A program made the position numbers and the translations under genes. Positions 1 through 64,000 of a stretch of 64,000 nt of DNA are shown here, one piece after another. Below the pieces are notes generated by a model that saw only the letters and a program-made list of their open reading frames with translations, was not told where the DNA came from and did not search any database. Source of the DNA: Roseibacillus persicicus (lineage in GTDB: Bacteria > Verrucomicrobiota > Verrucomicrobiia > Verrucomicrobiales > Akkermansiaceae); the NCBI RefSeq assembly GCF_014651675.1, contig NZ_BMXI01000013.1, positions 1 to 64,000 of the forward strand, read 5' to 3'. The first letter of the stretch is position 1. Every line of letters begins with the position of its first letter.

Positions 1-33
1 CGATAGGTCCTGTGAGAGTAGGTCGTCGCCAGT
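1..33 (+). rRNA. rrf: 5S rRNA, 3' end (partial)
   Basis: The first bases match the conserved 3' end of bacterial 5S rRNA, with the loop E/helix IV core GAGAGTAGGTCGTCGCCAG. The rest of the gene lies to the left of the window. A strong intrinsic terminator follows 4 bases later, as expected at the end of an rRNA operon. The exact 3' end is estimated from the pairing pattern. Confidence 0.85.
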
Positions 34-37
34 TATA

Positions 38-77
38 AGCCCGATTTCGTCTAACGACGAAGTCGGGCTCTTTTTTT
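38..77 (+). terminator. rRNA operon terminator
   Basis: A 14-bp stem (38-51 with 56-69, one T-G pair) closes a four-base loop TAAC and is followed by an uninterrupted run of T. It is placed to end the rRNA operon. The loop and its flank read CTAACG, close to the CTAACAG core that is over-represented elsewhere in the window. Confidence 0.92.
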
Positions 78-157
78 GCCCGCGTTTCAGGCGCTTTCTC
101 ACTGCTCTCCCCAAGTCTCAATCGAGAAGATAGACCAAACGCTTCCTAAACAACGAA

Positions 158-802
158 ATGCACATCTTATTCGATCTTGATGGTACCCTTGTCGACTCTT
201 CGACAGGAATCTTCCGTAGCCTTGAATCTGCTTTTCGTAAGATGGGTAAAGAGGTTCCGCCGATTCAGGAGCTAAGGTCCTTCATCGGGCCGCCGCTGGG
301 GATCAGCTTTCAGCCTTACCTTCCGCCCAACGAGCCGGAAGTCATCGAACAAGCGATTGCTTTTTTCCTCGAACGATATCAGGAAACCGGTCTCTACGAA
401 TGTGAGGTCTATCCAGGGTTTCCTGAGATTTTAGGAACTCTGAGAAACAATGGCCACACTTTGGGAGTAGCGACCGCGAAATCCGAACCCCTCGCCAAAC
501 GATTGATTCACCATCTTGGCTTACAGTCCTACTTTCACCACATTGATGGGAGCAAGTCTGAGAACTCACCATCCGACAAGGCCGCACTGCTCAATCGGAT
601 CATTGAACGAGAAACACTGAATAGTACCGAGACCATTATGGTCGGCGATCGAAAATACGATATGGCCGGCGCTCGAGCAAATGACCTGCTGGGAGTTGGG
701 GTTCTTTGGGGCTTTGGCTCCGAAGCCGAACTGAATGAAGCAGGAGCAAAATGCTGCATTGCGTATCCGCACGAGTTGCCGAGAGCTATTTCTACCCTAT
801 GA
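158..802 (+). CDS. HAD-superfamily hydrolase, phosphoglycolate phosphatase-like
   Basis: This 214-residue cytosolic protein has the full haloacid dehalogenase motif set. Motif I is DLDGT with nucleophile D6 and acid/base D8, motif II is the T of ATAK near residue 106, the motif III lysine is near 141, and motif IV is GDRKYD with acidic residues near 164-168. The helical cap between residues 15 and 85 is the Gph/PGMB type. Family members dephosphorylate small phosphate esters such as 2-phosphoglycolate, but the substrate cannot be read from sequence. The ATG at 158 fits the family's N-terminus, and no clear Shine-Dalgarno site precedes it. The gene is monocistronic between the rRNA terminator and a convergent L,D-transpeptidase gene. 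Confidence 0.85.
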   Translation: MHILFDLDGTLVDSSTGIFRSLESAFRKMGKEVPPIQELRSFIGPPLGISFQPYLPPNEPEVIEQAIAFFLERYQETGLYECEVYPGFPEILGTLRNNGHTLGVATAKSEPLAKRLIHHLGLQSYFHHIDGSKSENSPSDKAALLNRIIERETLNSTETIMVGDRKYDMAGARANDLLGVGVLWGFGSEAELNEAGAKCCIAYPHELPRAISTL

Positions 803-871
803 ACTGTTCTGAATTCGTCAGAACTCTAATCTGACGAATCGTCCAGAAAGGATGAACGGCATACTCGAACG

Positions 872-903
872 CAAAAAAGGCGGACCTTTGGCCCGCCTTT
901 TTC
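872..903. terminator. bidirectional terminator between convergent genes
   Basis: AAAAAAGGCGG pairs with CCGCCTTTTT around a short loop, giving A and T runs on both sides of a GC stem. It lies between the HAD gene on the plus strand and the L,D-transpeptidase gene on the minus strand, so it can serve both. Confidence 0.85.
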
Positions 904-923
904 AAATTAATACTTAGGAGCAA

Positions 924-1556
924 TTAGAACGTCCACATTTTACCTTGATCAGCATCGGTGAAAACCTTGCTGCTCTTCATATAGGACATAGGAGGGTTGG
1001 GAAGCGGAGAGTCATCAAGTCGTGGGAGCTTCGCTCCAACGGTCGCATCCCAAGGCTGGGTGCTGGATACATTGACGGGGGTTCCCACGCTCACAATATC
1101 AAATGCCTTGCGCGCAGTGTTCAGAGGCATGCGCACACAACCTGCGGTGCAAGGGTATGGCTTCACGAAACCCCAGTGCATCCCGTAGGCTGGGCTATAG
1201 AATGACATCCAATAGGTCATTGGATAGCCGGCTCCGGGCTGGCTTTGACGGCGACGGTGCTTGGTCTTTGAAGTGATACGGTGGGTCCCTTTGGGAGTCG
1301 GGCTCGAGGCCTTGCCTACTGCCACCGGACTTGCCAAAAGAACCTTATCACCTTCGACGATATACATTTTTTGGGCGGAAGTGCTGATCGCGATCTTAAC
1401 GGCAGAGCGATTTGTCGGCTGCGTTACAGGCGGATCGAAGGAAAATGCGGTTCCAGGTGAGTTTGAGGTCGTGGATGGCGTTGAACCACATGAGCTTAGG
1501 AAAACTACTCCAGCCGCTGCAGCGGCTCCGGCAAGGATCTTGGTTAGGGATTTCAT
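924..1556 (-). CDS. L,D-transpeptidase (YkuD) lipoprotein
   Basis: The 210-residue product starts with a lipoprotein signal peptide (KILAGAAAAAGVVFLSSC, lipidated Cys near 23). A YkuD catalytic domain spans about residues 50-165. The active-site signature is seen as H127 in MHWGF and C140 in TAGCVRMP, with the conserved Arg two residues later. Such enzymes make 3-3 cross-links in peptidoglycan or attach proteins to it, acting in the periplasm. A low-complexity Ser/Thr/Pro linker follows the lipobox. A second lipoprotein of the same family lies at 25568-26224, but the two differ around the active site (TAGC versus SHAC). The gene is convergent with the HAD gene and stands alone. Confidence 0.88.
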   Translation of the reverse strand: MKSLTKILAGAAAAAGVVFLSSCGSTPSTTSNSPGTAFSFDPPVTQPTNRSAVKIAISTSAQKMYIVEGDKVLLASPVAVGKASSPTPKGTHRITSKTKHRRRQSQPGAGYPMTYWMSFYSPAYGMHWGFVKPYPCTAGCVRMPLNTARKAFDIVSVGTPVNVSSTQPWDATVGAKLPRLDDSPLPNPPMSYMKSSKVFTDADQGKMWTF

Positions 1557-1672
1557 TTAAATGTTCTCAGGGAGAAGTGCCAAATGAACACACTATTGCT
1601 AGTAAAGCAACCTCAGTCAGTGCCTTGGACAATTCCTGAGAATTTCGTGTGCGAACTAATCTTGGTCAAAAT

Positions 1673-2719
1673 TCAGGTGGAAGCCGTTCCAGTTGATGTG
1701 GTCAAGTCTTCGTCGTGATGCTCCATCACAAGATGCTCTGCTGCCAAGTCCTCTAACTGGGCCACCGATTCCACTTGCGACAACTGACGCCGCAGAGCCT
1801 TCGACCCTGGGAAACCTTTGCAATAGGCCATCAGTCGCGACCGCATCGCCATCATGGTGTGGCGCTCGTCACCGTATCGATCGGACTCTGTGGCTAGTCG
1901 GCAGTGGCGGAAAATCAGCGGCCACCGTTCTTCGACAGGGAGGGGAGGTAAGGTTTCTCCGGTCTGGAGGAAGTGCTTGGCTTCTTTGAAAATCCAGGGG
2001 TTTTGCATTGCTGCTCGCCCTATCATCACTCCCGATACTGCGGTCTCCTCTTTCCGCTTGGCCAAGATTTCGCCACTTGTGATGTCGCCGTTACCAACCA
2101 CTGGAATGCCAACTGAACGAGCAGCTAAATCGATGACGTTCCAATCGGCCTCACCCGAATAGCCTTGCGACCGGGTACGGCCATGGACGGCGATGCTGGC
2201 GATGCCTTCTGATTCCAGAATCCCGCAGACTTCCTCCGCATTGATCGTGGTCAAGTCCCACCCCGCACGAATCTTCGCAGTGACCGGAACTTGATCGCCC
2301 ACTGCAGCTACGATTCCGCGCGCCGTCGCCGCAAGGAGGGGACAGTCTTTTAAAAGAGACGAACCTCCGTTCTTGGAGACCACCTTGTTGACTGGGCAGC
2401 CAAAGTTGATGTCGATGAAGTCTGGCCGCTTCCAGTCGATGATTTTCTTGGCCGCTTCGCCCATTCGAACCCCATCCGCGCCGAATAGCTGCACGCCGAC
2501 TGGCCGTTGCCCGTCAGTGAACTCGGTATATTTGCGCGTGCGATGGTCCGCTTGCATGATGCCTTCCGCAGAGACGAACTCGGTGACCATGACGTCTGCT
2601 CCCATCTCTTTGCAGATGGTGCGAAACGTCACGTCGGTCACTCCCGCCATGGGAGCGAGAAAGAGCGGAAACTGACCATCTGAAAACCAAGGAAGCATAA
2701 CGTTTTTGGGGGACGCCAC
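1673..2719 (-). CDS. dus: tRNA-dihydrouridine synthase (DusB-like)
   Basis: This FMN-dependent enzyme reduces uridine to dihydrouridine in the tRNA D-loop. The N-terminal TIM barrel carries LAPMAGVTD (21-29), the catalytic Cys at about 108 in DINFGCPVNKVV, the lysine of VTAKIRAGW, the histidine of AVHGRTR and the phosphate-binding VVGNGDI. The C-terminal helical tRNA-binding region is present. The reading frame opens with GTG at 2719, and an ATG at 2698 (MLPWF) would give a protein 7 residues shorter, which cannot be excluded. It is the last gene of a minus-strand group after gmk, coaC and coaB, with a 123-base gap to coaB. The subfamily within Dus is inferred only from overall resemblance. 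Confidence 0.9.
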   Translation of the reverse strand: MASPKNVMLPWFSDGQFPLFLAPMAGVTDVTFRTICKEMGADVMVTEFVSAEGIMQADHRTRKYTEFTDGQRPVGVQLFGADGVRMGEAAKKIIDWKRPDFIDINFGCPVNKVVSKNGGSSLLKDCPLLAATARGIVAAVGDQVPVTAKIRAGWDLTTINAEEVCGILESEGIASIAVHGRTRSQGYSGEADWNVIDLAARSVGIPVVGNGDITSGEILAKRKEETAVSGVMIGRAAMQNPWIFKEAKHFLQTGETLPPLPVEERWPLIFRHCRLATESDRYGDERHTMMAMRSRLMAYCKGFPGSKALRRQLSQVESVAQLEDLAAEHLVMEHHDEDLTTSTGTAST

Positions 2720-2842
2720 CCTAAGCGGACTTTGGGAAAAACGAAAAAAGAAAAAGCTAAAAACGAAACGGCTTATATCTCCGAACGGCAGAAGGGGAGG
2801 AAAAGAACTCTCGATCCGGAACCACCCGCTGCTGGGAGCTGC

Positions 2843-3490
2843 TTACTGATGATTCGAAGGAGTTATCATTCCTTCCACAACTTCAATCAACTGGTGCCCC
2901 AGGTGGTGCTTGGAGGCCTTTTCCAAGGGAACAATGCGATCGGGATAGACGAGGAGGATTTCGTTTTCGTTGGAGTCAAAGCCAATGTCTTTTCGGCTGA
3001 CATCGTTAGCTACCACGAGGTCGCAACCTTTGCGCTCGAGCTTGCCGAGGGCATTCTCTTCCACGTCTTCGGTTTCGGCGGCGAAGCCAACTAACACGCC
3101 GTTGAATCCAAAAGTAGAGCGAGCGGATCCGAGGATGTCCGGATTGCGAACCAATTCCAGAGTGAGGGTGTCTCCTGACTTTTTAATCTTCTGTTCCGCA
3201 ATCTGCGCCGGCCGATAATCGGCAACAGCTGCTGCAAAGATGGCGATATCTGCCTTTCCAATCCAATATTCGACAGCCTGATACATGTCAGCGGCGGACT
3301 CAGTGGGGATAAAGTCAATGCCATCGGGCACGTCGATTTCGGTGGGGCCGGATACCAGAATCACGCGGTGACCCTTCTGCGCAGCGGCGTCAGCCAATGC
3401 GTAGCCCATCTTGCCCGATGAGCGATTGGTCAGGTAGCGCACGGGGTCGATCGCTTCGCGGGTCGGACCCGCTGTGATGAGAATGGTCAT
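2843..3490 (-). CDS. coaB: phosphopantothenate-cysteine ligase (stand-alone CoaB)
   Basis: The 215-residue protein is the CoaB half of the usually fused CoaBC enzyme. It joins cysteine to 4'-phosphopantothenate in coenzyme A synthesis. Seen in the sequence are the N-terminal nucleotide-binding signature ITAGPTREAIDPVR followed by NRSSGKMG, the AAAVADYRP segment, the KKSGDTLTLELVRNPDIL stretch and the KGCDLVVANDV motif with SNENE near the C-terminus. The start ATG at 3490 begins directly with the beta-strand of the fold, so no N-terminal CoaC part is missing from this reading frame. The separate decarboxylase gene lies 10 bases upstream, so the two are almost certainly co-transcribed. Confidence 0.9.
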   Translation of the reverse strand: MTILITAGPTREAIDPVRYLTNRSSGKMGYALADAAAQKGHRVILVSGPTEIDVPDGIDFIPTESAADMYQAVEYWIGKADIAIFAAAVADYRPAQIAEQKIKKSGDTLTLELVRNPDILGSARSTFGFNGVLVGFAAETEDVEENALGKLERKGCDLVVANDVSRKDIGFDSNENEILLVYPDRIVPLEKASKHHLGHQLIEVVEGMITPSNHQ

Positions 3491-3500
3491 GACGATTTTT

Positions 3501-4031
3501 CTAACAACCCTCCACCACCGCGAGAATTTCTTCCACGGGGGCTAGTCGTCCGACTCCCTGATACCCACAGGCTAGGTCTCCCTTGGCGGGGTCAATGAAC
3601 TGGCAGCCGTCTTCTTTCAACTGTTCGATATTGCGAAGGGTGGCGGGGTGTTGCCACATCTTGCCATTCATCGCCGGAGCAAGAAGGACCGGGGTCTCAG
3701 GTGGCAAAGCGAGATAGATGGAAGAGAGCGGATCCGGCGCGAGTCCGTTGGCAAAGTTCCCCAAGGTATCGGCGGACAGTGGTGCGACTAGAAAGAGATC
3801 GGCGTTGTCGGCCAATTCGATGTGCCCGGGCTTCCAGGAATTCTTCTCATCCTCCAAAGAGACGAGGACGGGTTCGCGGGAAAGAACTTGCAGGGTGAGG
3901 GGGGTGATGAACTCGGTGGCGGCCTTGGTCATCACGCAATGGACTTCGTGTCCGGCTTTCACCAATTGGGAAGTCAGGTCAGCGGCCTTGTAGGCGGCAA
4001 TGGAACCCGTGATGCCAAGTACGATATTCAT
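3501..4031 (-). CDS. coaC: phosphopantothenoylcysteine decarboxylase (stand-alone CoaC)
   Basis: This 176-residue flavoprotein decarboxylates phosphopantothenoylcysteine to phosphopantetheine. Visible are GITGSIAAYKA at the FMN-binding N-terminus, the catalytic His near 70 in GHIELADNADL, the substrate-clamp PAMNGKMW near 119-126 and the active Cys near 155 in DLACGYQGVGR. The reading frame stays open further upstream, but the ATG at 4031 starts exactly at the family's first strand and avoids overlap with gmk, which ends at 4037. CoaC lies between gmk and coaB. In many bacteria coaC and coaB are one fused gene, while here a stop codon and 10 bases separate them. Confidence 0.9.
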   Translation of the reverse strand: MNIVLGITGSIAAYKAADLTSQLVKAGHEVHCVMTKAATEFITPLTLQVLSREPVLVSLEDEKNSWKPGHIELADNADLFLVAPLSADTLGNFANGLAPDPLSSIYLALPPETPVLLAPAMNGKMWQHPATLRNIEQLKEDGCQFIDPAKGDLACGYQGVGRLAPVEEILAVVEGC

Positions 4032-4036
4032 AGTAG

Positions 4037-4633
4037 TTAATCCTTTTGCCGCGAGGTGTGCAGCCGTTGGGTCAGCAGAAGATTCTTGAAGAGAGTGTAG
4101 TCGCTTTCCTTGTCGGTGGAAAGTAGCCGGTAGGAATACTTGGGCCAATGCTCCACTTCCTCACGAGCGTTCTTGAGTCTCAGGGCGATGACGTCCTCGG
4201 GATCGGTGCCGCGACCGCGCAAACGCAGTTCCAGTTCCTCATCGGTCGCGGGCATCACGAAGAGGTCGAGAAGTGCTTGTTGAATCTTTTCATTGGGGTG
4301 CAGCCGGACTTGTTCCGCGCCTTGCACGTCGATGTCCATCACGACATCTTTGCCCTGATCGAGGAAAGTCAGCACTTCGGAAAGGAGGGTGCCATAGAAA
4401 TTGCCATGAACCTCGGCGTGTTCCAGAAAAGCCTCGTTCGCGATCTCCTCTTGGAACTCGGGAACGGTCAGAAAGTAATAGTCCCGCCCGTTGACCTCGC
4501 CCTCGCGCGGAGTGCGGGTGGTGCAGGAGGTGGAGTAGTGGGCGAGCCCTTCCAGCGCCAAACGGCGGCACAAGGTAGTTTTGCCCGAACCTGAGGGGCC
4601 GGAGACGAGATAGAGGATGCCGGAAGATGTCAT
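4037..4633 (-). CDS. gmk: guanylate kinase
   Basis: Guanylate kinase phosphorylates GMP to GDP. The 198-residue product has the P-loop GPSGSGKT (about 12-19), the GMP-binding segment TTRTPREGEVNGRDYYF, EHAEVHGNFYG, the VVMDIDVQGA strand and a lid region with RLRGRGTDPED. The ATG at 4633 was chosen because it leaves the normal short N-terminus. The longer open frame to 4765 would run into the start of the divergent sigma-54 activator gene. It heads the minus-strand group gmk-coaC-coaB-dus, with a 5-base gap to coaC. Gmk next to coaBC genes is common in bacteria, although the usual rpoZ between them is not present here. Confidence 0.93.
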   Translation of the reverse strand: MTSSGILYLVSGPSGSGKTTLCRRLALEGLAHYSTSCTTRTPREGEVNGRDYYFLTVPEFQEEIANEAFLEHAEVHGNFYGTLLSEVLTFLDQGKDVVMDIDVQGAEQVRLHPNEKIQQALLDLFVMPATDEELELRLRGRGTDPEDVIALRLKNAREEVEHWPKYSYRLLSTDKESDYTLFKNLLLTQRLHTSRQKD

Positions 4634-4706
4634 GGAGTCGAAGGAGTTGCCCGGAGGCGCATTCTGTTTTGGACCAAGATGCCGCAATTGAATAGGATTT
4701 TTGGAG

Positions 4707-6062
4707 ATGACCTTGGTCTTGATATGGATGGACGAATCCACCACCCGAACTTCGCTCGCTACCACGCTGGATTCCGGCGGCTATTCCGTGGCTCAAGTCG
4801 GCAGTCAGGAGGAGGCGTTGCAAGCGGTGGAGAGGGACTCCGTGGGCTTGGTGATCATGGGATTGGATTTGGAAGGGCTGAATCGCTTGAAAGGGGATGC
4901 GCCTCTGGTTCCTATTCTCGTGGTGGGACGGGCGGAAGGCAGCGCGGAGGCCATCGAGGTGGTGCAGGCGGGGGCTTTTGATTTTTTGCCCAGCACTTAT
5001 GATGAGGCCGAGCTCCTGGCCTTGGTCGGGGAGGCGGTGGCGAGCGCGGGGGATGAGGACTCCTTTGAGGTGGGCCTCAAGGAAAGCGGAAATGGCGATT
5101 TGATGGGGACCAGTCGCGCGATGGGCAAGGTCTATCGCGATATCGCCAAGTTGGCGGCCACCCCCGTGACTGTTCTGGTTCGGGGGGAGACGGGCACTGG
5201 CAAGGAGCTGGTGGCGCGTGCGCTGTGGACCCACGGTCACCGAGCCCACCGACCGCTCATCGTGGTGAATTGTGCCGCAATTCCCGAGAATCTGTTGGAG
5301 AGCGAGTTGTTTGGTTATGAGAAAGGCGCCTTTACCGGAGCCACCGTGGCGCGGAAAGGAAAGTTCGAGCAAGCGAATGGCGGCACCCTTTTCCTCGACG
5401 AGATTGGCGACATGAGCCTTCCGTTGCAGGCCAAGATGCTGCGTGTCTTGCAAGAGAAGTGCATCGAACGCGTGGGTGGTCGGGGGGAGGTGCCCATCGA
5501 CGTTCGGGTGATTGCCGCCACTCATCAGCCGCTCGAAAAGATGGTGGAGGAGGGGACCTTTCGCGAAGACCTGCTCTATCGTCTGCAGGCCGCCAGTTTG
5601 GCTTTGCCTCCTTTGCGGGATCGATTGGGGGATGTTGAGTTGTTAGCGCGCTATTTTTTGGCCCAGATGGGAGACGAACTGGGGGTGACGGGGAAGATTT
5701 CCAAAGAAGCGCTTTCCTACCTTGCGCGTCAGCCTTGGCCTGGGAATGTGAGGCAGTTGCAGAATGTTCTTCGTCGCGCCCTCCTCAAGCGCCGGGACCT
5801 TGTGATTGGTCGAGAAGACCTCGTGGAATATTTGACGCAGACGCAGTCCGTCTCGGTTTGCTCCCTGCAAGAGTTGGCCGAAGAAGCGATCGCAGAGGCC
5901 GAACAATCCGGTGAGGGAAATGCGCTTCGCAAAGTGGTGGAAGAAGCGGAGCAGATCACCATTCGCGAAGCACTCGAACGCAGCGGAGGCAATCAGTCCA
6001 AAGCGGCCCGCTGGCTGGGCATCACCCGGCTAACTTTGCGGGAAAAGCTGAAACGGGGTTGA
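4707..6062 (+). CDS. sigma-54-dependent transcription activator with degenerate receiver
   Basis: This NtrC/AtoC-type activator has a receiver-like domain (about 1-115), a central AAA+ domain and a C-terminal Fis-type helix-turn-helix (GGNQSKAARWLGITRLTL). The AAA+ part is complete: Walker A GETGTGKE, the sigma-54 contact loop GAFTGA and Walker B GGTLFLDEIGD. The receiver keeps the acidic pair (DE in WMDES), but the phospho-acceptor position is Gly (LVIMGLDLEG where NtrC-type proteins have an Asp). The switch Thr and the conserved Lys (LPSTYD instead of LPKPF) are also gone. It is therefore unlikely to be controlled by classical phosphorylation. A TTG at 4701 is an alternative start. No partner kinase gene is adjacent, and the gene is divergent from gmk. 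Confidence 0.9.
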   Translation: MTLVLIWMDESTTRTSLATTLDSGGYSVAQVGSQEEALQAVERDSVGLVIMGLDLEGLNRLKGDAPLVPILVVGRAEGSAEAIEVVQAGAFDFLPSTYDEAELLALVGEAVASAGDEDSFEVGLKESGNGDLMGTSRAMGKVYRDIAKLAATPVTVLVRGETGTGKELVARALWTHGHRAHRPLIVVNCAAIPENLLESELFGYEKGAFTGATVARKGKFEQANGGTLFLDEIGDMSLPLQAKMLRVLQEKCIERVGGRGEVPIDVRVIAATHQPLEKMVEEGTFREDLLYRLQAASLALPPLRDRLGDVELLARYFLAQMGDELGVTGKISKEALSYLARQPWPGNVRQLQNVLRRALLKRRDLVIGREDLVEYLTQTQSVSVCSLQELAEEAIAEAEQSGEGNALRKVVEEAEQITIREALERSGGNQSKAARWLGITRLTLREKLKRG

Positions 6063-6295
6063 TCTTCTGGAGTGCGCGCCGCTTGCTGCCGCTCTGAGGA
6101 GGATGGGTTCGTTCATCGACCGCCCCGGGTTGAGCAAAGCTTGCTTGCTCGACCAATGGGTCGCTCCGAAGCAGGGAGTGAGGACCTCCAAAAAGCTCTC
6201 CCTGCGTTGCCCCAAAAAATCCCACGAAAGAAACTCCAGTGCACCACCGAGCCACGGGGGCGAGTGGGGGCACTCGCGGTCCGCTGGGCACCCTT

Positions 6296-8803
6296 TTAAA
6301 TCCGTCTCAGAACCAAGCCGGCCATCAGGAAAAGCAAGGCACCGAATCCGAACCAAGGGAGCGCGGAGCGTCGCACGCGAACCTCCTGATAGCCTTCGCG
6401 AATCTTCGCACTTTCGAAGGGAATTGTCGTCGCAATCTGAGCGGGGAGCTCTTGCTTCAAGCGATACTCCGCCGGGTAGGAGGCGGCCCATTGTAGAGTC
6501 TTGCTCTTGCCGTGCACGGAGTCGGTGAGCCGCATCGCCAGGCGCTGGGCATTTCCGATTTCCACTGAGGCAAAGTAACGCCCCAAGCCCACTTCCTGCA
6601 GCTCGACCGGGCGGCTTTTGCCGTTTTCGTCAAAGACTTCAGCGTCCCATTCTACCGCTCCCAAGGGGCGACCGGCTTCATCGTTGCGCAGGACCTCGAC
6701 CTGCCAGCGACCGTTGGCGACCTCGCCTTTGGCACCGAGTCCGACTGAGTTGTCCTTCTTCAATGACCCCCGCAAAATCTGCGCCCAGAAGCTTCCGAAG
6801 CCTTCCCAAGCCAGCCACTCGCCGCCCCAGCGTTCAGTCAAATCGGCAGTAAAAGCGACCCCAGTCCCCAGTCCGAAACGCCCCACCGCCAGGAGAGGAT
6901 CTCCCGATTCCGCCGCGAGGAGAACTTGCGCGGTTGGCTTGGCGCGGGTCATCACGTAGCCGAGCACGAAAGGAAATTCCACCGATTCGTAGCCCGCCAT
7001 CATGGGATGGTCCGTCACCGGCGCGCTGGCGTAGAGGTCCTCTTTGATCGCCGAGCGCGAAGCCTGCATCGTCTCGCGGGTGAAAATCTGAGGGACCTCC
7101 TGCGCCTCGGCCGCTTCGTAGTAGCGTCCCCGACCAGCATCGGCCATCTCGGATAGTAGACCTCCCGCCGCTCCTCCGCCCAAGGCCACGGTCGAGACCG
7201 TCATGCCGGCATCAGCCATTTCTTGGGAAAGCTCCACCAGGTTGGCGGGCTCGGTTTGGCCATCAGTCATCGCGATGACGTGTTTGATTTTTGCGGAAGC
7301 TCCTTCCAAAATTTCCCGCGCTTGCACCATCGCTGGTTGCAAGTCGGTGCCTCCACCCGCTTCCAGGGAATCAATGGCGCTCGCAATTTGCGCCTGCGCG
7401 CTGGCCATAGTGAGATCACAAATCAACTGCGGCTGGCTATCGAATCCAAGCACCGCAATCTGGTCGCGTCCGCTCAGCAGTTCTGCCGTTGCCCGCGCTG
7501 CTTGTCGCGCCATCACGATGGGTTCGCCGCTCATGGAGCCCGACTTGTCGATCACCAGCACCATCGCGAGGGACGGCTTTTCCTTCTCCTTTTCAAAGCG
7601 CGAAACGAGGGGCAGGACGTCTTCCACCGGAGTGCGGTAATAGCCGCCGATGCCGAAAGAATTCTCAGAACCCAGCATCACCAGTCCGCCTCCGAACTTC
7701 GTGACGTAGTCATTGAGCCAGCGCATCTGCTCGGGCCGCAAAGAGGTCGCCGGGACATCGGCTAACACGATTCCATCAAAGGCCAGCATCCCGCGCAGGG
7801 AGTCCGGCAATCCGCGAGCGCCGCGCAGGTCCAGCTCGATACCCTGCTCCCGCAAGGAGCGTGCTGCCGCGCGCATCTTCTCGCTTTCGTCATGAATCAC
7901 GAGCACGCGGGGACGGCCGCGCACCGAGATTGTGAGGGCGGCTTTGTTGTTGATGGCAAAGTGGTCTTCCTCGGGGACCAGCTCGGCTTCCCAGACGCTT
8001 TCCCCGGCAGTGACCATCTCGACGTCGACATTTTCGACCGTGGTTTTTCCTGCTACTAGCTCGACTCCTTTTTCGGCCACTGCCACCCCGCGATGGAGAA
8101 TTCGCAGGTTTGCCTTCATGGTCTTGTTCGCCATCAGGCGCACACGCAAACGGGTGAGCTCGCCCTCGAAGGCTACGGAAGTGAGAGCTTCGAATTCCTC
8201 GATCGCTGCCTCGGGCTCGGTGCGCCCCGGCATTTTGCGGAAACGCAGGTCGGTTTGCTCATCCTTCAGTTGTGCCATCACGCGGTCCAGGTTGCCCTCG
8301 ACCGCTCCATCGGAAAAGACCACCACCCGGCGCGCTTTGTTGGCGGGAAAGGCCAATCGAATCTCGGAGAGTGCTCCCTCCAGGTCGCTGGCGGAACGGA
8401 AAGCGGCATCCGCCTGACCCTTCTCGCATTCTACCACGAAGGTCTCGACCTCCTCGGGAGTCATGGCCTTGGCCGTTGCCCCAAAGAGGAAGAGGCTCCA
8501 GCTATCATCGGCGGTGAGTCGTGAGTTCGCTTTCTCAATTTCTTGCAAAGCCTCGCGCAGGGCGGTGGCCTCGACGGACTCCGAGGCGTCTAACAGATAG
8601 ACGAGGTGCAGGTCGTCGCTCTTGCGAACCCAGAAGGGACGGCAAAGGGCAAAGATGAGCAAGAGCACCGCGAAGATGCGGCAAAGGAAACTGGCCCACT
8701 TCATCAGCGGTGGTCGATCCACCAGAGAGACGAAAAAGGCGGCTCCGAGAACCGGAATCAGTAGTAGGGCCCACAGTGGGGTCAGGGTTAAGAATTCGAT
8801 CAT
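6296..8803 (-). CDS. large membrane protein with two VWA domains
   Basis: The 835-residue protein has two N-terminal membrane helices (about 8-28 and 36-56) and one at the C-terminus (about 815-832). A first VWA-like domain carries the metal site motif DASES (72-76). A central segment (about 298-400) resembles the glutamine-amidotransferase-like domain found in such proteins, and a second, canonical VWA domain has DKSGS (419-423). A beta-rich periplasmic part follows. VWA proteins of this kind work with MoxR ATPases and DUF58 proteins. The ATG at 8803 gives a 4-base ATGA overlap with the upstream VWA gene, which decides the start. It is the last gene of the locus. The molecular role is unknown. 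Confidence 0.85.
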   Translation of the reverse strand: MIEFLTLTPLWALLLIPVLGAAFFVSLVDRPPLMKWASFLCRIFAVLLLIFALCRPFWVRKSDDLHLVYLLDASESVEATALREALQEIEKANSRLTADDSWSLFLFGATAKAMTPEEVETFVVECEKGQADAAFRSASDLEGALSEIRLAFPANKARRVVVFSDGAVEGNLDRVMAQLKDEQTDLRFRKMPGRTEPEAAIEEFEALTSVAFEGELTRLRVRLMANKTMKANLRILHRGVAVAEKGVELVAGKTTVENVDVEMVTAGESVWEAELVPEEDHFAINNKAALTISVRGRPRVLVIHDESEKMRAAARSLREQGIELDLRGARGLPDSLRGMLAFDGIVLADVPATSLRPEQMRWLNDYVTKFGGGLVMLGSENSFGIGGYYRTPVEDVLPLVSRFEKEKEKPSLAMVLVIDKSGSMSGEPIVMARQAARATAELLSGRDQIAVLGFDSQPQLICDLTMASAQAQIASAIDSLEAGGGTDLQPAMVQAREILEGASAKIKHVIAMTDGQTEPANLVELSQEMADAGMTVSTVALGGGAAGGLLSEMADAGRGRYYEAAEAQEVPQIFTRETMQASRSAIKEDLYASAPVTDHPMMAGYESVEFPFVLGYVMTRAKPTAQVLLAAESGDPLLAVGRFGLGTGVAFTADLTERWGGEWLAWEGFGSFWAQILRGSLKKDNSVGLGAKGEVANGRWQVEVLRNDEAGRPLGAVEWDAEVFDENGKSRPVELQEVGLGRYFASVEIGNAQRLAMRLTDSVHGKSKTLQWAASYPAEYRLKQELPAQIATTIPFESAKIREGYQEVRVRRSALPWFGFGALLFLMAGLVLRRI

Positions 8804-10551
8804 CCTAGTTTTCTCCGATGGTAAAGAATGGATTCCACGCACACGAATACGAGGGCAATGGCCAGCAGCCACCAACCCAGCATGCGACCGCGCTCCAGTT
8901 GAGCGTCCGAGGCAGCAGGTCCGCTCCCATCTAACAGAGTCTCTTCGCTTCGCAGTAGACCGACTCCAAAGACCCGTTGGTCCGCCCCCAATTGGAGACG
9001 GTGTAGTCCGGTCTGGCGCAGTTCGCCGCTGGTGGTTCGGGCGACTTGGCCCTTGGGATTGGTCCAGAGAGCAGGGCTCTCACTTTCGCCGGGGAAGTCG
9101 ATGCGCGAACCGACGGGGTAAACCGTGCGCAAGGAAGCTTCTTCTCCGGTGAGGTTCAGCGCGCCGTCGTAGATCAGCACGGGGAACCAGGGAGACAGAA
9201 AGAACTCCGCCACCGAGGGATCGAGGTTCACCACAATGGCTTCCATGCCGTCGGCGCGGGCTTTGTAGAGCAGGGGAATTCCGGATTCCGACTCGACGAG
9301 CACAACGGAGCCTTCCGGGGCGGTCAGTTGGCGTGCTCCAGAAAAGTTGATGCTCTCGGCTTCGAGGTGACGCAAGAGGGGGTGGCCCTCGGCTTTGATG
9401 AGCGGCACCGGTTGCTCCAACGCTTCTCCTAAATCCTGCCACCAGACCGACTCGCCCTCGGGACGAAAGACAATTTGCTGCAGGCTGGTGGCCGCTCCTT
9501 GGTCGGTGAGAAGAACCTCAGCGGATTCGACCTCTGCCATCTGGAGTCCGCCCGCTTGGGCAAAGGCTTCCAGACTGCGTTCGAAGAAATAGGGTTGGTC
9601 GGAGGAGACCGCCACGCGAATGCGCCGCTGTTCATTGAGACCCATCACCACGGTGTTATCGGCGGGGAGGGAGTCGGCGACTTCCAGCTCGGCGACCCAG
9701 CTGCCCGCGACCATTTCGCCCACCTCAATCGTTTCGCCCTCGCTGATGCCAGATTGCAAGAGGATGGGAATCACCCGGAGGATGCGTGAGCCCGTGGCAT
9801 CCTTGAGGATGAGTTCGGCGCTTTTGTCCGTAGGGAAGGACGAGGCCACTTTGTAAAAGAAAGAGACCACCCCGTTTTTCCCGGGCACCCAGGCCAAGTC
9901 CGCGGCCACGATGCCGGCATTGGCAGTCGGACCCTTCAGGCGAATGGTCTCGACCTTTTCGCTCAGGCTACCCAGTCCGCCGTGACCGTCTGTTAGAAAA
10001 ATCACCCGCGAGTCGCGACCGTCAGCCAGGCGGTTGACCTCGCGGATGGCGGTCTCGGAGATCGGGACGGGAGAGGGCTTCATGCCCTCGATTGCGTCTA
10101 ACAGGTCCTTGGGGCTGTCGCTGAGGTGACTGGCAAAGTCCAGTCGATCGGCGAGTCCCACCACTGCCAGACGGCGGCTGCCGTCGAGGGCGCGCACGAT
10201 GTTGGTGGCTTCCTTTTTGGCTTCTTCAAAAACGGTTTCGCGGTCGTCGCCCGCGGCCATGGAAGGGCTTTGGTCGATGACAAGCAGCAGGTCGCGGCCG
10301 TCATCGGTTTGCACCTTGGGTCGGGCCATCGCCATCACGATCATGGCCACCACGAGGGCTATCAGCAGGAGGGAAAGGACATCCCGCAGGCGGCGAAAGA
10401 GCGCGCTGGCCGCCTTTTCCTGCAGGATTTTTTCCCAGAGAAAGTAGGCGTTGGTTTGCTTGCGGCGCGGACGGACTTTGAGAAAATAGATGAGGGAGAG
10501 CGGGATGAGGGCGAGCAATCCCCAGAGCAAATTGGGCGCGAGAAAGTTCAT
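8800..10551 (-). CDS. BatA-like VWA membrane protein
   Basis: The 583-residue protein begins with the BatA/aerotolerance-type N-terminal pair of membrane helices (about 5-24 and 58-77) with the basic segment KVRPRRKQ between them. A VWA domain then starts at LLLVIDQSPSM with a DxSxS metal site at 93-97. A long beta-rich region and a final helix (MLGWWLLAIALVFVCVESI) close the protein. Proteins of this type pair with MoxR ATPases and DUF58 proteins in envelope-associated chaperone systems. That role is known for the family, not shown here. Its start overlaps the DUF58 stop by ATGA, and its stop overlaps the next VWA gene in the same way, which implies tight translational coupling. Confidence 0.87.
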   Translation of the reverse strand: MNFLAPNLLWGLLALIPLSLIYFLKVRPRRKQTNAYFLWEKILQEKAASALFRRLRDVLSLLLIALVVAMIVMAMARPKVQTDDGRDLLLVIDQSPSMAAGDDRETVFEEAKKEATNIVRALDGSRRLAVVGLADRLDFASHLSDSPKDLLDAIEGMKPSPVPISETAIREVNRLADGRDSRVIFLTDGHGGLGSLSEKVETIRLKGPTANAGIVAADLAWVPGKNGVVSFFYKVASSFPTDKSAELILKDATGSRILRVIPILLQSGISEGETIEVGEMVAGSWVAELEVADSLPADNTVVMGLNEQRRIRVAVSSDQPYFFERSLEAFAQAGGLQMAEVESAEVLLTDQGAATSLQQIVFRPEGESVWWQDLGEALEQPVPLIKAEGHPLLRHLEAESINFSGARQLTAPEGSVVLVESESGIPLLYKARADGMEAIVVNLDPSVAEFFLSPWFPVLIYDGALNLTGEEASLRTVYPVGSRIDFPGESESPALWTNPKGQVARTTSGELRQTGLHRLQLGADQRVFGVGLLRSEETLLDGSGPAASDAQLERGRMLGWWLLAIALVFVCVESILYHRRKLG

Positions 10552-11435
10552 GCGACAAGGCCTCCTTTCCGGAGAATGCCTTGCACCACTTCATCGAAGG
10601 GCACTTCGTTGGTGGTCGCGGCCAGTCCGATTCCCCGGCGGGCACATTCTTTGCGCAGGTCCTCGTTCCACTTCGTGATGGCCGCCTCGTAGGCTTGCGC
10701 TTCCTTGCGGGTGACGGTCAGGCGCTCCCGCTTTTGGGTCTCGATGCATTCCACTTCGACGTCGCCCTTCCAATCGCAGGTCAAGTCGGCGGAGTCATGA
10801 ACTTGAATCGCAAAGACATCGTGTCCCAAGCCGGCGAGTCTCTTTAACCCACCTTCGAAACCTTTGGGATAGAGAAAGTCCGACACCACGATGACCATGC
10901 CCTTCTTGCGATGGCGGGCTTGGAATTCGCGCACGCAGGCCGTGAAGTCGGTATCGCTGCCAAAGGTCTTCGCCTCTTCGAGCGCGCGCAGCATGGGGAA
11001 GACCTTGCCCTTGCCGCGGCCGGGTTCTAACAGCGGCTTCAAGGAATCCGCCATCCCGTAAATCGCCACGCGGTCGAGGCAGTAGAGCCCGATGTAGGCC
11101 ATCGCCGCGGTGAGCTCTTTGGCAGTCTGGATCTTGCTCTCCATCGATTGGCTGCTGTCGAACAAGAGGTAGATGGTCGCGTCTTCTTCCAATTCGAAAA
11201 GTTTGATCACCAGCTGATCGAAGCGGGCATAAACGCGCCAGTCGATGGCTCGAAAGTCATCGCCCAGTCGATATTCCGCATAGTCGGCAAAGGTGATGCC
11301 GGTGCCTTTCTTTCGACTCTTTCGATCCGCTTGCAAAGTCCCGCCCAACACGCGACGGGCGAGCAGGAAGAGAGACTCCAGTCGTTGGATAAAGGCCGGA
11401 CTGGTGAGAGTGCCGGTAGATTGAGATTCGCTCAT
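10548..11435 (-). CDS. DUF58 domain protein
   Basis: The 295-residue protein has the DUF58 signature: GTGITFADYAEYRLGDDFRAIDWRVYAR (about 45-72, given here only as a location) followed by a VWA-like fold with LLFDSSQSM near residue 95. No membrane helix is predicted by eye. DUF58 proteins are constant partners of MoxR ATPases and VWA membrane proteins. Its stop overlaps the start of the BatA-like gene (ATGA), while a 156-base gap separates it from moxR upstream. That gap contains one of the two 35-base repeats flanking moxR. Start ATG 11435 fits the family. Confidence 0.9.
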   Translation of the reverse strand: MSESQSTGTLTSPAFIQRLESLFLLARRVLGGTLQADRKSRKKGTGITFADYAEYRLGDDFRAIDWRVYARFDQLVIKLFELEEDATIYLLFDSSQSMESKIQTAKELTAAMAYIGLYCLDRVAIYGMADSLKPLLEPGRGKGKVFPMLRALEEAKTFGSDTDFTACVREFQARHRKKGMVIVVSDFLYPKGFEGGLKRLAGLGHDVFAIQVHDSADLTCDWKGDVEVECIETQKRERLTVTRKEAQAYEAAITKWNEDLRKECARRGIGLAATTNEVPFDEVVQGILRKGGLVA

Positions 11436-11523
11436 GTGTTAGGAAAGGCCGTAGGCTGATTGAAAGAGATGTTGATTGAACGGTGAGTTCAACAAGCGGC
11501 GTCCGTTGGGAGTCCTCTGGTTC

Positions 11524-11558
11524 TTGAGTTTCTGAGCACTTGGTTTTTCAAGGTCAGG
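11524..11558. repeat. 35-base intergenic repeat, copy A (downstream of moxR)
   Basis: This sequence matches 30 of 35 bases with the copy at 12766-12800. The last 17 bases, GGTTTTTCAAGGTCAGG, are identical. The two copies lie in direct orientation in the non-coding gaps on either side of moxR. No open reading frame or hairpin explains the conservation. Confidence 0.8.
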
Positions 11559-11591
11559 TCGATGTCTTTAGTTCCAGAGGGGGCGCAGGAC

Positions 11592-12581
11592 TTAGCCCGC
11601 GGACTTGATGGCGGAAAGAATCAGTTCATCTGGCTGGATGCCCTCGGCTTCTCCTTCGAAGGAAAGAATCAAGCGGTGGCGCATGGCGGGCAGGGCGGCC
11701 GCATCGATGTCCTCGCGAGCCACGTGGTAGCGGCCATCTAACAGAGCGCGGGCCCGGGAAGCGGCGAGGATGGCTTGCGCGGCGCGGGGGGAGGCCCCGT
11801 GGCGGAGATAGTTCTTCACCTTCTTGGGTGCCTTGTCGTTATCGGGGTGGGTGTGGCGCACGACCTTGACCAAATAGTCCTGCACTCCGGCCTCGATCGG
11901 GATCTCGCGCAGGGTCTTGCCCATTTCGATGAGCTCGGGACCGTTTGCCACGGCAGTGATCTCGGGTTGAACCGAGCCGCCGGTGCGGTTGAGGATTTCG
12001 GAGAATTCGTCGTGGCTGGGAAGGGGGACCTGAAGCTTGAAGAAGAAGCGGTCCAGCTGCGCCTCGGGCAAAGGATAGGTTCCGTCGTTCTCAATGGGGT
12101 TCTGGGTGGCGAGCACAAAGAAGGGAGAGTCGAGAGTGTGGGTCTGGTTGGCCACGGTGACGCGCTTCTCCTGCATGGTTTCTAACAACGCACTCTGGGT
12201 CTTGGGGGTGGCGCGGTTGATCTCGTCGGCGAGAAGGATGTTGCAGAAGACTGGCCCGGGTTGAAAGACGAGGTCGCGGCGACCATCTTTTTCAGCGAGA
12301 ATCTGGGTGCCGACCACATCGCTGGGAAGAAGGTCGGGGGTGAACTGAATGCGGCCGAACTGGAGGTCGAGCGCTTTGGACAAGGTGTTGACCAAGGCCG
12401 TTTTTCCCAAACCGGGAACGCCTTCTAGCAACACGTGACCGCCACAGAGAATGGCGATGAGCACGTTCTCGACGACCTCATCCTGGCCGACAATGAATTT
12501 GCCGACCTCTTGTCGGATAAGAGCGAACTTTTGGGAAAACTCGCGCGCGCGGGATTCCATGGGTGAGGTTGTAGTGGACAT
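11592..12581 (-). CDS. MoxR-family AAA+ ATPase
   Basis: The 329-residue cytosolic ATPase has Walker A GVPGLGKT (about 54-61), Walker B ILLADEINR (about 114-122), sensor 1 ATQNPIENDGTYPLPEAQLDRF and the C-terminal lid with HGASPRAAQAIL. These are all hallmarks of MoxR. MoxR proteins act as chaperones for assembly or metal insertion together with VWA-domain partners. Here those partners are the DUF58 and two VWA genes downstream and, by inference, the coiled-coil and giant TPR proteins upstream. Unlike its neighbours it is set off by 156- and 249-base non-coding gaps, each holding a copy of a 35-base repeat, so it may have its own promoter. Confidence 0.93.
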   Translation of the reverse strand: MSTTTSPMESRAREFSQKFALIRQEVGKFIVGQDEVVENVLIAILCGGHVLLEGVPGLGKTALVNTLSKALDLQFGRIQFTPDLLPSDVVGTQILAEKDGRRDLVFQPGPVFCNILLADEINRATPKTQSALLETMQEKRVTVANQTHTLDSPFFVLATQNPIENDGTYPLPEAQLDRFFFKLQVPLPSHDEFSEILNRTGGSVQPEITAVANGPELIEMGKTLREIPIEAGVQDYLVKVVRHTHPDNDKAPKKVKNYLRHGASPRAAQAILAASRARALLDGRYHVAREDIDAAALPAMRHRLILSFEGEAEGIQPDELILSAIKSAG

Positions 12582-12600
12582 TTGAGTTGAGTGATTTTTA

Positions 12601-12678
12601 GACAGAATGGACAGAATTTACTTTGGACGAATGCTTTGTGTTTTTTCCGGACAGGATGAACAGGATTGGACAGGAATT
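12601..12678. repeat. degenerate 9-base tandem repeats (GACAGRATK)
   Basis: The gap upstream of moxR contains two clusters of near-identical 9-base units: GACAGAATGGACAGAATT at 12601-12618, and GACAGGATGAACAGGATT plus GGACAGGAATT at 12650-12678. The units are separated by an AT-rich stretch. Function unknown; they look like a small intergenic repeat family rather than a regulatory palindrome. Confidence 0.7.
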
Positions 12679-12765
12679 TTTTGAGAGGGATTTTTTTTGG
12701 GGAAATGGTTGCGTGTTTTTTAGGTGTTTTGATTTGGGTGTGAGCTCAGTAATTCGGTTTGGTTT

Positions 12766-12800
12766 TTGAGTTTTTGGACATTGGGTTTTTCAAGGTCAGG
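12766..12800. repeat. 35-base intergenic repeat, copy B (upstream of moxR)
   Basis: This is the partner of the repeat at 11524-11558, in the same orientation, with five mismatches in the first half and an identical 17-base end. It lies just downstream of the stop codon of the membrane coiled-coil gene. Confidence 0.8.
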
Positions 12801-12830
12801 AAAGCCACTTGTCACCAGTCAACCTCCGCA

Positions 12831-14411
12831 TCACTCCTCCCCTGCGCCTGTCTCTACTTCGTGAATGCGTTCGAAGTACTCCCGAACCCCTTGCTTCATT
12901 TCTTCCGGCACGTCGTCGCGGGCGACGAAGCTTTCCATCTGGCGGGCGAAGGTGCGTTCTTGCACGGCTGAGCGGCGGCCGGAGATACCGGTTCCGCTTT
13001 CGGCGTCTTCGACGGTGCTTTGGGAGGGGCCGCTGCCTTTTTGACCTTTCAAGCGTTCGGCGGCCATTTGCTCGGGCATTTCGGTTTCGCCTTCGCGGCG
13101 GCGTTGGTCGGTGCCTTTGCCAGGCCTCAAGCCGCCGGTGCCAAGTTGCAGGGAGCTGGAGCCGCCGGCGACGAAGCCCTGACTCTTGCCGAGGTTCTGG
13201 CGCATTTTGCCGAGCTTGCCGCGCAGTTTTTTGCGGGCGTCGAGGTTTTTCATGCGGCCCATGAACTTGCCCATCGCTTCATCGAATTCACCTTCCTCGA
13301 ACTCGCCCTCGATTTCTTCTAGCTCGCCCATTTCCTCGTCCCACTCTTCGGCGGCCTCATCGAGTTCGTCTAACAGGTCGGCGAGGTCCTGCATTTCCTT
13401 GCCGCCTTCTTTGCCTGCTTGAGGCATCTTGTTGTTCTTGCGACCCTTGGCTCCATTTGCCATGCGCTTGGTGGCTTCGCGGAGTTTCTCCAACATCTTC
13501 TTGCGCTCTTCGTTGGTGAGCTTGCGGCCCTGGGGATCCTTGTCGGAGGGCTTCATGTTTTTCAAGTCCATGGCGGCGGCCTTGAATTCCTTGAGGTCCA
13601 ACTTTTTGCCGAGTTGGCGGGCGGCAGCGAGGTCGGACTTGTCCAGTTCGGCGGCCGCCAGCTTGAGGGTTTCCTCGTCTTTGCGAGCCTCGAGGCCTTG
13701 CATGGCTTTGGCGATTTTTTGTTCGAAGCGGGCGAGCTGGCGTAGGGCTTCTTTCTGGTCTTTGGTTTCCTCCAGTTCCTTGACCCAGCTCTTGAGCTGC
13801 TCCACGTCGAGGGCGGCCTTTTCGTCTTCGTCGAGGTCTTCCAGTAGTTCTTCCACCGCCTCTTCCAATTGCTCTTTGACGGTAGCGGTGCGTTCTAACA
13901 TCGCTTGCTCGGCATTGAGCCGGTTCTGGACCGCGTCGCTGTTCGGTAAGGTCGCCATCCAGATCGCGAGGGCCAGTCCCCCGACCGAGAAGCAGGCAAC
14001 CTTCCAAGGGGCGGCGAGGGGAACGGTCGATACTTTTTCATCTTGCAAGCGATCTTCCACCGCCCGTCGTTGCAGCTGATAGATCTCGCCATCGCGGCCC
14101 TCTTCCTCGAATTGCATGGTGGAGGCCAAGCCGTCCTTCAGACCGAAATGGGCATCGGCTTTCTCTGCGGCTTCGCGGCGGGAAAGACTGCGCGCGAGGG
14201 TCCACATTCCCGCAATGACCAGGGCCCAAAAGGCGAGCACGGGATAGAAGCTCCACGGGACCTGATGACCTTGCACCCGCCAATAGAGGGCGTAGGCCAG
14301 CATCGCGGCAATGGCACCACCCAGACACCACAGGGCGGCACGCAGGCCGGTGGCAAGGGTCCAGCGGCGGCGAAAGTCCTTTAGGAATTGGTGGGCGTTG
14401 GAGTCACTCAT
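12831..14411 (-). CDS. membrane-anchored coiled-coil protein of the MoxR locus
   Basis: The 526-residue protein has two N-terminal membrane helices (about 22-43 and 53-70) and a third near 140-155. A very charged region from about 165 to 420 follows, dominated by Glu/Lys/Leu heptad-like patterns that predict coiled coil. The C-terminal part is Gly/Gln-rich (SSSLQLGTGGLRPGKG) and ends in an acidic tail. This layout resembles the DUF4175-like proteins often found beside MoxR/VWA genes, but the match is by architecture only. Its ATG overlaps the stop of the giant TPR gene (ATGA), so the two are translationally coupled. No enzymatic motif was recognised. Confidence 0.75.
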   Translation of the reverse strand: MSDSNAHQFLKDFRRRWTLATGLRAALWCLGGAIAAMLAYALYWRVQGHQVPWSFYPVLAFWALVIAGMWTLARSLSRREAAEKADAHFGLKDGLASTMQFEEEGRDGEIYQLQRRAVEDRLQDEKVSTVPLAAPWKVACFSVGGLALAIWMATLPNSDAVQNRLNAEQAMLERTATVKEQLEEAVEELLEDLDEDEKAALDVEQLKSWVKELEETKDQKEALRQLARFEQKIAKAMQGLEARKDEETLKLAAAELDKSDLAAARQLGKKLDLKEFKAAAMDLKNMKPSDKDPQGRKLTNEERKKMLEKLREATKRMANGAKGRKNNKMPQAGKEGGKEMQDLADLLDELDEAAEEWDEEMGELEEIEGEFEEGEFDEAMGKFMGRMKNLDARKKLRGKLGKMRQNLGKSQGFVAGGSSSLQLGTGGLRPGKGTDQRRREGETEMPEQMAAERLKGQKGSGPSQSTVEDAESGTGISGRRSAVQERTFARQMESFVARDDVPEEMKQGVREYFERIHEVETGAGEE

Positions 14412-17400
14412 TTTTTGTTTGAAGCGGGTTGTTCCTCTTTAGGCTTGGGCGCATTCTGCCTTTTCTTTCGAAACTCGTCGATCTGTTTACGGATGGCATC
14501 GCGCCGATTCTTCGGAACTTTATCCCAATCAACTTGGTCCGCGAGTTTGATGGCCTGCGGTAGATTTTTGGCCCGCTGTCCGTAGATGCTCGCGAGTTCG
14601 GCGCGGCAGAAATGTTCCTGCGGGTCACCCGCCTCGGTCATCTCCTGCAAAGTTTCGTTCAGCATCGTGATTCCATTTTGCTGTTGCCCTTTTCGGTAGC
14701 GGGCCAAGGCGATCCCCATCTCGAAGCGGAATTGATTGCGCTGAGGGTGGTCTGCGGGTGGGTTTCCGAAGATTTCGATCTCCTCTTTTTCCGTCATGGT
14801 TTTCTCGCGAGCCACTTCCCGGGTGGAGAGATGGCCTTTGAAGAGAGTTCGACTGGCAAAGTGATCGTCCAGGATTTTTCTGAAGTAGAATTTGCGCACG
14901 TCCGAACTTGCACTCTTTGTCCACCAGCTGCTGGTCGACCAGTTGGTGGCCATTTTGTGGGGCTGTTTCAGTTGCTGGAGATAGGGTTGCTGTTCGTCCT
15001 TTGGTAGGGTTCTAACCCATTTGTCGAATTCTTCACTTTTGCCTCCCAGAGCATGGAGGTTGAAGGGCACCGCAACAGCCCTGATGGTGACCAGGCTATT
15101 CTCGGCTTTGACTTTCGCAAAGGCACGATACCAGCCTTTGGCGATTTCGAAGACTTCTGGGGAGAGAGGGGTGTCGGGATTTTCCTCCAATCCCTGGCAG
15201 AAGCTTGAGATGATATCGCGGAGAACAGTCGCGGCTTCGCGCTCAGTTTGGTAGGCGTATTCCTCCGTGCTGATCGAGACGGCGAAGGCCTTGATGTGTC
15301 GGTCGAGGGGAGTGAGATCGCCGGCGCGCGCGGTGTCCCAAAAGTAGCGGCGGAAGATGTATTGCAAGTTTTCGGCCGAGATGTCGCCGGGCATGCGGCT
15401 CTGCAGCACGGTCTGCGTGTGAAGATATCTTTGGCTCAGCTCTTGAAACTCCTGTTTCAGGATAGGCGTGGTTTTACTTGTCTTGGCGAGGGCAGCCAAA
15501 CATTGCAATCGGGACTGCGGGGTCTTGGGCGCTTTGGTCTCGAACTCCTTGGCCAGTCCGACAAGGCGAGTGGTTACAGTGGTCTCGACATCGCCCTTCC
15601 CGTTGGGGAGAGACGCCAGAACACAATGGATCCGGTAGCGTTCTTGCTCATTGGCAACGAGAGGGAGGAGCTTGTCGACTGTGGCGGCCAATTCGGCATT
15701 CCACTGCCTGTCCGCTGGTTTTTCATAGAGGTTGCCCGCAGTGGTGAAGAGTTGCTTGGCGAGAGCAGGTTGATCCGCCGCAACCAATTGGACGATGAGC
15801 TCGAGGTCACCACGCAGTGATTCGCGGGCGAGCGAAAGGAGATTCTTGGCCGAGCTGAAGCTTTCAACCTTTAGACAAAGGAGCATGATGGCTCTCGCGA
15901 ATTCGCCCTTGTCGTCGTTGGAAAAGTTGCGGTTGGGTCGGGAGGCGAGCTGGAGGAAGGCCTTACTGCTTTCTTCGACCAAGCTGTTCCAGCGCTCGCG
16001 CGGAAGGGGAGTGGATAGTTTGGAGATCCCGATGAAGAGCTTTCGAATTGGGGTGGCGTGGAGGGAGCGTTCCTCCGCGAGATAGTCTTCCAAGAGTTGG
16101 GTGATGGCCGTGATACACTCCGGGCTCTCCGCGATGCGAGGCTCGACTGTGAGAGCGGTGCATGCGAGCTCCATCCGCAGGCGAACGGTGTGGGCCGGGT
16201 TGGAAAGAGCTTGGCTCCAGGCCGCGCGGACTTTCTCCCGAGACTCGGGTTTGATTCCGTTCCAATCGCGAATGGCGATGAGGGTGGAGAAGCAATTGTA
16301 GGCAACTTGATCTCGCTCGGCGAGTTTACTGGATTCCATCCACGTTAGGTGGTCTTGACCGAGATTGCCAATCTTCCAGTTGTTGGAGGCGTTCAGCCAG
16401 ACGAGCCAATAGGCCGTATTGCGGACGGACTCGGACTCGCCTTCCAGTGCGCGAATGGCGTTGTCCCAATGGAAGCCTTTGAAGATCTTCTTTTCGATTC
16501 CCTGGAGGTTTTTTGGCTTGGGATGGGAGCTCCAGAACTTGCTGGCGAACTCCGAAAGGTCGTAGTGAACGCCGTGTCCGACACTGAGCGGGGGGCCGTC
16601 GGGCAAGCGGTCGAATGCATCCAGAAAGCGGCTCCAGTGCTGGAGGCTCAATCCCTGATCACTGGCCTCCTCCTGTAGCTCGTGGAACAGGTCGTCTTCA
16701 CGAGTGGCGCGGGAACTTCCCCCGGAGTAGAAGACCGATCTTCTCTGAAAGCGGTTGTTGGTTTGCGGCTTCTCTTCCGTCAGGGCGGCGGCAAAATACT
16801 CCGCAGCGAATTGTGAATCGATGGGGATGAGCTTGTTGACTTGGCTGAAAATTTCCTGCCGCAAAGTGTAATCGTGCATCGCCCCTTGGAAGCCGGTCTC
16901 CATGCGTTTGCGGGCATTGGCCAGGACGTCCTCCTTCTTTTCTTGGCCCAGCAGAGCGAGTAGTTTCTTTGACTTTGGCTTTGCCCCTGGGATGGAGAGG
17001 TCGGGGTAAGGCATCCGTAGAATAGTGGCCAAGCCCTCTCGTTCCTCGGGGGGGAGTTGCATCAGTTTCTCGGCCACTCCCTCCAGTTCGTTGGCGAGCA
17101 AGCCGGTCTTCTCGGTGATGAGGGCGCCAACCATGCGTTGGCGGAAGCGGCGGTCTCCCGTGGCTTGGCAGAGCTTCTTGCCCAGGTCGGATCGAAGTTC
17201 GTAGTCGAGAACCGCCTCCAAAACGTGCGCCCAGAGAGGACCTTCTTCGTCCAAGTCGACGGGAGCACCGAGTTCCGCCCAAGAGAGGTTCCAGAAATCG
17301 ATCTCCTCCAATTTCTTCTCTGCGCTAGCGACGGTAGGACAACGGAGAACGCGGGTGAATCCTTCCCCGATCTCATAGCTGTTGTTCACGATCAGAGGTG

Positions 17401-20400
17401 AAAATTTGAGGGTGGCCCGGAGGGTCGCGAAGCTGCCCGGGTCTTCGAAAATGTCCTCGCCCACCGACTGGATGGTGTAGGCTAGAATCTCGAGTTGGCC
17501 GTCCAGAACATCCTGATTGGAAAGCCTGGCCCATTCGTCCCACAGCTCACGGGGACCGACCGTCTCGGCAAGGAAGCTTTCCAAGAGAGCGACCCCTCCT
17601 TCAGTGCCTTCCTGCTCCGAGCGGGTGCGGATGAGTTTGGCGAGGCTGGGAAATTCTTCGTAGCTGCGGAGAGCGGTCTCTCGAATGGCCTGAAAGAATT
17701 CTTTCTCCAAGGGCATCATGCGCTCCTGCGGAACCTTCGCAATGGTGGCGAGTTGAAGAAACTTTCCATACTGCCGGGTCCGTTCTGTGCCTGCCGAGTC
17801 CAATTGGCTCTTCCATTCGGTAACGGCCTTTTCTGCCACCGCTGGATCCGGGTCTGTCATCTGGCGAATCCACCCGATGACCCGCGCTTGGGTGGGATCC
17901 AGTTTTTCCAAAGCGGCAAAGTCTTCCGCCGCCGCGTCCGGTTCGCGAAGTAGAATGTGGGAGGCCAGATACTCGCCGGGCATTTGACCGCTCAACTCCG
18001 GGTCGCTGTCCTGATAGGAATTTTGGCTGACAAAGGTCCAGAGGTTGTTGCGCACATATTGTGTGCGGGGATCGGTGGAGTCCTCTTTCCACATCTTGAC
18101 GGCCTGCAAGGCAGTGAAGGCGCTCTCGAGCAGTTCTTCTTCAGTCCAGGAAAGGCCCTTTCGGTGTCCTTCCATCAGGTAGAAGGCCTGGGCTGCAGTC
18201 TGGGGATGGGATAGTGCTGCGAGGAGGATGTTGCGGGTGCTTTGCAGTCGTTTCTTTTCAAAGTCGCCTTTGCGTTCGAAGGCTTCTTCGAAGGAGGGGG
18301 ACAGCGCTTCGTCATCGAGCCCCCACTCTTGCACGGACTTGATCAAGACCTGAACCACCCAGGTCAGGTTGTGGGCGGCTTCCCCGTCGGGTGATACCGT
18401 GTTCAGAAATTCCGTGGTTAGGTCGATGCCTTGCAAGGCCCGTTGAGCGGACTCCATGTCTTCGACCTCGCTTTCGAAAGGATCGTCCCCTTCGTTCTTG
18501 GAGATTTCCCCGACCAAGAGCCCGAAGTCATCAAGAGTCTCCAGCTTCATGAGAGCCTTGGCTTTGGTGAGAATCTGATCGGCCGGGAGGTGTTGCAACA
18601 ACTTGGCGGTCACGACCGTGTCGTCGGGTCGCTCGTCGGCAAGGGCGATGAGAATGGGTTTGGCCAGTTCCTTTTCCCCCAACTGTTCACAGAGCGACAC
18701 GTATTCCATCCGTCGGCTATAGCTGCGAGTCTCGCCGGGATGAGCCAGCTTGAGGATGGGGTCAATCAGGTTGGCTGCGCGATAGCGTTCGACCATTTCG
18801 CGGATTTCCCAGCTATTGTTCGAACCTCGGAGGAGGGGGCGAAGGAGGCGGAGACCCTCCCGGGCGGCGGCATCGATGTTGCCTTCTGTGAGGGCTCGAG
18901 AGAGGCGGGGGCTCACCCCCCGGCCGAGCTGGCGCCGCGTGCTATTGGTAGAGCTGCTGCCTTTCCGCAATCGGGCGGCCTGCATTTGGGCGACCACCTC
19001 GGAAAGTCCCAGTGCGTTCATTGGTCCCACAAGCTCGTTCTCTTCTTCCGTGCTGCGGGCAGAACGGCGAAGGCGGAGGATGGCTCGGCGGGCAACCTCC
19101 AGCTCATCGAGAGCGGTCCCTTGTTGGGCCAGGATGGAGCCGACCATGGCCAGTTGGCCGTCGACTTGATTCCGCTCGATTTTATCCATAGGAAGATGCC
19201 GAGCCTTGGCCAAGAGTTGATAGGACTTCTGGAGGTCTTCCTTTTGAAACCAATAGCCGGCAGTCGTCAGGATGTCGGTGGCGTTGGTGCTTTCTTCAAA
19301 GGCTTTCAGCTCTTCGGCAAGCTTGTCGTCCTCTCCCATCCACCGCCAGGCGAGAACTCGCATCTGGGGCGATTCCAAACGAGGGACTTCAGACATCAGG
19401 AGTTCCGGAGTCATTTCCTTCTCCGTATTGTTATCTTCGGCCACGTCCCCGGACTTTTGCTGATGAGCAGCGCTCCACTTCTTGAAGAAGGTGTTACTAT
19501 TATCAGCCGCGACTTGCAGTCCCGTTGTTTGCCGGGGGGCTTGCAGGAGTTGATAAACCGTCTGGGGCATCTCGGGCCCAATCCTTGGAAATGCGGGTGG
19601 CTGGAAGAGCTTGTCTTGCTGGCCGTTGAGCACGGAGGTGGGGTAGTAGCGCCCCTGATAGTAGACCATTCCGGACTTCGCAGGATTGATGGTGGCTGCC
19701 TGTTCCTTGAACATTCGGTTGGCCAGATCGACGAATTCCGCCGCGCGCCCGCTGTTCCAAGCATCAGCGATCAGGGAGTTGAACCAGACGGCATTGGCGA
19801 GGTTCTCGCTCTCGTCCTTTTGTCTCTGACCAATGGGCCAGGATGCGAGTTCCTTCCGGAGAAATTCGCGAACCGCGTTCCGCTCCTTGAGTGCTGTGCC
19901 AATTTCGGGTGTGTCTCCGTAGTAGTCATACTGACTCTGCTCGTTACCTAGAACGAGAGAGGCGATTTGATTGAGGCGATTGCTTCGTTGTTCGTCCTCC
20001 AGTTCTTCTAACAGATCCAATTTTTTCAGGAGCAGCTCGCCGCCGTTTTCGGGACGACGTTGCAGGAGAAAAGTGAGGGCGAGGTCCGCGGTATTGGGGT
20101 CAGTCGCCTTTAGCTCTTTGGCTGCCTGTTCGAGAAATTTGACTTCGAATTTCTCGTCGGCTCCCGCTATCCGGACCATTTCTCCGAGGCCGATTCTCCC
20201 GGCTTCAAACTCCTCCTTGGTCCAGCTGCTGAGCCGGTGGGAGTTCTTCAGACGATTGCCGAATGTACTGTTAGGGAAGGGAATGGCGTCCAGGAGTTCG
20301 TCCCGGTTCTTTACGGAAAAGCGGGTGGCATCGAGGTAAAGAGTGGCCAATGCCAGAAAGCGCATCTCCTCTGCTGTGCCCGGCAGTGTTTGCCGAGCCT

Positions 20401-23365
20401 GGCTGGAGCGACCACGCCGCATGCGATAGCTGGACTGCCGGTTGCCCATCCGAAAGAAAATGGAGGAGAACTGTTGCATCGCGTTCATCAAGGTCGTCTC
20501 CCGGATGTCTTGCTGCATTCCTGCGCGCTCCAGCCATTGGCGCCAGCCTTTGTAGAGTTCCTCCTTAATCAAAGGTGACAGGCCCTCGATCTCTTCGGTG
20601 ACGGAGCAGAGGGCGATGAGCTGGGCGCGGGCCTCCTCTTTTTCTCCCAATTTGTAATTGGTAAAGGCTTGGAGAAACTGCAGCCGCCAGTCTTCGCTGT
20701 TAGATTCTGATAGATAGTTGCCAGCGGTTTCCCATTCGGCCTGTTCCATCAGGGCTAAGGCGGTGGCTTCGATTTCGCGGGGATTTCCATTCTGTTGGCT
20801 TCGAAGGATATCGAGTCCCAGCTCAATCTCGCCATTGCGGAAGTAGAGTTCGGCAAGCTTTTGGCTCGACTGGGGGCCACTATCGAGGCGAGCGGCTTCG
20901 CGCAAGGTGGCGGTCGCGCGATCGAGGTCGCCGGCGCGTTCCTCCACGCTGGCGAGTTGGTGACGCAGCTTCACGTTGTTCGGCTTGCGTCGTACGGCCT
21001 CGGCGAGGGCTTCGCGTTGCATCTCGTAGTCCCCAAGGGTCTCGTGAATGGCGGCAAGGGCTTGTAGCGGACCGGCCTCCTGCGAGTTGCGGCGCTTGCG
21101 GCGCTCGAACTCGTTGAGGAGTTCGTCCACACGGTTTTCTTGTTTGGCCAAAGAAGCGAGGCGCTCAATCCAGCGTGCCTTCGCGGTGGCGTCTTCGGCT
21201 TCCTCATAGAGCTTGCGATAGAGGCGCTCGCCCTCGGTGTATTCTCCTGCTTCGACCAGCGCGGTGGCGAGGCGGCTGCGCAGTTCTTCTTCGTCGCCGA
21301 ATTTGGCCACGGCGCGGCGCAGCTCGTTGACCGCTTCTTCCAGTTCGCCACTTTCGTTGAGCAATTCCGCACGGCGCAACCAGGCGGCCTTGTCGCCGGG
21401 GGCGACCCGCTTCCAGTTCTCGAGCTCAGCAAGAGCTTCCTGCCACTTGCCCGCGTCGGCCAGGAGGGAAACGAGCTTGCGCAAATAGACCGGGCGTTCG
21501 CCACCGGGCAGGGCCACGATTTCGCGCATCACTTCAGCGGCTTTCTCCAGCTCATCACGTGCTTCTAACAGGCGAACCTTCTGACTGAGAATCAAGGGGG
21601 CATCGCCCACCTTGGCGGCTTCGGCGAGTGCTTGGTCGCTGGCTAACAGATCGCCCTGCAGCTCTCGCAGTTCCGCAATCACGCACCACTGCACGGCGGT
21701 TTTGCTCTCGGCTTTTTCTAAGTTCTGAATCACGGGTTCGAGGTCGAGGCGGCGGGAAAGACGGGTGACCTCGGTCAGAGCGGAGGCCAAGTCGGTAGGG
21801 GACTGGGCGAGCTCGGCCAACTTGAGAGCATAGGGGAATGCTTCCTTCGCTTGATCGCTGGCGAGGCCGGCGTCGCAGAGTTGCTTCAGCAAAAGCAAGT
21901 TCTCGGGAAATTCCGCAATGCGCTCTGAAAGAAGGGTGAAGCAGGCTTCTGCGCGGCGATGGGCGAGGAGCGCGCGGGAAACTCGCAGGAGACCCTCGGC
22001 ATCAGCACCCTTGGCCATGGTGAGCCACATTTGGGTGGCTTCGGATTGTTCTTCCTCGGTGGCATCGATGGAAGCGAGGAAGGAGGCCAAGGCTTCGGTA
22101 ACTTCATTGGAGTCGGGCAAGTCCTCGTGTCCCTTGCGTAATATCTCTTCAGCCTTCTCGCGCATTTGATAACGCTCGAAGAGGGCCGCGGTGGCGACCA
22201 CGCCGGGTCCATCAACGGCGCGCAGAGAACGGACCTTTTCCAGCGCTTCCTCCAGGCCTTTCGCGTCGCCCATCAGATCGCGCAGACGGGCCATGCGTTC
22301 CCAGTTCGCGGGCTGGTTCTCATTGTCACGCAGAATGACGTTCAGCTCTTCGACGGCCAGGTCGTAGCGATTGGCGTTCTCTAACAGCGCGATAAATTCT
22401 TCGCGGTTGGCGACATCGCCGGGAGTGATCTTCAACACTTCGCGGAAGAGCGCGACCGCTTCCTCCACTTCGCCATTGGCTGCCATCTGGGCGGCCAGGC
22501 CTTTGCGCAAGCTGACCCGCTGGGGGAACTTCTCGCGCAGGCCGGCGTAGAATTCGCGTAGGCCCATGATGTCTTCATCGCGGCGGAAGACTTTGTCTAC
22601 TTGTGCGAGCACCTCTTTCTCCAGCCAAGAGTCCTCACCCGTCATCTCCAGCACCTTGCGATAGGTGGCGATTCCTTCCTCGCGCTTGCCCGCCATGATC
22701 TCGATGGCGGCCAAGCGCATCCAGCGCAAGGCACGCTGATAGGGATCCTTGGTGCCCTCGGCCAGGCTGCGTGCGGTGGCGATGGCTTCTTCGTAAAGTC
22801 CCTCTCCGACTTGCAGTTCGATGAGGTCTTCCCGCAGCTCTTCGTCATCGGGGCGGGCGGCGAGAATTTCCTTCCAAGCCGTGAGGGCATCCTGGGGGCG
22901 ACCCGCACGGGCCAGCCAAGTTCCTTTCAAGATGGCTGCTTCCTCCCCGGCTTCTGCCTTTCCTTTTTCCAAATCAGCCAGCGCTCCCTCGAAATCTAAC
23001 AGGCGAGCCTTCATCTTGGCGCGGGCAAAAAAAAGGTCGCCGGAATCGGGCGACTTTTCGAGAGCTAAGCTCATCGCTCGGAGTGCTTGTTCCTCGCGCC
23101 CCATCCAATCTTGATAGGTCGCCAAGAGACGCCACTCTGCAGCTCCGCCTTCTTCCGCGCTCGCTTGCAGAAAGGTTTCCAAGTCTTCCTTACTACCGGT
23201 ATCCAGCCAGGAATCTACAAACCGATCGAAAAGTGTTCCGCTATCTGGACGCTTTAATAATAAGAGATGATATCGCCCGGCCTTTTCATTCGGTTTAGGG
23301 GGCTCCTGACCGGGAAGAAGTGGGCAGGTGGTCATCAGCAGACCAGCTAGTAAGATAAACTTCAT
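14408..23365 (-). CDS. giant secreted TPR-repeat protein (2985 residues)
   Basis: The product begins with a signal-peptide-like N-terminus (KFILLAGLLMTTCPLLPGQ), so it is probably exported. Residues about 40-1000 are consecutive tetratricopeptide-like helix pairs with typical positions (for example ALAAIHETLGDYEMQREAL and RLYRKLYEEA). About 2000 further residues are helix-rich and less repetitive, ending in a Lys/Pro-rich tail (APKPKEEQPASNKK). The gene is 8.96 kb with no internal stop or frameshift visible. It is the first gene of the minus-strand MoxR/DUF58/VWA locus and overlaps the coiled-coil gene by ATGA. A scaffold or client of the MoxR/VWA machinery is a reasonable inference. No catalytic motif was found. 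Confidence 0.85.
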   Translation of the reverse strand: MKFILLAGLLMTTCPLLPGQEPPKPNEKAGRYHLLLLKRPDSGTLFDRFVDSWLDTGSKEDLETFLQASAEEGGAAEWRLLATYQDWMGREEQALRAMSLALEKSPDSGDLFFARAKMKARLLDFEGALADLEKGKAEAGEEAAILKGTWLARAGRPQDALTAWKEILAARPDDEELREDLIELQVGEGLYEEAIATARSLAEGTKDPYQRALRWMRLAAIEIMAGKREEGIATYRKVLEMTGEDSWLEKEVLAQVDKVFRRDEDIMGLREFYAGLREKFPQRVSLRKGLAAQMAANGEVEEAVALFREVLKITPGDVANREEFIALLENANRYDLAVEELNVILRDNENQPANWERMARLRDLMGDAKGLEEALEKVRSLRAVDGPGVVATAALFERYQMREKAEEILRKGHEDLPDSNEVTEALASFLASIDATEEEQSEATQMWLTMAKGADAEGLLRVSRALLAHRRAEACFTLLSERIAEFPENLLLLKQLCDAGLASDQAKEAFPYALKLAELAQSPTDLASALTEVTRLSRRLDLEPVIQNLEKAESKTAVQWCVIAELRELQGDLLASDQALAEAAKVGDAPLILSQKVRLLEARDELEKAAEVMREIVALPGGERPVYLRKLVSLLADAGKWQEALAELENWKRVAPGDKAAWLRRAELLNESGELEEAVNELRRAVAKFGDEEELRSRLATALVEAGEYTEGERLYRKLYEEAEDATAKARWIERLASLAKQENRVDELLNEFERRKRRNSQEAGPLQALAAIHETLGDYEMQREALAEAVRRKPNNVKLRHQLASVEERAGDLDRATATLREAARLDSGPQSSQKLAELYFRNGEIELGLDILRSQQNGNPREIEATALALMEQAEWETAGNYLSESNSEDWRLQFLQAFTNYKLGEKEEARAQLIALCSVTEEIEGLSPLIKEELYKGWRQWLERAGMQQDIRETTLMNAMQQFSSIFFRMGNRQSSYRMRRGRSSQARQTLPGTAEEMRFLALATLYLDATRFSVKNRDELLDAIPFPNSTFGNRLKNSHRLSSWTKEEFEAGRIGLGEMVRIAGADEKFEVKFLEQAAKELKATDPNTADLALTFLLQRRPENGGELLLKKLDLLEELEDEQRSNRLNQIASLVLGNEQSQYDYYGDTPEIGTALKERNAVREFLRKELASWPIGQRQKDESENLANAVWFNSLIADAWNSGRAAEFVDLANRMFKEQAATINPAKSGMVYYQGRYYPTSVLNGQQDKLFQPPAFPRIGPEMPQTVYQLLQAPRQTTGLQVAADNSNTFFKKWSAAHQQKSGDVAEDNNTEKEMTPELLMSEVPRLESPQMRVLAWRWMGEDDKLAEELKAFEESTNATDILTTAGYWFQKEDLQKSYQLLAKARHLPMDKIERNQVDGQLAMVGSILAQQGTALDELEVARRAILRLRRSARSTEEENELVGPMNALGLSEVVAQMQAARLRKGSSSTNSTRRQLGRGVSPRLSRALTEGNIDAAAREGLRLLRPLLRGSNNSWEIREMVERYRAANLIDPILKLAHPGETRSYSRRMEYVSLCEQLGEKELAKPILIALADERPDDTVVTAKLLQHLPADQILTKAKALMKLETLDDFGLLVGEISKNEGDDPFESEVEDMESAQRALQGIDLTTEFLNTVSPDGEAAHNLTWVVQVLIKSVQEWGLDDEALSPSFEEAFERKGDFEKKRLQSTRNILLAALSHPQTAAQAFYLMEGHRKGLSWTEEELLESAFTALQAVKMWKEDSTDPRTQYVRNNLWTFVSQNSYQDSDPELSGQMPGEYLASHILLREPDAAAEDFAALEKLDPTQARVIGWIRQMTDPDPAVAEKAVTEWKSQLDSAGTERTRQYGKFLQLATIAKVPQERMMPLEKEFFQAIRETALRSYEEFPSLAKLIRTRSEQEGTEGGVALLESFLAETVGPRELWDEWARLSNQDVLDGQLEILAYTIQSVGEDIFEDPGSFATLRATLKFSPLIVNNSYEIGEGFTRVLRCPTVASAEKKLEEIDFWNLSWAELGAPVDLDEEGPLWAHVLEAVLDYELRSDLGKKLCQATGDRRFRQRMVGALITEKTGLLANELEGVAEKLMQLPPEEREGLATILRMPYPDLSIPGAKPKSKKLLALLGQEKKEDVLANARKRMETGFQGAMHDYTLRQEIFSQVNKLIPIDSQFAAEYFAAALTEEKPQTNNRFQRRSVFYSGGSSRATREDDLFHELQEEASDQGLSLQHWSRFLDAFDRLPDGPPLSVGHGVHYDLSEFASKFWSSHPKPKNLQGIEKKIFKGFHWDNAIRALEGESESVRNTAYWLVWLNASNNWKIGNLGQDHLTWMESSKLAERDQVAYNCFSTLIAIRDWNGIKPESREKVRAAWSQALSNPAHTVRLRMELACTALTVEPRIAESPECITAITQLLEDYLAEERSLHATPIRKLFIGISKLSTPLPRERWNSLVEESSKAFLQLASRPNRNFSNDDKGEFARAIMLLCLKVESFSSAKNLLSLARESLRGDLELIVQLVAADQPALAKQLFTTAGNLYEKPADRQWNAELAATVDKLLPLVANEQERYRIHCVLASLPNGKGDVETTVTTRLVGLAKEFETKAPKTPQSRLQCLAALAKTSKTTPILKQEFQELSQRYLHTQTVLQSRMPGDISAENLQYIFRRYFWDTARAGDLTPLDRHIKAFAVSISTEEYAYQTEREAATVLRDIISSFCQGLEENPDTPLSPEVFEIAKGWYRAFAKVKAENSLVTIRAVAVPFNLHALGGKSEEFDKWVRTLPKDEQQPYLQQLKQPHKMATNWSTSSWWTKSASSDVRKFYFRKILDDHFASRTLFKGHLSTREVAREKTMTEKEEIEIFGNPPADHPQRNQFRFEMGIALARYRKGQQQNGITMLNETLQEMTEAGDPQEHFCRAELASIYGQRAKNLPQAIKLADQVDWDKVPKNRRDAIRKQIDEFRKKRQNAPKPKEEQPASNKK

Positions 23366-23508
23366 GACACAAACAGACAGGCTTAGTGGGTAGCAAGTAA
23401 AGAGGAAACGACCTAGCGAGCATTCTTTGTTCCTCCTTTCGAAAAAGACTCTTTCTAAAGTTTCTCCTTTCCATCACAGCCTCAAGGGTTTTCGGTTTCG
23501 TCCTCACC

Positions 23509-24117
23509 GTGAACGAACCTCGCTACCGCCCGCCCTACCCGCATGAATTCGTGCCCGAGGATTACTATGCCCGCCTCGAGCCGGAAGATATCTTTAGCAA
23601 TGGGGCTCCATTAGAAGTCGACCTCGGGTCAGGAGACGGTTCTTATACTTTGGCACTGGCGGAGCATCACCGGGACCGTAACTTTCTGGCAGTGGAACGT
23701 TTACTAGGGCGGGTGCAAAAGACTTGCCGCGGGGCCAAGGAGCGTGGTCTCGACAATCTGAAGGTTCTTCGGCTCGAGTCCGCTTACACCGCCGAGTGGC
23801 TGCTGCCACGGAACAGTGTCTCGCGATTGCACCTCGTTTGTCCCGACCCTTGGCCCAAGGCCAAGCATCATCGCCGGCGCATGATTCAGCAGGAGTTTCT
23901 CGAGACCGTGCACAATCTTCTCGTTCCCGGGGGAATCTTTATCTTCAAGACTGACCATGAAGAATACTTTGAGTGGGCCGAGGAAGAGTTGGCGCAATAC
24001 CCCAAGTTGGAGGTCACTCCTTTCCCCGCGGATAACTTCGACCCCAAATCCGACTTTCAGCTGCAGTGGGAAGCCGAGGGTAAGAGTCTGCAGGTGCTGC
24101 ATTGTGTGAGCGTGTAA
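23509..24117 (+). CDS. trmB: tRNA (guanine-N7-)-methyltransferase
   Basis: TrmB methylates G46 in the tRNA variable loop using S-adenosylmethionine. The 202-residue protein has the SAM-binding motif EVDLGSGDGSYTLAL, the AVERLLGRV strand, the family signature CPDPWPKAKHHRRR and the C-terminal TDHEEYFEWAEEEL. The start is GTG at 23509, which gives the normal short N-terminus. The gene is divergent from the giant TPR gene across 143 bases. The next gene begins on the base after its TAA stop. Confidence 0.93.
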   Translation: MNEPRYRPPYPHEFVPEDYYARLEPEDIFSNGAPLEVDLGSGDGSYTLALAEHHRDRNFLAVERLLGRVQKTCRGAKERGLDNLKVLRLESAYTAEWLLPRNSVSRLHLVCPDPWPKAKHHRRRMIQQEFLETVHNLLVPGGIFIFKTDHEEYFEWAEEELAQYPKLEVTPFPADNFDPKSDFQLQWEAEGKSLQVLHCVSV

Positions 24118-24564
24118 ATGTCCATGAAAGGAGCGCCTAAAAAGATCGGGTGCTTCCTGATTGTTGCCGTCCTGGGGCTGCCTTTGCTTGCGATTGTCTG
24201 GTGGAACTTCATTTATCGGGTTCCCCAGCCCACCCCCGAGGAAACGTTTTTGCTGCTAACAGGAGCCAAGGAGCTTCCTGCTTCTTTGCGAGAGCTCGAG
24301 GTGCACCTGGCCTATCGACCAACCTTGGGTGATGGCTCTGCGGTGATTTCGTTCACAGTCTCGGAGGAAGATGGGAAGATGCTCACTTCCGGGCTTCGCT
24401 TTACGGATTCCGAGATTCTCGTGGCGGCCCAGCAAAGGGAGTGGGCGGTTCTTTCGATAGAAATCGATGAACCCCAAATCGCCTCCTACGAGGAGGGACC
24501 TTTTGACCGCGCGGTAATGGCCAATCCCCAACGGACGCAGTTGATTTGGTCTGGCGGGATATAA
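24118..24564 (+). CDS. single-pass membrane protein, unknown
   Basis: The 148-residue protein has one N-terminal membrane helix (about 10-31, CFLIVAVLGLPLLAIVWWNFIY) followed by a roughly 115-residue soluble domain, probably periplasmic. The ATG at 24118 directly abuts the trmB stop, so it is translated with trmB. No family was recognised. A terminator overlaps its stop codon. Confidence 0.75.
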   Translation: MSMKGAPKKIGCFLIVAVLGLPLLAIVWWNFIYRVPQPTPEETFLLLTGAKELPASLRELEVHLAYRPTLGDGSAVISFTVSEEDGKMLTSGLRFTDSEILVAAQQREWAVLSIEIDEPQIASYEEGPFDRAVMANPQRTQLIWSGGI

Positions 24565-24598
24565 GGAAATGGGTTTGTAATCGATTTCCTTTTTTTTC
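24563..24598 (+). terminator. terminator after the trmB pair
   Basis: AAGGAAAT (24563-24570) pairs perfectly with ATTTCCTT (24584-24591), followed by a T run. It overlaps the stop codon of the preceding gene. Confidence 0.75.
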
Positions 24599-24632
24599 GT
24601 GTCTTGAATGAAACCTCAACTTCTGAAGCTCT

Positions 24633-25124
24633 ATGAAAAAATTATCCTTCTTCGCCGCTCTGCCCTTCCTTCTCTCTGTTTTGTTGGTGTCCTGTCAAAA
24701 GGAGGTCAAAGAAGAAGAGGTCGTCGTGCCACCGCAAGAGCCAACCCGCGAGGCCGCTGTTGCGATTTTAACGGAGTTTGCCAGTCGCTTGGAAGGCGGT
24801 GATTACTCGGCTGCCGCTGAGTTGATGAGCACTCCTCCGGGTATGACTCACGAGGAGAAAACCGAAGGAGTGAAGGGCATTTTGGAAAAGAACGAGATTT
24901 CGAGTGCGGGCGTCGTGGTGCTCGCGGAGAAAGGCACCTGGGGGAAACTCACGGAAGTCTTTGGCGATCGGGGAGTAGCTTGGGCGGAGAGATGGAAGCT
25001 GGATCCTGAAGACTGCTGGGGGTTGGGGTTCCATGCTGCTGAAACCACTTTTGTTTGGAATGGTGAGGCCCTCCAGATCTTCCGCTGTGATGATGTGGGT
25101 AAAATCGTCGAGGCGGCGGAATAA
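24633..25124 (+). CDS. lipoprotein, unknown function
   Basis: The 163-residue protein has a lipoprotein signal (KLSFFAALPFLLSVLLVSC, lipidated Cys near 21), then an acidic linker rich in Glu and Lys. A soluble domain of about 125 residues follows with the pattern LTEFASRLEGGDYSAAAELMS, reminiscent of the DUF4878/NTF2-like group of small lipoproteins. That assignment is tentative. It lies between the trmB-pair terminator and another small lipoprotein gene 19 bases downstream, so the two are probably one transcript. Confidence 0.75.
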   Translation: MKKLSFFAALPFLLSVLLVSCQKEVKEEEVVVPPQEPTREAAVAILTEFASRLEGGDYSAAAELMSTPPGMTHEEKTEGVKGILEKNEISSAGVVVLAEKGTWGKLTEVFGDRGVAWAERWKLDPEDCWGLGFHAAETTFVWNGEALQIFRCDDVGKIVEAAE

Positions 25125-25143
25125 TCACTTATCTGGTTAGATT

Positions 25144-25554
25144 ATGAAGTTTTTGATTCTTCTCGGAGCGATGTTGGCTCTTTGCGCCTGCGCTCCCCAA
25201 AGCAACACTTCGCCCTCGCAAGATCCGTTCGACGGCGACTTCATTGCCGATGAACGTCCTCCCCATGATGAGGAAGATCTGCGGGAACTTTTACTCACCC
25301 TCCCGGTGTGGGATATCCCGCCGGAGCGCATCGTCGCGTGGATGGACGAAAATGGTTCGGTCACGGGTGACACCTTGGTCGTCCACGGCGACGGAGCCCA
25401 AGTGATGCTCCGGTTGCGTAGACTCGCTGAGCCCGATCACTATGAACTCCGGCTGGGGAGTGAGGACTGGCCGGAAGGAGGGCTCTATCATTATACCCTG
25501 CAACGGGTTTCTAACAAATGGCCGAAAGGGTGGAAGATCCTCACCCGGGATTAG
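25144..25554 (+). CDS. small lipoprotein, unknown function
   Basis: The 136-residue protein starts with a lipoprotein signal (KFLILLGAMLALCAC) and has a Ser/Pro/Gln linker. A soluble domain follows with a conserved-looking acidic stretch (DERPPHDEEDLRELLLTLPVWDIPPE). No family was recognised. It follows the preceding lipoprotein gene by 19 bases and is convergent with the L,D-transpeptidase gene, with only 13 bases between the stops. Confidence 0.72.
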   Translation: MKFLILLGAMLALCACAPQSNTSPSQDPFDGDFIADERPPHDEEDLRELLLTLPVWDIPPERIVAWMDENGSVTGDTLVVHGDGAQVMLRLRRLAEPDHYELRLGSEDWPEGGLYHYTLQRVSNKWPKGWKILTRD

Positions 25555-25567
25555 TTAGGCTTGCGAT

Positions 25568-26224
25568 CTACTCCACGATTTCCGCCTTGGTCCCGACCTT
25601 CACTTTGCTGAAGACAATGGGGAGGATATTAGCTTGTCCGCGGATGCAGGCATGGGACGCGGGATAGCGAGGCACGTTGCCCACGTGGTGTCCGATTCCG
25701 GTCCAAGTGAAGCGCATCCAGTAGGGCATGGACGCGCCGAGGAACTTGCCGCCGGGGGGAATCTTCGCGGTGCGCGAATCGGCATCGGAGTTGACCACTT
25801 TGCCAGAGGCGTCGAGCACCTTGCCATAGAGGTTGGAGCGCTTGGCCTTGATCTTTTCCAAGATGGTATAGGTTCCGGCCGGGGTGGGGTGGCTGGAGGT
25901 GCCGGTCGATACCGGATAGTCGATGGCGACTTCATCACCGTTCATGAGAAAGGCGCGCTGAAGGGAGAGAGAAATGACGATGTGCGAATTGGAAGGGTCG
26001 GTGCGGGCGAGGACTTCATGATTGAAGTATGCGGAAGAGCGCTCGGGGTAGTTCTCGGCCTTGAAGTGCTCGTAGGTTCCCTCGGGGTAGGGGTTGGTCC
26101 AGGTTTCGGCGGTGGGCTCGACGGGTTCGGGGGGGAGTTTGGCGCAACTGGAAACGAACAGGATGATGGAAAGTCCGATGAGTGATTGCGCGAGCCTGCG
26201 GGTGCAGCCTTTGAAAAGTTTCAT
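25568..26224 (-). CDS. L,D-transpeptidase (YkuD) lipoprotein, second copy
   Basis: The 218-residue product has a lipoprotein signal ending in FVSSC (Cys near 27). A YkuD domain covers about residues 80-217, with the active-site residues H191 and C193 in the SHACIRG motif. It makes or remodels peptidoglycan cross-links in the periplasm. The SHxCIR form is the classical ErfK/YbiS type, whereas the paralogue at 924-1556 carries TAGCVR, so the two are not recent duplicates. The region before the domain (FKAENYPERSSAYFNHEVLARTDPSN) has no recognised fold. Confidence 0.87.
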   Translation of the reverse strand: MKLFKGCTRRLAQSLIGLSIILFVSSCAKLPPEPVEPTAETWTNPYPEGTYEHFKAENYPERSSAYFNHEVLARTDPSNSHIVISLSLQRAFLMNGDEVAIDYPVSTGTSSHPTPAGTYTILEKIKAKRSNLYGKVLDASGKVVNSDADSRTAKIPPGGKFLGASMPYWMRFTWTGIGHHVGNVPRYPASHACIRGQANILPIVFSKVKVGTKAEIVE

Positions 26225-26400
26225 GAATTGGAAGGTGTTGGAGGTAGACGAGTTGAAGGAAGTATCGTTCGTGAAAGTGAGAACTTTCCTGCAGAACCTA
26301 GACCCGCTTTGGACTCTTGCTCGGATTTTTTTACGCGAACGATGATTTTTCGCACCGGTCTCCAGACCTGATCAGAAGGCTTCGGCCAATCAAACGGGGC

Positions 26401-27321
26401 TTAACGGGGCCAAAGAAAGAAGACATAGCCTGCATAGACACCGCAGAAGACCAATCCTTCCATCCGCGAGATCCGACGGCCGGTGAGGGCGAATGGCAAG
26501 AGGACGAGGCTGAGGCCCAACATAGTCAGGCTGTCGCGCAACTCGATGCCAGTGGCGTCGATGGGAGTGACCACCGAAGTCGCTCCGATGATACAGAACA
26601 CGTTGAAGATGTTAGAGCCCACCACATTGCCGACCGCGATGTCGGATTGTTTTTTCAGGGCTGCGACGACACTGGTCGCCAACTCCGGAAGGCTGGTGCC
26701 AGCGGCGACGATGGTCAATCCGATGATGGCATCGGAGACGCCCAGGGACTTGGCCAAGGAAGTTGCTCCATCGACGAAGAGGCGGGAGCCGAAAATCAGA
26801 ACGGCAAGTCCCACGATCAGGACCCCTCCATCGAGTAGCCAGTGTTTGGTGAGGAGGGAGGGAATTTCGTCTGCGGGGCGACTTTCTTTTTTCGCCAAAC
26901 GGACGGTGAAGAACAGATAGGCCGCGAGGGACGCGAGCAAGCCCACTCCTGCGAGAGCTGAGACCGTGCCGGTGGCAATGAGGGCGAGCAGGATCCCCGA
27001 GCTGACGATCATGATTGGGATGTCGCGCCGGATCACGTTGAGGTGAATCTGCAGGGGATGGATGAGAGCCGCGATGCCGAGAATCACCGCAATGTTGAAA
27101 ATGTTAGAGCCCACCACATTACCCAGAGCGATACCGGACTTGCCCTCCAAGGCGGAGGAAATGCTCACGCTGAGCTCCGGGGCGCTCGTCCCAAAGGCGA
27201 CCACGGTGAGACCTGCCACCAGAGCGGAAACTCCTGCTCGCGTGGCAAGACTGACACTGGCTCGGACGAGGGCTTCGGCACCGACATATAACAAAAACGC
27301 TCCAAGAAGGATGAATAACAT
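26401..27321 (-). CDS. calcium/sodium antiporter, YrbG type (CaCA family)
   Basis: The 306-residue inner-membrane exchanger shows the two inverted alpha-repeat signatures of the family: GTSAPELSVSI with GNVVGSNIFNIA in the first half, and GTSLPELATSV with GNVVGSNIFNVF in the second. About ten membrane helices are visible. Start ATG 27321 (MLFILLGAFLLY) places the first helix at the N-terminus, so the upstream extension of the frame is ignored. It probably extrudes Ca2+ in exchange for Na+. It is divergent from the sensor kinase gene and co-directional with the L,D-transpeptidase gene, but 176 non-coding bases separate those two. Confidence 0.92.
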   Translation of the reverse strand: MLFILLGAFLLYVGAEALVRASVSLATRAGVSALVAGLTVVAFGTSAPELSVSISSALEGKSGIALGNVVGSNIFNIAVILGIAALIHPLQIHLNVIRRDIPIMIVSSGILLALIATGTVSALAGVGLLASLAAYLFFTVRLAKKESRPADEIPSLLTKHWLLDGGVLIVGLAVLIFGSRLFVDGATSLAKSLGVSDAIIGLTIVAAGTSLPELATSVVAALKKQSDIAVGNVVGSNIFNVFCIIGATSVVTPIDATGIELRDSLTMLGLSLVLLPFALTGRRISRMEGLVFCGVYAGYVFFLWPR

Positions 27322-27449
27322 AGGGGTTCTCTCCAACCGCCCATGATATTGCCGAACTTGCAAAAGAGTAAAGACAGATTGATGCCGCGAAGATGGAATG
27401 GTCTCTGGAGTCGCCTCTTGAAATATGGCAGTCTGTGCCGCTGTGGAAC

Positions 27450-27454
27450 GGAGG
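27450..27454 (+). promoter_or_regulatory. Shine-Dalgarno site deciding the kinase start
   Basis: GGAGG lies 5 bases before the TTG at 27460. In a window where Shine-Dalgarno sites are otherwise weak, this favours TTG 27460 over the in-frame ATGs at 27343 and 27382. Confidence 0.6.
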
Positions 27455-27459
27455 GAATT

Positions 27460-29505
27460 TTGAGAAATCGATGGCAGTTGAGAAGTCTGAAGCTGTCTTT
27501 CATCTGGCTGGTCCTAATGGGCTCTCTGGATGGGGCGGACCAGATCCGGTCGATCTCCGCGGTGCGCTCCTTGACTGTCGAAGAGGCGAATCAGCGGAGG
27601 CCAGTTCGGATCGAGGTGCAGGTGATGAAGTTCGGGATCGAGCGGGAGGGCTTCTTTGCTTTCGATGGAAAGGCGGGGATCTATATTTCCCTTTCCAGTC
27701 GTCTGAGGACGCGGGTCGAACTCGATCAGGGTGACCGCTTGTTGGTCCATGGAGTGACAAACAAAGGAAACTTTTTGCCGCACATCGATGCCACCGAGAT
27801 TCGCAAGCTGGGTCGCGAACCCTTGCCGGAGCCGCTGGTCGCCGATCGCAAAGTCTTGGACGACCCTCGAACTGACTGTCAGTGGGTTCAGCTGGATGGG
27901 GTGATCGAGGAGATTGTCCCCACGGGGAGGGCTCTTTCGCTACGTCTGAACTGGAATGGGCAGCTTTACAATTTGGTTCTCCCTCGCACGGAAGAGGTCG
28001 AGGAGCAGGCTCCCACTTTCTTGAACAAACCGGTTCGGGCAAGAGGGGTGGCTGCGACCCAGTGGAATTCCCGCCGCCAGATGACAGGACGAATTTTTCA
28101 GCTTCATTCCTTAAAAGATATTGAGCTGATTGAGAGCGAGGAAGGCGCTCCGCCTCTCTTGGAGGTGGACCAGATGCTGCGGATGGAGACCAGCACCCTG
28201 CATACGGTTTCGGTGCGTGGGGTTGTTACCCATTGTGATGGAAAGAATCTTTACCTCCAAGGCAGCCGAGGAGCGCTGCTGGTGCGGACCACCAAGGAAA
28301 CCAACTGGGAAGTGGGGGAGCGAGTGGAAGCGCAGGGAACAGTGGTGCCCGAGCCATTCGCCCCCGTGCTGAGTTCTTGGGAGGTCAAGGGGATTGGAGG
28401 CCGGACGGAGGTGGCGGCAAGGGATCTGCGTCTGCCTGAGGGAGCCTTTTCTGTGGAGCTGCACCAGACCCTGGTTGGTTTGCAGGCCACCGTGGATTCC
28501 GTCGTGGCGACCGAGTCGGGGCTCGATCTTCTTTGTCGGGCGGATGGGCGAAACTTCGTGGCCTCTTTGAAAGGACACTCACCGGAGAATGTCGATGTGG
28601 TTGGCGGTTCCTTAGTGAATCTGCGGGGCATTTGCGTGCTGAGCTCGAGCAATGCGGAGGCCCACGCTTATGATGCGGATCGCTTCCGCATCCTCCTGCG
28701 AACGCCGCAGGACATCCGGGTGCTGGATCGGCCTTCCTGGTGGACGACTGATCGCATTATTCTTTTGTCTATGGGTTTGTTAGGTTTGGTGGCCTTGTCG
28801 ATGGGTTGGGCTTTTCTCCTGCGGCGCAAGGTGAACGAGCAGACGGAGTTGATTCACCAGCAGGTGGAGCGGGAAGTCACGATGCGCGAGCGCGAGCGCT
28901 TGGCGCGGGATCTTCACGACTCTTTGGAGCAAAACATCGCCGGTCTTGCCCGGCAATTGAGCACCGTGGATCGACGCATGCAGGCGGGAGAGGTCGATAA
29001 GATTAAGGAAGGGCTTTTTCTTGCCCGGCGCATGGCGGAACATTGCCAGAAGGAGTCGCGCGAATCCATTCATGACCTCAGGCAGAATCACCGCATGACC
29101 GGCTCCCATCTGGGGCAGGATGAATTTCTGGAGGCGGAGGCGGAAGAGATGGGAGCCAAGCTGACCTTCGAGTTGTCGGGACCGACCGTGGAGCGTGATG
29201 CCCGGGTGGAGCGGAATCTTTCCAAAATCATTCGAGAGGCGACTTACAACGCATTGCGGCACGGGGGCGCGGATCAGGTGGACGTGGTGCGGGCGGAAAC
29301 AGAGGAGGGTTTGGAGCTGAGCATTCGGGACAACGGCTGTGGTTTTGAACCGGAGAAAGCGATGGGTTTGGGACGCTTTGGATTGCAGGGTATGATGGAA
29401 CGTGCGAGAACCATTGGCGGAGATCTTTCCATTGAAAGCGAGCCTGGGAAAGGAACCGTGGTTTCCCTCAAGCTCTTGAATCAATCCCAGAAGCACCCTT
29501 GTTAG
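27460..29505 (+). CDS. sensor histidine kinase, NarL/HisKA_3 type, with large N-terminal sensor
   Basis: Read from TTG 27460, the 681-residue protein has a good signal peptide or first helix (RSLKLSFIWLVLMGSLDGADQ). About 380 residues of beta-rich sensor follow that look like successive OB-fold-like segments (VQVMKFGIEREGFFAF, LDGVIEEIV, VSVRGVVTHCDGKNLYL). A membrane helix near 430-450 comes next, then a HisKA_3 dimerisation helix with phospho-acceptor His near 486 (RDLHDSLEQN) and an HATPase domain with NALRHGG and DNGCGFEP. It autophosphorylates and transfers phosphate to the response regulator that starts 2 bases after its stop. ATG 27343 would add 39 basic residues before the signal and leave only 21 bases to the divergent exchanger gene. 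Confidence 0.88.
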   Translation: MRNRWQLRSLKLSFIWLVLMGSLDGADQIRSISAVRSLTVEEANQRRPVRIEVQVMKFGIEREGFFAFDGKAGIYISLSSRLRTRVELDQGDRLLVHGVTNKGNFLPHIDATEIRKLGREPLPEPLVADRKVLDDPRTDCQWVQLDGVIEEIVPTGRALSLRLNWNGQLYNLVLPRTEEVEEQAPTFLNKPVRARGVAATQWNSRRQMTGRIFQLHSLKDIELIESEEGAPPLLEVDQMLRMETSTLHTVSVRGVVTHCDGKNLYLQGSRGALLVRTTKETNWEVGERVEAQGTVVPEPFAPVLSSWEVKGIGGRTEVAARDLRLPEGAFSVELHQTLVGLQATVDSVVATESGLDLLCRADGRNFVASLKGHSPENVDVVGGSLVNLRGICVLSSSNAEAHAYDADRFRILLRTPQDIRVLDRPSWWTTDRIILLSMGLLGLVALSMGWAFLLRRKVNEQTELIHQQVEREVTMRERERLARDLHDSLEQNIAGLARQLSTVDRRMQAGEVDKIKEGLFLARRMAEHCQKESRESIHDLRQNHRMTGSHLGQDEFLEAEAEEMGAKLTFELSGPTVERDARVERNLSKIIREATYNALRHGGADQVDVVRAETEEGLELSIRDNGCGFEPEKAMGLGRFGLQGMMERARTIGGDLSIESEPGKGTVVSLKLLNQSQKHPC

Positions 29506-29507
29506 AA

Positions 29508-30128
29508 ATGATACGAACACTCATCGTCGACGATCACATCATCGTCCGAATTGGCACCATCGAGGCCATCGCGTCCGACCCCGGGATGACGGTGGTTGGG
29601 GAGTTGGCGGCGGGCGAGGAGGTCTGCTCCGCCTATGCCAGCCTGCAGCCGGACGTGGTGCTGATGGATTACCGGCTGACGGGAATCGATGGGGCTGAAG
29701 CAACCAAGCGTCTGCTTGAGGAGCATCCCGAGGCCCGGGTTCTTTTTCTCAGCGTCTACGATGGCGAGGATGATGTCGGGCGGGCGGTGGAGGCGGGGGC
29801 CCGTGGTTATCTTTCGAAAGGGGCTGAAACCTCCGAGCTGTTAGACGCCATCCAGACCATCGCGTCGGGTGGGACCTACTTTCCAGCCGAACTGACTGCC
29901 AAGTTGGAGCGCCAAAAGCTGAGACGCCCCTTGACGGCCCGGGAGCTGGAAGTCCTCAACCTGTTGATCGAGGGCCTCAGCAACAAGGAGATTGCTTCCG
30001 CGCTAGAGCTTTCCCTCGCTACCGTGAAGCTTCATGTCTCCAACCTGTTAGTGAAGTTGGATGTCCTCGACCGGACGCAGGCTGCAGTGACTGCGGTGCG
30101 TCGGGGCTTGGTCCACCTCGATGATTGA
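29508..30128 (+). CDS. LuxR/NarL-type response regulator
   Basis: The 206-residue regulator has an intact receiver domain, with acidic pair D8/D9, phospho-acceptor D54 in VVLMDYRLTG and Lys of YLSKGAE, followed by a LuxR-type helix-turn-helix (LTARELEVLNLLIEGLSNKE, ending in VKLHVSNLL). It is the cognate partner of the kinase directly upstream, as judged by the 2-base gap. A TTG at 29499, overlapping the kinase stop, is an alternative start. Its targets are unknown, but the secreted-protein genes next to it are candidates. Confidence 0.9.
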   Translation: MIRTLIVDDHIIVRIGTIEAIASDPGMTVVGELAAGEEVCSAYASLQPDVVLMDYRLTGIDGAEATKRLLEEHPEARVLFLSVYDGEDDVGRAVEAGARGYLSKGAETSELLDAIQTIASGGTYFPAELTAKLERQKLRRPLTARELEVLNLLIEGLSNKEIASALELSLATVKLHVSNLLVKLDVLDRTQAAVTAVRRGLVHLDD

Positions 30129-30151
30129 GGTGCTCTTCGCTGCGGAAACTT

Positions 30152-33100
30152 TTACGGCAAAGGATAGAGCAAAAGGTTGCGATATTCGATCGTCGTTCCG
30201 AGCGGATTGTGGTGCGAGTCCTGCAGGCCGATGAAGCCGCTCTCGGGCCAGGTGATCTCCGGGTATTCTGCTGCGGTATCCAATACGTCCACCAGAACGA
30301 GGCCGTCGATCTCCACCCGGATGCTGCGCCCGACTTGCCGGATCTCCATGCTGTGCCAGACATTGTCGGCGGGGTCGTAGCCAGGGTTGGCGGCGATGCG
30401 GCGATAGACGGATCCTGTCTCGCGATCGGGTCCCTCGACATCGATGTTGTCGATCTGGATTTCATTGCCATCGATCCAAGGCTGGCTGGTTCCGGGAGTG
30501 GCGCGGGTGAAGATGCCCGCGTTGGTACCGGGGGTGGTCTTGAATTGGAGCCTTAAAACGAAGTCTGTAAACGTCCCGGGATAGTAGATGAAGCCACTGG
30601 AAATTGAACGCACATGCTTGAGGACACCGGTGGTGGAATTGTAATCCCACTCTGCCGGATCGCTGGTGACAAAGGACCAGTTGCTGAGACCGTTCTCTAA
30701 CAGGTTGATGGGAGTGATGGATTGGAAGCCTGCGGCGACCCGCAGAAAACCTTTCTCATCATCGGCCAGTAGGTCAGGCAAGAGCAGGCGGGTGAGAGAG
30801 GAATCCGCGGTGAGAGAGGAACCATAGGATTGCCAGTCGAAGAGGTCGGAGCTTTTCTCCAGGAAGTAAAGGCGACCGGCCTGGCTGGTGAAGTCGAGGG
30901 AGGTTTCCTCGGGGCTGACCTGGAGCGATGATTGAAAGAGCGAGGAAGGATCGAAGGGCGAGGAGCCTCCCATCACTTCGATGAAGTTGCTTTGCCCGTC
31001 CCCGTCGGAGTCGAGGGCTGCATCAGATGCGTCGTTGGGATTCAGACCCGCTTCTACTTCTTCCCGGTTGGACAAACCGTCTTCGTCGTCATCTGCCAAA
31101 CCATCACCTACGTAGACCACGAGCATTTCTTCGTAGGCCTCGCCGGCACTGTCGGTTGCCCGGATACGGAGGGAATAGGAACCTGCAGTGAGAGTTTCGT
31201 TGGCCAGCAGATTATCACCCACGATACGGAAGCTGTTGTTGTGGTCGTCGCCCGGCCCTGCAACGAGCTCGAGGAGGTGACTGGCAGTGGTGGAGGCCGG
31301 AACGACTGCTGCAAAGTTGTCTGCAAACCGGATGTCACCAACGATGAGTTCACCGCCTTGGAAGGAGCCAAAGCCAAGTCGGTCAAAGGAGAGGTCGTTG
31401 GAGGAAAGGCTACCCACGGGCGAGCTTTCTCCATTGCTGGCGGGATCTTGGTAGAAGGTGATGGTGTCGTTGTTGTTGGCACCGAACTCAATTTTGAGAA
31501 CCAATCGATGCATCTCGCTGGTCGGACCCGAGGGCGCGGCGAGAGTGAGTGCTGCGGTGCGCTTAAGCCGCATGCCATAGGTCGCGGGAGCGGGATTGGT
31601 ATCGACACCGGTGTTGAATATCGTGCTGGAATCGGCATTGCCGTCGCGGCGGAACTCGACAATCCCGGTGGCATTGAGTCCTCCTTGTGGAATCTGTTGG
31701 AGGTAGGAAACGTAAAGGGTCGTGCCGTCTTGGCCAATGTTGCTCGAGCTATCGCGATATGCCGCGAGGGGGCCGCCTGTTGAGGTGTCGAGGAGGCGAA
31801 CGATGCGAGAACTGGCGGTCGATTGGACTGCGAAGCCGCCCGTGACGCTGGTGGATCCGGTGACGGTTGTCCAGGCACCGTCGAATCCCACGCCGCCATT
31901 GCGGGCGATGAGCGAACCGTCATTGTAGGCAAAGGCCTCGCTCGCAAGCAGCGCCCCGGTCCCCTCTTGGGTCAGGGTGGCGCCGGTATTGAGATCGCCG
32001 AGATCGGGATCTGTAATCAGCAATCGGCCAACCTGACTGTTAGATGAGTGGGGTATTGGCAGAACATGAGAGGTGAGCTCGATGGCGCTGGCGGGGTGCT
32101 CACTACTCTCGTCAGTAATGGTGATATCGAAAGCCACGGTGGTAAAGTTCCTCGCGCTATCCGCAGCTCTCACGAGAATGGAGTAGAGAGCATTGCGTTC
32201 GAAGTCGAAGGGGAAGTTGGTGAGCAGATTGGTTCCCTCGATTTGAAAAAGATCGTTGTCAAATTGCCCCTCGGGAAGGGTGAAGGTGACCGACTCTCCG
32301 GCATCCTGATGGGTGGCGTCGAAGGCCCCGATCAGGGTGCCTATCGGCTTGTTTTCCTGTACCGATTGTGCGGAAAGGGTGACCCCGGTGATGGCGTCGG
32401 TCACGTTTTCAGGAATCGCGTTCAAGGTATACCACGCCTCCGTGGACCAGAGAACTTCGTCGGTGGTGGAAGGCGGATCGGCGGTGATGTGGTGGACGAA
32501 GCCCTCTTTTAATCCATTGACTTGCAAGCGGACCTTGCGTCCATCGGCGGAGAGGGTGGAGTCGTTGACGAAGAGCGTGGACTGCTGCTGCTTGGGGCCT
32601 CCGTAGTCGGGTGTCGGAGTGTAGGTCCACTGCACGACCGAGAAGTTGGAGGGATGCTCGGCAAAGGAGGGGTCGATGGGTTTGGTATACTCGATTTCGA
32701 AGCCGTCTGGGAGCGCCCTGACATTCTTGATGTCGAAGGCCACGGTGCCGTCTGTTTTAGGTTCGAGACGTTGTAAGCCATAGGTCGTCCCCTGCCAGGA
32801 CCAGTTGGAGGTTGCGCCGATGCAGCCCACATAGAGGGAGCCGTCGGAGGCCCAGGCGAGTCGATTGACTCCTCCTTCAAAGCCTTGACTGAAGCGATAG
32901 GCGCAGCCCTGCCACACACCATTGACTTTTTCCAAAGATGCCCGGCGAATGCCCCCCAGGGTCACTTCCCCGAACAGGTATTGGCCGGCATAGATTCCGT
33001 TGTCGAGTGGCACCAGCTCGGAAGGAGACTTTGCCACCTCGCTATGTGGGAGCCAGATGGCAGGGGGAGTGACCGGCTGGTCGGAGTAGTCGCTGGGCGC

Positions 33101-34468
33101 GCCTCCGGTAGGGTAATTGTCGTTGGTCAGGTCGGTGTCATTGTAGAAGCCGTAGAAGTGGCCTTCTTCAATGATTTGGATCTTGCTGGTGGGCACCCAG
33201 CCGCCCTGATTGTCGCAGTTGATAAGGGTGCCCTCTGGTCCGGCGAGGAGACCGTTGGGGGTGCGCAGACCGCCGGCGATGAAGCTTTTCTCGCCCGTGG
33301 TGAGGTTGGTCTTCATCAGGGAACCCCGATGGGGTGGGTTGGCTCCATTGAGACCGCGCGCTTCCTGTCCCGGAAAGTCGCTGGAGCGGTTGATGGAGGT
33401 TGACAAGGCACTGTATGCAAAACCGTCCCGCTCGACGATTCCGAAGTGAAAGTGGTGGTAGTTGTCCGAAACCCAACCATCGGTGATGGTTTCGTGGGTT
33501 TCATAGTAACCATCCGCGTCGTTGTCTTTCAGCCGGGTGAGGGCTAGACGCTGGGTGACCACGAGGTCGCCGTCGACGAACTTCATCCCCAAGGGTTCGG
33601 AAAGGTTGGAGGCGACTTCGGTGACCGTCATTTGGTTGGGATCTCCCAGCAAGGTGTTGGTGACCATGTAGACCTTGCCGTCTCCACCGGCAGAAGGCTC
33701 GGGGAATCCGAATTGGTTGGGCTCGAAGGTGGAGACGAAAAGTTGGCCGTCGTCACGCACGGCCAATGCTCCGACCTTAGGTTGAAAGCTGTTGGGGCGG
33801 GACTGGCGAACAGTCCAGGAAGGGTGGGCGGAATTCAGGGGAGAACCATTACCCGGCCGGATGGAGGAGCCGGGGCGCAGGATTTCTTTTTTCCCGGGAG
33901 CGGTAACGCGGGTGACATTGGCGAGGGTGCTGAAGGCGTTCGCGGGGATAGTGACGAAGGCCTGGCTGCCAGGGGGCTTCCATTCCAGAAGTAGTCTTTG
34001 GCCCCCCGAGTTTTCAAAATAGCGGAGCTCGAATTCATGGGGACCGGAGGCGAGGTTGATAGAGCCGGTTTGAGAGATGGCGGCGTGGATGCCGTCATTG
34101 GCAACTACGAGCTCGTCTTCAATATTGAGAGTGGAGCCATCGTCGGAAGTGATGCGGAAATCGTAGTCGCCTGGGGAGGTGATTTCCAAACGTCCGGAAA
34201 TCTCGACAATGAATTCGTTGGAGTAGCCGGCAAAGGAGGCGGTGGACTCATAGTCGACGAGGGCGTGCTTTTCATCAACATTCGGGTTCTGCCCTTCGAT
34301 GAGAGGGTAGAGACGGTCCATCTCTTCCTGAATATCGAAAAGGCGAAAGGTGAAACCTTGCTCGTAGGTCTGCGCGAAAGAGCGGGATCCAGTGGCGGCG
34401 GTGGCAAGGACGAGGGCGATCGTCCAAGGGCGGAAACTCCTCCAGGAGGGAGCGTGAGCTTTTATCAT
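30152..34468 (-). CDS. secreted multi-domain protein: PA14, beta-propeller, cadherin, LamG-like, TSP3, DUF1080
   Basis: The 1438-residue protein has a signal peptide (WTIALVLATAATGSRSFAQ). Approximate order: PA14-like domain 30-180 (ITSPGDYDFRITSDDGSTL); a sugar-dehydrogenase-like propeller 190-610 of the PVC DUF7133 kind (NLSEPLGMKFVDGDLVVTQR, SDNYHHFHFG); a cadherin domain 690-790; a beta-sandwich module 830-1045 shared with the next two genes; a second cadherin-like piece; acidic TSP3/EF-hand-like repeats (DDDEDGLSNREE, DSDGDGQSNF); and a C-terminal DUF1080/3-keto-disaccharide hydrolase domain (1260-1438). The propeller is a paralogue of the one at 43243-44736. An extracellular carbohydrate-binding or carbohydrate-modifying role is inferred. 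GTG 34477 is an alternative start to ATG 34468. Confidence 0.82.
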   Translation of the reverse strand: MIKAHAPSWRSFRPWTIALVLATAATGSRSFAQTYEQGFTFRLFDIQEEMDRLYPLIEGQNPNVDEKHALVDYESTASFAGYSNEFIVEISGRLEITSPGDYDFRITSDDGSTLNIEDELVVANDGIHAAISQTGSINLASGPHEFELRYFENSGGQRLLLEWKPPGSQAFVTIPANAFSTLANVTRVTAPGKKEILRPGSSIRPGNGSPLNSAHPSWTVRQSRPNSFQPKVGALAVRDDGQLFVSTFEPNQFGFPEPSAGGDGKVYMVTNTLLGDPNQMTVTEVASNLSEPLGMKFVDGDLVVTQRLALTRLKDNDADGYYETHETITDGWVSDNYHHFHFGIVERDGFAYSALSTSINRSSDFPGQEARGLNGANPPHRGSLMKTNLTTGEKSFIAGGLRTPNGLLAGPEGTLINCDNQGGWVPTSKIQIIEEGHFYGFYNDTDLTNDNYPTGGAPSDYSDQPVTPPAIWLPHSEVAKSPSELVPLDNGIYAGQYLFGEVTLGGIRRASLEKVNGVWQGCAYRFSQGFEGGVNRLAWASDGSLYVGCIGATSNWSWQGTTYGLQRLEPKTDGTVAFDIKNVRALPDGFEIEYTKPIDPSFAEHPSNFSVVQWTYTPTPDYGGPKQQQSTLFVNDSTLSADGRKVRLQVNGLKEGFVHHITADPPSTTDEVLWSTEAWYTLNAIPENVTDAITGVTLSAQSVQENKPIGTLIGAFDATHQDAGESVTFTLPEGQFDNDLFQIEGTNLLTNFPFDFERNALYSILVRAADSARNFTTVAFDITITDESSEHPASAIELTSHVLPIPHSSNSQVGRLLITDPDLGDLNTGATLTQEGTGALLASEAFAYNDGSLIARNGGVGFDGAWTTVTGSTSVTGGFAVQSTASSRIVRLLDTSTGGPLAAYRDSSSNIGQDGTTLYVSYLQQIPQGGLNATGIVEFRRDGNADSSTIFNTGVDTNPAPATYGMRLKRTAALTLAAPSGPTSEMHRLVLKIEFGANNNDTITFYQDPASNGESSPVGSLSSNDLSFDRLGFGSFQGGELIVGDIRFADNFAAVVPASTTASHLLELVAGPGDDHNNSFRIVGDNLLANETLTAGSYSLRIRATDSAGEAYEEMLVVYVGDGLADDDEDGLSNREEVEAGLNPNDASDAALDSDGDGQSNFIEVMGGSSPFDPSSLFQSSLQVSPEETSLDFTSQAGRLYFLEKSSDLFDWQSYGSSLTADSSLTRLLLPDLLADDEKGFLRVAAGFQSITPINLLENGLSNWSFVTSDPAEWDYNSTTGVLKHVRSISSGFIYYPGTFTDFVLRLQFKTTPGTNAGIFTRATPGTSQPWIDGNEIQIDNIDVEGPDRETGSVYRRIAANPGYDPADNVWHSMEIRQVGRSIRVEIDGLVLVDVLDTAAEYPEITWPESGFIGLQDSHHNPLGTTIEYRNLLLYPLP

Positions 34469-34535
34469 ATCGCCCACGCTGAACCCCGAGCCCGTGCTTG
34501 GGAACTGGTCAATGGTCTAGGCTGGGAGGGGACCC

Positions 34536-34553
34536 TAAACTTTTGGCTAGCTT
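34536..34553 (+). promoter_or_regulatory. 18-base upstream box, copy 1
   Basis: TARACTTTTGGCTAGCTT occurs here and at 35545-35562 in the same orientation, with 17 of 18 bases identical. Each copy precedes the start of a secreted-protein gene, here by 82 bases from the ATG at 34636. It may be part of a shared promoter or operator. It does not fit the sigma-54 -24/-12 spacing. Confidence 0.5.
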
Positions 34554-34635
34554 GTTAAAAAAATTCAGAGCCCTCAAATGGCGAGTGAACTGGGACATCT
34601 CGATTGTCGTGGTCTTGATAAATACAAAACTCATT

Positions 34636-35469
34636 ATGAAAAAACTAACATCTAACAGTTTGGCATTGGTCGCCTGCACATTTGTTTCGCAACCACTCTT
34701 TGGCGCTCTGACCGTATACGAAGGATTCGAGTACACATCCGGGGAAGGTCTATCGACTCAAAATGGAGGGGTGGGGTTTGCCGGAGGGGAAGCCTGGAAC
34801 GTCGGAACTGCGACCGGGGCTTCGGTAGGGAGTCTGACGGTTGCTTCGGATTCGTTGTCCTACGGTGCATTGCAAACCACTGGGGGCGCGGCAATGGGTG
34901 TCCGGTCAGGATCCAGCGTGGCGATGTTTCGTGACTTTGGATCGACCATTGGAGGAAGTGGTTCCAACGTGTGGATGAGTTTTCTAATCGATGTGGAGGG
35001 CAACACCGCTGGGTTCTCTCTCTACAACGGGGGTTCTGAGGCGACGTTCTCGGGAGGAATCAATAGCGGCTACAGCCACCGACTCTATAGCGGGGGTGGT
35101 GACCCGATGAGCAGCGCCATTTCCAATTCTCCTGCTGCCGCTATCGCACCGGGAGCGCATTTGATGGTGGCCCAATTTGATATGAGCGGGGGAACTCCCA
35201 CCTTCAATCTCTGGGTCGATCCTGATGTTGCCAGTTTGGGCACGGGTGCGGCGCCAGTGGGAGGAACCTTCAGTTCCGTAACCAGCGGAACCCAGAACTT
35301 TAGCTTCGATAGCATTCGGATCGGGATGTTTTCCAGCGACCAGACCATGGTGTTGGATGAGCTGCGAATTGGGGAAAGCTGGGCTGATGTTTCCCCGATT
35401 CCCGAGCCGTCAACAGTCCTTCTGGTCGGACTTGCGGGAGTTGGTTTGGCCCGGCGCAAGCGCGTCTAA
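34636..35469 (+). CDS. PEP-CTERM secreted protein
   Basis: The 277-residue protein has a signal peptide (TSNSLALVACTFVSQPLFGA) and a beta-sandwich body resembling concanavalin/LamG-like folds. It ends in a PEP-CTERM sorting tail: PEPST, a short hydrophobic helix and the basic end ARRKRV. Such tails are cleaved by exosortase, and the protein is then released or anchored in the cell surface matrix. No exosortase gene is in this window. The body (VYEGFEYTSGEGLSTQNGGVGF) resembles modules in both flanking secreted proteins. Start ATG 34636 was chosen because it begins the signal peptide; the frame is open upstream but without a plausible N-terminus. Confidence 0.88.
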   Translation: MKKLTSNSLALVACTFVSQPLFGALTVYEGFEYTSGEGLSTQNGGVGFAGGEAWNVGTATGASVGSLTVASDSLSYGALQTTGGAAMGVRSGSSVAMFRDFGSTIGGSGSNVWMSFLIDVEGNTAGFSLYNGGSEATFSGGINSGYSHRLYSGGGDPMSSAISNSPAAAIAPGAHLMVAQFDMSGGTPTFNLWVDPDVASLGTGAAPVGGTFSSVTSGTQNFSFDSIRIGMFSSDQTMVLDELRIGESWADVSPIPEPSTVLLVGLAGVGLARRKRV

Positions 35470-35490
35470 GGCTTATCTTCTTTGCACTTA

Positions 35491-35538
35491 AAGAGAGGCT
35501 TCGGCGGACCGTCGAGTGTTTATCGAAGCCGCCTCTCT
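35491..35538 (+). terminator. hairpin after the PEP-CTERM gene
   Basis: GAGAGGCTTCG pairs with CGAAGCCGCCTCTC across a loop of about 20 bases, with one bulge. It follows the stop codon at 35469 but lacks a strong T run, so the assignment as a terminator is moderate. Confidence 0.5.
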
Positions 35539-35544
35539 GCCTCA

Positions 35545-35562
35545 TAGACTTTTGGCTAGCTT
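35545..35562 (+). promoter_or_regulatory. 18-base upstream box, copy 2
   Basis: This is the second copy of the box at 34536-34553, sharing an exact 15-base core ACTTTTGGCTAGCTT. It ends 35 bases before the ATG of the TSP3-repeat protein at 35598. Confidence 0.5.
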
Positions 35563-35597
35563 TCTCATTTTAGAAATATCTTCACACTGCAAAAACC

Positions 35598-38003
35598 ATG
35601 AAAAAACCACTGCTGCAATCATCTCTCCTTGTTGTCTTTTCGACATCAGTTGGAGCGGAGCTTCTCTTCGAAGAATCCTTCAATTATCCCGAAGGCCCGT
35701 TGGCCGGCAATACCAACAACGGACAGGCTTGGGTGAATAATGTCGGAGACGATACAATCAATACCGTGGCGGCCAATAGCTTGGAAGTGACGGCCCCGAC
35801 TGGATTTCTAACAGCTGGAGGGCGGGCAGTGCAAACCACTGCGAGTTCCCGGGTTTCTCTGAACTTGGGGAGCGAAATTGTTCCCGGTACCGAAGGGACC
35901 ACCATTTACCTGAGCTTCGTTCATAAGCTCAACTTCGTCGATGTGCCTCGTTCCCAGATCATTGAGTTTTGGCGGGGTGCGCAATTGGATAATAATACGG
36001 TGTTTTCCTTTGGAGTGGATACCAACAGTGCGGCTCCTGACTATGGGTTGTTGATCGATAAGAATGCTGCTGGTGCGGTGGCCCTGGATGTCGGCACTGC
36101 TGATGCTGAGGAGCACCTGGTAGTCATTCGCATCGATTTCGGCGCTGCGGATGAGGACACTTTGTCGATTTATTTGGATCCGGGTGAGACCGAGCCTGCG
36201 AGCAGCGATGGCACGGCGATTTACACGAATCTTTCGTTCACCCGCCTTGGCTTTGGTAGCTTTCAGGTCAGTTCTCATGAGGTGGATGAGATTCGAATCG
36301 GGACCACTTACTCCGATGTGGTGAAGGTTTTTGTGGACGAGGACAACGATGGGATGAACGATGTCTGGGAGAGCGAGAATGGATTGTTGGTGGGAACCAA
36401 TGATGCTTCGGGTGACGCGGATAGCGATGACCTCACGAACTTGGAAGAATTCCTGGCGGGGACCGATCCTCAGGATGAAGACTCGGATGACGACGGTCTC
36501 ACTGATGGGGAAGAGGCTTCCCCGACGATGAACATCAACCCCTATCAGGATGATGTTCTCGGGAGTGCGCCGGGCGATCTGATGAACCCGCTATCGAATG
36601 ATAGTGATGGCGATGGGGTCTTGGATGAAGAAGAGGTGAAGGCTGGCGAGGATGGCTTTGTCACCAATCCGAATTATGAGGATACTGACGAAGATGGAAT
36701 GCCGGACAAATGGGAGATCGACGAACAGTTGAACCCTGTCGACAGCTCTTCGCCCAATGGGGCAAACGACGATCCGGACAGCGACAACATCGATAACCTG
36801 GACGAATACACTATTGGCACCCAGCCACGCAATCCGGATACCGATGGGGATGGATACAACGATGGGGCGGAGGACTTATATGGCTCTTGGGCCAGTGTGG
36901 GAGAGACGGGAACTGACCCTCTCAATCCTGATAGTGACGGTGATGGGCTCAAGGATGGAGAGGAGAACCCCGATAGCGGGGTCCTTGGAGGCCTACCGCA
37001 CCGCTCGGATCCTAATGTTTTCGATAGTGACGAAGATGGTTTTGGCGACGGGATTGAGGTGGAGTATGGATCCGATCCCGACGATGAAAATAGCGTTCCG
37101 ACGATCGAGCCAACCGTGGCATCTATCCAGTTCGACTTTGAGCCACTATCCTCAAATACTGGAAAGTATGCGGGAAGTTACGCTCCTGCGGAAGGCGGAG
37201 TCGTGGCCCCAGCCCAGTTCTTTGGCTATTTGGGCGAGGATGAAAATTTCTTCAATAGTCTGAGCGGCGATGGAGGAGGGAGTTTGGTCTCCGCCACTGG
37301 AGAGCCGGTGCCGGGTATCAACGTCGACTTTGGTACTTTGTCGGGAGGAGTCTTTGACTTCGATGATGAGCCAAGTCAGTCGGGTGGAGGGACGCCGGCC
37401 AATTCCGATATCTACCGGACTCCCTTGATGTGGGATTGGCTTTTCACTCGTGATGGCAAGGCGTTGGTGGCGAGGGTCAATGGATTGGCAGCTGGAACTT
37501 ACCGGGTCATTGCGCTGGTTCGTGAGGGAAGCGAGGTTGGTCGCACCTACGATGTTTCCTTCGGAAAACAGGTCGCGGATGAATCGCAAGACCCAGTGCT
37601 TGGGACGCCTTACGTTGGAATCGCAGGTGCACCCGCAATTTGGACGGAGTCCCAGAATTACTTCACGGATGTGCAAACGATTGCGGACAATGAGTATCTC
37701 GTCGTCAGTGTCAATCCGACCAACGCGGCCTTCGGGACCTTGCAAGGTTTGCAGATTTTTCCTGAAGTCGGAGACATCGAGGTTGTGTCCTGCAACTTGG
37801 TGGGTCAGGCGACGTTCCAGATCGACTTCAAGGGAGTTCCTTCCACCGAATATGGAATTGGTAGCACGGTGACGCTTGAAGGCGGTTTCACCACAATTGA
37901 TGGTATGTCTGCCACTACTGATGGCAGTGGTTTGGGGCAGTTCCTGGTGACGGTCGATTTGGAAACCAATCCCAAAATGTTCTTTCAGATTCACCAAGAA
38001 TAA
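35598..38003 (+). CDS. secreted protein with LamG-like module and calcium-binding TSP3 repeats
   Basis: The 801-residue protein has a signal peptide (KKPLLQSSLLVVFSTSVGA) and a beta-sandwich module at about 23-235 (LLFEESFNYPEGPLAGN, then LTRLGFGS-like strands) shared with the two preceding genes. A stretch of DxDxDG-type repeats follows at about 240-505 (DEDNDGMND, DSDDDGLTD, DSDGDGVLD, DTDGDGYND and others), which should bind calcium. The last 290 residues are beta-rich and unassigned. There is no PEP-CTERM tail. An extracellular adhesin or matrix role is inferred from the calcium-binding repeats. The gene is followed by a very strong terminator. Confidence 0.85.
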   Translation: MKKPLLQSSLLVVFSTSVGAELLFEESFNYPEGPLAGNTNNGQAWVNNVGDDTINTVAANSLEVTAPTGFLTAGGRAVQTTASSRVSLNLGSEIVPGTEGTTIYLSFVHKLNFVDVPRSQIIEFWRGAQLDNNTVFSFGVDTNSAAPDYGLLIDKNAAGAVALDVGTADAEEHLVVIRIDFGAADEDTLSIYLDPGETEPASSDGTAIYTNLSFTRLGFGSFQVSSHEVDEIRIGTTYSDVVKVFVDEDNDGMNDVWESENGLLVGTNDASGDADSDDLTNLEEFLAGTDPQDEDSDDDGLTDGEEASPTMNINPYQDDVLGSAPGDLMNPLSNDSDGDGVLDEEEVKAGEDGFVTNPNYEDTDEDGMPDKWEIDEQLNPVDSSSPNGANDDPDSDNIDNLDEYTIGTQPRNPDTDGDGYNDGAEDLYGSWASVGETGTDPLNPDSDGDGLKDGEENPDSGVLGGLPHRSDPNVFDSDEDGFGDGIEVEYGSDPDDENSVPTIEPTVASIQFDFEPLSSNTGKYAGSYAPAEGGVVAPAQFFGYLGEDENFFNSLSGDGGGSLVSATGEPVPGINVDFGTLSGGVFDFDDEPSQSGGGTPANSDIYRTPLMWDWLFTRDGKALVARVNGLAAGTYRVIALVREGSEVGRTYDVSFGKQVADESQDPVLGTPYVGIAGAPAIWTESQNYFTDVQTIADNEYLVVSVNPTNAAFGTLQGLQIFPEVGDIEVVSCNLVGQATFQIDFKGVPSTEYGIGSTVTLEGGFTTIDGMSATTDGSGLGQFLVTVDLETNPKMFFQIHQE

Positions 38004-38038
38004 TTCGCTCTGGTAAAGCGGATTGACTGGTTCGTGGT

Positions 38039-38089
38039 CCCGGAGTTTCGGTTTGTCGTGTAGACCGAAGCTCCGGGAATTTTTTTTTT
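38039..38089 (+). terminator. strong terminator after the TSP3 protein gene
   Basis: A 14-bp stem (38039-38052 with 38064-38077, one G-T pair) is followed by a long T run. It also separates this gene from the convergent comEC. Confidence 0.93.
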
Positions 38090-38093
38090 GTTC

Positions 38094-40310
38094 TCAGCGC
38101 GTGAGTCGGACCTTGCGACCTGTTAGATATCCTTTGAGCGTGAGTTCGTTTCCTTTTGGAAGGACGAAGACTGCGCCATGTTCCTTTTGACTGAAAAAGG
38201 CGACGCCCTTGTTCTCCAACCATGCTTTCCAGACCGGCGGAATCTGTTCGGCCTCGGGGTAGGATTGCTCTGTGGCGATGATGGCCTTGGGAGCGACTGC
38301 TTTCACAAAGGCGTCGTGCCCCATGCTGTCCCTTTGATTTCGTCCACAGATCCAAAGGTCGGATTGGAGATGCTTCCCACTTTCTAGCAACGCCTTTTCG
38401 GTTTCATAGCCCGTATCCGCAGTCACGAGAATCGACCAACCGTTTTGAAAAATGCGGACGACGATTCCCCGGTCATCGGACCGTGGTGAGTGTGGGTTGC
38501 CGGGGTGGAGGACCTCGATCCAAGTCTCTTCATCGACAGGGAGCCTGGGGGTGGAGTCGGGGTAATGGAGGGTTATGTTTTCTTCGCGGCAGGTAGTGAC
38601 GAGTTCCGCAAGGCTGTAGCGTTCGGACTCTCGTGGAACAAGAACTTGGCCTACCGGGAAGCTGCGGGCGGCTTCTTCCAATCCACCGATATGAGCGGCG
38701 TCGTTGTGGGTGGCAATGAGCGAATCGCAGGAGAGGCCATAGGCCTCAAGGGCGGGATCGACAATCCACCAGAAGCTGGATTCGCTTCCGGCATCGATGA
38801 GAACTCCTCCTCCGGCATCGAGGTGGATTGCCGCTCCGCCGTATGGGATGTCCAGCACGCACATTCCTTCTTCCCACTCGGCGCGGTTCTGGTATCGCAT
38901 CCAGGCCCCCGGCCAGTTGCTCATGGTTGCTGCGGAGTGGCGGGCAAAGTGAGCGAGCTCTCCGTTGATCGCATTGAGTTTGAGTGCAACGGGTTGTGCG
39001 ATGCTTCCGAGAGTCAGACTCAGGAAAGCGCAGCAGAGAATTAGGAACGCCACCATTACCATCAGGACGCTGGCGAAGCTCGCGATGGGGGTGAACCATC
39101 CGAAGTAGAAAACACTGAGTGGTGCGGATCCCGACCAGGCCGCCAATGAGACCGTAAACATCTTTCCGACCTTGTTGCGGCTCCAATGGGTGAAACGTTG
39201 CCATCGGGACCAGACGGGTTTCGGGAGATACGGATCGTGCGCCAAATGCGGTTCGACGCGGCACCAGATGAGCGGCTCCAAGAGGAGAATGACCCCCACA
39301 ACGAGGAAGCTGAGTTGGAAGCCTGCTTGCCAAAGCTGGAAGCTATCGAGGAAGAGGACCACGATCGCAGCGGCAAAGAGATTATTCACCACCGAGGGGC
39401 GGCGTAGCAAAAGGAAGCGTCCCAATAGGAGTGCTCCCATGAGAGAGGCGCGCAGAGCGGGTGGACGGAGCCCCGTGATGAATGCATAGCCAAACATGGC
39501 GAAGAGCACTGCCCAGATTAGCACTCGGGGAGGGAGGCGGAGAAGCTTTCCGACCCCGAAGACGATGAGGGCGACAAGCCCTACGTGCAAACCGCTCACC
39601 GCAAAAACGTGCATCGTTCCCGTCTTTCGAAAATCATCAAAGGCCCGGCTGCCCGTAGACTTTTCGCCAAGGATCACAGCTTGGACGACTTCGGCTGATT
39701 CCCGGTTCTCAATGCCGTTGGTTAGACGTTCGATGAGGTTCAGACGGATCTCTTCCGACCACCCGCGAAGGACGGGGAAGCCATGTGACCAGCCAACCAT
39801 CTCTGCGGAAGTGACCTCGACAGAGCCCGCGATGCCTCGTTTCCAAAGTGTGTCGCGGGGATCCCATCCGGCGGGATTGCGGGAGGGGATGTCTTTATGG
39901 GGAGTTCCCATGAGGGTGATTCGCTGGCCGGTCCGAAATTCTCTGGGTAGGCCATCGAGGGTCAGACGTGCTCCCTCGTCGGTCTCGAAAAGGCGTCGCA
40001 CCAAGCCGGCGCGGTTACTTTCCAAAAGTGTGCCGGTCAGAGAGATATCGGCTTTTCTTTGGAACTCTTCGGCGAGGATGTCTCGTTGCTTCCGCCTTTC
40101 ATCATGTAGGATCGCGAAGGCAAGGGTGATGAGAGCTGCCGCCACGACTGTTGGCTTGAATCGCCAAAGCCCTCCGAAGAGGGCGCTGGTAACGATTGCC
40201 ACCAGGAGAGCCCATGCTCCCCATTCGGACACTAGAATGCCCAAGACTGCTCCGGCGAAGGGCAGAAGGAGGGGGCAGCGGCCGAGGGCGGGGAGGGGAC
40301 CGGACTTCAC
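38094..40310 (-). CDS. comEC: ComEC/Rec2-family DNA-uptake channel protein
   Basis: The 738-residue membrane protein has N-terminal helices, an OB-like domain, the competence core with the signature FAVSGLHVG and GLRPPALRA, about eight further helices, and a C-terminal metallo-beta-lactamase-like domain from about 490. ComEC forms the inner-membrane channel for single-stranded DNA uptake. The metal motif of the lactamase domain reads THNDAAHIGG, so the second Asp of the usual HxDxDH is Ala, which may reduce nuclease activity. The start is GTG 40310, since no ATG is available near the expected N-terminus. The TPR membrane protein gene ends 10 bases upstream, so the two may be co-transcribed. 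Confidence 0.9.
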   Translation of the reverse strand: MKSGPLPALGRCPLLLPFAGAVLGILVSEWGAWALLVAIVTSALFGGLWRFKPTVVAAALITLAFAILHDERRKQRDILAEEFQRKADISLTGTLLESNRAGLVRRLFETDEGARLTLDGLPREFRTGQRITLMGTPHKDIPSRNPAGWDPRDTLWKRGIAGSVEVTSAEMVGWSHGFPVLRGWSEEIRLNLIERLTNGIENRESAEVVQAVILGEKSTGSRAFDDFRKTGTMHVFAVSGLHVGLVALIVFGVGKLLRLPPRVLIWAVLFAMFGYAFITGLRPPALRASLMGALLLGRFLLLRRPSVVNNLFAAAIVVLFLDSFQLWQAGFQLSFLVVGVILLLEPLIWCRVEPHLAHDPYLPKPVWSRWQRFTHWSRNKVGKMFTVSLAAWSGSAPLSVFYFGWFTPIASFASVLMVMVAFLILCCAFLSLTLGSIAQPVALKLNAINGELAHFARHSAATMSNWPGAWMRYQNRAEWEEGMCVLDIPYGGAAIHLDAGGGVLIDAGSESSFWWIVDPALEAYGLSCDSLIATHNDAAHIGGLEEAARSFPVGQVLVPRESERYSLAELVTTCREENITLHYPDSTPRLPVDEETWIEVLHPGNPHSPRSDDRGIVVRIFQNGWSILVTADTGYETEKALLESGKHLQSDLWICGRNQRDSMGHDAFVKAVAPKAIIATEQSYPEAEQIPPVWKAWLENKGVAFFSQKEHGAVFVLPKGNELTLKGYLTGRKVRLTR

Positions 40311-40320
40311 GAACCGAACT

Positions 40321-41112
40321 TCACGACTCGCCTAGCTCATGCAGTTTGTGCATGGCATTGGCAGAGTGGCGGGTTTGAGGGAATCGATCGATGACATCGC
40401 GTAGCAGGGTAATCGCTTGATCGTGCTCATTGAGGTCGTTCTCGAAGATTTCGATTTTGCGGAAAAGGAAAAAGGCCTCGTCGTTTTCGCGCCAGCCACC
40501 CCGCGCGAGAGCCTGTTCCAAGGTCAGGAGAGCTGCATGGGGATTCTCGAGTCGTTCGCGTTGCAGCATGGCGATTTCCACCCAGGGCAGCCGGTTGTCG
40601 GGCTCCTCGGTCGCGGCTTCCTGATAGAGTTCGATCGCCTGTTCCCATTCGCCTTGGGCAACTGCGGCTTGCGCCCGGGTGAGCGCGCTGGGGCCTCCAA
40701 CCTTTTGGGTCGAACCGTAGACTTCCTCCGAAGCGCGCTGGACCACGTTGGGTAGAATATAGCTCACGATCAGAAAGCCGGTGAAAACGCCCGTTACGAT
40801 GAAGAGGGCAAAAGTCAGGATAGGGCTGCCTTTTTTGCCTGTTCCCAGGAATTTCTCGTAGGCCGCAGCGAGTTCGGCGGAAGGCTCCTCGCCATTGGCC
40901 AGCTCTTCGGGGCTGAGTTGGGTTCCCTCTTCGTAAAGGGGGATGAGAACGTTTTCGTTGGGGTCCAGGTCGAAATGGCCGGTGTCTTCCAACAACTCGA
41001 TTTCGTTGGTGGTCAAAGCGGTGTCGACTTCCTTGGAAGATTGCACGGACTTCACAGTGGCGGTGACCAACCCGGCGAGAATGATGAGATAGAGGATCAG
41101 TTTTTTATCCAT
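40321..41112 (-). CDS. TPR-containing membrane protein
   Basis: The 263-residue protein has an N-terminal membrane helix (LILYLIILAGLVTATV), an acidic periplasmic or cytosolic loop, a second helix near 100-122 (ILTFALFIVTGVFTGFLIVSYILP) and three TPR units in the last 120 residues (AQGEWEQAIELYQEAATEEP, HAALLTLEQAL, HDQAITLLRDVIDRFP). TPR units suggest a protein-protein adaptor. It directly precedes comEC on the same strand with a 10-base gap. A role with DNA uptake is possible but is inferred only from position. Confidence 0.8.
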   Translation of the reverse strand: MDKKLILYLIILAGLVTATVKSVQSSKEVDTALTTNEIELLEDTGHFDLDPNENVLIPLYEEGTQLSPEELANGEEPSAELAAAYEKFLGTGKKGSPILTFALFIVTGVFTGFLIVSYILPNVVQRASEEVYGSTQKVGGPSALTRAQAAVAQGEWEQAIELYQEAATEEPDNRLPWVEIAMLQRERLENPHAALLTLEQALARGGWRENDEAFFLFRKIEIFENDLNEHDQAITLLRDVIDRFPQTRHSANAMHKLHELGES

Positions 41113-41205
41113 AAGCTAACAGACAGACTAACTCCACTTGGTCGGAAAGGAAATGAAGAAAACGCATGGAAGATAGGTTCTGCATCAAGTCAGACATGCG
41201 GGCAC

Positions 41206-41234
41206 AAAAAAGGCCACGAACTCGTCGCGGCCTT
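41206..41234 (-). terminator. terminator of the first mini-lipoprotein gene
   Basis: Read on the minus strand, AAGGCCGCGACGAGTTCGTGGCC folds into a GGCC-rich stem and is followed by TTTTTT. It lies 25 bases after the stop of the gene at 41260-41424. Confidence 0.8.
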
Positions 41235-41259
41235 CTTCGGTAAAGAGATTGTCAGAAAC

Positions 41260-41424
41260 CTACTTCGAATAGTCGACTACGGGAGCCGGAGTGTCGAAGG
41301 TCGGAAGAGGACGCAAGCCCGGGACAGGATCTTCTCCAGTGCAGCATCCATTGCTGCAAGAAGTGAGGCTCATCGCACCAGCTGCTACTGCAACCGCCAT
41401 TGTCATTTGAAGAAGTAATTTCAT
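41260..41424 (-). CDS. mini-lipoprotein 1 (54 residues)
   Basis: The product starts at ATG 41424 with a lipoprotein signal (LLLQMTMAVAVAAGAMSLTSC). A short mature part of about 31 residues contains extra cysteines (SNGCCTGEDPVPG) and prolines. It belongs to a row of three small lipoproteins on the minus strand, each with its own stop and the first two with their own terminator. No family was recognised. It may be an envelope stress or metal-binding lipoprotein, but that is a guess. Confidence 0.7.
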   Translation of the reverse strand: MKLLLQMTMAVAVAAGAMSLTSCSNGCCTGEDPVPGLRPLPTFDTPAPVVDYSK

Positions 41425-41470
41425 TGTGGTGTGTTCAGTTTTGCGCCCTCCGGCGTAGACTAGCAATATC

Positions 41471-41506
41471 AAAAAACAAGCTGGAGCCTTTTGCAAGGCT
41501 CCAGCT
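41471..41506 (-). terminator. terminator of mini-lipoprotein 2
   Basis: AGCTGGAGCC (41479-41488) pairs perfectly with GGCTCCAGCT (41497-41506), and the minus-strand T run lies at 41471-41476. It ends the gene at 41535-41657. Confidence 0.88.
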
Positions 41507-41534
41507 CGAAACAATTCACTTAATTTTCGACAGT

Positions 41535-41657
41535 TTACTTGCCGATGGTCACACTTGGGACGGGAGCAGGAGCCATTGGCTCAGGCTTGCTTCCGCAAGA
41601 AGTGAGGGTAAGGCCGGCAAGAGCAGCGAGAACAGCAACAATCTTTGCAACTTTCAT
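41535..41657 (-). CDS. mini-lipoprotein 2 (40 residues)
   Basis: Reading from ATG 41657 gives a 20-residue lipoprotein signal (KVAKIVAVLAALAGLTLTSC). A 20-residue mature peptide follows, starting CGSKPEPMAPAPVP and ending SVTIGK. It is far below common gene-length cutoffs, but it has a lipobox, lies between two relatives and carries its own terminator. The motif CGSKP after the lipobox is shared with mini-lipoprotein 3. Confidence 0.7.
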   Translation of the reverse strand: MKVAKIVAVLAALAGLTLTSCGSKPEPMAPAPVPSVTIGK

Positions 41658-41728
41658 ATTCGTTATTTGATGTTTATTGGTTTCACCTTGGCGCGACCGG
41701 ACAGTCCTGCCTCGCCAGAGACTTGGAG

Positions 41729-41845
41729 TTATTTGACGGGTGCGACGTAAGTCGGGCCGCCAACGGGAGCTGGCTTGCTACCGCAGCAGCAGCTGACGGA
41801 GGCGAGACCAGCGAGGACAGAGAGAAGGATCAGTGTTTTCTTCAT
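41729..41845 (-). CDS. mini-lipoprotein 3 (38 residues)
   Basis: Reading from ATG 41845 gives the signal KKTLILLSVLAGLASVSC followed by two more cysteines and GSKPAPVGGPTYVAPVK. The triple cysteine at the lipobox and the GSKPAPV motif link it to mini-lipoprotein 2. No family was recognised. Confidence 0.68.
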   Translation of the reverse strand: MKKTLILLSVLAGLASVSCCCGSKPAPVGGPTYVAPVK

Positions 41846-42110
41846 GATTTGTATGTAAATCTTGACAATAAACCACTTCGGAAAGTTCTGAGGTGGTTAG
41901 GCGAGGCAGACATTACTTTTTTAGCGTCCCAACGCAAGCGGTTTGTCGATTTTCTCTGACTGTAATTCTGATGCCTCGAAATCGCCATTGCTAGCTTGTG
42001 AACAAGCAGTTGCCGTACCCCCTCCGGACAGGGCCCGGTGATTCAGCGGTAGTTGATTCCCTATGGTTGCATCGGCGTCAACTTTCAGTATGGTTCGCCC
42101 TCTTTTCCCA

Positions 42111-43121
42111 ATGAAGCAACCACCCCACATCGCTATCGCCGGTGCAACTGGCGCGGTCGGCATCGAAATGCTCAACTGCCTTGCCGAGCAGAAGGTGCCC
42201 TATTCCCAGCTGACACTCCTCGCCTCCGCGCGTTCCGCCGGTAAGGTGGTCGAATTTCAGGGTAAGGAGTTGGTAGTCAAGGAGCTGACTGCTGATGCCT
42301 TCGAGGGGGTGGACATTGCCCTCTTTTCCGCGGGAGGATCGATTTCACTGGAATTTGCCCCTCACGCTGCGGCTGCTGGAGCGATCGTCATCGATAATTC
42401 TTCCGCATTCCGGATGGATCCCGAGGTCCCATTGGTAGTGCCGGAGATCAATCCCGAGGCTGCCAAGACGACTCCAAAGGGAATCATTGCGAATCCGAAT
42501 TGCACGACCATCATCTCCCTCATGGCCTTGGCGCCTTTGCACCGGGCCTTTGGGCTCAAGTCGATCATCGCCTCATCCTATCAGGCTGTTTCAGGCTCCG
42601 GGGCGGCGGGCATCGTTGAGTTGGATTCCCAGATTCAGGCTTTGGCCAATGGTGGCGAGATCAAGAAAGAGGTCTACCCCCACCAAATTGCTTCCAATGT
42701 GATTCCGCAGGTCGATGTGTTCCTCGAAGGAGGATATACGAAAGAGGAGCAAAAGATGCTCAATGAGTCGCGCAAGATTCTGGGGCTACCCGAGCTGAAC
42801 GTCACTTGCACTTGCGTGCGCGTGCCGGTTCATCGCTCGCACTCCGTTTCCATCTCGGCTCAATTCGAGAAGCCTGTTACGGTGGAAGCGGCTCAGGCTG
42901 TCTATGGGGAGGCGACTCCCGGGGTGCAGTTGTGTGACGATCCCTCAACAGGGCTCTATCCCACTCCGCTCGATACCTCGGGCAAAGACGACTGCCTGGT
43001 GGGCCGGATGCGGATGGATCAAGTTCTTCCCAACGCCCTTGCCCTCTGGGTCGTCGGCGATCAGGTCAAGAAGGGAGCGGCTCTCAACGCGGTGCAGATC
43101 GCGAAGTTGTTGCTGGAGTAG
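42111..43121 (+). CDS. asd: aspartate-semialdehyde dehydrogenase
   Basis: Asd reduces aspartyl phosphate to aspartate semialdehyde for lysine, threonine, methionine and diaminopimelate synthesis. The 336-residue protein shows the NADP-binding GATGAVG near the N-terminus, ALFSAGGS, DNSSAFRM, the catalytic Cys in NPNCTT with SSYQAVSGSG after it, and the His/Arg motif RVPVHRSHS. ATG 42111 directly precedes the first strand; ATGs at 42063 and 42090 would add unneeded residues. The gene is monocistronic, with two hairpins after its stop. Confidence 0.95.
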   Translation: MKQPPHIAIAGATGAVGIEMLNCLAEQKVPYSQLTLLASARSAGKVVEFQGKELVVKELTADAFEGVDIALFSAGGSISLEFAPHAAAAGAIVIDNSSAFRMDPEVPLVVPEINPEAAKTTPKGIIANPNCTTIISLMALAPLHRAFGLKSIIASSYQAVSGSGAAGIVELDSQIQALANGGEIKKEVYPHQIASNVIPQVDVFLEGGYTKEEQKMLNESRKILGLPELNVTCTCVRVPVHRSHSVSISAQFEKPVTVEAAQAVYGEATPGVQLCDDPSTGLYPTPLDTSGKDDCLVGRMRMDQVLPNALALWVVGDQVKKGAALNAVQIAKLLLE

Positions 43122-43142
43122 AAGCGCCTCAGAAAGCGCGAA

Positions 43143-43213
43143 ACCAAGTCCAAGGATAGAGCCGTGGACTTGGTGGGAGAAAGGCGGGAAGGTTCCGGCC
43201 TTTCTTTCCTTTG
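43143..43213. terminator. two hairpins between convergent asd and the propeller gene
   Basis: The first hairpin pairs ACCAAGTCCA (43143-43152) with TGGACTTGGT (43165-43174). The second pairs AAAGGCGG with CCGGCCTTT (about 43180-43206) and is followed by CTTTCCTTT. Together they separate the two convergent genes. Confidence 0.65.
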
Positions 43214-43242
43214 AGAATAGCAGGCCAGATTGGTTTGTCTCC

Positions 43243-44736
43243 TTACTCGGGAACTTCCACCGCCTGATAGTAGAGGCGGCTTCCTTCGATCTCTTGATCG
43301 GTTTTGCTGCGGAGGCCTGTTAGGTCCAACTCGTGCAAATACCCTTTGGCCACATCGAGGGTGAGAGTCAGGGTTTTGCCATCGGGGCTCAGGTGGTGTC
43401 CACGGACCGGGACATTGGTAGTATCCACTTTGTCGGACCCATACTTGGCGTGGTAATGATAGCGCCAGCGCTTGATGGCGGGGGACTCGGGGTCATCGGC
43501 GAGAGCTTGGCTGAAGGTGAGGGTAAAGGTCTGGTGATCGCCTTCTTTACCAAGTTTGCAGGAGGTGACGGTGAAGATGTCCGCGGGTGGAGCCTTGATG
43601 CTGAGGAGTCCTTCCGCACCAGCCCAACTGAGGTGGGTTTTGCCGACCCAGAGGGTGCCATCTTGATCAAAGGCAAAGCGGTGGTTGCCGTTTCCAAGTT
43701 TGGGATGATTGGCAATGAAGGGTAAAGTGGCGCCTTGGTGGAAGCCGTTCACCTCGTCCGCCAGATAGCGTACGAGTTGCTTCTGGTTCATGTCTCCAAT
43801 CAGGATTTGTCCGGCATACGGTCCCCAGCTGTCGGGGATGAGGAGGGGTTGGCTGGGGGAGTTGGCGAGCTCGCCCTGCGGCATGAGCCCGCTCGCGGGG
43901 GTGCGCAGGGCGTCTAGTTCTTCGACCGGGACCTTGAGGGGGTCGCGTCCATCCCAGTCCTGTCTCCACACCAGTGCGGCGGGGTGACCGTAGTGCTTGC
44001 CTTCCTCGACCGTGTAAAGAGGTGAGGTCCCGCGCCAGTCGCCCTGGTTGTCGGTCACGAGGAGTTTGCCTCCGGCATCAAAGCCGAGCCCGTCCGGAGA
44101 GCGAAAACCGCTGGCGAAGGGGGTGGTTGTGCCGTCGGGAGAAATCTTGAGGATCCAGCCCCGATAGGGCACGCGGGAATACATGCGACCGGCGCTGCCC
44201 TTGATCTTGGTCCACTGCTCCTTGGACGGATTGGTCATTTGCTCCTGATTGAGGTCGCCGATCTCGGACCACTGGCCGCGGATCTCCTCTCGGATGCCGG
44301 CTCCGTTGGAGGCCACGTTGAGGCCGACGTAGTAACTTCCATCGGGGCCTTTGGCAGGGCCAAAGGAGAATTCATGGTAGTTCCCCGTCATGCCAAAGTC
44401 AGCGCTGACAGTGAGGTAGCTATCCGCGAGGCCGTCTCCATCAGTGTCGCTGATGCGGGTCAACTCGGGACGTTGCATCACGAGAAAGTCGTCACCGTCC
44501 AGGATGAGGCCCAGGGGTTCGTGCAGTCCGCGCGCAAATTCGGTCCAGGAACTACTAGAAGGATCGTAGAAGAGAATTTCTCCCCGGTGAAAGGCGGCGG
44601 CAACGCGTCCGTCCGGCAGGATGGTGAGGCCTCCAATCTGAGGGTCGATGGCGACAGGATTGGGGTGCTTGGTGATTTCAAAAAGAGGCTCTGCTTGAAG
44701 TGGCAGAAGGGCGAGGAAAGGGAGTAAAGTTTTCAT
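43243..44736 (-). CDS. secreted beta-propeller, PVC sugar-dehydrogenase-like (DUF7133 type)
   Basis: The 497-residue protein has a signal peptide (KTLLPFLALLPLQAEPLF). A propeller follows resembling glucose/sorbosone dehydrogenases, with GLHEPLGLILDGDDFLVMQRPELTR, NYHEFSFG, FRSPDGLGFDAGGKLLVTDNQGDW and GQILIGDMNQKQLVRY. The same blocks occur in the N-terminal third of the protein at 30152-34468. A small beta-domain at the end (LTLDVAKGYLHELDLTGL) also matches that protein. Start ATG 44736 begins the signal; the 23-base gap to the cytochrome c gene upstream indicates co-transcription. An extracytoplasmic oxidoreductase passing electrons to the cytochrome is a plausible inference. Confidence 0.85.
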   Translation of the reverse strand: MKTLLPFLALLPLQAEPLFEITKHPNPVAIDPQIGGLTILPDGRVAAAFHRGEILFYDPSSSSWTEFARGLHEPLGLILDGDDFLVMQRPELTRISDTDGDGLADSYLTVSADFGMTGNYHEFSFGPAKGPDGSYYVGLNVASNGAGIREEIRGQWSEIGDLNQEQMTNPSKEQWTKIKGSAGRMYSRVPYRGWILKISPDGTTTPFASGFRSPDGLGFDAGGKLLVTDNQGDWRGTSPLYTVEEGKHYGHPAALVWRQDWDGRDPLKVPVEELDALRTPASGLMPQGELANSPSQPLLIPDSWGPYAGQILIGDMNQKQLVRYLADEVNGFHQGATLPFIANHPKLGNGNHRFAFDQDGTLWVGKTHLSWAGAEGLLSIKAPPADIFTVTSCKLGKEGDHQTFTLTFSQALADDPESPAIKRWRYHYHAKYGSDKVDTTNVPVRGHHLSPDGKTLTLTLDVAKGYLHELDLTGLRSKTDQEIEGSRLYYQAVEVPE

Positions 44737-44759
44737 GCGGATAGAATAGGGGAGGTGAA

Positions 44760-45626
44760 TTACCATTTGAGGTCGATGACGAGCTCGTCTGCTTGCGTGC
44801 TTTGGACAGTGTTCTGATCGTTCGGCGCGGGCTCAAGTTTGTTGGCGGACTCGGTCTTGAAGTGACGCTCCAAGCTGTCGCCATCGGGACTGACCACGAT
44901 GCGTTCAGCAATGGTGGCCCCGTTCCATTGATAGCGGAAAGTGGGGATGCCGGAGGAGTCGAGGGTGTAGCCCAGGAATTTGGGTTCGGATTCTTGTTCG
45001 GTTCCGGAGACGGTGAAAGGAGGCTCCTCTTCGCGGTAGATGACTTCCCCTTTCAGGTTCACCTTGGCGTTCCCATTGCTTTGCCAATAATACCAACCGA
45101 CGAGAAAGTCCGGATTCTTCCAAACATAGCGGAGACGGCATTGAGCGGTGTCGTAGCAAAAGTTGAGGTCGTCATTCCCGCCAGGCAAGGCCACCGCGAT
45201 GGAAGCGGGGGAGGAATCCGGCATGAAAAAGCGTTGCACGATAGGGCGCGTCGCGATTGATGGGTAGAAGTCGTACTTCTTCCCTTTCGGCACGGCTTTT
45301 TCCTTCTTCCCTTCAGTCGCCTTCAGGAGATAGGCGTGCACGGCCTTGAGGTTTTCGTCACCGACGTGCGACATGGCGGGCATCTCGACAGCGTTCGGGC
45401 GCTTCTTTCCCGGTTCGTTGCACCACTTGAGAAAGCCTGGCAGGTCCTCGCGATAGAGGCCGGCAATCTCAATCATGGAGGGGCCGACCAGCATTTGATC
45501 CGGCTGGTGGCAGGCCGAGCAATGGGTTTGGAACTGTTCCTGGCCTGTGGAAAGAAGATCCTCCCCGGTCAAGGGCTGGCAGAATAGGGCGAGGGCGAAA
45601 AGAGGTGGGTAGGATTTCAGGCTCAT
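44760..45626 (-). CDS. c-type cytochrome with a PVC C-terminal domain
   Basis: The 288-residue exported protein (signal KSYPPLFALALFCQPLTG) has one class I cytochrome c domain with the haem site CSACH near 36-40 and a Met ligand in EMPAMSHVG. A C-terminal domain of about 165 residues has no recognised catalytic motif (ATRPIVQRFFMPDSSPASIAVALPGG). Cytochrome c genes adjacent to propeller genes are common in Planctomycetes and Verrucomicrobia, where the pair is thought to oxidise sugars. It is the first gene of a two-gene unit with the propeller gene downstream. Confidence 0.87.
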   Translation of the reverse strand: MSLKSYPPLFALALFCQPLTGEDLLSTGQEQFQTHCSACHQPDQMLVGPSMIEIAGLYREDLPGFLKWCNEPGKKRPNAVEMPAMSHVGDENLKAVHAYLLKATEGKKEKAVPKGKKYDFYPSIATRPIVQRFFMPDSSPASIAVALPGGNDDLNFCYDTAQCRLRYVWKNPDFLVGWYYWQSNGNAKVNLKGEVIYREEEPPFTVSGTEQESEPKFLGYTLDSSGIPTFRYQWNGATIAERIVVSPDGDSLERHFKTESANKLEPAPNDQNTVQSTQADELVIDLKW

Positions 45627-45658
45627 GCGGTTTGCAAGAGAACACGTCCGGCCCCCTC

Positions 45659-46522
45659 TTATTCTTGCACAAATGATTGTGTCAACAATTGGGACAATCG
45701 CTCGGGATCGGTCGCGGAAGTCTTGGCGACGAAGCCACGGTTGTGCGCGAAGTGCACGTCTTCCTCTTCTCCAATGCGGGTAAAGTCGAGTCGGGCGGAA
45801 TCGTTGAAGCGGGAGAGGGCATAGCCAGTTCCACGGCGATCCGGGTAGAGGGTTGCCACCGTGCGGTCGGCGAACTCATGATCCTCGATAAACCGTCCCA
45901 CGCCGAGGGACGGGTCGGTGGGGGCGGGGTCGGTACGGGGGATGAACAAAGCCTTGTGCCCGTCCGGCAAATCCAGCCATTGGCTATGGTGGGCGATGTC
46001 CTCCAGACGTCCGCGCAGTTTGCTGAGATAGGTGAGAGTGTCCTGACCGATATTGTGCATCAGTTCCCACAGGAGATCGCCGGGATGGAGCAATTGCTCG
46101 CGGGCAAAGGCACGCAGCACGGTGCCGTCGATGGGTGAGTTCAGCTTGGCCAAGCTCTCGCGCGAGACTCCCAGCCACTTGGCAGTCTCGACAGGGCCGC
46201 GGGTGTCGAAGTGTTCGGCCGGTTCCAACCAATCGCAAAACTTCCGGGCATCATCGTAAAGGTCGAGATACTGCAGGACTAGCGAGAGCGCGCAGATGGG
46301 AGGGTGGTCGGCGGGGAACTGATGGTGATCGAAGTTGAGGAGGGCCGGGTCGTGGGAGCCCCCCACATCCACGACAATCGTGTCCGTGTGGGCCAAATCG
46401 GATTGGGTGGGTTCGCGACGGGCAATGGGGACCGCGTATTGGGTGATGAGGAAGGCACAGGCGAGAAACTCGTCTTTGTGGGCCGCACCCGGATGGGTCA
46501 CGATCAGGCTGGGAGTGGACAT
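45659..46522 (-). CDS. MYG1-family (UPF0160) phosphoesterase-like protein
   Basis: The 287-residue cytosolic protein carries the MYG1 N-terminal signature THPGAAHKDEFLACAFL and the DHH-like metal motif IVVDVGGSHDP with LNFDHHQFPADHP. Its C-terminal part ends with the histidine-containing VHFAHNRGFVAKT. Eukaryotic MYG1 is a 3'-5' RNA exonuclease of mitochondria and nucleolus. Bacterial homologues are little studied, and the substrate here is unknown. ATG 46522 (MSTPSLI) is preferred over an upstream TTG at 46540. It sits between the cytochrome gene and a membrane coiled-coil gene on the same strand. Confidence 0.85.
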   Translation of the reverse strand: MSTPSLIVTHPGAAHKDEFLACAFLITQYAVPIARREPTQSDLAHTDTIVVDVGGSHDPALLNFDHHQFPADHPPICALSLVLQYLDLYDDARKFCDWLEPAEHFDTRGPVETAKWLGVSRESLAKLNSPIDGTVLRAFAREQLLHPGDLLWELMHNIGQDTLTYLSKLRGRLEDIAHHSQWLDLPDGHKALFIPRTDPAPTDPSLGVGRFIEDHEFADRTVATLYPDRRGTGYALSRFNDSARLDFTRIGEEEDVHFAHNRGFVAKTSATDPERLSQLLTQSFVQE

Positions 46523-46633
46523 GGTGGAGATAGGAATCAAGGTTGTAGAGAGCGGAGAACCTTTCCGGGGAAAGGCTCCGTCGTCGGTTGGGGGCTCGGT
46601 TCCGCAGCGCTGCGGATGTTCCGGCCCGAGGGG

Positions 46634-47338
46634 TTAGTCCAGCTGGCCGTCGTAGGCTGGCGGGATAATGAGCTCGTCCCCTGGCACGATCTCCGGTGCG
46701 CCAGTGGCAAGATTGGATTTCAGGTCGGCGATGTATTGCGAGCCAACCTGGCTGCTTACGACGAAGGTGCACAGGATGCCATCGTTGCGGCGCACGGCGA
46801 GCTCGTCGCCGACATTGAAGTTGGCGCGGGCGGCCGGATCGAGGGAGATAGTCCAGTATTCCGGATCCCAACCTTGCACGGTGGCTTGCAGGAGGGCGTT
46901 GCGGATCATGCGGGCCCGTCGTTCGGCATAGGGGTCGGCTTCTTCCGCGAGTTCTTCCTCGAGTTCTTCCTCGAGAAGTTCGTCTTCCACCTCGTCAAGT
47001 TCAGTCAACACCATCTCTTCTGCGGCGGGACGGGCGTTTTCCATATCGACGCGCATTCTGCTCATTTCCTCCTGGATGGAGGCCAGAGTCTTGGCAGTGT
47101 CGTCGCTTTTCACCTCCACGGGGGCAGGTTGGTAGGGTGAAGTGGTGAAAATGAGGCTGGAAGGCGCCTTCTGCTTCAGCTGGGCCTGCTCGGCTTCCAG
47201 GCGCTCGACCTCACGCATGAGGGCCGCAATTTGTCCGGGATCCTCATTTTTCCCTTGATTCATCTTGGTTATCGAGAAAAGCAGAGCCACCACCAGCAGG
47301 AAGCCGGTCGAGCCAAGTAGGATGTTCGTCGAATTCAT
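46634..47338 (-). CDS. membrane-anchored coiled-coil protein, unknown
   Basis: The 234-residue protein has an N-terminal membrane helix (ILLGSTGFLLVVALLFSIT), a coiled-coil stretch (IAALMREVERLEAEQAQLKQ), and an acidic low-complexity region (TELDEVEDELLEEELEEE). A C-terminal beta-domain of about 80 residues follows with FNVGDELAVRRNDGILCTFVVSS and the closing VPGDELIIPP. That domain resembles the small SH3-like domains seen in envelope proteins of this phylum. No function is known. Confidence 0.75.
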   Translation of the reverse strand: MNSTNILLGSTGFLLVVALLFSITKMNQGKNEDPGQIAALMREVERLEAEQAQLKQKAPSSLIFTTSPYQPAPVEVKSDDTAKTLASIQEEMSRMRVDMENARPAAEEMVLTELDEVEDELLEEELEEELAEEADPYAERRARMIRNALLQATVQGWDPEYWTISLDPAARANFNVGDELAVRRNDGILCTFVVSSQVGSQYIADLKSNLATGAPEIVPGDELIIPPAYDGQLD

Positions 47339-47457
47339 CCGCTACTCATGAGTGAAAAGAGGCAAAATTTCAAATTTCAAATTACCTATTTTCAACGGGG
47401 AACATTGGACGCACTTTTGGAACTTCGAAAAAGAAATCGACTCTTAAACGTCTTTTT

Positions 47458-47467
47458 CCCATATGGG
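47458..47467. promoter_or_regulatory. perfect 10-base palindrome upstream of the LacI-family gene
   Basis: CCCATATGGG lies 53 bases before the start of the regulator gene in a 182-base gap. It could be an autoregulatory site, but it differs from the TGCATRAARTTRCA sites of the locus, and a 10-base palindrome can occur by chance. Confidence 0.3.
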
Positions 47468-47520
47468 TTATCGTTTGTGTCCGTTGTAAGCGTGAAATCA
47501 AGTCAAGTGGATCGAGAATA

Positions 47521-48582
47521 ATGATAGAAGTTAATCAACAAGCCATTGCTGATCGATTGGGAATATCGCGAGCTACTGTCTCCAGATGTTTTACAAATCA
47601 CGCGGGTATTAGTCCGGTGACTCGGGCCAAAGTCTTTCAGGTCGCGGCCGAGATTGGATATACCCATATGGAAACGCGCGTGCCTTCGTCGAAGAAGAAA
47701 GCCAAGCGCAAGACCAACTTTAGCGTGCTCATCTGCAGTGATACGGAAGAGTATTTCCGTGGTGGATACCAGAGCCCCGGGGAGCAGATTTTGGCCGGAG
47801 TTTCGGAGTTTGCGCAGACTCACGACATTCGGGTCGATGTGAATTTGATTCCGCCCGAGGTGACGAGCTTGGACGATCCGGCTTTTCAAAAAATTGAAGG
47901 TCTGATGAAGCGTCAGGCCAGCGGGGTATTACTAATTTACCCATTTCCCGCCACCGTAATTGATGAATTGGCCCTGCGGTTTCCACTCGTCTCTTTGGTT
48001 GATCAGTTGGAGCACAGTTCTATCGATTGTGTGGATGTGGATCATTACAATGGAATCTCGACGGCAGTGGATCATCTTCTCGAAGCGGGCCATCGTCGTA
48101 TAGGATTCTATACCAAAGAGTATCCAGTGGCAGCGAGTTGGTCCTTCCGCCGCTATAGTGCTTTTGTCGAGAAAATGGCCCGGTTGAAGATTGAGGTGCC
48201 TCCCCAGGATGTTATTGGGATGTTCCCTCGCGCGACGATGGAGCTGGAAGAGAGTTTGGAGGAAGTGGCCAAGCGCACACGCGATGGAGTGACCGCCTGG
48301 ATTTGCGTGGCGGACCACCAGGCCTACGATGTGGTAGCGGGCTTGCAGGCCCGTGGCTTCTCGGTGCCAGAGGATGTGTCGGTTACGGGGTTCGATGGAA
48401 TTGAAGGCCCGGGCCAGAATCTGGCACTGACGACGATTCAGATTCCGTTCCGCGAGATCGGCAATACGGGGGCCGAGCGTTTGGCCGCCCGGCTGCGCCG
48501 TCGTTTCCATGGCAAACAGCACGTCTACATTTCCGGCCAGCTGAAGTCCGGCAAGACAGTCGCTCCACCTCGCGAGGGGTAG
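47521..48582 (+). CDS. LacI-family transcription regulator of the glucan locus
   Basis: The 353-residue regulator has an N-terminal helix-turn-helix (QQAIADRLGISRATVSRCFTNH, about 6-27) and a periplasmic-binding-protein-like effector domain from about 65 (FSVLICSDTEEY, SGVLLIYPFP, DCVDVDHYNG, TAWICVADHQAYDVVAGL, VTGFDGIEGP). The usual hinge segment with the Pro-Asn and Ala-Arg-x-Leu pattern is replaced by a very basic stretch (RVPSSKKKAKRK). It is therefore an atypical member that may contact DNA differently. It stands at the left end of the glucan locus, convergent with the symporter gene, and is the best candidate to bind the five TGCATRAARTTRCA sites. Confidence 0.88.
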   Translation: MIEVNQQAIADRLGISRATVSRCFTNHAGISPVTRAKVFQVAAEIGYTHMETRVPSSKKKAKRKTNFSVLICSDTEEYFRGGYQSPGEQILAGVSEFAQTHDIRVDVNLIPPEVTSLDDPAFQKIEGLMKRQASGVLLIYPFPATVIDELALRFPLVSLVDQLEHSSIDCVDVDHYNGISTAVDHLLEAGHRRIGFYTKEYPVAASWSFRRYSAFVEKMARLKIEVPPQDVIGMFPRATMELEESLEEVAKRTRDGVTAWICVADHQAYDVVAGLQARGFSVPEDVSVTGFDGIEGPGQNLALTTIQIPFREIGNTGAERLAARLRRRFHGKQHVYISGQLKSGKTVAPPREG

Positions 48583-48613
48583 AGTTCGACGCGGTCATAG
48601 TCGCCGGTGCGGA

Positions 48614-49999
48614 TTACTCCGCGCTGGATGATTTTCGCTGTTCGGCGAGTTCCCGCTCGACCACGACCATCTGTTCTTCAGTCAGTTTATACCAAATCAG
48701 CACGATCCCGTTGGCGATGGCCAATGATCCGGGAAGGACGGTTGCAATGACGCGGAAGCTGGAGAGCACCTCCTCACTGGGCGGTTGATCAGGCACGAAT
48801 CCCACGCCGCCCAGAATCCAGCCGCATAGGCTACCGCCGATGGTGATGCCCAGTTTCTGGGAGAACATGGCGGCTGAAAAGGCGAGCCCGGTCACGCGCC
48901 GCCCGGACTTCCATTCTCCGTAGTCAGCGACATCGGTGTAGATGGACCAGACGAGGGCGGGGGTCGGGCCAGCGAGGAAGTTCCCGATAATATTCAAGAC
49001 AACCAGGGTCATGTATCCATCCCTGGGAATGAGGAAAAGGCCAACAACGAGAACTCCGTTGATTAGGGTGAGGGCCATCAGGCTATTGCGCTTGCCGAAT
49101 CGCCTGGTGAGCATTCCGGTAAAGAACACGCCTGCAATGAAGGCGATGGAACCGGTGGTCTGGACAAAGCTGATTTTATCGAGGAAAAGGAAGAACTTTT
49201 CGTCCCCCACCCCGAAGTAATATTTGAGGTATTGGGGGGTGATGGTCCAACGCACTGCAGCGCTGGAAAGGGTGAGGATTGCCGCCACCACCATGATGAT
49301 CCATGGGGTGTTCCGAAAGAGGGAGCCGAGATCCCCTCGCAGGTCGTTGTTCTTGCGGACCTGGGGTTTGATCCGCTCGCGGGTGGTTGCAAAGGTGGCG
49401 AGAAACATCAGGGTTGCCACCACGGCCAGCAATCCCATCGCACGGGGGAAGCCGACACCTTTATCACCTCCACCCAAAGCCATCACCATGGGGAGGAAGG
49501 TCATGGAGATGATGAGCTGGCCGGAGAATGCACCTACGAAGCGGTAGGTGGAAAGAGAGGTCCTCTCGCTGGAGGACGAGGTCATGACGCCCATCAACGC
49601 GGAATAGGGGACGTTGATGGCGGTGTAAGCCGACATCAGCGCGATGTAGGTGATGTAGGCGTAGATGAGCTTGCCGCCCTCACTGAACTGCGGGTTGGCA
49701 AAGGTCAGGTAGCCACAGATGCCGAAGGGGATGGCGAGCCACAAAAGGTAGGGCCGGTAGGTGCCATGCCGGGTGCGCGTGCGGTCGGCCAGGGCACCCA
49801 TCAGGGGATCGCTGATGGCATCCCAGAAGCGGGGAAGCAGGAGAAGTGTGCCCACGGTGGTGGGGTGGATTTTGCAAATCTCGGTATAGTAGAAAAAAAT
49901 CCACGCGTTGACGCCAAAGAAGAAGATATTCGAGGCGGTATCGCCGAGGCCGTAGCCGATCTTTTCCTGAACTGGCAGTCGGTGGGGTTTGGTGGACAT
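48614..49999 (-). CDS. GPH-family sugar:cation symporter (MFS)
   Basis: The 461-residue inner-membrane protein has 12 helices and the glycoside-pentoside-hexuronide family pattern: EKIGYGLGDTASNIFF at the N-terminus, the loop DPLMGALADRTRTRHGTYRPY after helix 2 and NVPYSALMGVMTSSSSERTSLS. Such symporters import glycosides or oligosaccharides with Na+ or H+. It is 27 bases downstream of the phosphorylase gene, so the two are one unit: import of short glucans followed by cytosolic phosphorolysis. The substrate beta-1,3-oligoglucoside is inferred from the GH81 gene nearby. Confidence 0.9.
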   Translation of the reverse strand: MSTKPHRLPVQEKIGYGLGDTASNIFFFGVNAWIFFYYTEICKIHPTTVGTLLLLPRFWDAISDPLMGALADRTRTRHGTYRPYLLWLAIPFGICGYLTFANPQFSEGGKLIYAYITYIALMSAYTAINVPYSALMGVMTSSSSERTSLSTYRFVGAFSGQLIISMTFLPMVMALGGGDKGVGFPRAMGLLAVVATLMFLATFATTRERIKPQVRKNNDLRGDLGSLFRNTPWIIMVVAAILTLSSAAVRWTITPQYLKYYFGVGDEKFFLFLDKISFVQTTGSIAFIAGVFFTGMLTRRFGKRNSLMALTLINGVLVVGLFLIPRDGYMTLVVLNIIGNFLAGPTPALVWSIYTDVADYGEWKSGRRVTGLAFSAAMFSQKLGITIGGSLCGWILGGVGFVPDQPPSEEVLSSFRVIATVLPGSLAIANGIVLIWYKLTEEQMVVVERELAEQRKSSSAE

Positions 50000-50026
50000 G
50001 GGGTTTTTCTAAGGGAAGAGGGAGAC

Positions 50027-53000
50027 TCAGGAGACGAGCCACTCCGCGGGGAGATGGACTTCGACCCTGTCGATTCGGCCGGTTTGCCGCGTGAGTTCAC
50101 GAGTGAGCTCCTGATCAAGAATGGCATCTGGCAGCTGGAGTTCGCAACCGTCTTTGAGGTGAACTACGGCATGGGACCGATTGAGGTCCTCACGGCGGTG
50201 ATAGACGATCGTGGTTTGGGCCAGGGTGAAGGAGAGGGTGTCCGCGGGAAGCTCGTCGTGGCTGGGGCCGGATGGTAACCCGGCGAACTCGGCAGCCCGC
50301 AACAGGTGGGGCCGGAAGTGCAAGCATCCTTCCTTGAAGTTGACCCCTAGTTCGCCAAAGCGCGCGAGGATACCCTCCTTCACCTGACCTGTTAGGCCAG
50401 GCTGTTGTGCTCCGGCGTGACCCGGGCTGTGCGAGTAGGGTTCCGAGGGGAAGGCTCCATATCCTTCGGCGGATTGGCGGAAGCCCAGACCGCTTTGGAT
50501 TTGGTAGTAGCTCTGGGTCAGGCGGGCGCGGAGGTCGTCTTCGACTTCCTCTTGGGCAGCCTTTAGCGCGGTTTCCTGCGCTGCGACCATTAACTTGGAG
50601 ACCATGTGCCAATAGACGCATCCCAATCCCTCGTAGCCAAACATTCTGCCGCTTCGACCGGTAAAGGAGCGATGGTTGAAAGTCTCTTCATAGAGTTCCT
50701 CCACCTTGGAGCGATCGGCGGAGACGAGAGGGGCGAACTCGTCGTCCTTTTCCAAATTCTTGAACACCTTGGCCAAGGCATAGCCATTGGTGAGGGAGTC
50801 GTGGAATCGAAAGCCGCACACGGGGTCGGGGACGAGCAGTCGGAAGTCCTGGGCATGGAGCATTCGGGCAAGCAAAGGAATCGCCAGCGCCTTTTGTGGG
50901 GAGACTTGGTTGCATTCCAAAAAGCTGGGAATCTCGGCATCGGGATAGAGTAGATAAGTCGGGTGGCGCTGCGAGCGGAGAGCGCTCTCGGGCAGAAGTT
51001 CGAGGAGAGTCAGGGATTCTGACGGGCTCAAGAGCCCCGAGCTAAGGATCGCGACTTGTCCTTCCAACATGACCGAGAGCCGCTCGATGGTGAAGGCGTC
51101 TTGATCGCGTGCAATGGCCAGGATGTTGTAGGAGTGCCAGAGTCCATCCGCCCGGCGGTTCTGCATCAGCGTGCTACGGAGTGCTGAGAGAGCGTTGGCG
51201 AGGAAGTCGAGGACGTCCTGACAGGGGACCGTGGCGGGCTTCCCGGGGCCGTCCTGATAGACCGTGGTCCGGTACTTCTCTACCGAAAGTCCTGAGGTCT
51301 TGGCGAGTGCGAAGCGCTCCTCTGGATTGAGTGCTTCGGCTTGTTTCCAACGTTCGTTAGAAAAGTGGTCCGACAATTCTGCGATGAATTCGGTAAGTGC
51401 TGGTGTCAGGGAAAGTGAGTTGCTGTCGTGCTTCTGGACCTTGCGACGGAGAAAGGACAGGTAGCGGTAGAGGTAGCTGGCGGTGACCATGGAAAGTCCG
51501 CAGCCAGCGAGTGCATTGTTGGCATCGTTCCACTCGGGACGCTGGGTATTCATCCAGATCCCACCTCCCGGAATGAGGTTGGCGAGCTTGACGGCAGCAG
51601 GGAGAAGAAGTTTCTCAGCAAGAGTGACTTTGATAATGTTCCCCGATTGATCGCGCAGAAGAAGTCCGTCCGCCCCGACCTCTGCCTTGCGGCTCATGAG
51701 GGTGTCGTGGCGTTCCCGATCGAATTCCACGGTATCGCGGGGATCAGCGAGAGTGTCTTCCCAGCCTTTGAGTCGATAGGGGACATCGGTATAGACGTAG
51801 CCGCTGTGGTTCAGGCGACTGGCGATGGCATTGGGGTGAATCTTGACGTCCAGCTCGAGGAGTTTCAGGAGGTAGACGATCTGGTGGTCGCCCCAGTAGC
51901 CGATGGAGGCCCAGGGGTCGTCTTTGTCGGGGGCCTCCCAGTCGATCCCTTCGGAGGTGACCCGATAGGGATTGTTGCCATCAATGGTTGAGGCGTTGAG
52001 AAACTTGGAGATAAAGCTGCCGACGAAGTCGGGGTAGCTGAGCGCGAGGGCTTCCCAGTTCTGAAAAATATCGCGCCAGTTGCCTTCGTAGTGGTGGACG
52101 GGATGACCCGCCTCGTCTTCGACCCGGATGAAAAAGCGGTTCCAAGGACGGCTGGGGTCTCCATGGCGACGGCTGACGATGAGGGGGAGATACTCTTCTG
52201 TTAGACGAAGGAGGTCGCTGTTGTCCTGTGTTTTGACTTTCTCTAACAGTTCCCGCCGACTGAGGTCTTCGGGCAGGCTCTGGAGGAAACGTTCGAACTG
52301 ATTGCAAAGCGGGCGATTGTGAATCGTCAGGTGGGTAATGAATTGGTCACGGCGGAAGTGGTAGCCGTTTTCAGGAACACCGCCCCGCATGATATTACTG
52401 AGGGCATTGTGATAGTGATAAAGGGCGGTATCACGATCCGCGGTGTGCTGGAAGCCGTCTGCGGATGCCACCAATTGGCGGAGTTGCTCCCGTCCTTTGG
52501 CCACATCGGCCATCACTTCATCGACCAACTGGGCCGGGTTGGCAAGTTGAAGCTTCAGCTCCGCAACTTCGCTCTGGCTTTGTTCGATCTCCGCAACCAT
52601 CAGCCATTCGATCGATTCTCCGGGCGCGAGGGTGAGCTCGCGGGCTGGGAAGAATGCGCCCCGTTTGGCCCGGATGTTTTTGGGTGCAACCGGATTGTTT
52701 CCCCTGAGGAAGTCTTCCGCATCGCGTCGGGCCGTATAGACGGTTCCATCATCCAGACCGTGGTGCCAGACGGTCGTTGCACGCATGTTTTCCAAAGGGA
52801 TTGGCTCGTCGGTGATTCCCGCAGCCAGGCGATGCACCATCAGGGTGTTGCCGCACTCCAGTTCGCTGACTTTGTATGCATCGGCCAGGCAGCTGTATTC
52901 CTGCTGCATTCGGGTGCCCACGCCCGCGGGCAAGAGATTTTGCAAACCATCCACGAGGCGCAGTGAGCGGCTTTCACTGCCGTCATTGCTAAGCTTTGCC

Positions 53001-53482
53001 CGGCGCACAAAGCCGTATTTCTTTGAGAACTGCCAACGATAGGTAAAGCGCAGTGCCAGCTCCTCGTGGCGCTCGTCGAAGACGACCTCGTCGCCGAGAA
53101 GGCTCTTCATCAGGCGGCGACGAGTGGGGGTGAGAAGGGCGATGGAAGGGCGGAAGGGATTCCACAGAACCCCATCTGAAACGATTGCCGTCCATGGACC
53201 GGTGATGTTCCAGTTGCCCATGATCTTGTCCACGGTTTCGTAGGGAAAGAGGGCGGTCTCGGCCGATTCGCGCCCGGCTGTTAGAGCGCCATCACTGCTG
53301 CAGAACAGCCATTGGTCGCCGGAGCCAACAATGTTGAGAAAGAAGGGTTCGAAGGACTCCATTTCCTCGATGACGACATACTCCTCTCCGGAATCAACCG
53401 TCCAGCGATTCGCAGATTGGAAGCGGGTGCTGGGGGTCGATGGGACTTCAAAGAGTGTCTCTGGTTTTCGAGGCTGAGTCAT
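50027..53482 (-). CDS. large GH94/GH149/GH161-like glycoside phosphorylase
   Basis: The 1151-residue cytosolic protein (no signal peptide with ATG 53482) has an N-terminal beta-sandwich, then an (alpha/alpha)6 barrel. Visible motifs include HHYEGNWRDIFQNWEAL, IGYWGDHQIVYLLKLLE and RPEWNDANNALAG near residue 650. The WND element resembles the catalytic DWND of GH94 phosphorylases. Length and motif layout fit the long beta-1,3-glucan phosphorylase families GH149/GH161 better than the about 800-residue GH94. It would split imported oligoglucosides with phosphate to glucose 1-phosphate. This family choice is inferred from size, motifs and context. An upstream ATG at 53560 lies inside the operator-like region and would add a 26-residue extension, so it was not used. 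Confidence 0.8.
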   Translation of the reverse strand: MTQPRKPETLFEVPSTPSTRFQSANRWTVDSGEEYVVIEEMESFEPFFLNIVGSGDQWLFCSSDGALTAGRESAETALFPYETVDKIMGNWNITGPWTAIVSDGVLWNPFRPSIALLTPTRRRLMKSLLGDEVVFDERHEELALRFTYRWQFSKKYGFVRRAKLSNDGSESRSLRLVDGLQNLLPAGVGTRMQQEYSCLADAYKVSELECGNTLMVHRLAAGITDEPIPLENMRATTVWHHGLDDGTVYTARRDAEDFLRGNNPVAPKNIRAKRGAFFPARELTLAPGESIEWLMVAEIEQSQSEVAELKLQLANPAQLVDEVMADVAKGREQLRQLVASADGFQHTADRDTALYHYHNALSNIMRGGVPENGYHFRRDQFITHLTIHNRPLCNQFERFLQSLPEDLSRRELLEKVKTQDNSDLLRLTEEYLPLIVSRRHGDPSRPWNRFFIRVEDEAGHPVHHYEGNWRDIFQNWEALALSYPDFVGSFISKFLNASTIDGNNPYRVTSEGIDWEAPDKDDPWASIGYWGDHQIVYLLKLLELDVKIHPNAIASRLNHSGYVYTDVPYRLKGWEDTLADPRDTVEFDRERHDTLMSRKAEVGADGLLLRDQSGNIIKVTLAEKLLLPAAVKLANLIPGGGIWMNTQRPEWNDANNALAGCGLSMVTASYLYRYLSFLRRKVQKHDSNSLSLTPALTEFIAELSDHFSNERWKQAEALNPEERFALAKTSGLSVEKYRTTVYQDGPGKPATVPCQDVLDFLANALSALRSTLMQNRRADGLWHSYNILAIARDQDAFTIERLSVMLEGQVAILSSGLLSPSESLTLLELLPESALRSQRHPTYLLYPDAEIPSFLECNQVSPQKALAIPLLARMLHAQDFRLLVPDPVCGFRFHDSLTNGYALAKVFKNLEKDDEFAPLVSADRSKVEELYEETFNHRSFTGRSGRMFGYEGLGCVYWHMVSKLMVAAQETALKAAQEEVEDDLRARLTQSYYQIQSGLGFRQSAEGYGAFPSEPYSHSPGHAGAQQPGLTGQVKEGILARFGELGVNFKEGCLHFRPHLLRAAEFAGLPSGPSHDELPADTLSFTLAQTTIVYHRREDLNRSHAVVHLKDGCELQLPDAILDQELTRELTRQTGRIDRVEVHLPAEWLVS

Positions 53483-53563
53483 TATGGACGGAGAATTCAA
53501 AGTTTTTAGGAGAGTGGAAAGTGAGAGCCAGGATCGGCTAAGGAAGGTGAACTGCAACATGGT

Positions 53564-53577
53564 TGCATGAAATTGCA
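53564..53577 (-). promoter_or_regulatory. operator-like site 1 (phosphorylase promoter)
   Basis: Plus-strand TGCATGAAATTGCA lies 81 bases before the phosphorylase start. On the minus strand a TTGACC hexamer lies 5 bases upstream of the site, the same spacing as at site 5. An overlapping perfect inverted repeat TGCAAC-ATG-GTTGCA (53553-53567) adds a second half-site. Confidence 0.75.
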
Positions 53578-53726
53578 GAACGGGTCAAGTGTACGGTTAC
53601 GAATAAAAAAAGGAAAGAAGAACGGCGCATCTGTTCTTCTCGAGATGAGAAGGCAGAGACGCCGAACTTTTGGATTTCCGGGAAAGGGGCGCGAGTCGGA
53701 GAACTCCAGATCCGGAGGAAGGCGCG

Positions 53727-54401
53727 CTAGGGCTTGGGCTTTTCCGCAAGGCGGACTTCAGTGACGAACTTGCATTCCACTGGACCAAGCGCGGCATTGC
53801 TGCTGGGGACCAGGAAAACGAGTTGGCGCATGTCGCTGCGATGCTCCCAGACGGCGGTATAGAAAGGTTTTTGCAAATTGTCGGCGAGGAAGAGAAAGGC
53901 TTCCAGATTGCGGGATTTTCCACCCGGCTCGATGTCTACGGGCTTCCACCCGGGCGAAAGTTTCACTCCTTTTTTCTCAAAGCCAAAGGCGAGTTTTTTG
54001 TTGGTAATGTTGAAGATGCGCATGGTGCCCCACTTGAAGTCCGATTGGGCATCCTCCACGATTACGGGCTTCAGTCCGAAGGGCGTGCCGCGATCGGGCA
54101 TGAGAATGACGAGCGGATTCTGAGTTCCCGCTGGGATGGCGAGAGGGATGGAAAGGGGTTTTCCATCCTCACCGGGGCGGTCGGGGGCCACAAGCCGGAG
54201 ACCGTTGGTATCCTCGGGGATTGTGATCGGAGTGGTGCGGGCGGATGGATGCATGTAGGGCACTTCGAGGGTTTTCTCACCTTTTCCAATGGTCAGTTTG
54301 CGGGCCGCGACTTCATTGTCCCAAGCGAGGATTTGCAGAGAACCGGCCAAGAGCGGGTGGGCTGTTAGAAAGAGGGTGGTGAGGAGGGTTAGGGTTTTCA
54401 T
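53727..54401 (-). CDS. secreted partner of the giant pilin-like protein
   Basis: The 224-residue protein has a signal peptide (TLTLLTTLFLTAHPLLAGS). A beta-rich mature part follows with a distinctive LQILAWDNEVAARKL start and a WEHRSDMRQLVFL stretch. Its start overlaps the stop of the upstream giant gene by one base (TAATG), so the two are translationally coupled. Small secreted partners of this kind often follow Verru_Chthon cassette protein A genes. The function is unknown. Confidence 0.75.
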   Translation of the reverse strand: MKTLTLLTTLFLTAHPLLAGSLQILAWDNEVAARKLTIGKGEKTLEVPYMHPSARTTPITIPEDTNGLRLVAPDRPGEDGKPLSIPLAIPAGTQNPLVILMPDRGTPFGLKPVIVEDAQSDFKWGTMRIFNITNKKLAFGFEKKGVKLSPGWKPVDIEPGGKSRNLEAFLFLADNLQKPFYTAVWEHRSDMRQLVFLVPSSNAALGPVECKFVTEVRLAEKPKP

Positions 54402-57400
54402 TATGCGGAAAGATTGGGGGAAGTGCCTTGGATTTCGGTTTCGGAAAGATAGCGAAAGGATGTGACCCGGAGGCGCCGTCCAAATTTTTGATTGGTCTCA
54501 TTCAACTCGCTAGTGGGAGTGGCCTTGTCGTCGGAAGAGTCCACAAAATCAGGATATCGCTGCACGGTGGCCTCGGCCCAAACTTGGGCAAGGATCCGAC
54601 CAGAACGGTCGCGTGAGGTGCCGTAGCCTCGAACGGTGAAGGTGTCCGAACGGACGGTAATGATTGAGGCCAGAGGTTTGAGTACGTCGGCTTGCGTCAA
54701 GTAGCCGGGGATGCCGACTCCGGTATTGGCGGGGCTGATATTGGAGCGGGCGGAGCGCGAATAGCTGCGGGTGCTGAACTCTTCCACGAGGGCGTCCTCG
54801 TTGAGGCTGCTTTGGTCGATAGCCTCTTGCAGCACTCCAGCCAAGCCGAGTTCATCGGAGCTGACCCGGCGGTTGACGAATTCGCCGAGAGACAGGAAGG
54901 GACCACGGGCACGAATTCTCTCCACCAGCTTTTCAGCCAGAGTTTCGATCTGATTGTCACTCAGGGTGCGGAATCCCTGCCAGATGTCGTTGGCCTCGCC
55001 AACGGGATCGCGGAAGCGGGGAAAGGGCGTGGTGCCACTCGCTATCTCCGTGGTATTCCCCTCCACCTCGAAGCTTGCGCCGCGCAGCCCGCTGAGAATT
55101 GCCTTCCAGGAGGCGACGCTGGTCGAGTTGACATTGAAGGCTCCGTCGACCATCAGCTCGCCGGCGATTTTCAAGCAACCGATGGGCTCACTCAGGCTCT
55201 CGACGAGGCCGTCTTCACTCGCACTCGCTGGGTTGGCGAGTTTCATCCGGGGATTGCGCAAGGAAGCATTAGTCGGGCTTTCAAAGAAGTCCTCCAGAAT
55301 CGCGGAGACTGGTTTTTGCACTTGGGCCACTTCACGATCCCAGACTCCTTCTTCACCGGAGGCCGATGAGCGGCTGAGGGTCGGTGCCGCTCCGCTGAAG
55401 AAAAATCCGTCCCAGAGGGCCTCGTTGACCAAATAGCAATGGTCGATCTGAAGCGCTCCTTCGCTCACCCGGTCGCGTCGAACGTAGGCGCTTGCCCAAC
55501 TGTTGGCCAACTGGTTGGCGGGGGAGTAAGGGCTGGAACTGAGGTCGCAGTGTTGGAAGGCGGCGAGGGAAAGGAGAGGAGCGGAAGGAATCTCGAAAAA
55601 CGACAAGTGGGTGCGTCCTCCGATGGGTGTTTGCGAAGAGCCGTAATAGGCGGAGCGCCCGCCGTTGGCTGATTGCAAGACTCCGCTGAAGGAGGAGACC
55701 GACCTCATGCGTGTTTGATACTGAGGGCCAGCCTTGAAGTCGGCATTGGTGATGAAGGGATTCATCCAGGGTTGGCGCGGGTTGCCGGTGTAGAGCAAAT
55801 CCGCGACCTGAACATTGACGCCCTCGCTCGCCACGCGGTGATAGGACTCGATCACGCCAATGGGCACGGGTTCGGCCGAGAGTTGCGAGTAGGTGACGCG
55901 GGGGGACTCGAAGCGGACTGTTTCTCCGGTTTTGGAGAAGTTGCTCATCAGGATGTCGGCGATAGCCTTGCCGCGATCTTCCTCGGTGGGATCGGAACCG
56001 CGGGCCCGGGTGGCGTCTTCCAGGGAGATGTAGAAAGGGTAGTCCTCGCCGGGGATGGCCTGAAAGGTGAGCTGGGCGCTGTGATCGTTCTTGAGCTTTC
56101 TCACGAAGCCTTCGTTGCGCCGGAAATTCTTGGTGGGGATGGAAAGTCCGCCTTTGGTTGAAAACTGATCCAGACTGTCAACGGGACGGAGAAAGACAGT
56201 CCGGTCGCGGATGGAGCCCTCCACATCGAAGTTTTTGTGGGTTTGTTCCGCCGGGGCAAAGACGCGGACTTCACCGGGCTCGAAGCTGATCGTCTTGCCG
56301 CCTCCGCTTTCGCTCAGGGGTTTTCCATCCGCAGTGATGGCCGCGTAGAAATAGGGGTTCACGCTTCGCCCGTGGCCTTGATTGATGAACTGCAGGCTCA
56401 TGAGGCCGGAGGTATACATTGACTCGTTGGATACCTGTCGGCCTGCGGGATTGAAGGTGCGCCACTGGAAGTCATATGGCAGGTCGAGCCATGCGTGGGC
56501 CACGCAACCTTCGACCTCCAGCGCGACATTGTAGGGATTCCACAAGGTGATGACGGGGGTGATGATGAGGCGAAGTTCATCCGCTTCATTCATCCCTCCG
56601 CTGACGAGAAACATGATGCGGTCCATAACGGGGCGGATGCCCATCTGGGTCTGACTTGCCTCCACGGTCTCGGCGGGGGGAGGATAGTACCCGCGGGGGA
56701 CGCTCTGGGGAGTGGCGGCGATGTGATCGCTCTCCCGCTCAAAGACCGTCAGACCTTCCTCGGACTGATAGAGATGGTAGGGGATGCGATAATAGGAACG
56801 CAGCGAGTGGAAGGTTGGCACGGCAGTGACTGGAAAGTTGTGTTGCACATTCGCGGGCCAGAATTGCTTGGGAAAGTCGAGGTTGCCGCTATCCGCCAAC
56901 GGGGCGTAAAGCGGGCGTTGATTCTGATAGCTGCCCGGGGTGTTGAACTCGCCTTCCGCTCCGGCATGAAAGGGGTTGGGCAAGGTGGCACCTTCGCTAG
57001 ACCAGGTGGCGGCATTGAAGTCCGATTCCGACATCTCGAAGCCCAAGCTCATGTCCACCTTCAGGCCGCCCTCAACGACGTTGGTTAGAAGGCCCGCGCT
57101 GGTTGTAGTGAAATCCGCCGCCGCTTGATTCGAGTTGCCGCCACTAAAGAGATCCTGGTCCAGGGAGCTTTGGCCAAGGCTGGTGACCCGTCCGGCGCGC
57201 TTGTTCCACTCGTCATCGGGTTGCTTGAAAATGTCGCCTTCGACGTGGGGTCTGGGCTGCGCTTGTAGATCGTCGTTTCCGATGCGGTCGGCCTCCTCCG
57301 GGCCGGCGACATTGATCTTGGCCTTAGTGTTTTCCTGCGAAACTGCCCAAGCCAAACTCCCCTTTCCGTCGCCCAATTCGACAAGCGAGCCCTTCAAAGC

Positions 57401-57910
57401 GAATCCATCGTTCTCTTGACTGAAAAGCACCATGGCTTGACCCGAGGTGTCACCGGTTTGAGCCCAGTCCGCCTTTTCCAAGTCCTCGTCCCTGCCGGAC
57501 ACCAGCCAGCGAAGAAAGCGGCTATTCTTTTCTCCCTCATAGTTGATGTCACCGTCGGTCGGGTTCTTGGACAACTTGGGTGACCAGGACTCCCATACGC
57601 CCAAGGCATGAGTTTCTCCCGAGTCCCTCAACATTGAGCCATTGGCAGTTACTCGACGATCATCGCCCAGGGTTAACTGCAATTCCGCAACCGCCATGTT
57701 GATGGCCAATCGCGCATTGGCCCGTGCCTCGGCTTGTGCCTGATCCGCATTGGCTGCTCTCATGGTGAGGCTGGAAAGGCTCAAGAGTCCCACCGCGATT
57801 AACGACAAGAGAATCATCATGGTCACCGTGATGATGAGAGAGAATCCGTTTTTCGCGGCAAGGGATTGCAATCCAGAGACTTGGTGCGGATTGGATGATG
57901 AATTCTTCAT
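54401..57910 (-). CDS. giant pilin-like protein, Verru_Chthon cassette protein A type
   Basis: The 1169-residue protein begins with a type IV pilin/pseudopilin-like signal: basic N-terminus, KNGFSLIITVTMMILLSL and a hydrophobic helix (about 22-48) followed by NADQAQAEARANARLAINMAVAEL. The large C-terminal region ends with a helix-hairpin part (SLGEFVNRR). This layout fits proteins annotated Verru_Chthon cassette protein A. Its surface or secretion function is unknown. An operator-like site lies 45 bases upstream, so it is probably co-regulated with the glucanase and phosphorylase, and its gene is coupled to the small secreted partner downstream. Confidence 0.8.
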   Translation of the reverse strand: MKNSSSNPHQVSGLQSLAAKNGFSLIITVTMMILLSLIAVGLLSLSSLTMRAANADQAQAEARANARLAINMAVAELQLTLGDDRRVTANGSMLRDSGETHALGVWESWSPKLSKNPTDGDINYEGEKNSRFLRWLVSGRDEDLEKADWAQTGDTSGQAMVLFSQENDGFALKGSLVELGDGKGSLAWAVSQENTKAKINVAGPEEADRIGNDDLQAQPRPHVEGDIFKQPDDEWNKRAGRVTSLGQSSLDQDLFSGGNSNQAAADFTTTSAGLLTNVVEGGLKVDMSLGFEMSESDFNAATWSSEGATLPNPFHAGAEGEFNTPGSYQNQRPLYAPLADSGNLDFPKQFWPANVQHNFPVTAVPTFHSLRSYYRIPYHLYQSEEGLTVFERESDHIAATPQSVPRGYYPPPAETVEASQTQMGIRPVMDRIMFLVSGGMNEADELRLIITPVITLWNPYNVALEVEGCVAHAWLDLPYDFQWRTFNPAGRQVSNESMYTSGLMSLQFINQGHGRSVNPYFYAAITADGKPLSESGGGKTISFEPGEVRVFAPAEQTHKNFDVEGSIRDRTVFLRPVDSLDQFSTKGGLSIPTKNFRRNEGFVRKLKNDHSAQLTFQAIPGEDYPFYISLEDATRARGSDPTEEDRGKAIADILMSNFSKTGETVRFESPRVTYSQLSAEPVPIGVIESYHRVASEGVNVQVADLLYTGNPRQPWMNPFITNADFKAGPQYQTRMRSVSSFSGVLQSANGGRSAYYGSSQTPIGGRTHLSFFEIPSAPLLSLAAFQHCDLSSSPYSPANQLANSWASAYVRRDRVSEGALQIDHCYLVNEALWDGFFFSGAAPTLSRSSASGEEGVWDREVAQVQKPVSAILEDFFESPTNASLRNPRMKLANPASASEDGLVESLSEPIGCLKIAGELMVDGAFNVNSTSVASWKAILSGLRGASFEVEGNTTEIASGTTPFPRFRDPVGEANDIWQGFRTLSDNQIETLAEKLVERIRARGPFLSLGEFVNRRVSSDELGLAGVLQEAIDQSSLNEDALVEEFSTRSYSRSARSNISPANTGVGIPGYLTQADVLKPLASIITVRSDTFTVRGYGTSRDRSGRILAQVWAEATVQRYPDFVDSSDDKATPTSELNETNQKFGRRLRVTSFRYLSETEIQGTSPNLSA

Positions 57911-57955
57911 GGGACTCGATTAGGGAAAAAGCCAAGCTTGTGATTAAGACGGCTA

Positions 57956-57969
57956 TGTAACTTTATGCA
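57956..57969 (-). promoter_or_regulatory. operator-like site 2 (giant pilin-like gene)
   Basis: The minus strand reads TGCATAAAGTTACA, ending 45 bases before the ATG at 57910. It is in the same orientation relative to its gene as sites 3 and 4. Confidence 0.78.
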
Positions 57970-58071
57970 ATCTAAGTGAAAAGTGTGCGAGCACAAGAAA
58001 AATTGGGGGCGAATCGAGAATACATTGTGACCACAATGGTTGGCGGCTCACATTTTTCAGGTGAGGGGTCA

Positions 58072-58110
58072 CTAACAGTGAGGCGAGAGGAACGCTGTTA
58101 GGTCTAACAA
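58072..58110. repeat. inverted pair of CTAACAG plus a third copy over the stop codon
   Basis: CTAACAG (58072-58078) and CTGTTAG (58095-58101) form an inverted pair 16 bases apart, immediately downstream of the mutarotase-like gene. TCTAACAA (58103-58110) overlaps that gene's TAG stop. The pair could fold into a hairpin ending the gene, but no T run follows. The core is that of the octamer scattered through the window. Confidence 0.6.
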
Positions 58111-59006
58111 CGCGATGAGTTTAATCGAATGGTGACAGTCCAATCTCGTTTTTCGTGCCTTTCCATTCGGGTCAGGGAGCTGGCAGGGAGTTCGCTGAGC
58201 CGGTCAAAGGCGCCATTGGTCGGCTCGATGGCCCAGTGATGGAGACCTTTCCAAGCTCCCCGGGTTACCCAAATCCCAGCCCATGGAAAGAGGTCGGAGG
58301 GCCACGAGAGTTCCAATGCGCTCTTGGCGCCCTGGACCTTGGCCATGCCTTGCTGGAAAGGTCCAAGAAAGACTTTTGCAGACGAAGGAATGGTGCTTCC
58401 TGTGTCTCCGCGGGAAAGGTCTTGTCCGGGAAGGGGGGAGGGCCAGGATAGGGCTTCTCCGCTTGGGCTGCGGCAGGTTTCGGGCCGGTCTTCGAAGGTC
58501 ATAATGTCGCCGTCTTCCAACTTGAGGAGAGCGTGCCAGGCCCACTGGAATGGGATTGTGTCGGGTGAACAATTTTCCAGCCGATAGCGCATGGTGATGG
58601 TGTCTCCTTCCAACCGGATGGCTCGTTTGAGAATCAGGGGCAGAGATTGGAGATGCCAGAGGCAAACGAGATCGCGGCCTTCGATCGAGAAGCCCGGAGC
58701 AGTTCGCCAAAGCTCGCCATGATCGGTGAACCGCCGGTTCCCGATGCGGCAGGGGAGGACAGTCGGGAGACATTCGTCGAGTCCAGCGCCGGGGCCGGAG
58801 TCATAGCGCTCGGGGTCGTCCGGATGCCAGAGCCGGCGTCTATCCGAGGGAGACCAACCATCCAGCCATTCGCGACTATTCAGTTTGTCGTAAATGGAGA
58901 CGACTCTCCCGCCTAGCTCCGGAACCAGGATTAGGTTTATCTGCTTGTTCGAAATGGTATGGCACACGAACCCTTCAACGACCTGGGTGCTGAGTTCGGT
59001 ATTCAT
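58104..59006 (-). CDS. aldose 1-epimerase-like (galactose mutarotase fold) protein
   Basis: The 300-residue cytosolic protein has a beta-sandwich of the galactose mutarotase type, with LVPELGGRVVSIYDK, GLDECLPTVLPC, DHGELWRTAPGF and the Trp/His pair of FQWAWHALLKLEDGD. It probably interconverts anomers of the sugars released by the locus, or it is a sugar-binding relative without activity. The classical catalytic Glu could not be placed with confidence. It is the second gene after the GH81 glucanase (28-base gap), so the two are one transcript. Its stop codon overlaps a TCTAACAA copy. Confidence 0.75.
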   Translation of the reverse strand: MNTELSTQVVEGFVCHTISNKQINLILVPELGGRVVSIYDKLNSREWLDGWSPSDRRRLWHPDDPERYDSGPGAGLDECLPTVLPCRIGNRRFTDHGELWRTAPGFSIEGRDLVCLWHLQSLPLILKRAIRLEGDTITMRYRLENCSPDTIPFQWAWHALLKLEDGDIMTFEDRPETCRSPSGEALSWPSPLPGQDLSRGDTGSTIPSSAKVFLGPFQQGMAKVQGAKSALELSWPSDLFPWAGIWVTRGAWKGLHHWAIEPTNGAFDRLSELPASSLTRMERHEKRDWTVTIRLNSSRC

Positions 59007-59034
59007 CCGGTAGGGGAACAGCCTTGGGAGCGCG

Positions 59035-61257
59035 CTACTTCACGGTCAGGACTCCCGGCGCGGCAGTCAGGCTGGTTCCATCGGAGAAGCTCACCTGCAG
59101 GGGCTCTTTTCCATGGTTGAAGGCGGCATAAGTCCTCTTTCCGCCTTTGAGGTAAACGTTGCTGAAGAGGTGATCCGAGGTCACTGAAGCATCGTTGCGG
59201 CCCAGGGAGTTGAGAGTGTGAATCCAGTGATACATGAAGGCGTGGGTGTTGCCTCCCTCAAGACTGCATTGGGGATTTGCGTCGATGTAGTCCGCTGCCC
59301 GGTCGGGCTTGCTGAGAGCGCCAAACATACAGACGAGATCGCCCCAACCGTTGTTGAGGTCATTGCCTTGTTCGCGCTCCTTGACGATGCGGGAGTAGTT
59401 CTTCTCCACGTAGTCGGGGAAGCGGCCCATGTAGATGGATGCGGGGGTGAAAGGGAGCCAGTTGATGCCGTGGATGCAATCGATGTCGCCGGAGAACCAG
59501 GTTGCAAAGGCGCCCTTGCCTCCCCAGATCATGCCGAGGGCGACATTCGGAAACTCCCGGGGGAAATTCGTGCCGGAGACATCGAACCAGTATTCCTCCA
59601 CCGCGGTTCGCTCGGTATTGAACAAGAACAATCCCGTGTCCCTAATGCTTCGATTGCCGGTGACCTCTCCCCAGAGCATGAGGCCATACCAGGCGTTGAG
59701 AGACTCGGAGGATGATTCCTGATTGTTGCCATCGCCGAAGTTGGCATGGCCTGAAGCCCAAGAGTGGCCGGCATAGAAGTCGAAGCCGCGCATGCGGGGA
59801 AAGAGGGGGTCTGCGGGATCGGATGCGGCGATATCGCGGATGAGCAACTCGACCATTGGCGCCCACTTCTCGCCCCAAGCCGCATCGTAGCGGGCGGCTT
59901 CGGCTGCAGCGCGGATGAAGTAGCCGTAGTGAAAGTGATGGTCGTTGATCTGAGAGTCGCTCCCATACGAAGGCTTGGAGCCAATGAGGGTGCCCCAGTT
60001 CTGATTGTAGTAGAATTTCGGAGCTTCTTCGCTGGGTTCCGCTGTGAACCAATTCTCGAGGCGCGTCTTGACCTCGCTCAAGAACTGTTCTCGCAGTTCG
60101 GCGGCTTCCAGAACCTCGGCGATGCCGGCGAGGGTGGCCAATTTGCCCAAGTGCTTGCCCTCCCAGTAGGTGTCGCGATAGGTGTCGTCCTTTTTTGAGG
60201 CTTCCTCGGAGAGATAGGATAGCATGCGAGCACGGTCGGGAATGCCTTCCTTGGGAAGCATTGGGAGAAGCCCCTGTATGGGAACTTCGGTTGTGAAGGC
60301 GAGGCCGGAGACGAGCTTCATCTCACCGCGAACGGAGGGGTAGCTCAAGTTCAACGGTTTGTTAGGTGAGTATTTCCATTGATGCGGGTACAGCGCGGTG
60401 AGGGTGCCCGGGGAACCCTTTTCTTTGGCGGTGAGGGTGAATTGGTAGCGGGAATGAAGGGAGCCCTTCTGCTGTTTGAAAGTGACTCGCGTGGCTGAGA
60501 CATGGTTGTGGGCATGCTCGGCAAAGAGGGCGAGGGTCTCGGGCGAGTTGTCAGGCAACAAGGCGATGGTGAAGTAGGGCTCCGGGCTGCTATTGGTGAG
60601 TTTCTGACCCTCGATACCCGACCACTTTGAGCCCGCGGGGCCAAAGATTCCGTAGTGATGGCCGCGAAGGCTGACTCCCAGTGTTGCCGAGTTCTCATCA
60701 CCAGCCCAGATGATGGGCTTTTCACCGCAAAGGATGATTCCCTTTCCTCCAAGAGCCTCGCAAAAAACATAGGGGCTGCCGTGGCCAAAATGGGTGAGCA
60801 ACTGCTTGCCGTCCTGGGAGAACTCGGCGGTGATAAACCAGTCGGAAGAACCGGCATAGTTTGCCTGCGGGAATTGGATGCCCTCCATGGCGATAGTGAG
60901 GTCGCCGCCCTGTGGGATCCCGCCTCCCATGATGTTCCCGGAAGAGCCGTCAATCGCCGAACCCGGATCACTCACGACGAGCCCGTTGTTGGTGCAAAGC
61001 AGAACCATCGGATGGGCGAAAAGAGGTTGCGAGAACTCGTTCCAAACAAGTGAACTCCACCACTGGTTGGTTGGGGTCGCGCCGGTCAGAGAGGGAATCT
61101 TGTAGATCTTCTCAGGCAAAGCTTCGCAATGTTCGGGGCGCTCCAAAGAGTAGCTTCCTGCACCGAGGGAGACTTCTTTGCCCGATAGCTGCGTCGAGTT
61201 GCAAAGGAGCAGCAATGCGATGAGAGCGGAGGCGGTGGTGTTGAGAGTGACTGACAT
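59035..61257 (-). CDS. GH81 endo-beta-1,3-glucanase, secreted
   Basis: The 740-residue enzyme cleaves beta-1,3-glucans such as laminarin or curdlan outside the cytosol. A signal peptide (LNTTASALIALLLLCNSTQLSG) is followed by a beta-sandwich domain, the linker and the (alpha/alpha)6 catalytic domain. Active-site motifs are NDHHFHYGYF near 437, DFYAGHSWASG and DGNNQESSSES near 513-520. The two Glu of NQESSSE correspond to the catalytic residues of GH81. A small C-terminal beta-domain closes the protein. An operator-like site lies 29 bases before its start. The mutarotase-like gene follows on the same transcript. Confidence 0.9.
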   Translation of the reverse strand: MSVTLNTTASALIALLLLCNSTQLSGKEVSLGAGSYSLERPEHCEALPEKIYKIPSLTGATPTNQWWSSLVWNEFSQPLFAHPMVLLCTNNGLVVSDPGSAIDGSSGNIMGGGIPQGGDLTIAMEGIQFPQANYAGSSDWFITAEFSQDGKQLLTHFGHGSPYVFCEALGGKGIILCGEKPIIWAGDENSATLGVSLRGHHYGIFGPAGSKWSGIEGQKLTNSSPEPYFTIALLPDNSPETLALFAEHAHNHVSATRVTFKQQKGSLHSRYQFTLTAKEKGSPGTLTALYPHQWKYSPNKPLNLSYPSVRGEMKLVSGLAFTTEVPIQGLLPMLPKEGIPDRARMLSYLSEEASKKDDTYRDTYWEGKHLGKLATLAGIAEVLEAAELREQFLSEVKTRLENWFTAEPSEEAPKFYYNQNWGTLIGSKPSYGSDSQINDHHFHYGYFIRAAAEAARYDAAWGEKWAPMVELLIRDIAASDPADPLFPRMRGFDFYAGHSWASGHANFGDGNNQESSSESLNAWYGLMLWGEVTGNRSIRDTGLFLFNTERTAVEEYWFDVSGTNFPREFPNVALGMIWGGKGAFATWFSGDIDCIHGINWLPFTPASIYMGRFPDYVEKNYSRIVKEREQGNDLNNGWGDLVCMFGALSKPDRAADYIDANPQCSLEGGNTHAFMYHWIHTLNSLGRNDASVTSDHLFSNVYLKGGKRTYAAFNHGKEPLQVSFSDGTSLTAAPGVLTVK

Positions 61258-61286
61258 GTTGTGGCGAATCGAATCAGTATCCGAGG

Positions 61287-61300
61287 TGTAATTTTATGCA
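61287..61300 (-). promoter_or_regulatory. operator-like site 3 (GH81 promoter)
   Basis: The minus strand reads TGCATAAAATTACA, 29 bases before the GH81 start codon at 61257. Confidence 0.78.
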
Positions 61301-61553
61301 ACTAGAAAATTATCAAGTGATGCCGGATTGGAAGGAACTTGTTGAATTGCAAAGAGGAGAAAAGTCGACCGACTCGGCTGCGCCTTTTCTTCAATGGCAT
61401 CAATGGATTCTTCGGATTTCTGTTTCGAATTTGAGGGCTGCGGCACCCAGGCCAAGCGGACCGAATTGAGCTCCTGAAGTTTCTGCTGAGTCGGAATACT
61501 GCGTGGGAGAGCGGTTCTTTTTTTCTTGCGCTTTCTGAAACCGCGAACGAGGT

Positions 61554-61567
61554 TGCATAAAGTTGCA
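61554..61567 (+). promoter_or_regulatory. operator-like site 4 (carbohydrate-binding-like gene)
   Basis: TGCATAAAGTTGCA lies 148 bases before the start at 61716. It is the copy with the best symmetry after site 1. Confidence 0.78.
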
Positions 61568-61715
61568 TTCTTGGAGTCGCGGGTTTTTCCCGTTTTTCCG
61601 AATGCAGCAACCGAGCTACCAAGCCCCCTCACGGCGGGGGAATGACAGTTGGCAGCGACGAAACCAACAACAGGCTGACTCCGCTCTCAAGCGGCTGCCC
61701 AGCCACCTGAATGAA

Positions 61716-63731
61716 ATGAAAAACCTAGACAAAACCCTGCTAGTAGGAGCCCTTCTGGGCACCGTTGCTAGCGCCCATGCGGCACCCTTCCTCGTCCCTA
61801 ACGGCGATTTTTCAACCCCAGATGGAGCTGACTGGACCCAGGCTTCTTCCGAAGGGACCATCATCAGTTACCAGTTATCTGGTGGCAGTAGTGACGGCTA
61901 CGCGGAGATTGACAATACGAGCGGATCCTGGGGCGGCGTTCTGGTATCCGAGGGAGGTTCGGGACCGAATCCGGCTGTGGGAGATGGCATTCCTCTTTCC
62001 GAACTCGGGCTGACTGCGGGTGAGACCTACACCTTTAGTTTGGATATGATTAATTTGGGGGCGGGAGCGAATCAGGCGGGAATGAAGATGGAAAGTTGGG
62101 CTGGTGGCTTCCTCGATAATGGAGCGGGCGATGTTGTCTTTCCGCTGACGAATTCGTGGGAAACCTATAGTCTGGAGTACACCATCAATCCGGCGGCTAC
62201 TCATCTGAAGTTTGTGCCACTGCTAGTGAATTTTTCGGGGCCGGTTGGCTTTGACAATGTCGGCGGAGACAACACCGCCCTGGTGCCCCCTCCCTTTGAG
62301 CCCCTTGAAATCGAAAATGGAGACTTTGAGATTCCTGACGGAGTTGGTTGGGGCACGGGGCAAGGAACTCCGGTTTACAATGCTACCGGAGGGAACCCGA
62401 ATGGACATGTGGTGCTGGATGGGACTGCGGAATTCGCTGTCCTTTATGGCTTTAACAACATGGAAGTCAGCTTCGAGGCTTTGGGGCTCGCGCCCGGGGA
62501 TACCTTTCTCCTGCAAATGGACATCAAGCTGATCTCGGGGAATTTCGGTGCCGGCTATCGACTGGAAGGTCCCTCCGGCTATGTCATCGACGAGACCTTC
62601 GAGGTGATTGGGAATGGATCCGATTGGGCGACTTACTCGGTGGAGTTGACCGTTCCGGCTTCGCCCGGTCAGACGAAGATTGGTCTCCGACCCGGTGGTT
62701 CGGTGGTGGCTTTCGACAACGTCAGCATCGTAAATCCCGAGGAAATCCCTTTCAGCGCGGAAGTGGTGAAGGGTGCGATTGTCAACTGGGTGCCGACAAG
62801 TGCGACCAACAGCTATCAGCCGCAGAAATCCGCGGATGGGGTCACCTTCACCAACTTGGGACCGGCAATCGAAGGGAACAGCATCTCATCCGTCTATGAT
62901 GCGGAGCCAGCATTGTTCTACCAAGTGGTGGAGGCGAGCATTGAGGACTCTGACGATGTGTTGAATGGAGGCTTCGAGTCTGTGGACGAGTTCGATTCCT
63001 TTTGCGCGCAAGCGTGGACCTGTCTCGCAGGCGTCATCAACGATCAATTTGCCACCCGGCTGGCAACTGACAACACGGTCGCCGGCACGATTGCGACCCC
63101 GGACCAAGTGCGGACTGGCGTGGCCGCCCTCCAGCTAAAGGTGGTCAATGCCGAGACCGAGGCCTTGCCCGGCAAGAGTCTGACCCAACAGAATGTCCTC
63201 AACAGCGGGGGGAGTATCACTCCGGGCAACACTTATACTTTCTCCTTTTGGGCAAAGCAGGTCAGTAGTGGACCAAGCTACGTGCAAGGCTACAAGTTGG
63301 CTTGGCTGGAAGAAAGTGGAGGAGTGATTAGCGTCGGCGCCGAAGGCGGCTTTGCGGGTGGTGACGGGGAGTGGGCTGAGACTGCTGTCGCCGGACTGGT
63401 GGCGCCAGCGAACGCAACCTCCGCGCTGATCGAAATCTTCGGAGCCACTGGCGCGGTCGACGGGGCCTTCGGCGAGGTGCTTCTGGACGACATTTCCTTA
63501 ATCACGGAGGGAAGCTCTCCAATTGGAACCCTGCCCGCCACTACTTCCACGGGCATGGGGGTGACCTATCCGACCTTGGAAGGATTCAGCTATCAGGTGC
63601 AGGCATCCAGCGACTTGATCAGCTTTTCCGACTTGGGAGAGGCCGTTATTGGTGATGGCAATCCTGCCACGATTGGCGAGCCATCCGAGGAGCGTAAGTT
63701 CTTTCAGGTGGTGAAGACTGTCACGCCATAA
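61716..63731 (+). CDS. secreted multi-domain protein with three CBM-like modules
   Basis: The 671-residue protein has a signal peptide (TLLVGALLGTVASAHAA). Three jelly-roll modules of the CBM4/9 or DUF642-like kind follow, each opening with a NGDF/NGGF motif: FLVPNGDFSTPDGADW near 25, LEIENGDFEIPDGVGW near 185 and DVLNGGFESVDEFD near 400. Two short modules of a verrucomicrobial type that end in FYQVV or FFQVV complete it. No catalytic motif and no PEP-CTERM tail were seen. It probably binds the glucan or the cell wall outside the cell. ATG 61716 starts the signal; the frame is open further upstream but with no signal-like start. Confidence 0.8.
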   Translation: MKNLDKTLLVGALLGTVASAHAAPFLVPNGDFSTPDGADWTQASSEGTIISYQLSGGSSDGYAEIDNTSGSWGGVLVSEGGSGPNPAVGDGIPLSELGLTAGETYTFSLDMINLGAGANQAGMKMESWAGGFLDNGAGDVVFPLTNSWETYSLEYTINPAATHLKFVPLLVNFSGPVGFDNVGGDNTALVPPPFEPLEIENGDFEIPDGVGWGTGQGTPVYNATGGNPNGHVVLDGTAEFAVLYGFNNMEVSFEALGLAPGDTFLLQMDIKLISGNFGAGYRLEGPSGYVIDETFEVIGNGSDWATYSVELTVPASPGQTKIGLRPGGSVVAFDNVSIVNPEEIPFSAEVVKGAIVNWVPTSATNSYQPQKSADGVTFTNLGPAIEGNSISSVYDAEPALFYQVVEASIEDSDDVLNGGFESVDEFDSFCAQAWTCLAGVINDQFATRLATDNTVAGTIATPDQVRTGVAALQLKVVNAETEALPGKSLTQQNVLNSGGSITPGNTYTFSFWAKQVSSGPSYVQGYKLAWLEESGGVISVGAEGGFAGGDGEWAETAVAGLVAPANATSALIEIFGATGAVDGAFGEVLLDDISLITEGSSPIGTLPATTSTGMGVTYPTLEGFSYQVQASSDLISFSDLGEAVIGDGNPATIGEPSEERKFFQVVKTVTP

Positions 63732-63762
63732 CGGGCTGGCTATTCACTTACTCGAAATTATT

Positions 63763-63797
63763 TCAACCTTCTCTGATGCAAATCGGAGGAGGTTTTT
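63763..63797 (+). terminator. possible terminator after the CBM-like gene
   Basis: AACCTTCTC can pair with GGAGGAGGTT across a loop of about 12 bases and is followed by a short T run. The stem is imperfect. Confidence 0.4.
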
Positions 63798-63930
63798 CAT
63801 TTGAAAGCGGCCCGCCAGGTGCTGGGAAAGTGATAATCAGTTGAAAATGAATGCTGATAGTCAGAGATGAGGATAGACTTGGCGAAAGGTGAAAATTTTT
63901 TCTTGCTTTAAGGCCAAACTTGACCGAGTG

Positions 63931-63944
63931 TGCATAAAGTTACA
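63931..63944 (+). promoter_or_regulatory. operator-like site 5 (gene beyond the window)
   Basis: TGCATAAAGTTACA occurs in the non-coding right end. A TTGACC hexamer starts 11 bases before it, the same arrangement as site 1 on its gene's strand. It predicts another member of the glucan regulon starting just after the window, on the plus strand. Confidence 0.72.
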
Positions 63945-64000
63945 TTAGGTGAATCCGTTAATTGGATATCGTCTGAATGTGCTGCAACACGATGGATCTC

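Follow-up and report, generated by a model that had tools for sequence, protein, structure and literature searches.

A predicted GspK-like giant minor pseudopilin in a putative LacI-controlled beta-1,3-glucan regulon of Roseibacillus persicicus

The window, that is, the whole 64,000-nucleotide stretch of Roseibacillus persicicus DNA analysed here, contains a beta-1,3-glucan locus in which a very large pilin-like protein (hereafter the giant) and a small secreted partner are encoded. The genes and operator sites of this locus are the following.

47521-48582, plus strand: LacI-family regulator (Pfam LacI and Peripla_BP_3)
48614-49999, minus strand: GPH-family sugar:cation symporter (TIGR00792, 351 bits)
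50027-53560, minus strand: GH149 beta-1,3-glucan phosphorylase (NCBIfam NF058639, 1283 bits against a cut-off of 1150)
53564-53577, plus strand: operator-like site TGCATGAAATTGCA, one mismatch, at the 5' end of the GH149 gene
53727-54401, minus strand: small secreted partner (ORF, 224 aa; Sec-type signal MKTLTLLTTLFLTAHPLLAG)
54401-57910, minus strand: giant minor-pseudopilin-like protein (ORF, 1169 aa)
57956-57969, minus strand: operator TGCATAAAGTTACA 5' of the giant, 45 bases (57911-57955) before its start codon
58104-59006, minus strand: protein with weak similarity to aldose 1-epimerases (Pfam E 0.045, under the cut-off), whose gene follows that of GH81 after 28 bases
59035-61257, minus strand: GH81 endo-beta-1,3-glucanase with a signal-peptide-like N-terminus (Pfam PF17652, E 1.6e-67)
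61287-61300, minus strand: operator TGCATAAAATTACA upstream of GH81
61554-61567, plus strand: operator TGCATAAAGTTGCA upstream of the gene for a CBM_4_9 protein
61563-63731, plus strand: secreted protein with a CBM_4_9 domain, with the operator at its 5' end
63931-63944, plus strand: operator TGCATAAAGTTACA 5' of the gene for a second CBM_4_9 protein, the start of which lies just past the end of the window

The original prediction held that the giant has its own copy of the operator 45 bases upstream and is translationally coupled to the partner. The first point is confirmed by the site at 57956-57969, and in line with the second the giant's stop codon overlaps the start codon of the partner (TAATG); the partner does carry a Sec-type signal. 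A scan for sigma-70 promoters 5' of the giant gave no match. The operator itself occurs more often than expected by chance: the window holds five sites with at most two mismatches where 0.53 are expected, a number that none of the shuffled sequences reached, and the genome has 12 sites with at most one mismatch, compared with 2 for a reversed control pattern. Exact copies are confined to this locus. There are five of them in the whole 5.28-Mb genome, all within 9.3 kb (C13:57956-67174), and they are associated with the giant, GH81, both CBM genes and a small ORF. The LacI-family protein at 47521-48582 is the likely owner of the operator, as its orthologues co-occur with it: among loci with LacI orthologues that are 45-74% identical, 15 of 20 have the operator at one mismatch or less, and in several cases it lies directly upstream of lacI itself. 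On these sequence grounds the giant can be placed in a LacI/TGCATAAARTTRCA beta-1,3-glucan regulon together with GH81, GH149 and the GPH symporter, and at this level its proposed co-regulation with GH81 has good support.

The combination of LacI, operator and giant is also found in other genera. An operator precedes the giant here and in loci L193, L075 and L078, and in L209 it precedes a giant operon. According to a tree test, which rejects a single clade for the giants of LacI loci (p-AU 6e-78), giants of two separate lineages have come to this LacI locus. The co-occurrence count is weak by itself (P 0.02, or 0.19 when one family is counted once). In sister genera most LacI/GH149/GH81 loci lack a giant within 10 kb, so the giant is not essential for glucan use. 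It is worth considering whether the giants form a general family of adhesion or pilus subunits scattered over the genome, one copy of which happened to come under the glucan operator and serves attachment to algal particles with no glucan specificity. Such a family would fit the 18 giants found in the R. persicicus genome, many of which adjoin housekeeping genes, and the homologues at 45-53% identity that occur outside glucan loci; even the closest ones (53% in L071) can adjoin housekeeping genes. However, operator and locus are conserved with orthologues in other genera, and the association with the same regulator arose twice independently. We regard this explanation as very improbable.

As for the protein itself, the expectation of 1169 residues with a pseudopilin-type N-terminus is borne out. 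The sequence reads ...KN-G22-FSLIITVTMMILLSLIAVGLLSLSS, which is prepilin-like without a glutamate at position +5. The motif is GFSLII, so the GFxxxE motif of type IV pilins is absent, and TIGR02532, the model for that motif, has no match in the giant. In the alignment of giants, the prepilin Gly-1 is invariant and none of the 78 rows has a glutamate at +5, as is expected for GspK. The protein was also predicted to be of the Verru_Chthon type. This label was dropped, since the match to TIGR02600 (Verru_Chthon cassette protein A) reaches 18.8 bits against a cut-off of 332.3 and is restricted to positions 1-58; NCBIfam recognised no other Verru_Chthon cassette protein in the partner or the other neighbours scanned.

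An AlphaFold model of the giant is confident (pLDDT 91.2, pTM 0.90) and consists of an N-terminal helix (24-81), a large insert covering about residues 110-890 and a GspK-like C-terminal part at about 900-1160. Its core aligns with GspK (3ci0_K) at a VIA-align Z of 11.5 and 3.1 A over 237 of 280 residues, spanning the model range 51-1160, and the next-best match has a Z of 5.6; Foldseek by itself gives an E value of just 0.1 for the same pair. At the sequence level, the GspK family model NF037980 scores 13.3 bits, below its cut-off of 130, the giant is not among the matches to Pfam T2SSK (PF03934) in the genome, and a profile search of PDB sequences with the giant found no credible match. No similarity to GspK beyond the N-terminus was detectable by sequence: hhalign covers the N-terminal 61 columns only (probability 67-72), and the GspK reading therefore depends on the structure model. 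As modelled, the giant has the core of a GspK-type minor pseudopilin (pilin core plus helical domain) with a huge insert. This lends support to the idea of a surface or secretion apparatus, given that GspK forms the tip of the pseudopilus in type II secretion. The insert is conserved among orthologues and not among paralogues, judging by 35-44% identity to the closest homologues and about 7-15% among paralogues across most of positions 300-750.

The partner is a near-obligatory companion of the giants. In R. persicicus it follows most of them, and across the set a partner HMM match lies directly downstream of 97 out of 113. Its AlphaFold model (pLDDT 93.9) has two tandem beta-sandwich domains, which match the PepT2 ectodomain (Z 12.8-13.9) and AlgF domains (Z 7.9-8.0); a PDB sequence profile search found no credible match. 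Polysaccharide capture, the function originally suggested for the giant, is plausible; no carbohydrate-binding module was recognised in either the giant or the partner.

Genes for a prepilin peptidase, for PilB/GspE and PilT ATPases and for secretins are present in the genome. There is also a canonical type II secretion (T2SS) operon with GspG, GspK and GspD; its gspG-K genes are found at C6, with GspK at C6:75803-76753, and the giant lies outside it. One could imagine a dedicated secretion adaptor, where the giant replaces GspK at the T2SS pseudopilus tip, selecting and pushing out GH81 and the CBM proteins and having no glucan binding of its own. The predicted fold, the presence of the operon and the fact that GH81 and the CBM proteins are putatively co-regulated and have signal-peptide-like N-termini all speak for it. 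On the other hand, many LacI loci have GH81 and no giant nearby, genomes with T2SS can be without giants, and giants are present in genus g2 and f9/g31 genomes that show no GspG above cut-off, with no GspK match in the two g2 genomes searched (G005 and G021). We consider this unlikely.

Our leading reading, to be taken as tentative, is that the giant is an exchangeable, locus-specific and oversized K-type (GspK-like) minor pilin, which sits at the tip of a type IV filament and serves to capture or handle glucan. We infer both its place in a filament and its binding of glucan. Laminarin-type oligosaccharides would relieve LacI repression, giant and partner would be produced together, and prepilin peptidase would process the giant. 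It could then cap a type IV filament, either the T2SS pseudopilus or T4P, built by housekeeping machinery. At the tip, insert and partner may bind either beta-1,3-glucan or the secreted enzyme that acts on it, and movement of the filament might bring the glucan towards or through the envelope. Presumably the glucan is cleaved by GH81, and the oligosaccharides, once imported by the GPH symporter, are phosphorolysed by GH149.

The other 17 giants of the genome could be the same device for other substrates. Their neighbours include four sulfatases, two GH20, one GH30 and one PL11-type lyase, and none of these families is among the top families listed for the random control (with the third control batch left out). 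CAZyme loci with giants exist, and it is not the case that such genes never sit beside CAZymes. As a general rule the association did not hold up: many paralogues lie by housekeeping genes, and in relatives the genes next to giants show no clear excess of CAZymes over those farther away. Blanket CAZyme adjacency was set aside for this reason and is not used as support here. A broader idea, which we regard as doubtful, is that Verrucomicrobiota have exchangeable, substrate-specific filament tips. Many two-gene cassettes of a giant K-type minor pilin and a beta-sandwich partner, some of them controlled by a polysaccharide locus regulator, would share one type IV machine and decide which glycan is captured, as SusD/SusC pairs do in Bacteroidota.

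The mechanism of substrate acquisition in aquatic Akkermansiaceae was described in a 2026 study as largely understudied, and Verrucomicrobiota show 'selfish' uptake of large polysaccharides (PMC13174399). With 18 copies in one genome, the giants are good candidates for the missing machinery that grabs particular polysaccharides. A giant pilin of the tip type that is regulated, has its own partner and comes from an 18-member family is a concrete and deletable candidate for polysaccharide acquisition, and the family links pilus and secretion biology to marine carbon uptake and perhaps to the use of mucin by Akkermansia. An alternative function would be that of a scaffold in the periplasm or inner membrane, anchored by the pilin-like helix and, with the partner, holding glucan and enzymes in the periplasm in a manner comparable to the periplasmic MUL complex reported for Akkermansia. 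Glycans accumulate in the periplasm of both aquatic and gut Verrucomicrobiota, and MUL1 has been compared to a Sus system (PMC13174399), Akkermansia glycosidases associate with Mul1A (PMC11790493), and the giant family is present in a small-genome genus of the same bacterial family, probably Akkermansia. A mere anchor, however, needs neither an invariant prepilin motif nor a GspK core, and we find a scaffold rather improbable.

Among known systems, GspK (3ci0_K) shares with the giant the lack of Glu5, the long N-terminal helix and the core of the predicted fold. It differs in size (280-317 aa against 1169 aa with the huge insert), in copy number (18 giants in this genome) and in that the giant has its own secreted partner and a position outside the gsp operon. 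Verru_Chthon cassette protein A resembles the giant in size and in the N-terminal ~60 positions, whereas the giant scores far below the cut-off and has no recognised cassette protein adjoining it. The partner has tandem beta-sandwiches in common with AlgF and the PepT2 extracellular domain according to the predicted fold; no sequence similarity was found in PDB sequences, and a common fold says nothing on function. K subunits cap filament tips, and PilC of Streptococcus sanguinis, a modular minor pilin, binds glycans; like the giant, PilB and PilC have a pilin moiety with a large extra module, displayed in their case at the filament tip (PMC9934059). Their modules are grafted on other pilin types, whereas the giant has a diderm host and no recognised lectin module. 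In the related verrucomicrobium Verruconatronum alginivorum, PulG-like pseudopilins are present in many copies in one genome, as the giants are, and one is over-expressed on alginate; the available part of that report describes no partner cassette (PMC13274419). Lastly, Akkermansia muciniphila, from the same bacterial family as the giant's host, has MUL1 and MUL2 (the latter being Amuc_1099-1102 and including the type IV pilin-like MUL2A), and here pilin-type proteins are required for glycan accumulation (PMC13174399, PMC12418764).

The giant, a protein that resembles a minor pseudopilin, and its small secreted partner are encoded one after the other, with the stop of the first and the start of the second overlapping as TAATG. 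The features involved are:

47521-48582 (+), gene of the LacI-type regulator
53727-54401 (-), secreted partner, 224 residues
54401-57910 (-), giant, 1169 residues
57956-57969, operator TGCATAAAGTTACA, 45 bases 5' of the giant

The original prediction had given the giant its own operator copy at this distance, which is indeed present, and had placed it in one regulon with GH81, with which the operators upstream of both genes agree at the sequence level. The 5.28-Mb genome has five exact copies of TGCATAAARTTRCA, all of them in a 9.3-kb stretch of this contig, preceding the giant, GH81, two CBM_4_9 proteins and a small ORF; allowing one mismatch gives 12 sites in the genome (2 for the reversed control), one of them upstream of GH149. 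The locus encodes GH81, a GH149 beta-1,3-glucan phosphorylase (1283 bits) and a GPH symporter next to the LacI gene, an enzyme set that fits beta-1,3-glucan. LacI orthologues from other genera are 45–74% identical, and 15 of 20 of their loci have the operator with at most one mismatch. The regulon recurs in several families of the phylum (loci L193-L212), with signs of autoregulation; the operator lies directly upstream of lacI in several orthologue loci. It could serve to predict glucan genes genome-wide. About 15 kb from the window's cassette is a second giant-plus-partner cassette without the glucan operator (C13:72459-76859; L052:12460-16860).

Giants also occur in LacI loci of other genera. 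The syntenic loci L075 and L078, found via the giant, contain LacI, GH149, the GPH symporter and a giant that is preceded by the operator, with 0 and 2 mismatches, respectively; L075 also has a GH16 after the partner. In L193, GH81 (66%), giant (63%) and LacI (74%) are all present, and close to the 5' end of the giant lies an operator without mismatch. In L208, L209 and L212 the LacI/GH149 locus is occupied by a different giant lineage. Between LacI and giant these three loci, which belong to genomes of family f12, encode a ~160-aa protein (L208:10888-11382, L209:10818-11297, L212:8646-9134), preceded in L208 and L209 by an operator-like site. In a tree of 101 giants, the seven LacI-locus giants split into two clades and a one-clade constraint is rejected (p-AU 6e-78), so giants and this locus came together on at least two occasions. 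Simply counting the LacI loci that have a giant gives weak evidence by itself (P 0.02; 0.19 with one family counted once), and most sister-genus glucan loci have no giant within 10 kb. The main rival explanation is that the giant is a secretion tip dedicated to GH81, but GH81 is often present with no giant nearby.

Of the PDB chains compared, the only one that the AlphaFold model of the giant (78 sequences; pLDDT 91, pTM 0.90) matches strongly is the type II secretion (T2SS) pseudopilin GspK (3ci0_K; Z 11.5, 3.1 Å, 237 of its 280 residues), aligned across model residues 51–1160. The next structure (Z 5.6) matches an Ig-like part of the insert. The GspK match rests on the model, since Foldseek alone gives GspK at E 0.1 and a profile comparison matches the N-terminus only. 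Lack of Glu5 is a GspK trait, and the universal absence of this residue among giants is consistent with the match. Because the gsp operon of this genome already encodes an ordinary GspK (317 aa), the giant, as modelled, is an additional K-type subunit. The earlier label, Verru_Chthon-type, is not supported, as the giant fails the curated model for Verru_Chthon protein A. Genomes of another genus, and of a genus in the same family with small genomes (probably Akkermansia, judging by family, size and completeness), have giants and no GspG above the cut-off; the machine that works with the giants may therefore be other than a canonical T2SS. Contig C2 (L234:6309-12406) encodes another filament machine, a possible partner of the giants, with a tandem pair of GspE/PilB-type ATPases, a PilC-like protein and pilin-like genes.

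Directly downstream of the giant, the partner profile matches in 97 of the 113 cases with room, the 16 misses being partly overlap effects. The partner is predicted (pLDDT 94) to have two beta-sandwich domains, nearest to the PepT2 ectodomain and AlgF domains, a modelled fold from which alone its function is not deducible. Two partner homologues in tandem follow some giants (L071:12877-13599, L078:11574-12257, L106:8530-9261). The giant is one of 18 paralogues in its genome, and in a phylum-wide sample of 194 genomes 53 have members of the family. Among the paralogues, most of residues 300–750 is 7–15% identical and both ends mostly 30–47%; comparing the closest homologues gives ~35–44% for this region. 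Such a pattern would follow from an insert matched to a ligand or enzyme specific to its locus, and specificity may lie there. A separate 1103-aa protein on contig C5 (L070:6724-10696), which matches GspK and Verru_Chthon-A weakly and has a secreted neighbour of its own (225 aa), may represent a second giant family of like design. Public MAGs titled Akkermansia muciniphila also carry giants (L077, L093, L110, L119, L135, L140); they look like other, perhaps environmental, Akkermansiaceae, and the species label is doubtful.

At the level of sequence or model, the giant combines regulon membership, a prepilin signature, a GspK-like core, an insert and a partner. It would be processed and placed at a filament tip, where it would bind glucan and take part in transport. 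A search of an open-access library, which did not cover the key Akkermansia paper, gave no account of giant proteins of GspK fold that have a partner and are controlled by a polysaccharide regulator. There are precedents for parts of the scheme: K subunits cap filament tips, and PilC of S. sanguinis is a modular, glycan-binding minor pilin (PMC9934059). A verrucomicrobium is reported to have numerous PulG-like pseudopilins and one pseudopilin that is over-expressed on alginate (PMC13274419). MUL pili, of glycan-accumulation systems, are reported in Akkermansiaceae (PMC13174399); a possible MUL1 counterpart in the small-genome genus (probably Akkermansia) is a giant of 1303 aa that has a secreted neighbour of 309 aa and stands back to back with another giant, ~980 aa long (L161:8379-16731).
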